The notes beneath the pieces are model-generated. The model was not told where the DNA came from. It did not search any database and worked only from the letters and a program-made list of their open reading frames with translations. From Nostoc sp. LPT (lineage in GTDB: Bacteria; Cyanobacteriota; Cyanobacteriia; Cyanobacteriales; Nostocaceae): a stretch of 41,556 nt of DNA. The first letter of the stretch is position 1; every line of letters starts with the position of its first letter. The stretch is from positions 1 to 41,556 of the forward strand of contig NZ_JABXKF010000039.1 in assembly GCF_017115165.1 (NCBI RefSeq). The letters run 5' to 3'. Both the position numbers and the translations under genes were made by a program. Positions 1 to 41,556 of this stretch are shown here, piece by piece.

Positions 1-56
1 CCAATGCCCAATGCCCAATGCCCAATGCCCAATGCCCAATGCCCAATGCCCAATGA
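1..56. repeat. Heptanucleotide tandem repeat (CCAATGC)n
   Basis: Seven perfect copies of CCAATGC followed by one degenerate copy open the window and stop ten bases before the pilB stop codon. Related units (GGGCATT on the other strand) recur at 5392-5432 and 15366-15405. Short tandem heptamers of this kind are well known in heterocystous cyanobacteria. The repeat sits at the window edge, which fits an assembly breaking in repeat DNA. Confidence 0.9.
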
Positions 57-65
57 CTATTAGTC

Positions 66-2074
66 TTAAAACCGAGGTGTCATACAGTAAGGACAATCCA
101 GCCATTCTTGTTTCAATGTGGCATCGCAACTCCGGCAGGTAAGACCGGTCTTGCGTTTGGCTTTTAACTCTGCTTCCAAACCAGTATTCAGTAAAGGTCA
201 CTCGTTCTACTTCTTCTAGAGTGGTGGAACCTTCACGCACTAAATCCAAACTGTAAGCCAGCAAGGTTTTCATCCCCTCTTCTATTGCAACTTCCTTGAT
301 GCGTTCCGTGGGTGCATCTTCGTTGATCAGAGTTTGCAGGTTTTCGGTGACTCGCATAACTTCATAAACACCACAACGCCCTTTGTAGCCGATTCCATTA
401 CATTTTGGGCAAAGGTGATTTTTGGCTTTGGCATCTGCGATCGCATCTAATGTCAAGGTGTTAGCTTTATAGAAGGTGACTCCCACATCCGAGGAAGCTG
501 ATAGACCATAACGAGCCAGTTCCTCAGTTGTGGGAGTGTAGGGAACACGACATTCAGAACATACACGCCGCACCAAACGTTGAGCTAAAACACCAATTAG
601 GGAACTAGAAACCATGAAAGGCTCAATCCCCATTTCTCCCAAACGAGTGATCGCTCCTGGGGCATCATTAGTATGTAAGGTCGTTAATACTAAGTGACCG
701 GTCAAGGCAGCCTCAATTGCTGTTTTTGCCGTTTTCCTTATCCCGCGTTTCACCCACCAGTAGCACATCTGGATCTTGCCGCAAGAAAGCCCGCAGAGCG
801 GTAGCAAAATCTAGCCCTTTTTCCCGAATCACCTGTACTTGAGTAATCCCTGGAAGACTGTACTCAATTGGGTCTTCCACAGTACTGATATTAATTCCGG
901 GATCGTTCTTTTCTGAGAGGGCAGAATACAGCGAGGTTGTTTTCCCAGAACCAGTTGGCCCAGTCACCAAAATTAGCCCAAAGGGACGGCTAACCATATC
1001 CTTGACAATATCCAAAGTCTCTGGATCGGTAATTAACTTATCTAATCCCAGTTGGGTGGAGGAGTTATCCAAAATCCGCAGCACTACCTTTTCCCCGTAG
1101 CGACTGGGTAAGGTATTCACCCGAAAGTCCACCTTACGTCCCTCAAACAGCCGCCGGATACGTCCATCTTGGGGTAGACGGCGTTCAGCAATGTCTAGAT
1201 TGGAGATGATTTTAAATCGGGCTGTCACCGCCGGGATGATTTTTTTCGGCATTAGGGGGAAAGCTTCACGCAGTACGCCATCTTTCCGAAAGCGAATGCG
1301 TAAGTTTTCTTCTTGTGGTTCGATATGAATGTCAGAAACGCCCTCATGTAAGGCTTTAGCTAGGATTCTATTAACTAGATTGATAACTGGGGCATCCTCT
1401 GCGCCCTTCATCGCTGCCCCCAGATCGGCCTCCATTTCTTCAGGAGCATCTGCAAGATCGAGATTTCCAAGATTTTCTAAATCTTGACTAATATCTGTAG
1501 AGTTTTCTCGTTCTAGGTGCTTCTGCCGAACAGCCACTTCGTCCAAATATTGGTTGATTAGCTGCTGGTAGTCTTCCTGTGTAATCACCATGCGCTGCAA
1601 GGCCAAACCTTGGGGGCGCAAGATGCGGTTCAGGTCATCGGAAGCCTCTAGATTATCTGGAGCAACCATCGCCACTAAAACTGAGGGCGGGGTTTGGTCT
1701 TCGTGTTTTGACAGTGGTACTAAGCGATGACGACGGCAGATATCCACTGGGATGAGGGTTTCAATCAGGTTCCCCATCATCGTGTTGCCAACGGAATTGA
1801 CTTCTGGATCGAGGAATTCAACTCCGTATAGTATTTTCAGTTCAAATAGCTGCTGTTTTTTGTATTGCCTGAGCAACTCAGGTGATAGTTGTTGACCAGT
1901 GATTGACTCTAATACTTCTGTTAAGGGTCTGCCAGATTTGCGGCTTTCAATTAGTGCCTGCCTCATCTGTTCGGTATTGACATAGCCAGATTGCACTAGC
2001 TTGTTGCCAAAGGGCGAAAACTCTGTTCTGGTAGTTAGAGCGGTACTGCGCCGTTGTGCTGACGAGTAAGTCAT
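66..2074 (-). pseudogene. pilB: Type IV pilus assembly ATPase PilB (GspE family), two frameshifts
   Basis: PilB is the cytoplasmic hexameric ATPase that drives type IV pilus extension (motility, DNA uptake). Visible in order: an N-terminal GspE/MshEN-type region, Walker A GPTGSGKTTSLY, the EDPIEY segment, Walker B-like DVLLVGETRD, and a C-terminal zinc-type region ending CRSCDATLKQEWLDCPYC. The reading frame breaks twice. An extra T in the run at 732-735 (plus strand) turns DKETAKTAIEAAL into DKENGKNSN-stop, and an extra A near 186 breaks TGLEAELKAK. Removing both bases restores one frame of about 668 codons with the usual PilB length and no other stop, ending with TAA at 66-68. Either the gene is recently inactivated or these are sequence errors near a contig end; the otherwise perfect conservation favours error or very recent loss. 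pilT and pilC, usual downstream partners, would lie outside the window. Confidence 0.88.
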
Positions 2075-2430
2075 AAATGAGCAATTGAGTAGGGAAACCT
2101 CTGCTTAAAGTATTCCCCTAGTGTGAGATAGAATTCTCATTTACTAAAAAAGTCCTGAGTCATCTAAACAGTGCTGAGTACTGAGTAACGAGTGCTGAGT
2201 CAAAAAAGTAATAATCGCACTGGCTAAACGCCCTTGCAAATTACTCGTTCGGGTTCCCGCCTTAGTGGCGTCTGGGCTAACGCGTTCACCATTTGTCACA
2301 ATAAGAGGACGTTACATCACTTCCAGGAACTTGTCGGCAATAAAATCAGCCTCAGTTGCAAGTCGTGGATGACGACGGTTGCAAGCTGTAGAGATACACT
2401 GCCATAAATAGGATCTGGAATGAGTAGACA
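2075..2430. other. Divergent pilB/grpE intergenic region
   Basis: This 356-base stretch must hold promoters for pilB (leftward) and the grpE cluster (rightward), but I cannot place a convincing -10/-35. It contains a degenerate decamer repeat of the AGTGCTGAGT type at 2171-2202 and a GC-rich imperfect palindrome near 2250-2285 (gcctTAGTGGCgtctgggctaacgc). I see no CIRCE element (TTAGCACTC-N9-GAGTGCTAA), so HrcA control is not supported. No gene is evident. Confidence 0.6.
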
Positions 2431-3177
2431 ATGATCGATGAAAATAAACAGATAAACAATACAAGCCAGCAATTGGGTGAACCAACAGAGGTAAAGCAAG
2501 CAATGAAGAGTGACTCCCCAGCCCACATTAATTTCAATGAACCTGGTAGCGAGGTGACAGAGCAAGTGGCAGCCCAAACAAATATATCAGGCGATACTGC
2601 TGTCAATTCAGAAAATAGCGTCGCTGCAACTGAGAAAACTGGAGTGGAAACAGCAGCTTTGGCAGAATTGACTCAACAAATCGAGTCCGTCAAAACGCAA
2701 CTGGAAGAGCGTAGTACTCAATATATGCGGATTGCCGCTGATTTTGAGAATTACCGGAAACGCACTAGCAAAGAAAAAGAAGACCTAGAGTTGCAGGTGA
2801 AGCGAAATACGATTTTGGAATTGCTGCCAATAGTCGATAATTTTGAGCGGGCGCGATCGCACCTCAAACCGCAATCTGATGCCGAAATGACCATGCACAA
2901 AAGTTACCAAGGCGTTTACAAACAATTAGTAGATAGCCTGAAGCGCTTGGGTGTATCACCAATGCGTCCCGAAGGTCAAGAATTCGATCCTAACCTGCAC
3001 GAAGCAGTAATGCGGGAACCTACGGATGAACATCCTGAAGGAACAGTGTTAGAAGAGTTAGTGCGCGGATATTACTTGGGCGATCGCGTGCTACGCCATG
3101 CAATGGTCAAAGTAGCTGCTCCCAAGGAAGATACACCTTTTGCACCAGAAGATCAGTCGAGTTCAGCCAGCAGTTAA
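2431..3177 (+). CDS. grpE: GrpE nucleotide exchange factor
   Basis: GrpE releases ADP from DnaK and so resets the chaperone cycle in the cytoplasm. The 248-residue protein has an acidic, low-complexity N-terminus (about residues 1-80), then a long helical segment ([20 protein letters not shown]) and the GrpE core with [24 protein letters not shown] and the C-terminal beta domain ending in [20 protein letters not shown], all typical of the family. Length is normal for cyanobacterial GrpE, which has an extended N-terminus. It is first in a grpE-dnaK-dnaJ cluster on the same strand, so regulation with the other chaperones is likely. A hairpin follows at 3187-3232. Confidence 0.96.
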
Positions 3178-3186
3178 GCTGTAGTC

Positions 3187-3232
3187 GCTCGCCTCGCTGA
3201 CCTCAAGTGCCTGGGTTATAGCAGAGGCGAGC
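3187..3232 (+). terminator. Hairpin after grpE
   Basis: A perfect 9-base inverted repeat, GCTCGCCTC (3187-3195) and GAGGCGAGC (3224-3232), lies ten bases after the grpE stop codon. The 28-base loop and lack of a good T-tract make it a weak or partial terminator, or an mRNA 3' end stabiliser. Confidence 0.4.
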
Positions 3233-3244
3233 ATCATTATTGAG

Positions 3245-3357
3245 GTATGGGATGGAGAGGATGAGGGAGATGAGGGGGATGAGCAGGATGAGGGGGATAA
3301 GGAGGAATTTACTCCCTTATCTCCCTCATCTCCCCCTGCTCCCCTACCTTTCCCATT
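3245..3357. repeat. Purine/pyrimidine mirror element (hairpin repeat)
   Basis: The first half is nearly all purine (repeats of GATGAGGG and GGGAGATGAGGG), the second half is its complement (CTCCCTCATCTCCCC). The halves can fold into a long imperfect hairpin around 3305-3312. Related copies lie at 5431-5542, 15411-15440, inside rsgA (7570-7650) and inside the STAND-WD40 gene (23936-23985). It looks like a dispersed non-coding element. Confidence 0.75.
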
Positions 3358-3429
3358 TCTATATGCTGAAGTTTTGAGCTAGTCTGCGACATATGACAGC
3401 AGAAATATTCAGTAAAAATACTGGCAAAT

Positions 3430-5388
3430 ATGGGAAAAGTTATTGGGATCGACTTAGGCACTACTAACAGTTGCGTCGCAGTTTTGGAGGGTGGTCAACC
3501 ACTTGTGATCTCCAATTCTGAAGGGGGACGAACTACTCCAAGTATTGTGGGATTTGGGAAGAGTGGCGATCGCTTGGTTGGTCAATTGGCAAAGCGCCAA
3601 GCCGTAACTAATGCCGAAAACACAATTTACAGTATTAAACGATTTATCGGGCGGCGTTGGGAAGACACTGAAGTAGAACGCGATCGTGTCCCTTACAACT
3701 GCATCAAAGGTCGAGACGAAACCGTTGATGTCCAAATTCGCTCAAAAAACTATACGCCCCAAGAATTATCCGCGATGATTCTGCAAAAGCTGAAGCAGGA
3801 TGCGGAAAACTTTTTGGGTGAGGAGGTCACTCAAGCAGTGATCACCGTACCAGCATATTTCACAGATGCCCAAAGACAAGCAACTAAAGATGCTGGCACA
3901 ATTGCTGGACTAGAAGTCCTGCGAATTATCAATGAACCAACAGCTGCGGCTTTAGCTTTCGGATTGGAAAAGCAAGACCAAGAGCAGCTAATTTTAGTAT
4001 TTGACTTGGGAGGCGGTACCTTTGACGTATCGATCCTGCAACTTGGGGATGGCGTTTTTGAAGTTAAGGCGACTTGTGGTAACAACCACTTAGGTGGAGA
4101 CGACTTTGATAATGCGATCGTCCTTTGGATGATGGAACGCTTTCAGCAAGAAGAGAAAATCGACCTTTCCCAAGACAAGATGGCATTGCAACGCCTGCGA
4201 GAAGCAGCCGAAAAGGCAAAAATTGAACTCTCCAGTATGGTGAATACCTCCATCAACTTGCCCTTTATCACAGCTGATGACACCGGGCCAAAGCATTTGG
4301 AGATGGAGCTCAGTCGCTCGAAATTTGAAGAACTTGCCGCCAAATTAATTGAAGCGACCATTGAACCAATGATTCAAGCGCTCAAAGATGCGGATCTCAA
4401 GCCACAAGCCATAGATCGGATTATTTTGGTAGGTGGTTCTACCCGTATTCCCGCAGTCCAAAACGCGCTGATTAAGTTTTTCAACGGCAAAGCTCCCGAT
4501 CGCTCCATCAACCCTGACGAAGCCGTAGCATTAGGAGCAGCTATTCAAGCAGGTGTATTGGGTGGTGAAGTCGATAATCTCTTACTACTGGATGTCACCC
4601 CTCTGTCCTTGGGAATTGAAACTTTGGGTGAAGTTTTCACCAAAATCATTGAACGCAACACCACAATTCCTACGAGTAGATCGCAAGTTTTTTCCACAGC
4701 CGTTGATGGACAAACCTCGGTGGAAATTCACATCCTCCAAGGTGAACGGGCGATGTCACGAGATAACAAGAGTCTGGGCAAGTTTCTACTCGCAGGAATT
4801 CCCCCATCTCCCCGTGGTGTACCGCAAATTGAAGTATCCTTTGAAATCGATGTCAACGGCATCCTGAAGGTTTCTGCCCAAGACAAAGGTACAGGTAGAG
4901 AACAGAGTATCAGGATTACCAATACAGGTGGTTTGAGTAACAACGAAGTCGAACGGATGCGCCAAGAGGCAGAACTTTTTGCCGAAGAAGATAGAAGACG
5001 TAAAGAACTGGTTGAACTCAAAAACCAAGCAGATAATTTGTTGTTCAGTTATGAATCCACCATCAAGGATAATAGCAACTTTATCGGCGACCAGATGAAA
5101 ACTTTGGCCAGTGAAAAAGTTGCACAACTCCAAGCTGCAATGATTGACTCCAGCATTTCCACAGTGGAATTTAAGCAGCGCTTAGACGACTTCCAACAAA
5201 CCTTGTTTGCAATTGGTGCTGATGTCTACAATCGAGCTAACAGCCAAACTGATAAGATTGAGGAGGGTTCATCTGGTCACTTTACCCCAGAAGTAGACTC
5301 ACCAATGAATGGCACGCTAATACCGCAATTCAACTTTGATTTTGACGAAGAAAGTACTGCTCAGGCTGATTATGAGGCGATAGATTAG
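3430..5388 (+). CDS. dnaK: Chaperone DnaK (Hsp70)
   Basis: Hsp70 chaperone that binds unfolded segments of cytoplasmic proteins in an ATP-driven cycle with DnaJ and GrpE. The 652 residues begin with the actin-like ATPase domain ([13 protein letters not shown], phosphate loop; [24 protein letters not shown]; roughly residues 1-380), then the substrate-binding beta domain ([11 protein letters not shown], roughly 385-500) and a helical lid (about 510-610). The C-terminus ends in an acidic tail (YEAID) without the EEVD of eukaryotic cytosolic Hsp70. Cyanobacteria carry several dnaK paralogues; linkage to grpE and dnaJ marks this as a heat-shock-cluster copy, but I do not assign a paralogue number. 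The start ATG gives the canonical [11 protein letters not shown]. Confidence 0.97.
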
Positions 5389-6098
5389 GGGTTGGGCATT
5401 GGGCATGGAGCATTGGCCAAACAGGGCATTGAGAAGAGACAAGGTAGACAAGGGAGATGGAGGAAATAAGGGAGATATAGGAATTTGTTTCTTAACCTCC
5501 TCATCCCCCTCATCCCCTTATCTCCCCTGCTCCCCACTCTCCTAAGTTGCAAATTTTTATTAAGATATTTTAATATATCTAAATATTTAGATTTAGCGAA
5601 GTTTCACAAGACCCCAGCGGTTTGCTAGATTGTAGAAGCAAATTACTTTGGGCTAGGCAATGTGCAAGTTCAAAGCCAATCCAAAGCATAAGGGTGGTTT
5701 TCCACACCTAATGGTGCGGCTAGCCCCTCTGGTTGATGGGCGAGTTTTCCTCTCCTACGTAGCACAATTGTAAAAGAGACAGCCGACTCGGCAGTGAGAA
5801 GTCTGAGCAAAGGCTTACAACCAGATCCTAACTTCTATAGCTTTTGTCGTCTCCCACGAGGAAAGCACCTGTTGCTCAAGATTTGTCGGTGATTTTTGTA
5901 AAAGGTAAAGGGTAAAATCAGTTATTAACAAAAATTAATTTTATCTTCTGCCTGCCCTCCGGCAAGCCGCCCTCTAAAGGATAATGTTTTGCTCTTGCAT
6001 ATCTGTAGGCAAAACACTTAATCCATAGGGTAGCAAGTGACCGTGAATGACGTTCTACTGACTTCTGCTTTCTTCCTTCTAACTTTTACCTTTGCTAT
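5389..6098 (+). other. Long dnaK-dnaJ spacer with repeat and possible structured RNA
   Basis: A 710-base spacer with no plausible gene. 5392-5432 holds GGGCATT-type heptamers and 5431-5542 a purine/pyrimidine hairpin element. From about 5585 to 5900 the DNA is of mixed composition and rich in complementary segments: GGGCTAG (5650-5656) with CTAGCCC (5720-5726), TCTGGTTG (5728-5735) with CAACCAGA (5818-5825), GAGAC (5776-5780) with GTCTC (5849-5853), and a local hairpin GTGG-tttt-CCAC (5694-5705). That suggests a small RNA gene or a folded dnaJ leader. I do not recognise the family. An AT-rich stretch at 5545-5590 could hold a promoter for it. Confidence 0.45.
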
Positions 6099-7226
6099 AT
6101 GGCCCGCGACTATTATGAAATCCTGGGTGTCTCTCGTGACACTGACAAAGAAGAAATCAAACAAGCCTATCGCCGTCTAGCCCGGAAGTATCACCCAGAT
6201 GTGAACAAAGAACCGGGGGCGGAGGATCGCTTTAAAGAAATTAACCGCGCTTATGAGGTGCTCTCAGAACCCGAAACCCGCGCTCGTTACGATCGCTTTG
6301 GTCCAGAAGGTGTATCTGGTGCTGGTGCGGGCTTTCAAGATGTCGGCGATATGGGTGGTTTTGCCGATATCTTTGAAAGCATTTTTAGTGGCTTTGCTGG
6401 CGGTATGGGTAATCCCACGCAACAAAGACGGCGTAGTGGGCCTGCTAGGGGTGATGACCTGCGGCTAGACCTGAAGTTAGACTTTCGGGAAGCGATATTT
6501 GGTGGCGAAAAAGAAATTCGCATTTCCCATCTAGAAAATTGTGAAGTTTGTAGCGGTTCTGGTGCTAAACCTGGAACCCGCCCTCGGACTTGTTCGACTT
6601 GTGGCGGTTCGGCTCAAGTACGCCGTGTAACTAGAACACCCTTTGGCAGTTTCACCCAAGTCTCGACTTGTCCCACCTGTAATGGCACAGGGATGGTAAT
6701 TGAAGATAAGTGTGATGCGTGTGATGGTAAGGGCGCAAATCAAGTCACAAAAAAACTCAAAATTACCATTCCAGCTGGGGTGGATAATGGTACGCGTTTG
6801 CGGATTTCTAGTGAAGGAGATGCTGGTCAACGTAGTGGCCCTCCTGGGGATTTATACGTTTACTTGTTCGTGAATGAGGACGAGGAATTTCAACGCGATG
6901 GGATTAATATTCTCTCGGAAATCAAAGTTAGCTACCTGCAAGCGATTTTAGGTTGTCGGTTAGAGGTAGATACAGTAGATGGGCCAGTAGAACTAATCAT
7001 TCCAGCTGGAACTCAGCCGAATACAGTAATGAAATTGGAAAATCGTGGTGTACCTCGCTTGGGTAATCCCGTAAGTCGTGGGGATCACATGCTGAACGTA
7101 TTAATTGATATTCCCAATAAAGTCACCCCAGAGGAGAGGGAACTGCTGGAGAAGCTAGCTAAAATTAAGGGGGATCGGACTGGTAAAGGTGGTTTAGAAG
7201 GATTTTTGGGAAATTTATTTAAGTGA
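6099..7226 (+). CDS. dnaJ: Chaperone DnaJ (Hsp40, class A)
   Basis: Co-chaperone that delivers substrates to DnaK and stimulates its ATPase. The 375 residues show an N-terminal J domain with the essential HPD (KYHPDVN, about residue 33), a Gly/Phe-rich linker ([15 protein letters not shown]), the four zinc-binding CxxCxGxG-type repeats ([32 protein letters not shown], about residues 148-215) and the C-terminal substrate-binding domain. All modules of a full-length class A DnaJ are present. The gene is separated from dnaK by an unusually long spacer, so it may have its own promoter; its stop codon overlaps the next start, coupling it to the TusA-like gene and rsgA. Confidence 0.96.
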
Positions 7227-7483
7227 TGATGCCCTCTTCTGTTTCAACTCCCGATGCTCAACTTGATTTACGCGGCACCCCTTGCCCGATTAATTTCGTG
7301 CGGACAAAACTACGTCTAGAGAAAATGCCATTGGGAGGTTTGCTAGAAGTCTGGTTAGACCCTGGTGAACCGATTGAGCAGGTTCCTGATAGTCTGACAA
7401 TGGCAGGTTATCAAGTGGAACAAATTACAGACTGCACTAATTATTTTTCTCTGTTAGTGCGCCGTCCAGTTGCTGGCCAATGA
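7226..7483 (+). CDS. TusA/SirA-like sulfurtransferase-family protein
   Basis: Small protein (85 residues from the ATG at 7226; a GTG at 7223 and an ATG at 7229 are alternatives) of the TusA fold. The family carries sulfur as a cysteine persulfide for tRNA thiolation and cofactor synthesis. LDLRGTPCPINFVRTKL contains the hallmark Cys followed by Pro, although the usual CPxP is CPIN here. The ATG shares a base with the dnaJ stop codon, and the gene's own stop overlaps the rsgA start (ATGA), so the three genes look translationally coupled. Its exact sulfur acceptor cannot be told from sequence. Confidence 0.85.
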   Translation: MMPSSVSTPDAQLDLRGTPCPINFVRTKLRLEKMPLGGLLEVWLDPGEPIEQVPDSLTMAGYQVEQITDCTNYFSLLVRRPVAGQ

Positions 7484-8601
7484 CAGGGGAAAATTTTGCC
7501 GCAACTGGACAGTTATTGGGTACGGTGGTGGCTGTACAGGCTAATTTTTACCGAGTACAGCTAGATCGAGAGGATGGGGAGATAAGGGAGATGAGGGAGA
7601 TGAGGGAGCAAGATCCTCCTCATCTTCCCTATCCCCCTGATCTTTTCCTCCTCTGTACCCGGAGAACACGTCTGAAAAAAATCGGACAACAGGTGATGGT
7701 AGGCGATCGCGTTGTGGTAGAACCAGATTGGGCTGGGGGACGGGGTGCGATCGCTGAGGTTTTACCCCGCCAAAGCGAATTAGATCGTCCGGCGATCGCC
7801 AATGTCAACCAAATTCTATTGGTATTTGCCGTTGCCGATCCACCTTTGGAACCTTATCAACTGAGTCGGTTTCTCATTAAAGCTGAGTCTACTGGCTTAG
7901 ATGTGCTTTTATGTTTGAATAAAAGTGATTTAATTTCATCGCCGGAACAACAACAAGTTAGCGATCGCCTGCTCGGTTGGGGCTATCAACCAATATTTAT
8001 CAGCGTTAAAGATGGTATAAATACCGACCAAGCGGCCAAATATTTGAGTAATAAAATTACTGTAATCGCTGGGCCTTCTGGTGTCGGTAAATCCAGTCTG
8101 ATTAATACGTTGATTGACTCTCTTGAGCTGCGAGTCGGAGAAGTTTCTGGTAAACTAGCTCGTGGTCGTCATACCACTCGCCATATAGAATTATTTGAGT
8201 TACCTAGCGGTGGTTTACTGGCAGATACTCCCGGTTTTAATCAGCCGGATATGGATTGTATACCAGAAGAATTAATCCATTATTTCCCAGAAGCAAGAAA
8301 GCGGTTAGCAGTTGCTAGCTGTCGGTTTAGTGATTGTCTGCATCGAGACGAGCCTGAGTGTGCGGTGCGGGGAGACTGGGAACGATATGAACATTATTTA
8401 GAATTTTTGGACGCTGCGATCGCTCATCAAACACAGCTACACCAACAAGCCGATCCAGAATCTACCATGAAGTTAAAAAGCAAAAGCAAAGGCAAAGGGC
8501 AGAGTCAATACGAACCCAAGTTAGAAAGTAAAAAATATCGCCGGATTTCCCGGAAGACTCAGTTACAAGACTTGCAGGAGTTATATCGGGATGAAGAATA
8601 A
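7480..8601 (+). CDS. rsgA: Ribosome small subunit-dependent GTPase RsgA
   Basis: Circularly permuted GTPase that checks late maturation of the 30S subunit. Order seen: N-terminal OB-fold region (about residues 10-85), G4 NKSD (about 146), G1 P-loop GPSGVGKSS (about 198), G3 DTPG (about 249), then the zinc region CRFSDCLHRDEPEC (about 281-294) and a basic lysine-rich tail. The OB fold carries an extra stretch of about 22-25 residues (roughly 31-57, EIREMREMREQDPPHLPYPP) encoded by the purine/pyrimidine repeat seen elsewhere between genes; the flanking residues YRVQLD and LLCTRRTRLKKIG read as a normal RsgA. So a repeat element was apparently inserted in frame. Start ATG overlaps the upstream stop as ATGA. 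Confidence 0.93.
   Translation: MTGENFAATGQLLGTVVAVQANFYRVQLDREDGEIREMREMREQDPPHLPYPPDLFLLCTRRTRLKKIGQQVMVGDRVVVEPDWAGGRGAIAEVLPRQSELDRPAIANVNQILLVFAVADPPLEPYQLSRFLIKAESTGLDVLLCLNKSDLISSPEQQQVSDRLLGWGYQPIFISVKDGINTDQAAKYLSNKITVIAGPSGVGKSSLINTLIDSLELRVGEVSGKLARGRHTTRHIELFELPSGGLLADTPGFNQPDMDCIPEELIHYFPEARKRLAVASCRFSDCLHRDEPECAVRGDWERYEHYLEFLDAAIAHQTQLHQQADPESTMKLKSKSKGKGQSQYEPKLESKKYRRISRKTQLQDLQELYRDEE
7570..7650 (+). repeat. Purine/pyrimidine repeat inside rsgA
   Basis: The first half repeats GGGAGATGAGG-type units and the second half is CTCATC/CCC-rich, matching the intergenic elements at 3245-3357 and 5431-5542. It is in frame within the OB-fold part of rsgA and adds a charged then Pro-rich segment. 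Confidence 0.75.
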
Positions 8602-8606
8602 GGAGC

Positions 8607-8635
8607 GCGATGTTTACGACGGGCTGCGCCTACGC
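8607..8635. repeat. Dispersed palindromic repeat (GCGATG...CTACGC type)
   Basis: A copy of a 26-29-base element that runs from GCGATG through TACGACGGGC to GCCTACGC. Further copies in either orientation are at 10051-10079, 13260-13288, 29437-29465, 32996-33024, 38932-38957 and 39374-39399. All are between genes or at gene edges. It resembles a REP-type repeat family common in Nostoc-like genomes. Confidence 0.8.
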
Positions 8636-8693
8636 ATTCATAATCCAAAGGTTGGTCACGATAGCATAGATACAAACAGAAAAAGTATCTTGT

Positions 8694-9431
8694 ATGTCTC
8701 AGCCCATTGCCAACACCCCTATACAAGCTGTCACTGAAAGTATAATTTTCCCACCAGGTGATATCTATAGTGATGAACCCCCCTTGGAATCTGATTTACA
8801 CCGCGAACAAATTGATTTACTTATCCGCCTGATTAAATGGTGGTGGCGCGATCGTCAGGATTTTTATGCTACCGGCAACCTGACGATCTATTTCAGTCCT
8901 AACCAGAAAAAGTCAGAAGAATTTCGAGGCCCTGATTTCTTTGTGGTTTTAGATACAGAGAAAAAAGACCGCAAAAGCTGGGTTGTGTGGCAAGAAGACG
9001 GCAAATACCCCAATGTAATTATTGAGCTATTATCTAATTCCACTGCCTCGGTTGATAAAGCTTTAAAAAAGCAAATTTACCAGAATACATTTCGCACTCC
9101 AGATTACTTTTGGTTTGACCCAAATAACCTAGAATTACAGGGATTTCACATACTTGATGGGCAATATCAAGAAATTGTACCCACTGAGTCGGGTTGGTTG
9201 TGGAGTCAGCAATTAGGGCTGTATTTAGGAGTTGAGTCTGGTAAATTACGCTTTTTTACACCCGATGGGCAACTGGTGATGTTGCCAGAGGAAGAATCAA
9301 ACCAACAGTTACAGCAAGCAAACCAACAGTTACAGCAAGCAAATCAACAATTAGAACAAGAACGTCAACGGGCTGCAATATTGGCAGAACGCTTACGAGC
9401 CGCAGGTATTGACCCTGAACAAATATTCTGA
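8694..9431 (+). CDS. Uma2 family protein (DUF820, PD-(D/E)XK-like)
   Basis: A 245-residue member of the Uma2/DUF820 family, which is strongly expanded in filamentous cyanobacteria and has a restriction-endonuclease-like fold; biological targets are unknown. Core motifs are visible: GPDFFVVLD (acidic residue), WEDGKYPNVIIELLS (E in the second strand), then YFWFDPNNLELQGF. The C-terminus is a coiled coil with two direct repeats of QQLQQAN followed by the typical family ending RLRAAGIDPEQI. It follows rsgA after a 92-base gap with a dispersed repeat. One of five Uma2 genes in the window. Confidence 0.9.
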   Translation: MSQPIANTPIQAVTESIIFPPGDIYSDEPPLESDLHREQIDLLIRLIKWWWRDRQDFYATGNLTIYFSPNQKKSEEFRGPDFFVVLDTEKKDRKSWVVWQEDGKYPNVIIELLSNSTASVDKALKKQIYQNTFRTPDYFWFDPNNLELQGFHILDGQYQEIVPTESGWLWSQQLGLYLGVESGKLRFFTPDGQLVMLPEEESNQQLQQANQQLQQANQQLEQERQRAAILAERLRAAGIDPEQIF

Positions 9432-9475
9432 AAAATAGAATTTTATCTCTAAACTAGACATGGGAAAATCGTGCT

Positions 9476-10045
9476 ATGAACCAAACAATATCCGATCGAG
9501 TCCGTTGGACAACCTCAGACTTAGAATTACTCACAACTGACGAATGGAAGCGCTATGAAATTATTGACGGAGAGCTATTTGTGACTAGAGCGCCTCACTG
9601 GAAACATCAAGGGACTGCGGGTAATATATGCTTAGAGTTACAAATTTGGTCTCGCTCTAGTGGGTTGGGGGAAACCCGTCAAACTCCTGGCATAATTTTT
9701 ACAGATGCCGATAATGTCATACCCGATGTAGTTTGGATTAGTCGTGAGCGTTTAGTACAATTGCTAGATGAGGAAGGGCATTTGAGAGGAGCGCCAGAAC
9801 TGATTGCGGAAGTGCTTTCTCCTGGAACAACCAACGAACGTCGAGACCGAGAAGCCAAGCTGAAACTATACTCATCCACAGGAGTCCAAGAATATTGGAT
9901 TGCAAATTGGCAATTACAGCAGCTAGAAGTTTATCGCAGAGAAACTGCCCAATTAAAACTGATCGCAACCTTGCTGGCTGATGACGAAATCACATCACCA
10001 CTGTTACCAGGTTTCTGCGTTCGAGTTCAGCGTTTTTTTGTATAA
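9476..10045 (+). CDS. Uma2 family protein (DUF820)
   Basis: A 189-residue Uma2/DUF820 protein without the coiled-coil tail of its neighbour. Motifs: TTDEWKRYEIIDGELFVTRAPHWKHQ at the N-terminus (WKRYEIIDGEL is a family signature), DNVIPDVVWIS, GAPELIAEVLSPGTT (catalytic-type E in strand), and QEYWIANW. It starts 44 bases after the preceding Uma2 gene, so the two may be co-transcribed, but they are of different subtypes and not a recent tandem copy. Nuclease activity is inferred from the fold only. Confidence 0.9.
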   Translation: MNQTISDRVRWTTSDLELLTTDEWKRYEIIDGELFVTRAPHWKHQGTAGNICLELQIWSRSSGLGETRQTPGIIFTDADNVIPDVVWISRERLVQLLDEEGHLRGAPELIAEVLSPGTTNERRDREAKLKLYSSTGVQEYWIANWQLQQLEVYRRETAQLKLIATLLADDEITSPLLPGFCVRVQRFFV

Positions 10046-10050
10046 TTCTG

Positions 10051-10079
10051 GCGTAGGCGTAGCCCGCCGTAGGCATCGC
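10051..10079. repeat. Dispersed palindromic repeat
   Basis: Reverse-orientation copy of the element at 8607-8635 (GCGTAGGCGTAGCCCGCC then GTAGGCATCGC), directly after a Uma2 stop codon. The rest of the 292-base gap up to the branching enzyme shows no gene. Confidence 0.8.
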
Positions 10080-10337
10080 TCTTCAAACTTTTCTACAAGA
10101 GGCTACGCGAACGTGGCTCAAAAATAATTATTAAACTGCCAAGGCGCAAAGGTCACGGAAGGGGACAAGAGGAAAAACCCATATCTAAAGATAGGGGCTG
10201 AAAGATTGGCATAAGGCTTTTAAATTAATTGAAAACTGCTATAAATCTACCTTACGATCCCCATAAAGTCTTAAAATATTGTTAATTTCTGCCCAACCTC
10301 TCGACCTTCAACTTACAAGTATCACCCCAAAATCACT

Positions 10338-11927
10338 ATGGCTATTGGCTACGTCGCGCTTGTACTCCACGCACATCTGCCCTTCGTTCGTCACCCAGAA
10401 AGTGACTACGTGCTGGAGGAAGAATGGCTCTATGAAGCCATCACAGAAACCTACATCCCCTTATTGAAAGTATTTGAAGGCTTAAAGCGAGACGGTATCG
10501 ACTTTAAAATCACGATGAGTATGACACCACCTCTAGTGTCGATGCTTCGCGATCCTCTGCTTCAAGAACGCTATGACGCACACTTAGCCCAACTAGAAGA
10601 ACTTGTAGCATTAGAAGCAGAACATAATGTCAATAACGGGCATCTTCATTATTTAGCCGAACATTACATTACTGAGTTTAAGGAAGCGCGTCAGCTATGG
10701 GAACGCTACAAGGGTGACTTGGTGACAGCTTTTAAGAAGTTCCAAGACAGTAACAACTTGGAAATCATCACTTGCGGTGCTACTCACGGCTATTTGCCGT
10801 TGATGAAAATGTATCCCCAAGCGGTATGGGCACAAATTCAAGTAGCCTGCGAACATTACGAACAAACCTTTGGACAAGCACCCAGAGGCATCTGGTTGCC
10901 AGAATGTGCCTACTATGAAGGTTTAGAGCGGATGCTAGCTGATGCTGGGTTACGCTACTTCCTCACTGATGGGCATGGCATCCTTTATGCCCGTCCCCGA
11001 CCGCGCTTTGGCACTTATGCTCCAATTTATACAGAAACTGGTGTTGCTGTCTTTGGTCGAGATCATGAATCTTCCCAACAGGTATGGTCTTCTGAGGTAG
11101 GCTATCCTGGGGCAGCGGAATATCGGGAATTTTACAAAGATTTGGGCTGGGAAGCAGAATATGAGTACATCAAGCCCTACATTATGCCCAACGGTCAACG
11201 GAAAAATACGGGCATTAAATATCACAAAATTACTGGACGTGGTTTAGGACTGTCAGATAAGGCACTTTACGATCCTTATTGGGCTAGAGAAAAGGCCGCA
11301 GAACACGCTGCTAACTTTATGTATAACCGAGAGCGACAATCTGAGCATCTTTATGGAATTATGCAGCGCCCACCAATTATCGTTTCGCCTTATGACGCAG
11401 AGTTATTTGGACATTGGTGGTATGAAGGCCCTTGGTTCATCGATTACCTATTTCGCAAGTCGTGGTATGACCAAGGAACATATCAAATGACCCATTTAGC
11501 AGACTATTTGCGGGAGCAGCCGACGCAGCAAGTTTGTCGTCCTTCGCAGTCGAGTTGGGGTTTCAAGGGTTTCCACGAGTATTGGTTGAATGAGACGAAT
11601 GCGTGGGTTTATCCGCATTTGCACAAAGCTGCTGAACGGATGATTGAAATCTCGCACCTGGAACCAGAAGATGAGTTGGGGTGGAAAGCCTTGAACCAAG
11701 CAGCGCGAGAATTGTTATTAGCACAATCTTCCGACTGGGCATTTATTATGCGGACGGGAACAATGGTACCCTACGCAGTTAGACGGACGCGATCGCACCT
11801 AATGCGCTTCAATAAGCTGTACGAAGACGTTAAAATCGGCAAAGTTGACAGTGGTTGGTTGGAAAAAGTCGAGTTAATGGATAATATCTTCCCGGAAATC
11901 AACTATCGCGTCTATCGTCCGTTATAG
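10338..11927 (+). CDS. 1,4-alpha-glucan branching enzyme, glycoside hydrolase family 57
   Basis: Forms alpha-1,6 branches in glycogen by cutting and transferring alpha-1,4 chains. The 529 residues begin with the GH57 signature VLHAHLPFVRHPE, contain GATHGYLPL, the nucleophile region WLPECAYYEG (E189) and the acid region SPYDAELFGHWWYEGP (D353), and end with the alpha-helical domain typical of GH57 branching enzymes (SDWAFIMRTG near the end). Both catalytic residues known from archaeal and Thermus members are present. A second family (GH13 GlgB) usually exists elsewhere in cyanobacteria. The gene stands alone, with a hairpin repeat after it. Confidence 0.92.
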   Translation: MAIGYVALVLHAHLPFVRHPESDYVLEEEWLYEAITETYIPLLKVFEGLKRDGIDFKITMSMTPPLVSMLRDPLLQERYDAHLAQLEELVALEAEHNVNNGHLHYLAEHYITEFKEARQLWERYKGDLVTAFKKFQDSNNLEIITCGATHGYLPLMKMYPQAVWAQIQVACEHYEQTFGQAPRGIWLPECAYYEGLERMLADAGLRYFLTDGHGILYARPRPRFGTYAPIYTETGVAVFGRDHESSQQVWSSEVGYPGAAEYREFYKDLGWEAEYEYIKPYIMPNGQRKNTGIKYHKITGRGLGLSDKALYDPYWAREKAAEHAANFMYNRERQSEHLYGIMQRPPIIVSPYDAELFGHWWYEGPWFIDYLFRKSWYDQGTYQMTHLADYLREQPTQQVCRPSQSSWGFKGFHEYWLNETNAWVYPHLHKAAERMIEISHLEPEDELGWKALNQAARELLLAQSSDWAFIMRTGTMVPYAVRRTRSHLMRFNKLYEDVKIGKVDSGWLEKVELMDNIFPEINYRVYRPL

Positions 11928-11952
11928 TCTCACAAAAAATAATCAACAGCAG

Positions 11953-11975
11953 TAGGGTGGGCATTGCCCACCCTA
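11953..11975. terminator. Hairpin after the branching enzyme gene
   Basis: A perfect 9-base stem AGGGTGGGC / GCCCACCCT with the loop ATT lies about 25 bases after the GH57 stop codon. It could end transcription, but it lacks a clear T-tract and its sequence is also a common dispersed hairpin in Nostoc-type genomes, so both roles are possible. Confidence 0.5.
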
Positions 11976-11996
11976 TATTAGTAGTGAGGAGCGTTT

Positions 11997-12188
11997 ATTT
12001 TACCAACAACAGAGCAAGCCTTAGCGTGTGTAAGGGTTTGTCAAATGCTGTCAAATCTTTACAAAGACATCCGCTTATTTCGATTTGACGACAAAATCGG
12101 AGAAGTTTACATCCTATCTGCGGATGAACTGCAAATCATTGTTTATCGCAATGGCGAATGGGAGTTTGTCAATGAACCCGAATTATGA
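11997..12188 (+). CDS. DUF6888-like small protein (probable ATT start)
   Basis: A short frame reading ILPTTEQALACVRVCQMLSNLYKDIRLFRFDD and ending EWEFVNEPEL, about 63 residues, resembling the cyanobacterial DUF6888 family. The family-like sequence begins well before the first in-frame ATG (12045), and a stop codon lies just upstream, so the only start that keeps the conserved N-terminus is ATT at 11997. It has a good ribosome site AGGAG (11987-11991) five bases away. If ATG 12045 is used the product is only 47 residues and loses the QALACVRVCQ segment. The last 17 bases overlap the next gene. Function unknown; these pairs recur across cyanobacteria and have a toxin-antitoxin-like layout, which is inference. 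Confidence 0.6.
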   Translation: MLPTTEQALACVRVCQMLSNLYKDIRLFRFDDKIGEVYILSADELQIIVYRNGEWEFVNEPEL

Positions 12189-12369
12189 ACAAATGAGTTT
12201 TTCAGAATTGAGAGCTTATGTCGTGGAAAACCGTGAAGACATTGAAGCTATACGTTTTCTGATGAGTAAACGCGATCCTAATTCTCCAAAGTATCCTATG
12301 CCGGTGACAGAAGCTGATATGCAAGCCCAGATGGAAATCATTAGGCGCAAGATTAATGGAGAACTTTGA
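12172..12369 (+). CDS. DUF6887-like small protein
   Basis: A 65-residue protein beginning MNPNYEQMSFSELRAYVVENR, typical of the cyanobacterial DUF6887 family; the middle (AIRFLMSKRDPNSPKYPMP) is also characteristic. The frame stays open upstream to a TTG at 12085, but those codons overlap the DUF6888-like gene and do not look like family sequence, so I chose ATG 12172. It overlaps its partner by 17 bases in another frame, which suggests translational coupling. Function unknown. Confidence 0.75.
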   Translation: MNPNYEQMSFSELRAYVVENREDIEAIRFLMSKRDPNSPKYPMPVTEADMQAQMEIIRRKINGEL

Positions 12370-12451
12370 GATTATTGTTTAATTCAGTAAGCATAATTAG
12401 GGTGGGAAAATCATACTCACCCTTTTATTTTATTAACACTGCCGGATTTAA

Positions 12452-13159
12452 CTAAAGGCTATCTGGATCAATATTTAATTCTCGGAGTTTAGCAGCTAAT
12501 TTTTGCGCCTTTTGCTCCGTTTGTTGTCGAGCCTCTTCTGCGGCTTGTCGTGCAGCTGCTTCTTCTTCATGAGTTAGGAGTGTTTCACCCGTAGCTGGAT
12601 TGTAAAAACGTAGTTTTCCTGCTTCCAGACGTAACTCTAGCCCCAAAACTTCACTAGCTAGAGACACTGTACCATCTGGCAGGGTATTGGCTGTTACTAG
12701 GAAATAATTGCCATCGATTAAGTGTAAACCCTGGAGTTGGGGATTGAGATAATCGCCTGTAGGGTCATATTGGAAATATTCACGCACTCCCAGAAAGGCA
12801 TAAATTCCTTTCTTTGCACCTTGGTCTTTGCTGCGAGTGGTTTTTGAGGTAATCTCTAGGACAAAATCTGGGGTTTGATTATTTTCTTCCCAAGTTTTGT
12901 AAGAGCGTCTGTCACGGTTTTCCACTCCAAACACCACAAATACATCTGGTGCGACAACTGATTCTGGATAACCTTTTTCGTAGTAAATAAATAGATTACC
13001 AGCGACGTATACATCTGGGTGATTTTGGAAATAAATTCGTAGTGCATTTCTTGCATAAGTTAAGTAACTGCACTGAATATCTCCTTCAGCCATTGGCTTA
13101 CCGTCCTCATCTGGGTACTCAATCGGGGTAACGGGGATATACTCTACTGAGGCTGTCAT
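12452..13159 (-). CDS. Uma2 family protein (DUF820)
   Basis: A 235-residue Uma2 protein close in plan to the one at 8694-9431: VAPDVFVVFGV, NQTPDFVLEITS (E before the conserved turn), REYFQYDPTGDYLNPQLQG, and a coiled C-terminus ending KLRELNIDPDSL. ATG at 13159 (MTASVEYIPV) is preferred over an in-frame TTG at 13195. Nuclease function is inferred from the family fold. It lies opposite in strand to its neighbours and next to repeats. Confidence 0.9.
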   Translation of the reverse strand: MTASVEYIPVTPIEYPDEDGKPMAEGDIQCSYLTYARNALRIYFQNHPDVYVAGNLFIYYEKGYPESVVAPDVFVVFGVENRDRRSYKTWEENNQTPDFVLEITSKTTRSKDQGAKKGIYAFLGVREYFQYDPTGDYLNPQLQGLHLIDGNYFLVTANTLPDGTVSLASEVLGLELRLEAGKLRFYNPATGETLLTHEEEAAARQAAEEARQQTEQKAQKLAAKLRELNIDPDSL

Positions 13160-13259
13160 GAGCAGATATCTCAACTCAATTAGGGCTAGATTCAATACTA
13201 TCGCTCAAAATGCGATCGCCATGACTGGGAGGCTAAGAAATCACGAGAAATTCCAGATT

Positions 13260-13288
13260 GCGTAGGCGTAGTCAGTCGTAGGCATCGC
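13260..13288. repeat. Dispersed palindromic repeat (diverged copy)
   Basis: Copy of the 8607-8635 family with TCAGTC in the middle in place of CCCGCC. Next to it, at 13320-13339, is the string CAGGACTTACGCAACTGG, which resembles an inverted-repeat end common in Nostoc mobile elements; only one end is seen, so no element is called. Confidence 0.7.
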
Positions 13289-13370
13289 TTTGATTGAGCA
13301 TCTGATGAAGAAGGAATATTTACAGGACTTACGCAACTGGCACAGCGCGATCAGATTGTTAGTCTGCGAG

Positions 13371-13745
13371 CTACGGTTGTGTTGATTTTGCAGGTGTCCA
13401 AAGTTTACCTGATTGCCACAACAGTTCAAACTGCCTCTGAAAAAAACTATACATTTCACCATCTCTCTGTGGTAGCAATTGAAACGATGGCTGCACTTCA
13501 TCCCGAAAAGAATAAAGTTGAACCCATATTTCAGCTTTAGGAGTACCCGCATCGATTAGCCACATCCCATAGGGAGGAACAACTTGAACAAAACCTAGAT
13601 GAAAGCCCTGTTTTAGATTTGCGTCATTATGTAGTGAAGAAAAATTGTCTAGAGCGTGTTCAGACTCACGAAGAAAACAATCTAGAGCGTAGCCAACAAA
13701 TTTGAATAACGTATTTTTGAATAATGCATTTTTGTGTTTTTTCAA
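13371..13745 (-). CDS. Hypothetical protein, possible gene fragment
   Basis: A 124-residue frame. The second half (LGFVQVVPPYGMWLIDAGTP, then WVQLYSFRDE and FFQRQFELLWQSG) looks like a real protein: similar C-termini with a YSF...FFxxQFExLW pattern are found after longer N-terminal domains in cyanobacterial hypothetical or regulatory proteins. The first 40 residues (MKKHKNALFKNTLFKF) are low in complexity and may not be native, so this could be the C-terminal remnant of a longer gene. It lies among repeats. No function is proposed. Confidence 0.5.
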   Translation of the reverse strand: MKKHKNALFKNTLFKFVGYALDCFLRESEHALDNFSSLHNDANLKQGFHLGFVQVVPPYGMWLIDAGTPKAEIWVQLYSFRDEVQPSFQLLPQRDGEMYSFFQRQFELLWQSGKLWTPAKSTQP

Positions 13746-13814
13746 ATTCGCCTCCTATATTTTGAGGCATTAGGTAGGATGTGACTTTTCATATTGATTT
13801 AATCTCTATTTATA

Positions 13815-14165
13815 TTACAACTTTATTTTCGCTTTAAACTGAGCGTAAAATTCTTTGGGAGCCTCATCAAAATACTTAAATAGAGCAGGGCAAAGCCATC
13901 CTTCCCGATCTAAATCTGCACTGTAATACCAGTTACCTCCATATTCTTCACGCCGCCAGTCAAACTTGAGTTGATAGCCAGGAAAAGGAGATGCAGAAAA
14001 TATCAAACTGAACCCTGACTCTGCATCTGGAATGTGTGACACCATTCTTTCAATAATTTCGTCCGCCCCTGCCACGAAAGGCTCTCGAACTAAATCTACA
14101 TTGTCATCGTCAAACACCCACATCTCGCCGAATTTATAGGGATGAATAACCATGATTGAGTTCAT
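13815..14165 (-). CDS. DUF6717 family protein
   Basis: A 116-residue soluble protein starting MNSIMVIHPYKFGEMWVFDDD, then LVREPFVAGADEIIERM, SASPFPGYQLKFDWRREE and GNWYYSADLDREGWLCPAL. The HPYK...WVFDD opening and the GxWY...GWLCPALxKYF ending match the DUF6717 family as I remember it. No catalytic motif or membrane segment is visible; function unknown. MVIHPYK (residue 5) is an alternative start. It reads in the same direction as petA and lies after the petA terminator. Confidence 0.75.
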   Translation of the reverse strand: MNSIMVIHPYKFGEMWVFDDDNVDLVREPFVAGADEIIERMVSHIPDAESGFSLIFSASPFPGYQLKFDWRREEYGGNWYYSADLDREGWLCPALFKYFDEAPKEFYAQFKAKIKL

Positions 14166-14278
14166 AAAGTTTACTAGCAGTTAATACCGTTTCATTTTAA
14201 TAATGATACAAATACGTTGGTAGGGTTACAGCAATTGGTATTAAGTCCCAAATTTCTAGGTTTCGTGTAACTAACATT

Positions 14279-14303
14279 AAAAAAGACAGGCAAGATGCCT
14301 GTC
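14279..14303 (-). terminator. Rho-independent terminator of petC-petA
   Basis: On the minus strand, GACAGGCA-TCT-TGCCTGTC forms a perfect 8-base stem with a 3-base loop and is followed by TTTTTT (plus strand 14279-14284). It lies about 27 bases after the petA stop codon. Confidence 0.92.
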
Positions 14304-14329
14304 CTATAAATAATGATTTAGCAAAGAAT

Positions 14330-15331
14330 TTAGAAATTCATCTCAGCAGCTTGAACTTTTTCAACCTGCTTCTTCTTCAGCACCAGCATAACTTGAGCCA
14401 ACATTACAAGAGCGATGAATGCAATCATCCATTTGACTCTAGAAGCGTCTTGCAATACGATTTCTCCATCTGTTTGACCGAATCCACCAACGTTTGGGTT
14501 GCTGGTCAAAGCATCACCAGTCTTAACTGCTTGCCCTTCGGAAACAAGCAGGTCTGGCCCTAAAGGAATCGTATCAACGACAACATTACCCGATTCAGGT
14601 TGGATGTTGACTAGATATTTAACGTTACCATCTCCATCTTCCTCTTTAGCAATTTTGGTAATTGTGCCAGTAGCGGAAGCGTTGTAAACATTGTTGTTGC
14701 TCTTTTCGCCAGTGGGAAAAACTTGTCCACGTCCCCGATTACCACCTACGTGAACTGAATATTTACCGAAGTGGATGTTTTTGTCGGTTGCGGGGTTGGG
14801 AGAAAGAACTGGGAAGACGATTTCCTGATACTGTTCACCGGGTAAAGGGCCGACGATGACGACGTTATCTTTGTCTTCGCTGTAGGGTTGGTAGAAAGTG
14901 TCGCCAACTTCTTCTTTAAGTTCTTCGGAAAGACGGTCTTCAGGAGCAATCTTAAAGCCTTCGGGTAGCATCAGTACAGCACCGACGTTCAACCCAACCT
15001 TAGAACCATCGGCACCAACTTGCTGGGCGCTCAAATCGTAGGGGATTTTCACCACAGCTTTGAATACAGTGTCAGGTAGCACCGATTGGGGAACTTCCAC
15101 TTCTGTAACCTTGGCGGCTAGGTGACAGTTGGCACAAACAATTCGCCCTGTTGGTTCGCGGGGGGTTTCGGGATAGGTTTGTTGTGCCCAAAAGGGATAG
15201 GCGGCAGCTGATTGGGGAAGGGCTAGATCGCTGGTGAAGTAAAATGTCACAGTGGCGATCGCTATGAGCAATGTTTTTACAATCGCTCTAGCATTGCGAG
15301 TTAACCTCGCTGTTATGAAAACATTTCTCAT
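14330..15331 (-). CDS. petA: Cytochrome f (apocytochrome f precursor)
   Basis: Large c-type haem subunit of the cytochrome b6f complex; passes electrons from the Rieske protein to plastocyanin or cytochrome c6 in the thylakoid lumen. From ATG 15331 the product is 333 residues: a signal sequence ending [10 protein letters not shown] (mature N-terminus at Tyr, whose amino group is a haem ligand), the haem site CANCH, the long beta domain, and a C-terminal anchor ([21 protein letters not shown]) with the stromal tail. Full length for cyanobacteria. A longer start at 15361 is less likely, since [12 protein letters not shown] matches the usual N-terminus. It is downstream of petC in the classical petC-petA operon and has its own terminator. 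Confidence 0.97.
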
Positions 15332-15361
15332 CTCTATAAGGGCGACAATTGAATTAGTCAT

Positions 15362-15483
15362 TAGTTATTGGGCATTGGGCATGGGGGATTGGGCATTGGG
15401 TATGGGTTATTTCTCCCTCACTCCCTCATCTCCCTCATCCCTTACTCAGCACTCAGCACTCAGCACTCATAACTCAGCACTGA
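15362..15483. repeat. Repeats in the petC-petA spacer
   Basis: This short spacer holds GGGCATT/GGGGATT heptamers (15366-15405), a pyrimidine-rich element (15411-15440) and decamer repeats CAGCACTCAG (15447-15484). The same three types occur elsewhere in the window. They separate two genes of a conserved operon without any other gene. Confidence 0.85.
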
Positions 15484-16023
15484 TTAACCCCACCAAGGTG
15501 CATCACCTGTGCGGAAGTCGGTTTCAGTCCAAGGGGTTAAAACGATTTTGTCGTCGTTGACGTTGGTATGGGCTAAAGCCAGAGACAGAGGTGCTGGCCC
15601 CCGAACAACTTTACCAGTTTCGTCATACTGGGAACCATGACAAGGACACTTGAATTTGTTCTCAGCAACGTTCCAGGGGACGACACAACCTAAGTGGGTG
15701 CAGATGGCGTTAATGCCATAATCTTTGATCGCCTCTTTGCTGTCTACCACAATATAGGTAGGATCTCCCTTTAGTCCTTGGACTAGGTTGCGATCGCCTG
15801 CATTCCGGTTTTCTAGAAATTTAGTGACACTAACATCGTTACCTAACTCGTCTTTTGCCGTTACACCGCCACCAGCCCCACCTGCTGCTGGTGGAATAAA
15901 GTACTTGACAACGGGATACAATGCACCCAGAGCTACTCCAGTGACAGTCCCAAAAGTGAGCAGATTCATGAACTGACGACGCCCCATATCAGGCACGTCT
16001 GCTGATTCAGAAAATTGAGCCAT
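15484..16023 (-). CDS. petC: Rieske iron-sulfur protein of cytochrome b6f
   Basis: The 2Fe-2S subunit of the b6f complex that accepts electrons from plastoquinol. 179 residues: N-terminal twin-arginine membrane anchor ([13 protein letters not shown], then hydrophobic [17 protein letters not shown]), a Gly-rich hinge, and the cluster motifs CTHLGC and CPCHGSQYD with the disulfide cysteines. All ligands are present. It starts the petC-petA operon; the gene divergent from it is DUF3067, and tatC, needed to move folded Rieske proteins, lies 2.8 kb away. Confidence 0.97.
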
Positions 16024-16252
16024 AATCTACGCGCTCTTTGTGTATTTTGTTAAGCATTTTGACAAAAGTACTTGTACTTGAGCAACTCTTGTCTAAGTCG
16101 AAATGCTAGCGCTCACAACGATGCCATACTTCTTTGTTCCAAGATATAAAAAGCATCTTTTCTGTTAGCATTACATTTCTTTATATCCTTATCATACTGG
16201 AGTCACGGAACTTAACATCATAACTAAATGTAAAATCTGATTGAGAAAAGCT

Positions 16253-16561
16253 ATGACAGGACAGGAATTACGTCAGATATTGCTTGATAAGTGGGGATAT
16301 TCTTATGATGTCCAGTTCCGGCGGGCACAGGGAAAGATATTTTTGCAAGTAATGTGGAAATATCTGGAGCAAGCTTCTTTTCCCTTAAGCGAGGCAGAGT
16401 ACCAAGAACATCTCGATAGCATTGCCAATTATCTTCATGCCTTGGGTGGGTCAACACAGGTACAAACTTTTATTGCCCAAACCCGCGATCGCCCCCGGCT
16501 CGGCAAAGCTGTTAGCATCCCTCTAGATTTGGGCGAACGTTCTTCGGAATGGATATTGTGA
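16253..16561 (+). CDS. DUF3067 family protein
   Basis: A 102-residue cyanobacterial and plastid-lineage protein, starting MTGQELRQILLDKWGYSYDVQFRR and containing KIFLQVMWKYLEQASFPLSE and LGGSTQVQTFIAQT, as in DUF3067. Start ATG 16253 is preferred to TTG 16241. It is divergent from petC across a 229-base shared promoter region. The position next to petC suggests a link to photosynthetic electron transport, but no function can be read from the sequence. Confidence 0.88.
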   Translation: MTGQELRQILLDKWGYSYDVQFRRAQGKIFLQVMWKYLEQASFPLSEAEYQEHLDSIANYLHALGGSTQVQTFIAQTRDRPRLGKAVSIPLDLGERSSEWIL

Positions 16562-16694
16562 CCGATTATTGCATTAAGATTTATAAATTTCTAAGTATTC
16601 ACAGTATTTTTTATTCCAAAATACTATAGCTCGTGTATGATACTTTTACTCACTAGTAATGTGATAAAAATACACATACTCAAGGAAAAAACTA

Positions 16695-17261
16695 ATGGCT
16701 TTTATCTCAACATTTGAAATTCTTCTTAAGCCTCAACTTCCAAAGAGCATTACAAGTACAATACCTGAACTTAGCCCACTAGCGAGAACAGTTCTCCAAG
16801 GCTATTTCCTTACGATTGCTAATGTCACTAATGAACTCGTATCTCTGGCCCTTGTAGTTACAACCAGAACGCCCGGACTAGAGCCTGACAAAATTCTTAC
16901 TCGTCTAGATACCACTGGTATAGATGGCCCTGTAAGCAGTGATTTTGACTCTATTGACCCTAAAGGAGAGATAAAAAAGTCACGCTTTACATTTCCCCTT
17001 AATGCTAATGATACAGGCTTATTTATTCTGCAACCGGATGCTACTAATAAAAAACTTCGAGAAGAAGCAAATTTTGAGTTGCGGGGTTATGTTGAGATAT
17101 CCATTAGTTTAGTATCAACTCCTAAAACAACTCAGTTACTAATCACTCCTGAACATCGAGGTACGTTTTTTGGGACAGATAGAGCCGAGCTAGGTGAGAT
17201 TGCTTATGTGTTGCCCCTTGCTAATGGAAACAGTCTATTTGAGTTAAGCAAAAATAGTTAA
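16695..17261 (+). CDS. Hypothetical protein, beta-rich
   Basis: A 188-residue protein I do not recognise. It has no signal peptide or membrane segment, and many alternating hydrophobic stretches (GYFLTIANVTNELVSLALVV, GYVEISISLVS, TTQLLITPEH), which suggests a beta sandwich. A good ribosome site (caAGGAaaaa) precedes the ATG. It is followed by a large inverted repeat and then a strong hairpin at 17608-17645. Confidence 0.65.
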   Translation: MAFISTFEILLKPQLPKSITSTIPELSPLARTVLQGYFLTIANVTNELVSLALVVTTRTPGLEPDKILTRLDTTGIDGPVSSDFDSIDPKGEIKKSRFTFPLNANDTGLFILQPDATNKKLREEANFELRGYVEISISLVSTPKTTQLLITPEHRGTFFGTDRAELGEIAYVLPLANGNSLFELSKNS

Positions 17262-17317
17262 CTCTATTTGATAAATACTAACCTAATTCTGAGCTTTGGC
17301 ATACATTGACAATTTGT

Positions 17318-17450
17318 AATTCGTAATTACGTTAACGGTACGACCTGTATAGGTTAGGGACTCTGACTCGACGCTCGACGACTCGCTAATGCTGCGCTAT
17401 CAGTTTAATTACGAATTATGTTAGCGAGTCGTCGAGTGTCATTACGAATT
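17318..17450. repeat. Nested long inverted repeat
   Basis: Two nested perfect arms: outer AATTCGTAAT (17318-17327) with ATTACGAATT (17441-17450), and inner CTCGACGACTCGCTAA (17374-17389) with TTAGCGAGTCGTCGAG (17421-17436). The AATTCGT unit is repeated as a tandem at 20298-20322. There is no coding frame; the 417-base gap 17262-17678 otherwise holds only this element and the hairpin after it. Confidence 0.85.
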
Positions 17451-17607
17451 AGTAATTAATTGTTGATTCTATCAGCAGAACCAATCATTTCTACAACGCT
17501 TTGATTAGTTTATTGACACTTTATCTGTTACTAGAAATCGAAAACTATCCGAACTAGCTGTCTCAATTAATTTTGAGTTCAGACTGCTAATTACTTAATT
17601 TATACTT

Positions 17608-17645
17608 AATAAGATTAGGTGGAAGGTGTCTCACCTAATCTTATT
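17608..17645. terminator. Strong bidirectional hairpin
   Basis: A perfect 14-base stem, AATAAGATTAGGTG (17608-17621) and CACCTAATCTTATT (17632-17645), with a 10-base loop. The A-rich left side and T-rich right side make it a likely terminator in both directions, between the gene ending at 17261 and the one starting at 17679. Confidence 0.75.
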
Positions 17646-17678
17646 GTAGTCTATTAAAAATTAAAAAATATTAAGTAT

Positions 17679-18596
17679 ATGTTACAAAATTATGAACCAA
17701 ACTTTAGAAAGCTATCCAACAGTCAGGTGGCGCTACATCCAAACCCTAAAGGAATTATCCAATTTATTGGTAGCTTTATTTTTGGTTCTTTTCCTGCATG
17801 GGCATATAAATATCTACATCAATATCTCTTTGAGCAAGAATATTCACTGATTTTATACCGATTTCCTTTAAATCCGATTCAATTTAATCATTGGGAGGTT
17901 TCTTTTGGCCTACTCAAAGAGCAATATCTTCTGAAAACTGAGATTATCAAAACCTTAAAAAAAGAGAATCAACCTGATGATGTTATAAATACATATTCAA
18001 ATCCTGCTAATTATTCATGGCTTGGTCATAGCCTTGGATGTAAGTACATTATTCTTTTGGAAATTGCGAGCAATGAACCAACGAGGCGAATGCAAATTCT
18101 TCAGGAATGCTTAGACAAAAAAGATGCTGAGGAAGCCATTAAACAGATAGCTTCAATAGAATCTGTGCAGCAAATATCTAAAAGAGTCATTGACCAGTTA
18201 TTACCTACAACAGAATCAGTTAATCAATTTTTCATTAAGGATCAGTCTTCTATCTTACTTGCACCTGAAATCAGTAACACAGTCAGAATTCTGAAATCGA
18301 GCTGGAGAATATCGAACTCTCTAGCCAATCCAAATCAGAAACAAACTGAATGTTTGATCCGATCTAGTAAAGAACTCTTTAACTTAACGGGCGTCATTTC
18401 TTTTAACTGGGATAGTATAGCTGAAGATGACGTAGCGTTCATGGTAGAACAGATTAAAGATAAATATTTCCAACCCTATTTATATAAGGAGCTAGAAGGG
18501 TGGCATTTTCAACCTCTCAGTATTTACATTGAGCATTTAGGTCAGAGCATCGTACATTTCTTTGATGAGCTTAAATATCGACAATCTAATCGCTAG
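17679..18596 (+). CDS. DUF1350 family protein (alpha/beta-hydrolase-like)
   Basis: A 305-residue protein with the features of DUF1350: GIIQFIGSFIFGSFPAWAYKYL near the start, SLILYRFPLN, and the nucleophile-elbow-like GHSLGCKYIILLE (about residue 115). DUF1350 is common in cyanobacteria and plant plastids and looks like an alpha/beta hydrolase of unknown substrate. The gene is more AT-rich than neighbours such as rsgA. It ends immediately before an IS66 transposase remnant. Confidence 0.72.
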   Translation: MLQNYEPNFRKLSNSQVALHPNPKGIIQFIGSFIFGSFPAWAYKYLHQYLFEQEYSLILYRFPLNPIQFNHWEVSFGLLKEQYLLKTEIIKTLKKENQPDDVINTYSNPANYSWLGHSLGCKYIILLEIASNEPTRRMQILQECLDKKDAEEAIKQIASIESVQQISKRVIDQLLPTTESVNQFFIKDQSSILLAPEISNTVRILKSSWRISNSLANPNQKQTECLIRSSKELFNLTGVISFNWDSIAEDDVAFMVEQIKDKYFQPYLYKELEGWHFQPLSIYIEHLGQSIVHFFDELKYRQSNR

Positions 18597-18809
18597 AGGT
18601 ACGAGTACCATAGCTGATACGTTGCGCAATTACTGGATGTCGCAGAGCAGGTTCAGCTTCATTATTGGTAGGTGACAGTTGTGGATTATAGAAAAACGCA
18701 ACCACCGCATCCCAATCTCTCAAAATTTTATTTGCCAAAGCTTTTAATTTGGGATGCTTTGTAACAGTGGCTAGTCGGCAGACTCGATAAAGGCGGTCGG
18801 GGTTTGAGT
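18597..18809 (-). pseudogene. IS66-type transposase remnant (C-terminal part)
   Basis: Read on the minus strand the DNA gives an uninterrupted stretch DRLYRVCRLATVTKHPK, then ILRDWDAVVAFFYNP, LSPTNNEAEPALRHPVIAQR and ISYGTRTS. The NNxAExxLR and xISYGTRT segments match the C-terminal DDE-domain end of IS66-like transposases (usually NNRAERALR). There is no start, no N-terminal half and no terminal repeat, so it is a relic. It abuts the stop codon of the DUF1350 gene. Confidence 0.75.
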
Positions 18810-18860
18810 AAACATTTGGTCACAAACTAAGATTGAAAATCTTTTTACCGATTTTAGATG

Positions 18861-19655
18861 TTATTTACCTGTAAGCTTAACCAGTCCAACACCACCGAAA
18901 TAAAGCCCTAAAACTGCTCCAGCTAAGAGACTTTGAGTCAAGGGGTCAGTAGAAGGCGTCAGGACGGCTCCTAAAACCACTGCTCCCATAATTACGTAAC
19001 GCCAACCAGAAACCATCGTCTCAGAGGAGACAATATTCAAATTACCGAGCAACAGTTGGATGATGGGAATTTGAAATGCTAAACCAGTGCTGAATAACAA
19101 TAGCAGCACAAATTCAAAATATTTATCAATTGACCAAAGTTGTTCGACTACATCTGCTCCGTAGCTAATGAAAAATTTCAACGCTGCGGGGATAAGGAGT
19201 AAATAGGCAAATACTAAACCCGCCCCAAATAGCACACTCGAACCCAAAACCACAGGCCCCAGTAAACGGCGTTCGCGGCGAGTCAGTCCTGGAAGCACAA
19301 ACTGGATAATCTGGTAAAGAATGAAAGGACTAGTAAGTACAAAGCCAGTGTATGCCGCAACTTTGAGGGAGACAAAGAAATATTCTCCAGGTGCAAGTTG
19401 GAGAAATTTTACTCCTTGTGCTGGAACCTCAAGTAGCTGGACAATCGGCTTAACGGCAAAGAAACAGCCAATAATGCCTACTGCTACGGCAATCAACGAA
19501 TAAAAAATCCGTTGCCGCAACTCTTCTAGGTGGTCGAAAAGGGACATTTCAACTTCACCAGGCAACTCATCAAGAGGATCGGTGTCTGAGTTGTCATATC
19601 CTTCTGGGTCGAGGTTAGGAACGTTTACAGTATCTACGTCTTGTGAAGGCGTCAC
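18861..19655 (-). CDS. tatC: Sec-independent protein translocase TatC
   Basis: Polytopic receptor of the twin-arginine system, moving folded proteins (including Rieske) across thylakoid or plasma membrane. From GTG 19655 the product is 264 residues: an acidic N-terminal extension (about 45 residues), then the conserved [18 protein letters not shown], six hydrophobic spans, and motifs [21 protein letters not shown] and the fourth/fifth-helix regions. The GTG has GGAG at good spacing; a TTG at 19676 is possible but lies in a tandem repeat (AATTCAAA). The family motifs are all present. Confidence 0.95.
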
Positions 19656-19669
19656 GTCGCTTCGCTCCG

Positions 19670-20062
19670 AATTCAAAATTCAAAATTCAAAATTAACAAT
19701 ACCCAAAATTTATTTATGGGCTTGTATCATGAGTGTTTGTCGGTCATCGACCATTTCGGTGACTCAGCATTCTTCATTATTTTATCTGGGGAATGCAGTT
19801 ACTAAGATATGTTTTTGGGTGATGTGGGTTTTTTGTCCTGTTTTTTGGGTTTGCATCTGCATAAGTTAGTAGGAAGCCATCTTGTAGGCAATGCCTAACC
19901 TAAAAAAAGCTGGAACCAATAATTTAGAAATCACGTCTTTGTAGCTAGTAGCGCTGCATAAATTCACACAACATCAACATTTAATACTCAGTTTTAAAAA
20001 TCCGGTTCATCAAGGTGGCATCTATACATAGGGTAATCGGAAATTGTTAACTGAGGTTGGGT
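19670..20062. other. Intergenic region upstream of tatC
   Basis: About 390 bases that begin with an AATTCAAA tandem repeat (19670-19694), just upstream of the tatC start. The remaining DNA shows no recognisable gene or RNA. It must contain the tatC promoter and that of the small gene at 20063. Confidence 0.6.
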
Positions 20063-20293
20063 ATGAACCGGATAATTTGCATTGCCCTCATGGCATTGCC
20101 TGTTTATTTATACAATGTTGAGCTAGGCAATACTTCTAGTAGTGACGTGACAATTGTTAAAAACCAGTATCCCACAATAGCTGCTCTAATTGCTTACAGT
20201 ACAAATGCTCAGTTACGTATCTTGCCGTGGCAAATATCGGCTAGAGATGACCAAACCGAAGATTGCCTTCGTGCTGGCACTTGTAAAGATTGA
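20063..20293 (+). CDS. Small hypothetical exported protein
   Basis: A 76-residue protein starting MNRIICIALMALPVYLYNVELG, which looks like a signal peptide (short basic n-region, hydrophobic core). The rest is polar, with two cysteines near the end (DCLRAGTCKD) that could form a disulfide. ATG 20063 is preferred to TTG 20057. It is followed by the AATTCGT tandem repeat at 20298-20322. I do not recognise the family. Confidence 0.55.
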   Translation: MNRIICIALMALPVYLYNVELGNTSSSDVTIVKNQYPTIAALIAYSTNAQLRILPWQISARDDQTEDCLRAGTCKD

Positions 20294-20297
20294 GACT

Positions 20298-20322
20298 AAT
20301 TCGTAATTCGTAATTCGTAATT
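20298..20322. repeat. AATTCGT tandem repeat
   Basis: Three consecutive AATTCGT units followed by AATTACG, right after the small exported protein and before the SDR gene. The same unit forms the outer arms of the inverted repeat at 17318-17450. Confidence 0.85.
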
Positions 20323-20349
20323 ACGGCAGCCCATCATCAAAGAAAATTA

Positions 20350-21207
20350 ATGGTTGTAGAAAATCAAAGTACAGTAGTGGTTACAGGAGCCTCAACAGGA
20401 ATTGGTCAAGCGTGTGCTTTGCTTTTAGACCAATTGGGCTTCTCTGTTTTTGCTGGAGTGCGTCAAGATGTTGATGCTCAAACACTTAAACAGAAAGGGT
20501 CACAAAGGCTGATTCCGATTTTTTTAGATGTTACTGACGCTGAATCGATCGCAGCTGCGGTTGATACGGTAACAAATGCAGTTGGTGGTGGGGGAATTTT
20601 AGGTTTAGTGAATAATGCCGGAATTGCTGTCCCTGGGCCGTTAGAATTATTAGCGATCGCCGATTTTCAACACCAGATGCAGGTTAATGTCACTGGACAA
20701 TTAGCTGTGACACAAGCATTTCTTGGCCTTTTACGCCAAAGTCGGGGTCGAATTGTCAATATGGGTTCTATTGCTGGTAGGAGTCCTACGCCGTTTCTGG
20801 GCGCTTACAATGCTTCTAAATTTGCCTTGGAAGCACTTACTGATGTGATGCGGATGGAGTTACGACCTTGGGGAATCTCGGTTTCAATTGTTGAACCTGG
20901 TTCTATTGCTACCCCAATCTGGGAAAAGTCTCTTAGTCAATCTGAAATAGCACAGCACGATTTACCACAATCGGCACAAAATCTCTACGGTCAAGCGATG
21001 AATGTTGTCCGCGAGAAAATGCAGATTCTCGCATCTAAGGGAATTTCTGCGGATATTGTCGCTCAAGTTGTTGTCCATGCGCTGACTGCAAAACAACCCA
21101 AGACGCGCTACCTTGTTGGACAAGATGCCAAAATTGGAGCTGTGCTGAAGCATATTTTGCCCGATCGGCTACATGACAAGATAATTTTATACTCAATGGG
21201 GCTGTAG
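20350..21207 (+). CDS. Short-chain dehydrogenase/reductase (SDR)
   Basis: An NAD(P)-dependent oxidoreductase of the classical SDR type, 285 residues. Visible: cofactor motif TGASTGIG, NNAG (LVNNAGIAVPG), the catalytic Ser (NMGSIAGRSP) and YxxxK (YNASK). After the core there is a C-terminal part typical of the SDR subgroup related to retinol/steroid dehydrogenases (SIVEPGSIATPIWEKS). Substrate unknown. It is monocistronic and followed by a 633-base non-coding region. Confidence 0.92.
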   Translation: MVVENQSTVVVTGASTGIGQACALLLDQLGFSVFAGVRQDVDAQTLKQKGSQRLIPIFLDVTDAESIAAAVDTVTNAVGGGGILGLVNNAGIAVPGPLELLAIADFQHQMQVNVTGQLAVTQAFLGLLRQSRGRIVNMGSIAGRSPTPFLGAYNASKFALEALTDVMRMELRPWGISVSIVEPGSIATPIWEKSLSQSEIAQHDLPQSAQNLYGQAMNVVREKMQILASKGISADIVAQVVVHALTAKQPKTRYLVGQDAKIGAVLKHILPDRLHDKIILYSMGL

Positions 21208-21840
21208 ATTACTGGTTGTCAATACTTCAGAGGTCGTCACTCTGAATGCAAAGGCTGTCATTAACAAAATCATGGTTTTCATCACAAAATCATGATTTTC
21301 ATCAATAAAATTATGGTTTTCATCAACAAAATCATATTTTCATCAACAAAATCATGATTTTCATCAATAAAATCGTGCTGATTTCAGAACGAGAAGCAAA
21401 ATCTAGTCAAAAAGTGACTCTGAACTCAAGTTTACTCAACCAACGTTTTTGTTAAAAGCCTTATGCTACAAAGATTGTAGATTATAATTTTGTAAAATTG
21501 ACGAAAGCTCGTTAATAAATCAAGCTGATGATGAGTTCAAGAGAGCTATAAAACTGTACTTAACAGTACCTTTTTTTGTGTTGGATATTTTTAATATTCA
21601 TAAGAGTACCTTATTTAATATTCGATATATTTCCTATTTGTACTTATAGTAGTATTTCTGCTTACTTTAACTAAAACATCACCATTAATATGTGCTATAT
21701 CGAACATAGATATAAACAATCATCCTGAATGCTGCTAGTTTAGTTAGTAGTTTGATTAAAATAAGGCATAAATTACCTAAAATCAATATATTTATCTAGT
21801 AAATTTTTGCATCCCCATTCCTGAGTGAACTTGATTAGTT
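21208..21840. other. Long intergenic region before the AAA/STAND genes
   Basis: Holds the tandem repeats at 21263-21375 and then about 460 bases of AT-rich DNA with no gene. It is the likely promoter and regulatory region for the AAA ATPase and STAND-WD40 pair. I cannot place a reliable promoter. Confidence 0.6.
21263..21375. repeat. AT-rich 20-21-base tandem repeat with palindromic units
   Basis: Five to six units of about AACAAAATCATGATTTTCATC, some with single changes. Each unit carries the palindrome AAAATCATGATTTT. It lies upstream of the AAA ATPase gene and could be a row of regulator sites or a recombination-prone repeat. Confidence 0.85.
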
Positions 21841-23172
21841 ATGCTCCTAGATTTAGAAAGATTTTATCAGGCTTGCAATCCCAGCAGACCTCTAATTATA
21901 GGAAACCCTAGCGATCGCAGGTACTATATCGATTTTGCTGCGGTGCGGGGTGGCAAAATTATCGAAGCTTTGCAGCGCACGATCGCTAGAATATCGCCAG
22001 ATATCCCAACTTGTCAACTATTTACAGGACATCTCGGTTGTGGAAAATCAACAGAGTTGTTGCGCCTGAAAGCTGAGTTAGAAGTGGAGCAATTTCATGT
22101 AGTTTACTTTGAGTCTACCCATGTCTTAGAAATGGCAGATGTGGATGTGACTGATATTTTGTTAGCGATCGCTGGACAGGTGAGTGAAAGCCTAGAAGCG
22201 ATGAAAATTAGGCTCAAACCTACCTACTTTACCAAGTTGTTTGGTGAAGTTGTAGATTTTCTGCAAACGCCAATTGACCTTGGCTTAGAAGCAGAGTTAT
22301 CTGTAGGGATTGCCAAAATTACCGCGAAAACTAAAGAAAGTCCGCAATTAAGGCGGCGGTTAAGAGATTATCTCGAACCGCGAACCGCAAATATTTTACA
22401 GTCAATTAATCAAGAATTACTAGAACGTGCCACCAAGGAACTGAAAGCCAGGGGTAAAAAAGGACTGGTGGTGATTGTTGATAACTTGGATCGAGTTGCA
22501 ATTCGACCTTTACCATCGGGGCGATCGCTGCCAGAATATTTATTTATTCAGCGGGGCGAACAGTTACGCAAACTGAATTGTCATGTAGTCTACACTATTC
22601 CTCTAGCCTTGACTTTCTCCAACGATAGCGCCGAACTTCAGCATCGTTTGGGGGGAGGAGTTGCACCAAAAGTTTTACCGATGATACCTGTGCGTTTGCG
22701 CTCTGGCGAGATTTTTTTGCAAGGGCTAGCAATGATGCGGCAAATGGTGCTAGCTAGAGCTTTTCCAGACATTTTACCTAGCGATCGGTTAGGCTTAATT
22801 ACAGAGGTGTTTGATAATCTGGAAACCTTAGATCGATTGTGCCTAATGAGTGGCGGTCATGTACGCGACTTACTAGGTTTACTGTTTGACTGTCTGCGAG
22901 AACAAGATCCACCCTTTGACCGGGAATGTGTTGAATTGGTAATTAGAAGACAGCGGGATTACCGAGCTAACGCTATCGACCCCCATGAGTGGGAACTAAT
23001 CTTTCAGGTAGTGCAACAGCAGCGAGTTAGAGGTGATATAGAATACCACACCCTTTTGCGAAGTCTATTTGTATTTGAATACCGCGATCATCAGGGAGCT
23101 TGGTTTGCCGTCAACCCAGTTTTAGCGGAGACAGAAAAATTTAAATCATGGTTGAACGACACGCACAAGTAG
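21841..23172 (+). CDS. AAA/STAND-like ATPase
   Basis: A 443-residue P-loop ATPase: Walker A GHLGCGKSTELLRLK (about residue 60), Walker B VVIVDNLDR (about 212-220), then an arginine-containing segment and a C-terminal winged-helix-like part (LFVFEYRDHQGAWFAVNPVL). The N-terminus (LERFYQACNPSRPLIIGNP) resembles ATPases fused to or paired with larger NTPases in cyanobacteria. It overlaps the next gene by 25 bases in another frame, so the two products probably act together. No enzyme activity beyond nucleotide binding is visible; a role in signalling or defence is inference from the partner and the neighbouring genes. Confidence 0.82.
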   Translation: MLLDLERFYQACNPSRPLIIGNPSDRRYYIDFAAVRGGKIIEALQRTIARISPDIPTCQLFTGHLGCGKSTELLRLKAELEVEQFHVVYFESTHVLEMADVDVTDILLAIAGQVSESLEAMKIRLKPTYFTKLFGEVVDFLQTPIDLGLEAELSVGIAKITAKTKESPQLRRRLRDYLEPRTANILQSINQELLERATKELKARGKKGLVVIVDNLDRVAIRPLPSGRSLPEYLFIQRGEQLRKLNCHVVYTIPLALTFSNDSAELQHRLGGGVAPKVLPMIPVRLRSGEIFLQGLAMMRQMVLARAFPDILPSDRLGLITEVFDNLETLDRLCLMSGGHVRDLLGLLFDCLREQDPPFDRECVELVIRRQRDYRANAIDPHEWELIFQVVQQQRVRGDIEYHTLLRSLFVFEYRDHQGAWFAVNPVLAETEKFKSWLNDTHK

Positions 23173-26100
23173 ATATTAGAGCAGCTAACGAGCGGGCTTT
23201 AAGGAGTTTGGGGAGAGCAATTACCCTTTCTAACGGTCAATTTTCCCTGGTTTTGGTGTGCTGCAATTATCGAGTTTTGCAAGAGCAAATGCTGCAACGA
23301 CTCGAAGAACTCTCAGGAGTACACCACATTCAAAAGGTAATTCTGCCGCATAATGCTAGAAGTCTTTACACAAGTATTCATTTACAACTCCTAACCGAAG
23401 CTAATCCGCCATCGGCGTTGATGATTTTGGGTTTAGAGTCAGTTGATGGACTCGACGATTTACTGAGGTCTATCAATCATATTCGGGATGAATTTCGCAA
23501 ACGCCACCCATTTCCGATGATTTTGTGGGTGAATGAGGAAATATTGCAAAAGATAGTCCGTTTAGCACCAGATTTTGCTAGTTGGGCGGCGACACCGATT
23601 CGGTTTGAAATGACAACTCAATCACTGCTGCAATTTCTGCAACAGGAAACTGACTCTTTATTTGCTACGGTGTTAGCAAACGATGCTGCACAACACCAAC
23701 CTCCTCAAGTTGCCAAGCATTATTCCACTGTCGAGCAAGTCTGGGAGCATAGTTATGAACTCCACTTTGCGATTAAAGAGTTGCACAATCGTGGTATTAC
23801 CTTAGAGCCAGAACTATACGCTAGTTTAGAATTTGTTTTTGGTCTAGATAATTATATTAGCGATCGCATCAATACAGGTTTAAGCCATTTTCAGCAAAGC
23901 TTGCAGGTTTGGCAAAAGTTGGCAGAGACAGAGGAAGCAGGGGAGCAGGGGAGCAGGGGAGCAGGGGGAGATGAGGGGGTATTTTCTTCGTCTACGCCTC
24001 CTAATCGCCCATCTACCTTACTGCTGCGACAGGGAATTTTGCTGTTTTATATTGGGTTGTGTTATTGCCGTTTTGCAGAACAAAATCAAATAGAAAACCG
24101 CCGCCATTGGTACACTGCTAAATCTTATTTTCAGCAGTGCTTGAATATTTTGCAGGTGGCTGGGCGTTTAGATATAGTTGCTGGATTTATTAATCAACTC
24201 GCTGAGGTTTTGCAATATCTGCAAGAGTGGGAAGAATTGCAAACAGTTGCTCAAAAGTCTCTAGAGTTACATCAAACTTATGGTACTCAAATCCAACTAG
24301 CTTGTGACTACGGTTTTCTGGCGCAAGTAGCTGTACAGCAGTCGCGGTGGGTACAGGCGAGTATCTTAGCACACGTATCACTGCTGAAATTAGGTGAGGC
24401 GCAAAAGCAGAATGACCCTTATAACTGCTTATTTCCATTATTATTGGCGCAAATTTACTATTTAGTGTTGGCGAAAGCACAGCGAAATTTAGGTGAGCTA
24501 GTAATCGCTCATGAATACTTAGATAAGGCAACAAAAGAACTGCCAGCAGCCTTAGAAAGCAGTGCCCATCAATACGATGCCCATCGTTATATTCGCTTAT
24601 TGCGGCGACTGCGATCGCTCTACTTTGAAGAAGGGCGATATTTAGAAGCCTATTACATTCGCCAAAAACGGCGTTCTGTTGAGCAGCAGTATGGTTTTCG
24701 GGCTTTTATTGGTGCAGGGCGGTTGCAACCTCAAAGACAGGCGACAAATCCAGCATTAATGTCACCTTCTGGAAGTAGTAGCGTTGCTCTAGAAATTGCG
24801 GCTTCTGGTCGAGAGCGTGATATTAATAACTTAATTGGCAGAATTAGCCGCGCCGATCAAAAATTGACAGTGATTCACGGTCAATCAGGGGTGGGTAAGA
24901 GTTCTACCGTCACGGCGGGTTTAGTTCCAGCGCTGCAAAATCGAGCCATTGGCGATCAAATAGCCGTGCCTGTGGTACTGCAAGTTTATACCGATTGGGC
25001 ACGGGAATTAGGGAAATCTTTAAGTGAGGCGATGTCTAGTGATGCATCCCTGGCGATTTACGCTGATATTAAGCCAGAAGCAGCCATTGAATCGGAGGCT
25101 TTACCTTACTCTGGTACACCGTTCACCATTGGTAGAATTTTACAACAACTCCAAGAAAATGCCGATCGCCATTTGATCACAGTTTTAATTTTTGACCAAT
25201 TTGAAGAATTTTTCTTTGGTTATAGCGATCGCAATCAAAAACAAGAGTTTGATAAATTTATTAGCGACTGCCTCAATATACCCTTTGTTAAAGTCATCCT
25301 TTCCTTGCGAGAAGATTATTTACATCGTTTATTAGACTTTAAACATCTCTCGGCACTGGAAGCGATTAATAATAATATTCTCGATAAGCATATTCGCTAC
25401 CAGTTAAATAACTTTTCGCCGGAATATGCTAAAGCAATTATCCGAAAATTGACGGAGCGATCGCAGTTTAATTTAGAACCTGCTTTAATTGATGCCTTAA
25501 TCGAAGATTTATCAACAGAATTTGGAGAAGTCCGCCCGATTGAATTACAAGTTGTGGGAGCGCAAATTCAAGATGAACGAATCACTACACTAGAAGAATA
25601 TCAGCCATATAGACCCAACAAACTCATCGAACGATATATTAAGGAACTGATTAAAGACTGCGGCACAGAAAATGAACGAGCCGCTTTACTCGTCTTATAT
25701 TTATTAACAGATGAAAGCAACAACCGACCTTTTAAAACTCGTGCTGAGTTAGCGGCGCAGCTAGCAGAGTTAGAAGATGCTGACAAATTAGATTTAGTAT
25801 TAGAAATTTTAGTGCGCTCTGGTTTAGTAGTTCTCTTTCCTGATGTACCAGAACGCTATCAACTGATTCACGATTATTTAGTAAACTTGATTCGCTACCT
25901 ACAACAACAAGAATCGAGCTTACAGGTACAACTAAATCAGTTGCGCTACAAAGTAGAACAAAGTAAAGCTGAGATTGAGCGACTGAAGAGTGAACTTAGT
26001 CAAAATAAGCAGCGTTCTAAATTGGTAGCTCCTCATCCCCAACAGGGATTAGATTTATTAACAGAATTGCGAGAATTACACAAGCGGGAAGAATTAAGTC

Positions 26101-28286
26101 AGTTAGAAATTGAGCAATTACGAGCTGAACTTAAAGAAAAAGAGTTAACAGCTAAACTTGCAGAAAGTCAAAAGAAACAAAGACTTAGTGAAGCTCAATT
26201 AAATCGTTCGTTAAAAATTGCTCTAACCGCTTCCGTTCTCGCCATCTTGGGATTAAGTGTTTCCATAGTAACAGCAGTAGATAGTGAAATTAAAACCCTC
26301 AGTGCATCCAGTGAAGCCCTCTTTGCCTCGCAAAAAGGTATTGATGCTTTAAAAGAAGCTTTAAAAGCAGGGAGAAAATTACAACAAACAGTCTGGGTAG
26401 ATTCCAATACAAGAGAGCAAGTACAGACGGCGCTTTATCAAGCAGTTTCCGGGGTAAGAGAATATAATCGCTTGGACGGGCATATATCTGGGGTAAATAG
26501 TGCTACATTCAGCCCCGACCGCTCTTTAATTGCCTCAGCTAGTGCGGATACTACAATCAAACTCTGGCATCTCGATGGTAGCTTAGTCAAAACCTTGTCG
26601 GGGCATGAAGATGTGGTTAATAGCGTCAGTTTCAGCCCAGATAGTCAAATCATTGCTTCCGCCAGTCAAGACAAGACGATAAAACTGTGGAGTCGAGAAG
26701 GTCAACTGCTTGCTACCTTATTAGGGCATCAGGGTGTAGTGAATAGTGTTAGTTTCAGCCCAGATGGCCAGATTATTGCTTCGGCGAGTACAGACAAAAC
26801 AGTGAAACTGTGGAGTCGGGATGGTAAGCTGCTCAAAACTTTGCAGGGACATAATGGTGCAGTCTTGAGTGTCGCTTGGTCAATCGATGGTCAAACCTTA
26901 GCTTCCGGGAGTGCTGACAAGACGGTGAAACTGTGGAGTCGGGATGGTAAGCCGCTCAATACCTTACAGGGACATGAGGATGCAGTGAAAAGTGTAGCTT
27001 GGTCGCCCGATGGGAAAGCGATCGCATCTGCTAGTTTAGACCAGACAATCAAGCTGTGGAATCTGGAGAGAAAGCTACTGCGAACCTTATCAGGTCATAG
27101 TGCTGGAGTTACCAGCGTCAGTTTTAGCCGTGATGGTAACACGATCGCTTCCGCAAGTACTGATGAGACAATCAAACTCTGGAGTTCTGAAGGTGTGTTG
27201 CTGGGAACCCTGAAGGGACATAATAATTGGGTTAACAGTGTCAGCTTCAGCCCAGATGGTCGCACCCTTGCTTCCGCTAGTCGGGACAAAACTATTAAAC
27301 TTTGGCATTGGGATGATGTGTTACTGCGAAAGCCGAAAGCCGATAATGATGACTGGATAACTAGCATCAGTTTTAGCCCAGGCGATCGCACCTTGGCAGC
27401 AGCAAGCCGAGACAAAACTGTAAAACTTTTTAGTCGAGACGGTAAACTACTCCGTATATTGACGGGGCATCAGGGTCAAGTTTGGGGTGTGGCTTGGTCG
27501 CCCGATGGTCAAGTGATTGCCTCGGCTAGTAAAGATAAAACAGTAAAACTTTGGAGTCGTGACGGTAAACTACTTAACACCTTACAGGGTCATAATGATA
27601 CCGTTTTGAGTGTAGCTTGGTCGCCTGATGGTCAAGTAATTGCCTCCGCTAGTAAAGATAAAACAGTAAAACTTTGGAGTCGCAACGGTAAACTACTTAA
27701 CACTTTGCAGGGACATCAAGAAGCGGTGAATTGGGTAAGCTTTAGCCCAGATGGCAAGTTGCTAGCCTCAGCCAGTGATGACAAAACCGTGAAAATCTGG
27801 AGTGTAGAGGGTAAATTACTATACACATTAACTGGTCATAGCCGCCGGGTAAATGGGGTTGCTTGGTCACCTGATAGTCAAAGCATTGCCTCAGTTAGCA
27901 TTGATAGCACAGTGAAGATTTGGAATCGAGACGGTAATTTGCTAGATAATCTCACGGGCGATGGCGATAGTTTTATCAGTGTCAGTTTTAGCCCCGATGG
28001 CAAAACTCTGGCAGCTAGCAGTGATGACAAAGTGAGGATTTGGAACCGAACAGGGACATTGCTGATTGCTTTGAAAGGTGATAAGGATGAGTTAACCAGC
28101 GTCAGTTTCAGCTATGATGGCAAGACTCTGGCTGCGGGTAGTGGTAATGGGACAGTAATTTTTCGAGATTTAGCAGATATCCAACTGGATAAATTACTAG
28201 CACAGGGTTGCGATTTGCTACATGATTATTTGCAGACTAATCAGAAAGTAATGAAAAGCGATCGCACCTTGTGTTCTGGTAGGTGA
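23148..28286 (+). CDS. Giant STAND NTPase with TPR-like region, membrane segment and 14 WD40 repeats
   Basis: A 1712-residue multidomain protein. In order: an N-terminal degenerate NTPase-like part (about 1-200, with ALMILGLES and FPMILWVNEE but no Walker A), a helical TPR-like region (about 210-540), a STAND-type NTPase (Walker A GQSGVGKSS near 577, Walker B LIFDQFEEF near 681), a coiled-coil stretch (about 915-1015), one hydrophobic segment (about 1023-1043), then 14 WD40 repeats (about 1107-1680), enough for two seven-bladed propellers. The layout is that of a signalling scaffold that senses a ligand through the WD40 part. A repeat-encoded Gly/Glu-rich insert sits near residue 262-285. It overlaps the AAA ATPase gene. 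Such proteins are frequent in Nostoc-like genomes and often suspected in defence or regulated death. Confidence 0.88.
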   Translation: MVERHAQVDIRAANERALRSLGRAITLSNGQFSLVLVCCNYRVLQEQMLQRLEELSGVHHIQKVILPHNARSLYTSIHLQLLTEANPPSALMILGLESVDGLDDLLRSINHIRDEFRKRHPFPMILWVNEEILQKIVRLAPDFASWAATPIRFEMTTQSLLQFLQQETDSLFATVLANDAAQHQPPQVAKHYSTVEQVWEHSYELHFAIKELHNRGITLEPELYASLEFVFGLDNYISDRINTGLSHFQQSLQVWQKLAETEEAGEQGSRGAGGDEGVFSSSTPPNRPSTLLLRQGILLFYIGLCYCRFAEQNQIENRRHWYTAKSYFQQCLNILQVAGRLDIVAGFINQLAEVLQYLQEWEELQTVAQKSLELHQTYGTQIQLACDYGFLAQVAVQQSRWVQASILAHVSLLKLGEAQKQNDPYNCLFPLLLAQIYYLVLAKAQRNLGELVIAHEYLDKATKELPAALESSAHQYDAHRYIRLLRRLRSLYFEEGRYLEAYYIRQKRRSVEQQYGFRAFIGAGRLQPQRQATNPALMSPSGSSSVALEIAASGRERDINNLIGRISRADQKLTVIHGQSGVGKSSTVTAGLVPALQNRAIGDQIAVPVVLQVYTDWARELGKSLSEAMSSDASLAIYADIKPEAAIESEALPYSGTPFTIGRILQQLQENADRHLITVLIFDQFEEFFFGYSDRNQKQEFDKFISDCLNIPFVKVILSLREDYLHRLLDFKHLSALEAINNNILDKHIRYQLNNFSPEYAKAIIRKLTERSQFNLEPALIDALIEDLSTEFGEVRPIELQVVGAQIQDERITTLEEYQPYRPNKLIERYIKELIKDCGTENERAALLVLYLLTDESNNRPFKTRAELAAQLAELEDADKLDLVLEILVRSGLVVLFPDVPERYQLIHDYLVNLIRYLQQQESSLQVQLNQLRYKVEQSKAEIERLKSELSQNKQRSKLVAPHPQQGLDLLTELRELHKREELSQLEIEQLRAELKEKELTAKLAESQKKQRLSEAQLNRSLKIALTASVLAILGLSVSIVTAVDSEIKTLSASSEALFASQKGIDALKEALKAGRKLQQTVWVDSNTREQVQTALYQAVSGVREYNRLDGHISGVNSATFSPDRSLIASASADTTIKLWHLDGSLVKTLSGHEDVVNSVSFSPDSQIIASASQDKTIKLWSREGQLLATLLGHQGVVNSVSFSPDGQIIASASTDKTVKLWSRDGKLLKTLQGHNGAVLSVAWSIDGQTLASGSADKTVKLWSRDGKPLNTLQGHEDAVKSVAWSPDGKAIASASLDQTIKLWNLERKLLRTLSGHSAGVTSVSFSRDGNTIASASTDETIKLWSSEGVLLGTLKGHNNWVNSVSFSPDGRTLASASRDKTIKLWHWDDVLLRKPKADNDDWITSISFSPGDRTLAAASRDKTVKLFSRDGKLLRILTGHQGQVWGVAWSPDGQVIASASKDKTVKLWSRDGKLLNTLQGHNDTVLSVAWSPDGQVIASASKDKTVKLWSRNGKLLNTLQGHQEAVNWVSFSPDGKLLASASDDKTVKIWSVEGKLLYTLTGHSRRVNGVAWSPDSQSIASVSIDSTVKIWNRDGNLLDNLTGDGDSFISVSFSPDGKTLAASSDDKVRIWNRTGTLLIALKGDKDELTSVSFSYDGKTLAAGSGNGTVIFRDLADIQLDKLLAQGCDLLHDYLQTNQKVMKSDRTLCSGR
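23936..23985 (+). repeat. Purine-rich repeat inside the STAND-WD40 gene
   Basis: Three near-perfect copies of GGGGAGCA followed by GGGGGAGATGAGGGG, in frame. The encoded piece reads EEAGEQGSRGAGGDEG between two TPR-like parts. It matches the purine half of the intergenic elements at 3245 and 5431. Confidence 0.8.
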
Positions 28287-28349
28287 TGGAGAAGAATGTT
28301 GAAAGGCATTATATATTAAATTAATCATCTATCCAAATAATTCTAATTC

Positions 28350-28628
28350 ATGCAAAAAATTGTATCCGAGCCAAAAATAATGATGGGCAAACCTGTCATT
28401 TCAGGAACTCGTATTACAGTTGAATTAATTCTCGAAAAGCTTGCTGCTGGTGAAACACCTCAGCAAATACTAGAAGCGCATCCGCGACTTAGCGATGAAG
28501 GAATTAAAGCAGCTTTGGCATTTGCGGCTCAAGCTTTGCGTTATGATGTGGTTTATCCAACGATTGAGAAAGCTTTTGCTCCTATCCCCCTTAGACATCA
28601 TGTTTCATCCACCATCTCTAAAATCTGA
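28350..28628 (+). CDS. DUF433 antitoxin-like protein
   Basis: A 92-residue DUF433 protein: IVSEPKIMMGKPVISGTRITVELILEKLAAGETPQQILEAHPRL is the family signature. DUF433 proteins usually pair with a downstream DUF5615 PIN-like toxin on the same strand, forming a toxin-antitoxin module. None follows here, and the last 18 or so residues (PIPLRHHVSSTISKI) look like read-through into the convergent gene, which it overlaps by 31 bases. It may be an orphan remnant. Confidence 0.85.
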   Translation: MQKIVSEPKIMMGKPVISGTRITVELILEKLAAGETPQQILEAHPRLSDEGIKAALAFAAQALRYDVVYPTIEKAFAPIPLRHHVSSTISKI

Positions 28629-29092
28629 TTGTATAGAGTTGAAGATACTCTAAACTCCGATGTTGCAATTAGAGCATCAACTAACGGCTTGATAGCCACA
28701 ATTAGATTTTGGTGTTTAGCCTCAACCAAAATACCTAGCAACCCAGTAATCCTTAGCCCCAAGCGATTGGCTTCTGCTCTGCCGCGACGCTCATCAATCA
28801 ACAGTAAATCGGCATTGAGTTCTAGGGCAAGGGCGATCGCTTCAGATTCTCCAGGATCTAGCCTGACTTCGCGCTGAAGCCGTTTAACTGCATTACGATT
28901 TACAACTTGTCTGACTTCAAGCCAAGAAGCAGCTTGTACTTCGAGCGTTCCTGCAACGGGAGGATCAATGTCTGCAAGTTCACGATAAACCGCTTCAGGA
29001 AGCATAACTTGTTTGTAGAGTTGGGGCAAAAGGTGCAAGTGCTGAATTGCTGCCAAATTTGTGATGACAGATGTATCGCTGATGACAATCAA
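28598..29092 (-). CDS. DUF3368 PIN-like toxin
   Basis: A 164-residue PIN-domain protein: MIVISDTSVITNLAAI gives the first catalytic Asp, REVRLDPGESEAIALALE the acidic pair and LLIDERRGRAEA the next Asp. PIN toxins are metal-dependent RNases that cut tRNA or rRNA. Its start overlaps the UPF0175 stop by four bases (ATGA), the standard layout of a UPF0175/DUF3368 toxin-antitoxin pair. The 3' end overlaps the convergent DUF433 gene. Confidence 0.9.
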   Translation of the reverse strand: MIVISDTSVITNLAAIQHLHLLPQLYKQVMLPEAVYRELADIDPPVAGTLEVQAASWLEVRQVVNRNAVKRLQREVRLDPGESEAIALALELNADLLLIDERRGRAEANRLGLRITGLLGILVEAKHQNLIVAIKPLVDALIATSEFRVSSTLYNQILEMVDET

Positions 29093-29337
29093 AGCCGCCC
29101 CAACTCCCGTAGGTTCTTCAAGTCAAGTTCAAAGTCTTCAACGTCGTAAGAATAGAGAGGGATATTTCGCTGTTTCAGGAGTTGGCGAAAGTCATTTGGC
29201 TGCATCTGTGCTAGTTGGCTGGCATAGCCCAGTGTTAAACGACCTGTTTGGAACAAGTATAGTGCAATTTCTTGGCGAAACTCACTCTTAGTAAGCCCAG
29301 ATGCTTGCAGGATTTCGTCTGAAATTATGACACTCAT
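29089..29337 (-). CDS. UPF0175 antitoxin-like protein
   Basis: An 82-residue UPF0175 protein with the family pattern SDEILQASGLTKSEFRQEIALYLFQTGRLTLGYASQLAQM and a C-terminal acidic tail (VEDFELDLKNL). It is the likely antitoxin to the PIN protein it overlaps. The short N-terminal helix-turn-helix-like part could bind the operator. Confidence 0.88.
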   Translation of the reverse strand: MSVIISDEILQASGLTKSEFRQEIALYLFQTGRLTLGYASQLAQMQPNDFRQLLKQRNIPLYSYDVEDFELDLKNLRELGRL

Positions 29338-29436
29338 AGCAGGATTGTCTCACCAGTCATATTTTTAGAGTAGCTCATTGATCGCCTATCACAAGCTATC
29401 CTTGATTAACTGAGAAATATATTGCATTTTTACTAG

Positions 29437-29465
29437 GCGATGCCTGCGGCGGGCTGCGCCTACGC
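29437..29465. repeat. Dispersed palindromic repeat
   Basis: Copy of the 8607-8635 element (GCGATGCCTGCGGCGGGC then TGCGCCTACGC), in the 203-base gap between the UPF0175 gene and the next Uma2 gene. Confidence 0.8.
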
Positions 29466-29540
29466 TAAACTACCCACCGCCAAGCATTTGGTCGGAGCAG
29501 TGCTAAGATAAATAAGCCGATTAACTCGCGCCAAAGTTCA

Positions 29541-30287
29541 ATGACTATTGCCAAACTATCCGAACTAGGCATTACTCATCTTCCTGACCATACTGAGTTA
29601 CCAGAGTCGGATGGAACTTTTGTGAAAAACTTTCAAGAACATCCACAAAGTATACTCCTAACTGACTCCGTTCAAGGTATATTACAGCAAATTCACTCGG
29701 ATAAGCAGTATTGTATTGGTCAAGATTGTGGCATTTACTGGCGTTTGACCGAACCACCTGAACGCGGTGCCGAAGCACCAGATTGGTTTTACGTCCCGAA
29801 TGTTGCACCTATGTTAAATGGTCAGTTTCGACGTTCCTATGTGTTGTGGCAAGAATATGTCGCTCCCCTAATTGTACTGGAATTCGCTTCTGGGGATGGT
29901 TCAGAAGAAAGAGATAATACTCCAATTACTGGTAAATTCTGGGTATACGAGCAAGCAATCCGCGTACCTTTTTATGGCATTTACGAATTTAGCAAAGCTG
30001 CGATTGAGGTTTATCACTTAGTTGATGGTAGGTATCAGCACCTCACTGCTAACGAACGTGGACACTATGAGATTTCCTTGATGGGTGTCGAATTGGGCAT
30101 TTGGGAAGGACAGTATGGAAACACTACAGCGCCTTGGTTACGTTGGTGGGATGCACAGGGAAATTTATTACTAACTGGTGAGGAAAAATCGCAGTTATTA
30201 ACACCCCAATTAGAAAAAGAACAGCAAAAAGCCCAGCGTTTAGCAGAACGCTTGAGACAGCTTGGGATAAATCCTGATGAAGTTTAA
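29541..30287 (+). CDS. Uma2 family protein (DUF820)
   Basis: A 248-residue Uma2 protein: GAEAPDWFYVPNV (conserved Asp), YVAPLIVLEFASGDGSEE (Glu in strand), PFYGIYEF, and the coiled C-terminus RLAERLRQLGINPDEV. The N-terminus (ELGITHLPDHTELPESDG) is longer than in the Uma2 at 9476. It belongs to the same architecture as those at 8694 and 12452. Function beyond the nuclease-like fold is unknown. Confidence 0.9.
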   Translation: MTIAKLSELGITHLPDHTELPESDGTFVKNFQEHPQSILLTDSVQGILQQIHSDKQYCIGQDCGIYWRLTEPPERGAEAPDWFYVPNVAPMLNGQFRRSYVLWQEYVAPLIVLEFASGDGSEERDNTPITGKFWVYEQAIRVPFYGIYEFSKAAIEVYHLVDGRYQHLTANERGHYEISLMGVELGIWEGQYGNTTAPWLRWWDAQGNLLLTGEEKSQLLTPQLEKEQQKAQRLAERLRQLGINPDEV

Positions 30288-30355
30288 TATCTGATTGGGG
30301 ATGGATTCAAGAGTATTATAAACAGTACTATAGCTTTATGGATACAACGCCAATG

Positions 30356-30385
30356 GCGATCGCGCCTTGTGTTCTGGTAGGTGAT
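30356..30385. repeat. Duplicate of the STAND-WD40 gene 3' end
   Basis: This 30-base stretch equals 28258-28287, at the stop codon of the STAND-WD40 gene, except for one base (A/G after GCGATCGC). Read in the same frame it gives DRALCSGR-stop versus DRTLCSGR-stop. Flanking bases do not match. It is either a scar of a deletion/duplication or the residual end of a second such gene. Confidence 0.85.
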
Positions 30386-30405
30386 AACTTATTTGATTAT
30401 CGAAT

Positions 30406-30459
30406 TTACACTCTTGAGTAATTGTACAGGATAACGTTGCTGTCTACCAAGACGGTCAT
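30406..30459 (-). pseudogene. Truncated PIN toxin (17 codons)
   Basis: ATG at 30459 overlaps the AbrB stop (ATGA) and encodes MTVLVDSNVILYNYSRV before TAA at 30406-30408. LVDSNVI is the first strand of a VapC-like PIN domain with its first catalytic Asp, after which the gene is lost. The break lies next to the duplicated STAND-WD40 end at 30356-30385. Confidence 0.8.
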
Positions 30460-30707
30460 GGATTGTCGTGGCTACGAGTGAAGGTCATAATTTGGTCAGT
30501 GGTGAGGTTTCCAGCAGCGCAACCCCGCATGGTGTCAATCCAGGTTGAGATTTTATCGGTAGGTTGTATTTTCTTGAGGTAGAGGCGATCGCCTTCGATT
30601 TCAAACGCTAATTCTACGTCAGGAGAAATGTTAAGCACCTCTCGGATTTCAGGAGGGATGGTAATCTGATCGTCAGGTGTAATCTGCATAGTGTGTTTGT
30701 TGTTCAA
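30456..30707 (-). CDS. AbrB/MazE-like antitoxin
   Basis: An 83-residue DNA-binding protein with the swapped-hairpin AbrB pattern: MQITPDDQITIPPEIREVLNISPDVELAFEIEGDRLYLKKI. The C-terminal arm (ISTWIDTMRGCAAGNLTTDQIMTFTR) is the toxin-binding type seen in VapB antitoxins. Its toxin gene is reduced to 17 codons directly after it, so it is an orphan. Divergent from the Argonaute gene across a 211-base gap, it could affect that promoter, which is inference. Confidence 0.85.
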   Translation of the reverse strand: MNNKHTMQITPDDQITIPPEIREVLNISPDVELAFEIEGDRLYLKKIQPTDKISTWIDTMRGCAAGNLTTDQIMTFTRSHDNP

Positions 30708-30918
30708 GTGTTCTTATGTCCTTATATTAATAGAGTTATCCGCAAAACGGAAATGCTCACTATGAATCAGTTTGACGGATTCAAATTAAAGCTCTCCTTA
30801 ATTTAGCAGGTGGTGCATTACTCTAGGCCGTTAGCAACTGAGCAAATATGGGAACCATAAATTTAAGAATAGACTTTCCAGCGTTTTATTCAGTTGCCTA
30901 ATTTTCTGAGTATTTTAC

Positions 30919-32964
30919 ATGATTAATCTTTATCGCTGCATACGCTATCCCCGACATACATTAGTCAGTTTCCAAGGTACAGCAGAGGATCTTACGGCTT
31001 TAAGGAACTTATTACCCTTTCAGATTAAAGAATCAGATTCTGAAAAAATTCCTTTTGGTGAAAGTGGATATTTCATTTATATCAAGGGTGTAAATCGGGA
31101 AATATATGAACATGAAATCTTGAAGTATTTTCATCAAGCATTCTGTCCACCATTTATTGAAGTTTTATGTTTTAAAGGTGTTATAGGTAATAGACCGATT
31201 CAAGAAAATTGGTCATCTGAAAGATTAAATCGTTTTTTGAGCAAAATTATTCGACAATATTTTGAAACTCAAGGATATCTTATTGAATATGCTAACTTTG
31301 GATATAAAGTATATCGCAAAGAGTATCAAAATCTAACTTTTGGGCTACAAGCATTTGAAGGAATTTCTTATCGAATTAAAATTGACAAAAACTTTTCCAT
31401 TTTGTTACAGATAGATATAGTATATAAATTTCACCTTGACGATCAGCTTATCACTCAGAAAAATTTACTGCGAAATTTTGCTAATCGACCAGATGTAATA
31501 GCCAGTGTAAAAAACTTTGTAACTCGTGATACTGATGAACTATTTAAATTGGCTAGAAGATTTATTAAAAAACTTGATGAAATATATGAATTAACCAATA
31601 TCTGCTCTTTCAGTCCAGAACCTGCAAACGCACATTCACTTGGAATGCAAACTTGGATTTGGCAGCATCATTTTCCCATTGAACTAGAGATAGGGAGTGG
31701 GAAGATAGTTCCTTTAGCAAGTCATATCTCCAAAGAAAATTATGGACTATATATGACACCGATAATTCCTATAGCGCTAATGTTATTTTATCCTTCTAAA
31801 GAGGTTAGCAGATTGGGGTCTTTATCTAATTGGGTTAACATAATTAATCTGATAAAAAATACCCTGAGAAGTTTGCTAGGTGCAAATGTAGATGTACCAA
31901 TATTATTAAAAGAATATCCTCTACCAACAAAAGAGAATCAGGAAAATGATATAGTTGCGGAATCGGAAGAGTTTCTTCGCAGATTTGGAAACATTACTCC
32001 TCTATCTTTAATAATTTCTCCACCTAAAGTTACTAAAGATACAACTGATAGTGAATTACAGGTATTAAGTTATTTTACTGGTAAATTAGATAAAAGTCTA
32101 CGAAAGCTTAAAGGATATACAGTAACCTTGAGCTGGGATAGTTTAGCTATCAAAAGTCAACAGCAGTACATTGTAGAAAATGCCCTTATCAAAGGACTTA
32201 TGGTATTAGGAGCAACTCCTTGGCGAATTTTGAATATTGCTCATAACAATAATGAGAGCATTGATGATATTTGTTTCATAGGAGTTGATGTTAATAGTTA
32301 CAAAAAACCTGCTCCTATAGTTGGGGGTGTTATACTTGATGCCTATGGAATATTGAAAGGGCAACACATAGTAAAACTTTCATCTCCAAATGGTGACAGC
32401 ATTGACAGTGATTCTTTCAATTTATTAATACGTAAACTAATTGAACATTTTCATGCTGCTACTGGACGACGACCAAAACATATTATAATTCACCGAGATG
32501 GCTTAATTGGAAATGAAACTTCAAAAATAATTAATTGCTTTGAAGAAGATTACATAAATTATGATATTCTTGAGATAAAAAAGAGTGGTTCTCCTCGTAT
32601 TAGGCAGAAAGGAAATATTGCAGGTACACCGATTAGAGATATTACTGTAGGAAGTGAAGAAAATGCTACTGCTCATTTGGTAAATACTCTTGTTTTTCGG
32701 GAATATTTATCAGTTGGAAAATCCATTTTACCAGCACCAGAGTCTATTACAATATGTCGTGTCATAGGTAATACATCAATTAAGATTCTTGCAGCGCAAG
32801 TTCATGCTTTGAGTCGTGCATGTTACAGTTCATATCGTCGTACAGAAAAACTTCCTGCTACCATAGTTTATGCAGATGCTCTAGTTAGCCATGCGTCATT
32901 AAAAAATGAACAAAAAGATTTTGGACAACCAATTAATTCAAGAAGTCGTTTAAATTGGTTGTGA
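30919..32964 (+). CDS. Long prokaryotic Argonaute (pAgo)
   Basis: A 681-residue Argonaute-like protein. Known long pAgos use short guide nucleic acids to bind or cut invading DNA. The C-terminal third fits a PIWI domain: GVDVNS (D457), NGDSID (D493), HIIIHRDGLIG (D527) and, near the end, ATIVYADALVSH (D653). The spacing 457-493-527-653 agrees with the catalytic tetrad of Thermus Argonaute, but the usual Glu finger position is Asp here. A MID-like part precedes it (YIVENALIKGLMVLGATPWRI); the expected YK and GxPxQ pattern looks altered. The N-terminal half (about 1-300), where N and PAZ would be, is diverged. The gene is clearly AT-rich versus neighbours, suggesting transfer. A Uma2 gene follows after 186 bases. 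Confidence 0.85.
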   Translation: MINLYRCIRYPRHTLVSFQGTAEDLTALRNLLPFQIKESDSEKIPFGESGYFIYIKGVNREIYEHEILKYFHQAFCPPFIEVLCFKGVIGNRPIQENWSSERLNRFLSKIIRQYFETQGYLIEYANFGYKVYRKEYQNLTFGLQAFEGISYRIKIDKNFSILLQIDIVYKFHLDDQLITQKNLLRNFANRPDVIASVKNFVTRDTDELFKLARRFIKKLDEIYELTNICSFSPEPANAHSLGMQTWIWQHHFPIELEIGSGKIVPLASHISKENYGLYMTPIIPIALMLFYPSKEVSRLGSLSNWVNIINLIKNTLRSLLGANVDVPILLKEYPLPTKENQENDIVAESEEFLRRFGNITPLSLIISPPKVTKDTTDSELQVLSYFTGKLDKSLRKLKGYTVTLSWDSLAIKSQQQYIVENALIKGLMVLGATPWRILNIAHNNNESIDDICFIGVDVNSYKKPAPIVGGVILDAYGILKGQHIVKLSSPNGDSIDSDSFNLLIRKLIEHFHAATGRRPKHIIIHRDGLIGNETSKIINCFEEDYINYDILEIKKSGSPRIRQKGNIAGTPIRDITVGSEENATAHLVNTLVFREYLSVGKSILPAPESITICRVIGNTSIKILAAQVHALSRACYSSYRRTEKLPATIVYADALVSHASLKNEQKDFGQPINSRSRLNWL

Positions 32965-32995
32965 AATGCGATCGCTCCAGACACCAACCAAAGGT

Positions 32996-33024
32996 GCGTA
33001 GGCGTAGCCCGTCGTAGACATCGC
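32996..33024. repeat. Dispersed palindromic repeat
   Basis: Reverse-orientation copy of the 8607-8635 family, 31 bases after the Argonaute stop codon, next to a HIP1 octamer. Confidence 0.8.
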
Positions 33025-33150
33025 CTTCTCTTACCCTACCTCAAGCTGTTGTTTCAAAACTACGGCAGGAAAACCAGCCAGGACTTATAGACAAAGCTGT
33101 ACATCTTGGTAGCATTGAGTGAAGTACCCGTCAGCAAGGGAGCGAGGGCG

Positions 33151-33774
33151 ATGTACGCAACCGTCACACAACCACTGACTTTTGAAGAGTTTCTTGCCTG
33201 GGACGATGGTTCAGGCAGAGAGTTTGAGCTAGCGGATGGGATTCCCGTACCATTATCAGAACCCAATGCAAATCATGAGGATTTGATCGAGCGACTGTGT
33301 GCTTACTTAGAAAATCACTGCCAAGAAAATGACCTGCCTTACGTGTTGCGCCAGTCCAAGCAGGTTCGGCTCAAAACAGCACTAGGCGAAAAGGAAAAAA
33401 GCCGGAAAGCAGATATTGTCATATTTGCAAGAGTTGAATGGCAGAGGATGAAAACTAGCTCTAGTTCTGCTGCTGCATATATTCCACCACCCGCAATCAT
33501 TGAGGTCGTTAGCAACAACTGGAAGGACGACTATCTGACAAAACTTGCTGAATATGAGGACTTGGGCGTTTTCGAGTACATCATTGTGGACTATGCTGCT
33601 TTTGGTGGCATTCGGTTCATTGGCTCTCCCAAGCAGCCAACCATTACAATCTACCAACTTGAAGATGCAGAATATTTACCCCCAAAAGTTTTTCGAGGGC
33701 AGGATCGAATTGATTTTAGATTGTTTCCGAACATTCCCTTAACGGCTGAACAGATTTTTGCAATGAGTCGCTGA
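33151..33774 (+). CDS. Uma2 family protein (DUF820) downstream of the Argonaute
   Basis: A 207-residue Uma2 protein of a different subtype: MYATVTQPLTFEEFLAWDDGSGREFELADGIPVPL, then the YVLRQSKQVRLKT strand, KADIVIFA (Asp), PPPAIIEVVSNNW (Glu) and YLTKLAEYEDLGVFEYIIVDY, giving the PD-(D/E)XK-like core. ATG 33151 has GAGG just before it; an upstream in-frame start at 33106 adds non-conserved residues. Its position suggests a possible helper of the Argonaute, but a repeat lies between them and no shared operon is shown. Confidence 0.88.
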   Translation: MYATVTQPLTFEEFLAWDDGSGREFELADGIPVPLSEPNANHEDLIERLCAYLENHCQENDLPYVLRQSKQVRLKTALGEKEKSRKADIVIFARVEWQRMKTSSSSAAAYIPPPAIIEVVSNNWKDDYLTKLAEYEDLGVFEYIIVDYAAFGGIRFIGSPKQPTITIYQLEDAEYLPPKVFRGQDRIDFRLFPNIPLTAEQIFAMSR

Positions 33775-34250
33775 TTAGCAACGACGATTTTTAGCTACCA
33801 CTAATATCATGTCTGCTTAAAGACTTATCATTAAGACGGCAGGGGAGCAGAGGCAGCGTGCGATCGCACCCCAAAAAATCCTTAAATAATTAAATATGCG
33901 ACATTAGTCTATGTATTAATACGGCATAAGAATATGAAAAACCGACCGGCTCAAGGTAATAAAGACACTCTAAGAGCGATCGCTATTATGACAGCATAAA
34001 TATATTTTGTATAGGAAGATACTTGTTGTGAACCTGGAAGTAGATTTTTTTATTTTACCTAAAAATCTAAGTAAACATACTAATACACTGTGACAGAAAT
34101 TTGCTTACCTTTAACAAGGGACTTGAGTAGGGACAATTTATGAATTGCTCCTACTTGTCTGCTTGCTTAATTGAGATGGTAGCTGGATTTGCGCCGCACT
34201 CTATTAGGCTGTGATTTGTTTATTATTCTCAGCTTAATTTCGGTCTAATC
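33775..34250. other. Non-coding stretch with a dispersed repeat
   Basis: A 476-base gap. At about 33804-33845 it holds a repeat (AATATCATGTCTG then TTAAAGACTTATCATTAAGAC) that recurs in diverged form at 39070-39107. The rest shows no gene; part must be the promoter of the aminomutase cluster. Confidence 0.65.
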
Positions 34251-35405
34251 ATGATCAAAAACACTATTCTAGAGCCTCTAGTAACTGATATTCGGTGTGA
34301 AGAAATTTGTCAGATTTTGGGAGAGACTTACAACCAGGAACGCTGGAACGATTGGCGCTGGCAAATGCGGCATCGATTGACTAAGCTAGAACACTTTCAG
34401 AAGTTATTAAGGCTTAGTGCTACCGAAGAACAGGGACTTTTAATTGCACCAGAAAAGTTTGCTGTAGCTGTAACCCCATACTTTGCATCGCTACTCGATC
34501 CAGAAGATCCGCTTTGCCCACTACGGTTACAAGTGATACCACGGCAAGAAGAACTAATAGTTAGTCCAGCAGACATGGTAGATCCATGCGGTGAAGATAA
34601 CGACACTCCAGTACCAGGACTCGTACACCGCTACCCTGACCGAGTGTTGCTGCTTGCCCTAGACAGTTGCGCCGCTTATTGTCGTTACTGCACCCGCTCT
34701 CGTTTGGTGAGCCAAGGTGAGATGTATCCAGTAACGCGGCGGTTGGATGCGATCGCTGCTTACCTGGAGGAACACACCGAGATCCGTGACGTGCTAATTT
34801 CCGGTGGCGATCCTCTATTGATGGCTGATGAACCTTTAGACAATTTGCTTGGGCGACTGCGTGCCATTAAGCATATTGAATTTATCCGCATTGGTTCTCG
34901 TGTGCCAAGTTTTTTACCGCAGCGAATTACACCGCAATTGGTTGCCTTACTTCGTAAACATCGTGTGTGGCTATCTTTGCACTTTTGTCATCTGCGGGAA
35001 CTTACCCCAGAAGTGGCACAAGCTTGCGATCGCCTTGCTGATGGCGGCATTCCTCTAGGCAGTCAAACCGTGCTGTTAAAAGGTGTGAATGATTCTGAAA
35101 AAGCCCTGAAGAATCTGTTTCACGGTCTTCTCAAGCTGCGTGTGCGACCTTATTATCTTTATCAATGCGACCCAGTTGTTGGCACTGCACATCTGCGAAC
35201 GAGTGTGCAAACTGGGCTTGATCTAATTTCTAAATTACGTGGTCATACTACTGGCTACGCTGTACCAACCTATGTAATTGATGCCCCTGGTGGTGGTGGC
35301 AAAGTCCCAATTCAAGCCGAGACTCTAGTTGCTTATGAGAATGGTACAGCTACAGTGCAAAATTGGGCAGGTAAGACGTACACCTATGTAGATCCAGTAA
35401 AGTAG
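34251..35405 (+). CDS. KamA-family radical SAM aminomutase (lysine 2,3-aminomutase-like)
   Basis: PLP- and SAM-dependent enzyme that moves the amino group of lysine from C2 to C3, giving beta-lysine. 384 residues with the radical SAM cluster motif CAAYCRYC (C140, C144, C147), the PLP lysine K351 in PGGGGKVPI, and the two acidic residues that bind the lysine side chain in the clostridial enzyme: D307 (YQCDPVVG) and D344 (VIDAPGGGG). Retaining both Asp favours lysine over glutamate as substrate. It lacks the short EpmB-like size and is not next to an EF-P lysyl-transfer gene. It is first in a likely operon with a SET-domain gene and an ATP-grasp gene, and no beta-lysine acetyltransferase (AblB) adjoins it. 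Confidence 0.9.
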   Translation: MIKNTILEPLVTDIRCEEICQILGETYNQERWNDWRWQMRHRLTKLEHFQKLLRLSATEEQGLLIAPEKFAVAVTPYFASLLDPEDPLCPLRLQVIPRQEELIVSPADMVDPCGEDNDTPVPGLVHRYPDRVLLLALDSCAAYCRYCTRSRLVSQGEMYPVTRRLDAIAAYLEEHTEIRDVLISGGDPLLMADEPLDNLLGRLRAIKHIEFIRIGSRVPSFLPQRITPQLVALLRKHRVWLSLHFCHLRELTPEVAQACDRLADGGIPLGSQTVLLKGVNDSEKALKNLFHGLLKLRVRPYYLYQCDPVVGTAHLRTSVQTGLDLISKLRGHTTGYAVPTYVIDAPGGGGKVPIQAETLVAYENGTATVQNWAGKTYTYVDPVK

Positions 35406-35517
35406 GTTTAACCCTATATATAAGTTGCTTGCCATCATCAAAAAGGGTCAGTTGGAATAAGTTCTGTTGAGTTCTTGGCAAACCGAAAAACTAAGTAATT
35501 GCAGGAGATTAGTTGGA

Positions 35518-35904
35518 ATGTTGATTGTTGGTAATACAAACCTAAAAGGTCGAGGTGTCTTCGCACAGAAGCGCTTTTTGAAAGGACAACTCATTGAGAG
35601 AGTGTCAGTTGTTGTTATACCCGCAGAACAGGTTAAATTCCTAGATAAAACGATTTTGGGCAACTATTACTACGATTGGGAAGATAAAGCTGCGGCGATC
35701 GCTTTAGGTTTCTCTTCCTTGATCAACCATTCCTACCATCCTAATACTTATTATGTGAAAAAATTCGCCGACCGAGAATTGGATCTGATTGCCTATAGAG
35801 ATATAGAAGTAGGAGAAGAAATTACTGCCAACTACAACGGTTCTCCTGATGATAAATCTCCTATATGGTTTGATGTTGTTGATGAGATATTTTCACTTAA
35901 TTAA
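35518..35904 (+). CDS. SET-domain protein
   Basis: A 128-residue SET-domain protein: GRGVFAQKRFLKGQLIE (SAM-binding N-terminal part), the pseudoknot signature LINHSYHPNTYY and EVGEEITANYNG. SET proteins methylate lysines of proteins. It is small, lacking pre- and post-SET parts. ATG 35518 has AGGAG 11 bases upstream; an in-frame TTG 35467 would add 17 residues. It sits between the aminomutase and the ATP-grasp gene, 112 and 90 bases away. A partner role with beta-lysine or a ligated product is inference. Confidence 0.85.
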   Translation: MLIVGNTNLKGRGVFAQKRFLKGQLIERVSVVVIPAEQVKFLDKTILGNYYYDWEDKAAAIALGFSSLINHSYHPNTYYVKKFADRELDLIAYRDIEVGEEITANYNGSPDDKSPIWFDVVDEIFSLN

Positions 35905-35994
35905 CGATTTAGTAATCGGAATTCCTTAATTAAGATATCTGATTTGTACGTTAAAGCTAACAGAGAAAGTTTTCTCACTAGGAATTATCGGGCT

Positions 35995-36984
35995 ATGGGG
36001 TTATTTATTGGTCTGTGTTATGACCTGAAAGCAGACTACCTTAAGGCTGGTTTCAGTGCCTCTGAGGTGATGGAGTTCGACGATGAAGAAACTATCATCG
36101 CGCTAGAAACTGCACTATTGCAGTTAGGTCATCAGGTTGAACGTGTTGGCAATGGTAAAGAACTTGCTCGGCGCTTGGCAAAAGGCGATCGCTGGGATCT
36201 GGTTTTCAATATTGCTGAGGGTTTAAAGGGTCGCTCTCGTGAAGCTCAAGTCCCGGCAATCTGCGAATTATTCGCTCAACCTTACACCTTTTCCGATCCG
36301 CTTACCTGCGCCCTGACGTTAGACAAGGCGCTGGCTAAGAGAGTAGTGCGCGATCGCGGTTTGCCGACAGCCCCCTTTGAGGTCGTGAATACTACCGCAG
36401 AAGCAGCAGCCGTGTCGCTACCAATGCCACTTTTCCTTAAGCCGATGGCGGAGGGCAGTTCTAAAGGGGTAACTGGGCGTTCTCTTGTCAAAGAACATCA
36501 GGAGCTAGTAAATGCTTATCAAGTATTACACGAACTTTTTGGGCAACCAATACTCGTGGAAACCTTTCTTCCTGGTAGAGAAGTAACAGTAGGCATTATT
36601 GGCAACGGTAGCAACTCACGGGTAGTAGGTGTGATGGAAGTAATTTTTACAGGGCAAGTGGAAGCTTTCGCCTACACGACTCTCAACAAAGATGAGTATT
36701 TGGAACGGGTATCTTATCGTTTACTCATAGATCCTGAACCACTGGCAGCACAAGCAAAGCAACTGGCGCTGGATGCTTACCATACTCTTGGTTGCCGTGA
36801 CGCCGCCCGCGTGGATCTGCGCTGCGATCCTAACGGTGTGTTGCAGTTTATGGAGCTTAACCCATTGCCAGGATTACATCATGTCCGCTCAGACTTGCCA
36901 ATGATGGGACGTTTGGGTGGTGTGACATACACAGAAATCATTGCTGAAATAGTCGAGTCTGCATGGCAAAGATATAAATGCTGA
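35995..36984 (+). CDS. ATP-grasp ligase of the D-Ala-D-Ala ligase family
   Basis: A 329-residue ATP-grasp enzyme: N-terminal part MGLFIGLCYDLKADYL, FNIAEGLKGRSREAQVPAIC, the ATP lysine in LFLKPMAEGSSKGV, VETFLPGREVTVGII, and metal-binding RVDLRCD and FMELNPLPGLH. These are the motifs of D-alanine-D-alanine ligase and related peptide ligases, but the N-terminal part is unlike cell-wall Ddl and the gene is outside any cell-wall cluster. Start ATG 35995 is preferred to TTG 35944. Next to the aminomutase, it may join beta-lysine to another amino acid; the substrate cannot be read. Confidence 0.87.
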   Translation: MGLFIGLCYDLKADYLKAGFSASEVMEFDDEETIIALETALLQLGHQVERVGNGKELARRLAKGDRWDLVFNIAEGLKGRSREAQVPAICELFAQPYTFSDPLTCALTLDKALAKRVVRDRGLPTAPFEVVNTTAEAAAVSLPMPLFLKPMAEGSSKGVTGRSLVKEHQELVNAYQVLHELFGQPILVETFLPGREVTVGIIGNGSNSRVVGVMEVIFTGQVEAFAYTTLNKDEYLERVSYRLLIDPEPLAAQAKQLALDAYHTLGCRDAARVDLRCDPNGVLQFMELNPLPGLHHVRSDLPMMGRLGGVTYTEIIAEIVESAWQRYKC

Positions 36985-37178
36985 ACAAGAAGCAGGGGGG
37001 CAAACTGACAGGTACAACTAGGTGCAACAAATCTACACATATCAGCTACTTCCCCCGTCCCTCTGCCCTTATTTTATGCAATATGAAGTTGCTCAAACTA
37101 AACTACAGAGGGATGTTAGGTGATAGGCTCATCTTATAGTGTGTTAAATACTGTTACCTAACTGTGGAGAATATACTC

Positions 37179-37406
37179 ATGAATTTATTATTTATGCAAA
37201 CAGCAGCACCAGCTATAGATGCTGCCCCTCATTTTCCTGTTGCTTTTACCTTGGTGTATGTCGTTGGTTTTATTGCCGCTGTCACCATTGGTTCAATAGC
37301 TTGGTACAACTCGAAACGCCCCGCAGGTTGGGAAAGCAAAGAACGTCCTGATTTTGTGCCTAAGGTTGATAAAGAAGAAACTCCTGGTCTGGGTGAACCT
37401 AAGTAA
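37179..37406 (+). CDS. Psb35-like photosystem II assembly protein
   Basis: A 75-residue membrane protein with one hydrophobic span (VAFTLVYVVGFIAAVTIGSIAW) and a polar C-terminus YNSKRPAGWESKERPDFVPK, which I recall as the hallmark of the cyanobacterial Psb35 (Ssl2148) family, linked to CP47 and high-light-inducible proteins in photosystem II assembly. ATG 37179 has GGAG nine bases upstream; GTG 37164 is less likely. Identification is from memory, not from a search. Confidence 0.72.
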   Translation: MNLLFMQTAAPAIDAAPHFPVAFTLVYVVGFIAAVTIGSIAWYNSKRPAGWESKERPDFVPKVDKEETPGLGEPK

Positions 37407-37614
37407 TAAGCAGTGATCAGTGCTGAGTTTAATAATCAAACTTACAGCAGTATTCATTTATTTTGAACCACATCTTGCGTTATCCAAAATCCTTGTATAG
37501 ACGTGGTAGTCCTACGTCTATACATTCTTTTTCACTCATATTTCTAATGAAAAGTGCTGTAAAAAGTATTAGAAAAATTTTCATTATGGAAACCTACGCT
37601 TCAGAAGAAGAACC

Positions 37615-38133
37615 TCAAAAGGTCAAGCGGTAAATGAGTTCATCAGAAGGTTTGCCTTTAACAAATTCTGCATTGCGATTGATTTTGTGCAAGTGGAACC
37701 CAAGCCTCTCGACCACTTTACGGGAGGCAAGATTGTACTCATTCACCGATGCGTGTAGTGTGGATAAGTTAAAGCGTTGTCGGGTTTCGGCAATGGCTAG
37801 AGAACTGTAAACGTGGGCGTATCCTCGGTTCTGGAAACCAACGAATGTCATAAAGCCGATTTCCGCATATTGATCGTCGAAAATACCTATCTCGACAACA
37901 CCAACATATTGGTTTTGGGGAGTTACGGCAACCCATTTCAGCCAGATCATAGTCTCGTTATCTGGTGATTTTTCTAGGGTGGCGGACTGAAATTTTTGCT
38001 TAACCTCCATGAGAGTCGGGATTTGCTCCTCAAGGTATTCGTACAGATGTGGGTTGCTTATATGGGAGTACAGAATCTCGGCGTGCTGTTCCGTAACCTT
38101 TTTTAGGCGCAAGATTACCGCGTCTGTTGCCAT
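37615..38133 (-). CDS. GNAT family N-acetyltransferase
   Basis: A 172-residue acetyltransferase of the RimJ/RimL-like type: VGVVEIGIFDDQYAEIGFMTF, GFQNRGYAHVYSS (acetyl-CoA loop Q/RxxGxA-like) and NLASRKVVERLGF. It transfers acetyl from acetyl-CoA to an amino group; acceptor unknown. It follows the cyclic-nucleotide-binding gene on the same strand. It is near the aminomutase cluster but reads the other way, so a link to beta-lysine acetylation is only speculative. Confidence 0.88.
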   Translation of the reverse strand: MATDAVILRLKKVTEQHAEILYSHISNPHLYEYLEEQIPTLMEVKQKFQSATLEKSPDNETMIWLKWVAVTPQNQYVGVVEIGIFDDQYAEIGFMTFVGFQNRGYAHVYSSLAIAETRQRFNLSTLHASVNEYNLASRKVVERLGFHLHKINRNAEFVKGKPSDELIYRLTF

Positions 38134-38201
38134 AATTTTTCTGATTCTCTTTTATTAGTTTCGTTAGATTTACTCTCGACTGCTCAAGATTGACTTGATT
38201 A

Positions 38202-38642
38202 TTAACTCTGCAAAGAGGTAACATTCATATCGTCATTTAATCTGCGAATCAGACGGGATAACTCACGAATGATATTCACCGCAATTTCGGGAGTTTCTTC
38301 GATCGCATCATATAGTTGCTCTTGCGTCAGTTCTAAAAATTCACAAGGTTCCAAAGTGGTTGCAGTAGCAGATCGAGGTTGAGTATCAAATACTGCCATC
38401 TCCCCAAAGTATTTTCCCTGTTCCACCTCTGCCAACTGTTTATTCCCAATGTGAACTTTAACTCGACCGGAGACGACAATATAGAGCGATCGCCCTTCTT
38501 CTCCCTGTCGAAAAATCGTGTAATTAGCTGGGAATGACAATTCGTTCATCACTGAAGTGAGCCGCACAATAAAATCATCCCGCAATTCCTTAAAAATCGG
38601 GACTCGCCGGACAAATAATAAACGGTCAACACTGGTTAGCAT
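38202..38642 (-). CDS. Cyclic-nucleotide-binding domain protein
   Basis: A 146-residue single-domain protein of the Crp/cNMP-binding type: IFKELRDDFIVRLTSVM, FRQGEEGRSLYIVVSGRVKV, then YFGEMAVFDTQPRSATATTLEP, which is the phosphate-binding cassette (GEMAxF..xPRSATA). It has no helix-turn-helix, so it is a sensor rather than a DNA-binding regulator. The C-terminal helix (VNIIRELSRLIRRLNDD) may bind a partner. Same strand as the GNAT gene. Confidence 0.9.
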   Translation of the reverse strand: MLTSVDRLLFVRRVPIFKELRDDFIVRLTSVMNELSFPANYTIFRQGEEGRSLYIVVSGRVKVHIGNKQLAEVEQGKYFGEMAVFDTQPRSATATTLEPCEFLELTQEQLYDAIEETPEIAVNIIRELSRLIRRLNDDMNVTSLQS

Positions 38643-39548
38643 AATTACAAGTTAAAAATTCAACATTACTGAATATCTCAAAACTGAAGTCAGAGGGCGA
38701 TTAGTCATATTACCGATGTTGAATGCTAGCCGTCAAGGATATCCCAGGCTTTACCATCCTCAGTACTGAGTGCTGAGTGCTGAGTGCTGAGTGCTGAGTA
38801 AAAAAAAGAGTATTCACCACTTTTGCACTTGGGTTTTTGCCCCGCCCTTTGTGGGCGGTCTTTTAACTCTAAGCCGAGGCACTTTCAACTCAGCACTCTT
38901 CATCAACTGACAAGGGTTTTCTTCAATAAAAGCGATGCCTACGGCGGTAAACTACGCATAAAAGTTTCTCAAACAATAGCTCAGTATTCAATACTACTCG
39001 CTTTGTGCATTTTGAACTCAGAATTGGGTTTAGGGAAAAGGTTAAAGGTTTTTTCTTTCCCTTTTCCCCTCATATCGTGTCTGGCTAAAGACTTATCATT
39101 TAGACCGCAGTTCTTGCTGGGGGCAGAGAGTAGGGAGAAAGAGGCTTTTGGGATTTTTACACAGATGCGGTAATCATAAGTGATTAACCGGGCTTGATAT
39201 CATGAGTGTCAATGTGTAGAAAGCCCAAAACATATAGTAAAATTGTCAATCACTTTTATTTATCCTTTTAAGAAACAAGAGTATTTGCTCTTATTTGGTT
39301 GAAAGCCATAATATTGAGTTCATCAGCTCCCAAGGTACCTTGCTGAGATAAAAAATCACCAATTTGATTGGAGGCGTAGTTTACCGCCGTAGGCATCGCC
39401 TCTAAGAACTGGGGAACTGGCTGATGACTAGCAAACCTTAATCGGTTGTCGTTAGGTAAAACAGTCACAAAATCTTCTAACCTGCCCTCACATCGAGAAG
39501 CAGAGAAGGACTAAGACAAACAGCATTGAATTATCGTGAGCAACAAAT
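38643..39548. other. Repeat-rich non-coding region
   Basis: A 906-base stretch with AGTGCTGAGT decamers (38761-38800), two facing copies of the palindromic family (38932-38957 and 39374-39399) and a diverged copy of the 33804 repeat (39070-39107). Open frames here (such as 39268-39468 on the minus strand, 66 codons) run through these repeats and look accidental, although the last 30 codons of that frame (DELNIMAFNQIRANTLVS) could be a gene remnant. No RNA gene was recognised. Confidence 0.6.
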
Positions 39549-40223
39549 ATGACTTGGTTAATTAGTACATTAATTATTGGAATCTCTGTCGCTTTTGCAA
39601 CCACCTTTGACGACAACTTATATTTGACGGCTTTCTTCGGGAAAGTCAATCGTAACTTTCGTCCTAAGCATATTGTTCTCGGTGAATTTCTGGGATTTAC
39701 TACCTTAGTATGTGCTAGTCTCCCTGGCTTCTTCGGCGGCCTGATTATTCCCAGCACCTGGATTGGTTTGCTGGGTTTACTTCCTATTGCCATTGGTATC
39801 AGTAATTTCATTAGTCGAGAAGAGGAAGAAGAGACAGTGCAAGCGGTGTCACTTGACTTAAACTCTCCTGTAAAATCTGGACGCCAGAAGAAATCACTAT
39901 TCGCAACCATCCGCGATCCTCAAACTTACCGCGTTTCCGCTGTCACCATTGCTAATGGAGGAAACAACATTGGAATTTATGTACCCTTGTTTGCTAGTAG
40001 TAATCTTCCAAGTTTGGGCGTAATTGTTTGTGTTTGCTATTGCACTGTTGGGGCATGGTGCTTACTCTCTTACAACCTGACTCGTAATCCTCTGATGACT
40101 CCCGTTTTAACTCGCTACGGTCGAAAAATCTTCCCCTTTGTCTTAATCTACTTGGGACTTTCTATCTTAATTAAAAGTGAAACATATCGACTTTTACCTA
40201 GTCTGGCAATGCTTGGGAGTTAG
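39549..40223 (+). CDS. CadD-family transporter
   Basis: A 224-residue membrane protein of the cadmium-resistance transporter (CadD) family: TTFDDNLYLTAFFGKV near the start and TIANGGNNIGIYVPLFA in the second half form the paired acidic/Asn motifs of the two-fold repeat, with about six hydrophobic spans. A charged cytoplasmic loop (SREEEEETVQ, then SGRQKKS) separates the halves. Family members export cadmium or other cations; actual substrate unknown. It is followed 212 bases later by the pentapeptide gene. Confidence 0.85.
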   Translation: MTWLISTLIIGISVAFATTFDDNLYLTAFFGKVNRNFRPKHIVLGEFLGFTTLVCASLPGFFGGLIIPSTWIGLLGLLPIAIGISNFISREEEEETVQAVSLDLNSPVKSGRQKKSLFATIRDPQTYRVSAVTIANGGNNIGIYVPLFASSNLPSLGVIVCVCYCTVGAWCLLSYNLTRNPLMTPVLTRYGRKIFPFVLIYLGLSILIKSETYRLLPSLAMLGS

Positions 40224-40435
40224 GTATGACGCCGCAATTCCTGATCGGTGCTATGTCCCTGATGTAAGTAAACAAATCAGCGATCATTTCCCATCCAAAA
40301 AGATTTTTAATCACTTGAATTTATCAATATGAATAACAATAATATTTGCTCTTATCAATCAAGTTATCTAAAGTGAGAATAAAGCACATTATCGATGGCT
40401 CTTATAAAAGCAAGCCCACCAATAGGAATCAGATT

Positions 40436-41074
40436 ATGAAGGAACTAATGAATCAATCAAATTCTAAAAAATTAACTCAGTGGCTCGTAACAGCAGTGTT
40501 TCTGGTAGTTGTCGCGGGATTTACTCTGCTTATCCAGCCCAGCGCTAGAGCGCAAACACTAACACGATTCATACCTACAGAATCTGAACTAGCTCCAGTT
40601 GAATTGCCAATGGAGCCTGTAACACCACCAGTAATATCTCCAGTTGTATCGCCAATAGTGTCTGTAGCAGAAAACATTAGACATTTATTACAAACCAATG
40701 AATGTGTAGGCTGTAACCTGGCTGGGGCAATGCTAAAGGACGTAAACCTGCAAGCAGCTAACTTGGAGGGTGCTAACTTACAAAATGCAGACTTAGAAAG
40801 AGCTAACTTGCAGCAAACAAACTTACAAGGGGCTAACTTTCAAGGAGCAGATTTAGGCAAGGTAAACCTTTGGGGAGCAAACCTGGTAGGAGCAAACCTT
40901 TTTGATGCAGATTTAGAGAAAGCCAATCTCTTGGGAGCAAATTTGCAAACTGCTAACTTACAAAACGCAGACTTGGAAAAGACAAATCTGACAAATGCAA
41001 ACATCCAGGGAGCTAACCTGATGGGCGTTGATTTGGAAGATGCAATCAGACCAGAAGGATTTGGTATTCAGTAA
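40436..41074 (+). CDS. Exported pentapeptide-repeat protein
   Basis: A 212-residue protein. ATG 40436 (AGGA eight bases before) gives a signal peptide MKELMNQSNSKKLTQWLVTAVFLVVVAGFTLLIQ, cleaved near ARAQ. A Pro/Val/Glu-rich linker follows (residues about 45-75), then CVGCNL and about 18 pentapeptides of the A(N/D)LxX type (DLERANLQQTNLQGANFQGADL), which form a right-handed beta-helix. No enzyme motif. The periplasmic or luminal place is inferred from the signal. A terminator follows. Confidence 0.88.
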   Translation: MKELMNQSNSKKLTQWLVTAVFLVVVAGFTLLIQPSARAQTLTRFIPTESELAPVELPMEPVTPPVISPVVSPIVSVAENIRHLLQTNECVGCNLAGAMLKDVNLQAANLEGANLQNADLERANLQQTNLQGANFQGADLGKVNLWGANLVGANLFDADLEKANLLGANLQTANLQNADLEKTNLTNANIQGANLMGVDLEDAIRPEGFGIQ

Positions 41075-41115
41075 TTAAACTAAAGTTGTCGGTGCAAATT
41101 TCATAAAAAATATCA

Positions 41116-41155
41116 AAAGCCTGATTCAGCAATGAATACAGGCTTTATTTTAATA
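41116..41155 (+). terminator. Terminator after the pentapeptide gene
   Basis: Stem AAAGCCTG (41116-41123) with CAGGCTTT (41139-41146), 15-base loop, followed by ATTTTAATATTT. It lies 42 bases after the stop codon. Confidence 0.75.
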
Positions 41156-41556
41156 TTTAAAGGCTCGCTGCGATCGCTTCCTTTGCCACGGTTTTAATGA
41201 TATAAAGCGTGTTTTATATCATGTCTCTTGTGAGGTAGAAGAACCCCACCCCCAGCCCCTCCCCTTGTAAGGCTACGGTGTACACACAAGTCTGAAATAG
41301 CTGATTAACCAAGGTTTTACCCCACCCTAACCCTCACGCCACTTGCTTCAAGTCGGGCTTTGCCCGCCCAACGCAGTGGCTCCCCTTATAAAGGGGAGGG
41401 AACTAAATTTCCTGTTTCCCCCCTTTATAAGGCTACGGTGTACACACAAGTCTCTACGTTGTTCTTTGAATCTGGGTTTTATCCCACCCTAACCACTGCT
41501 TGAATTCAATAAACGACCACCCGAATTCAATAAACGACCACCCGAATTCAATAAAC
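41156..41556. other. Repeat-rich end of the window
   Basis: No gene. A 26-base direct repeat (TAAGGCTACGGTGTACACACAAGTCT without gaps) occurs at 41268-41293 and 41428-41453, each followed by a related CCCACCCTAACC string. Between them is CCCCTTATAAAGGGG, a palindrome. The end is the 21-base tandem repeat starting at 41502. Confidence 0.75.
41502..41556. repeat. 21-base tandem repeat at the window end
   Basis: Two full units (GAATTCAATAAACGACCACC plus C) and a third cut at 13 bases by the window end. The sequence ends inside it, so the real array is probably longer. Confidence 0.9.

Follow-up and report, generated by a model that had tools for sequence, protein, structure and literature searches.

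Pairing between guide and target in the Argonaute of Thermus thermophilus (TtAgo) is described as bringing the glutamate finger in, which completes the metal site (PMC10772731). The canonical TtAgo guide pocket consists of R418, K422, Q433, and K457, and in most prokaryotic Argonautes (pAgos) the C-terminal carboxyl group helps to bind the pocket metal (both from PMC9360449). Two surveys recognise active pAgos by the DEDX catalytic tetrad (PMC6299218 and PMC10653904); the cyanobacterial one (PMC10653904) also requires the PAZ domain, and predicts as active only those pAgos that have both PAZ and DEDX, 20 out of 160. With this filter, a family carrying a DDDD tetrad would be counted as inactive. 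MID* and PIWI* variants as well as PAZ-less long pAgos are described in PMC6299218, the covered parts of which do not name the set of changes reported below. Among the matches listed, the open-access literature yielded no prokaryotic Argonaute with a DDDD tetrad, and we found no open-access papers on E637D in Argonaute, E48D in RNase H, or PprPIWI. Here, we describe an Argonaute gene with aspartate at the Glu-finger position from Nostoc sp. LPT. It lies in a stretch of 41,556 nucleotides (contig NZ_JABXKF010000039.1) that was analysed as a whole and that we refer to as the window.

The Argonaute gene and its domain architecture

The gene occupies positions 30919..32964 of the forward strand (stop included), starts with ATG, and encodes 681 amino acids with zero internal stops. 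Its protein matches the Pfam Piwi model PF02171 above the curated cut-off (E 1.2e-9), the PADLOC model PprPIWI (1.1e-44) along with several pAgo models, and the PDB profiles of CpAgo (8e-29), CbAgo (8e-26), KmAgo (1e-18), and TtAgo (6e-13). A first-pass annotation, made from the letters alone, had recognised PIWI motifs around D457, D527, and D653 and held that a lack of PIWI similarity in profile searches would overturn this; the Pfam and CpAgo matches contradict that case, and the three residues align with D478, D546, and D660 of TtAgo. Pfam, profile, and model evidence together identify a PIWI domain with RNase H fold and a MID domain, the features that define pAgos. The gene had also been called AT-rich, and indeed its GC content is 32.8% compared to 43.2% for the rest of the window, with a GC3 of 19%, which would fit horizontal gain. 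The host genome (8.6 Mb in 190 contigs) encodes a second pAgo of about 763 aa with the usual Glu finger (L058) on another contig, C104, so the host carries two different Argonautes.

The protein can be divided into an N-terminal lobe comprising N, L1, and L2 (residues 1-243, 30919..31647), a MID domain (residues 244-445, 31648..32253), and a PIWI domain (residues 446-681, 32254..32961), all on the forward strand; the limits of the first two and the start of the third are approximate. The PIWI domain is delimited by Pfam, PDB profile, and model matches, and the MID domain by the AlphaFold model, in which residues 244-681 match TtAgo 310-685, AfAgo, and human Ago. The model has a pLDDT of 71.7 and a pTM of 0.54, with values of about 78-80 for the finger blocks and below 50 for most of residues 588-609. 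At full length, it superposes poorly on known Argonautes (Foldseek TM 0.3-0.4; VIA rmsd of about 10).

Judging from the alignments, the protein probably has no PAZ domain or only a strongly shortened one. Pfam detects no PAZ domain in any of the nine members of the Argonaute family described below. Residues 203-656 align strongly with 293-714 of another pAgo (L005), and residues 130-172 align weakly with TtAgo 132-174 (hhalign probability 43-56%), while the placement of residues 101-171 on L005 108-180 is very weak (5-9%). Given these weak L1 matches, the PAZ region would comprise about 30 residues, compared to about 112 in L005. A match of model residue 79 to TtAgo residue 7 hinted at an extra N-terminal domain; this was set aside because of the two hhalign placements of L1, and residues 1-120 may form an ordinary N domain. 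The protein is distinct from the short pAgos, in which the N and PAZ domains and the catalytic tetrad are absent, as about 240 residues precede the MID domain in the model and the tetrad positions are all acidic. Regarding the division into long-A and long-B pAgos, the best profile matches are CpAgo, CbAgo, and KmAgo, and the trees described below were built without any identified long-B sequence.

A family of at least nine members

Eight relatives that are 32-50% identical to the 681-aa protein were found, three by a full-length search and five more by a search with the MID-PIWI part of one of them (P0004). Scoring in the full-length search was limited to the 7996 candidates with the most words in common, so the resulting nine members are a lower bound. 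One member (P0005) comes from a Chloroflexi metagenome-assembled genome. The nine members form one clade (100/100) in a tree with 13 cyanobacterial pAgos, and again when six nearer outgroups were included. The only member with Glu at the finger position, P0009, is placed inside the family clade (83/91), and a one-clade alternative was not rejected (p-AU 0.195). Two histories are compatible with these results: a single gain of the finger Asp with P0009 basal, or a single gain followed by a return to Glu in P0009.

Aspartate at the Glu-finger position

All four positions of the catalytic tetrad are acidic and on the forward strand: D457 (32287..32289; TtAgo D478), D493 at the Glu-finger position (32395..32397; TtAgo E512), D527 of the RDG motif (32497..32499; TtAgo D546), and D653 (32875..32877; TtAgo D660). 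In the MAFFT alignments, TtAgo is represented by a plasmid-encoded Argonaute of Thermus thermophilus that follows the TtAgo numbering; residue roles are as given in PMC7015924 and PMC9360449. Pairwise alignments place D493 on the finger Glu of CpAgo and of KmAgo, and profile and MAFFT alignments place it on TtAgo E512. This protein and TtAgo share a distance of 34 residues between the finger and the Asp of RDG. The aspartate, the spacing, and the resulting DDDD set had all been proposed from the sequence alone and are borne out by these alignments. A true Glu elsewhere in the finger, which would have undone that proposal, was not found: the stretch from the finger Gly to RDG is ungapped against CpAgo and TtAgo, and a one-residue gap in the CpAgo alignment lies just upstream of the finger Gly. 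An alignment slip was ruled out, as pairwise, profile, MAFFT, and hhalign alignments all place D493 on the Glu and P0009 has a Glu there (GEEV). A private error was likewise ruled out by the family, which has D in eight of nine members.

The positions of D457, D527, and D653 are invariant in all nine members. Eight therefore have a DDDD tetrad and P0009 has DEDD, so that eight depart from the DEDX tetrad of active long-A pAgos. For comparison, we set aside nine pAgo loci (own gene, remnants, and short pieces); the other 86 all contain a pAgo ORF, and 67 of these are distinct. The finger residue is E in all 63 that keep both neighbouring aspartates (the D478 and D546 positions) and D in none of them; the remaining four lack the Glu finger, and in each of them at least the first three positions of the tetrad are lost. 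An overlapping earlier control set had E at the finger in 29 of 30. Most of these controls come from cyanobacteria; two haloarchaeal sequences, one from Thermus, and a viral one complete them, so they do not sample all pAgos. Viral contigs contained one pAgo (L092), which has a Glu finger, and plasmids contained distant pAgos only, none covering 80% of the query. In two haloarchaeal plasmid loci (L094 and L095), phospholipase D family genes directly follow the pAgo.

A changed guide pocket in the MID domain

The alignments show changes in the guide 5'-end pocket that, like the finger Asp, are family-wide. Y400 (32116..32118, forward strand) falls on TtAgo Q433, and it is Y in 9/9 members compared to Q in 13/13 references, with hhalign in agreement. 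The largest alignment puts V402 rather than Y400 at this place, so the placements lie up to two residues apart; with either placement, Gln is found at the strand position in none of the nine members. Across alignment columns 398-403, Gln occurs in 63/63 other pAgos but in only one of nine members, where it comes from the preceding loop. At the place of TtAgo K457 is V429 (32203..32205, forward strand), which is V in seven and A in two members, compared to K in 59/63 other pAgos. One helical turn before this canonical Lys position, four residues ahead of V429 in the same predicted helix, there is an invariant new lysine, K425 (32191..32193, forward strand; 9/9 members and 0/63 others). The family thus departs from the (Y/H/R)KQK motif at its last two positions. 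The first two (Y/H/R and K) have no reliable placement; Y385 and K389 are spaced correctly here but are not conserved in the family. The residues that replace the canonical ones are hydrophobic or aromatic.

The first-pass annotation was right that the MID pocket is changed, although the change does not lie in the residues that it named, Y417 to W435: the Gln position falls on Y400 (V402 in one alignment) and that of the last Lys on V429. The PW found at the site that it named occurs in CpAgo and KmAgo as well.

We screened 307 MID-PIWI columns for family-specific switches, and six passed (400, 425, 470, 493, 574, and 656). These include D574 (32638..32640, forward strand), which is Asp in all nine family members and Gly in all 13 references. 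In about 30% of MID-PIWI columns, at least eight of nine members agree, so being conserved does not by itself set D493 apart. Overall, the guide pocket and the active site appear to have changed together instead of drifting at scattered positions, which does not prove function. The C-terminus is fixed as WL in 9/9 members, and given the role of the C-terminal carboxyl in most pAgos, the guide pocket may be less changed than inferred from the other positions.

Remnants in related genomes

We searched 217 genomes of the host's taxonomic family with the protein, and nine matched; the whole gene is present only in its own genome, and the others have remnants or distant pAgos. The same holds for the 388 genomes of the host's order, 25 of which matched and only its own of which has the whole gene. 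Remnants of close relatives occur in three other Nostocales genomes (Desmonostoc, Calothrix NIES-4105, and G379). The Desmonostoc geniculatum remnant covers residues 520-535 and 611-681, the latter at 96% identity, and lies just after a gene that reads as rplL; behind it comes a stretch that shares 91% identity across 412 bases with the Uma2 gene downstream of the Nostoc Argonaute. The C-terminal remnant in Calothrix NIES-4105 is 86% identical over 44 residues, and the one in G379 contains one stop. G747, which was taken as Calothrix NIES-4105 because its coordinates match, has a weak N-terminal match elsewhere (two stops, E 9e-4). At locus L002 (8001-8260), an Argonaute remnant with an internal deletion stands behind an rplL-like gene; a HigA/HigB-like pair comes next, encoded on the opposite strand (names assigned by eye). 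A profile match in G240 with two stops was not counted as a remnant because the protein from the window has no match in this genome. Together, the remnants indicate that the gene can be lost, and close relatives of it were likely once more widespread in Nostocales and lost several times.

Genomic neighbourhood

Upstream of the Argonaute are a 1712-aa ORF with a C-terminal run of WD40-like repeats, recognised by eye (23148-28286, forward strand), tandem UPF0175 and DUF3368 genes identified by Pfam (28598-29337, reverse strand; PADLOC candidate PDC-S70), a Uma2 gene (29541-30287, forward strand; Pfam), and a MazE-like antitoxin gene (30456-30707, reverse strand; Pfam and ORF listing). The MazE-like gene ends in a stop that shares bases with the ATG of a 17-residue stub, the first residues of which resemble a PIN toxin by eye; together, gene and stub span 30406-30707 on the reverse strand and look like a broken toxin-antitoxin pair. 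The surroundings had been described as toxin-antitoxin remnants in a defence island. The first part of this suits the MazE-like gene and its stub, but the adjoining UPF0175 and DUF3368 genes have ORFs of 82 and 164 aa that match Pfam, the former over the whole profile, so "remnants" fits only part of the neighbourhood. The defence island is weakly supported: toxin-antitoxin and Uma2 genes are close by, yet none of the neighbours stands out as an operon partner. Downstream of the Argonaute is a second Uma2 gene (33106-33774, forward strand; Pfam).

Proposed function

We favour, with about an even chance of being correct, a long pAgo with Asp in place of the Glu finger, a predicted guide-directed nuclease that likely anchors its guide via a non-canonical MID pocket. 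Guide-target pairing would swing the finger loop in, and D493 would help to hold water and metal at site B, like the TtAgo Glu. Asp would keep the charge, and its side chain, one carbon shorter, would have a shorter reach; this may slow cutting, make it depend more on Mn, or suit it to another strand geometry. Y400, K425, and R436 would stand in for the canonical guide contacts. The protein may therefore prefer another guide 5' end (5'-OH, or 5'-phosphate that lacks the usual metal) or cut in another register, much as changed pockets bring such alterations in MpAgo and PliAgo. With PAZ reduced or missing, the 3' end of the guide would be bound only loosely. Like other pAgos, the protein presumably defends the cell against invading DNA or RNA.

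We prefer a functional, though altered, nuclease to a dead one because the finger helps but is not strictly needed in Siwi, in which a mutant with Val in place of the finger Glu keeps reduced slicing (PMC7015924), and because Cr-AGO1, with its DDDD tetrad, was expected by its authors to slice. We put forward more tentatively, as a rather doubtful extension, that the family is a separate lineage found in cyanobacteria, Chloroflexi, and metagenomes that combines all-Asp cutting, a new pocket of Y400, K425, and R436, and the lack of a PAZ domain, and whose guide end, register, or metal is unlike that of any studied Argonaute.

The strongest rival, which we consider unlikely, is a guide-binding Argonaute that no longer cuts because the Asp is too short, and whose function is limited to target recognition. 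It might do so on behalf of a partner nuclease, for which the product of the downstream Uma2 gene would be a candidate. The Uma2-like stretch after the Desmonostoc remnant would be in line with such a partnership, and inactive pAgos are reported to adjoin nucleases more often (PMC6299218). Yet a second Uma2 gene lies upstream, and by eye none of the five ORFs of at least 90 aa listed near the Calothrix remnant is Uma2-like. Also in favour of this rival, Drosophila Piwi, which has a non-acidic finger (DVDK), is described as slicing inefficiently, though its fourth residue is changed too. The loss of cutting is further at odds with a finger that is acidic in 9/9 members next to three invariant catalytic aspartates, and with the four Glu-less comparison proteins, in which the loss extends to at least the first three positions of the tetrad.

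It is improbable that this is an ordinary active pAgo that behaves like KmAgo or CpAgo, with Asp and Glu serving equally well at the finger and MID changes that have no effect. The Glu of P0009 within the same family, the closest solved relatives being Glu-finger pAgos, and the fixed C-terminal WL all speak for such equivalence, but none of the 63 other pAgos with both aspartates has a D finger, and a pocket Lys that is V or A in 9/9 members alongside an invariant replacement Lys is unlike expected drift. That Desmonostoc, Calothrix NIES-4105, and G379 have nothing but remnants would suit a decaying gene with D493 as an early hit. This reading is very improbable, however: the ORF is intact over 681 aa and D is common to full-length relatives down to 32% identity, a family-wide distribution that largely refutes decay.

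The family is predicted to comprise guide-directed nucleases whose guides are likely held in an unusual way. If it cuts, the DEDX rule would be too strict, and an all-Asp RNase H-type site would work in a natural prokaryotic Argonaute. With its Glu, P0009 is the natural control of the family and makes the contribution of the Glu finger directly testable, and the linked change in the guide pocket marks a candidate new guide class.

Comparison with known Argonautes

The group of KmAgo, CpAgo, and CbAgo is similar in that the MID-PIWI part aligns, including the finger loop, RDG, and the fourth-place Asp, and has PW after the MID helix. These proteins exceed ours in length by 56-70 residues and have about 100 extra residues ahead of the aligned part (CpAgo 287 compared to profile position 186), and CpAgo and CbAgo differ in having a Glu finger and a PSQ strand. 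TtAgo (DEDD) shares three of the four catalytic residues and the finger-to-RDG spacing but differs at the finger (E512 to D493) and in the pocket (Q433 to Y400 and K457 to V429), and its PAZ part is likely missing from the 681-aa protein.

Two groups with altered pockets were compared by description. In the MID-OH group of MpAgo, which uses 5'-OH RNA guides, polar contacts to the 5'-phosphate are likewise reported as lost in favour of hydrophobic residues, with group-specific lysines (PMC6299218); MpAgo differs in keeping its Glu finger, E482 (PMC5435312). A pocket without Mg is a further mark of the MID-OH group. MpAgo was not among the 20 PDB profile matches up to E 10. The PliAgo group, with its RHSY pocket, is described as having a neutral residue at the K457 position and a group-wide changed pocket, but its C-terminus is not used for the guide (PMC9360449), in contrast to the fixed WL end in our family, and its Glu finger, E592, is retained (PMC10772731).

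The tetrad itself finds its counterpart in a eukaryote. Chlamydomonas Cr-AGO1 has the same DDDD set (PMC6668577), although this is a single gene for a eukaryotic AGO, its slicing is expected or inferred by the authors, and the 5'-phosphate residues are reported as conserved in all three Cr-AGOs (PMC6668577).
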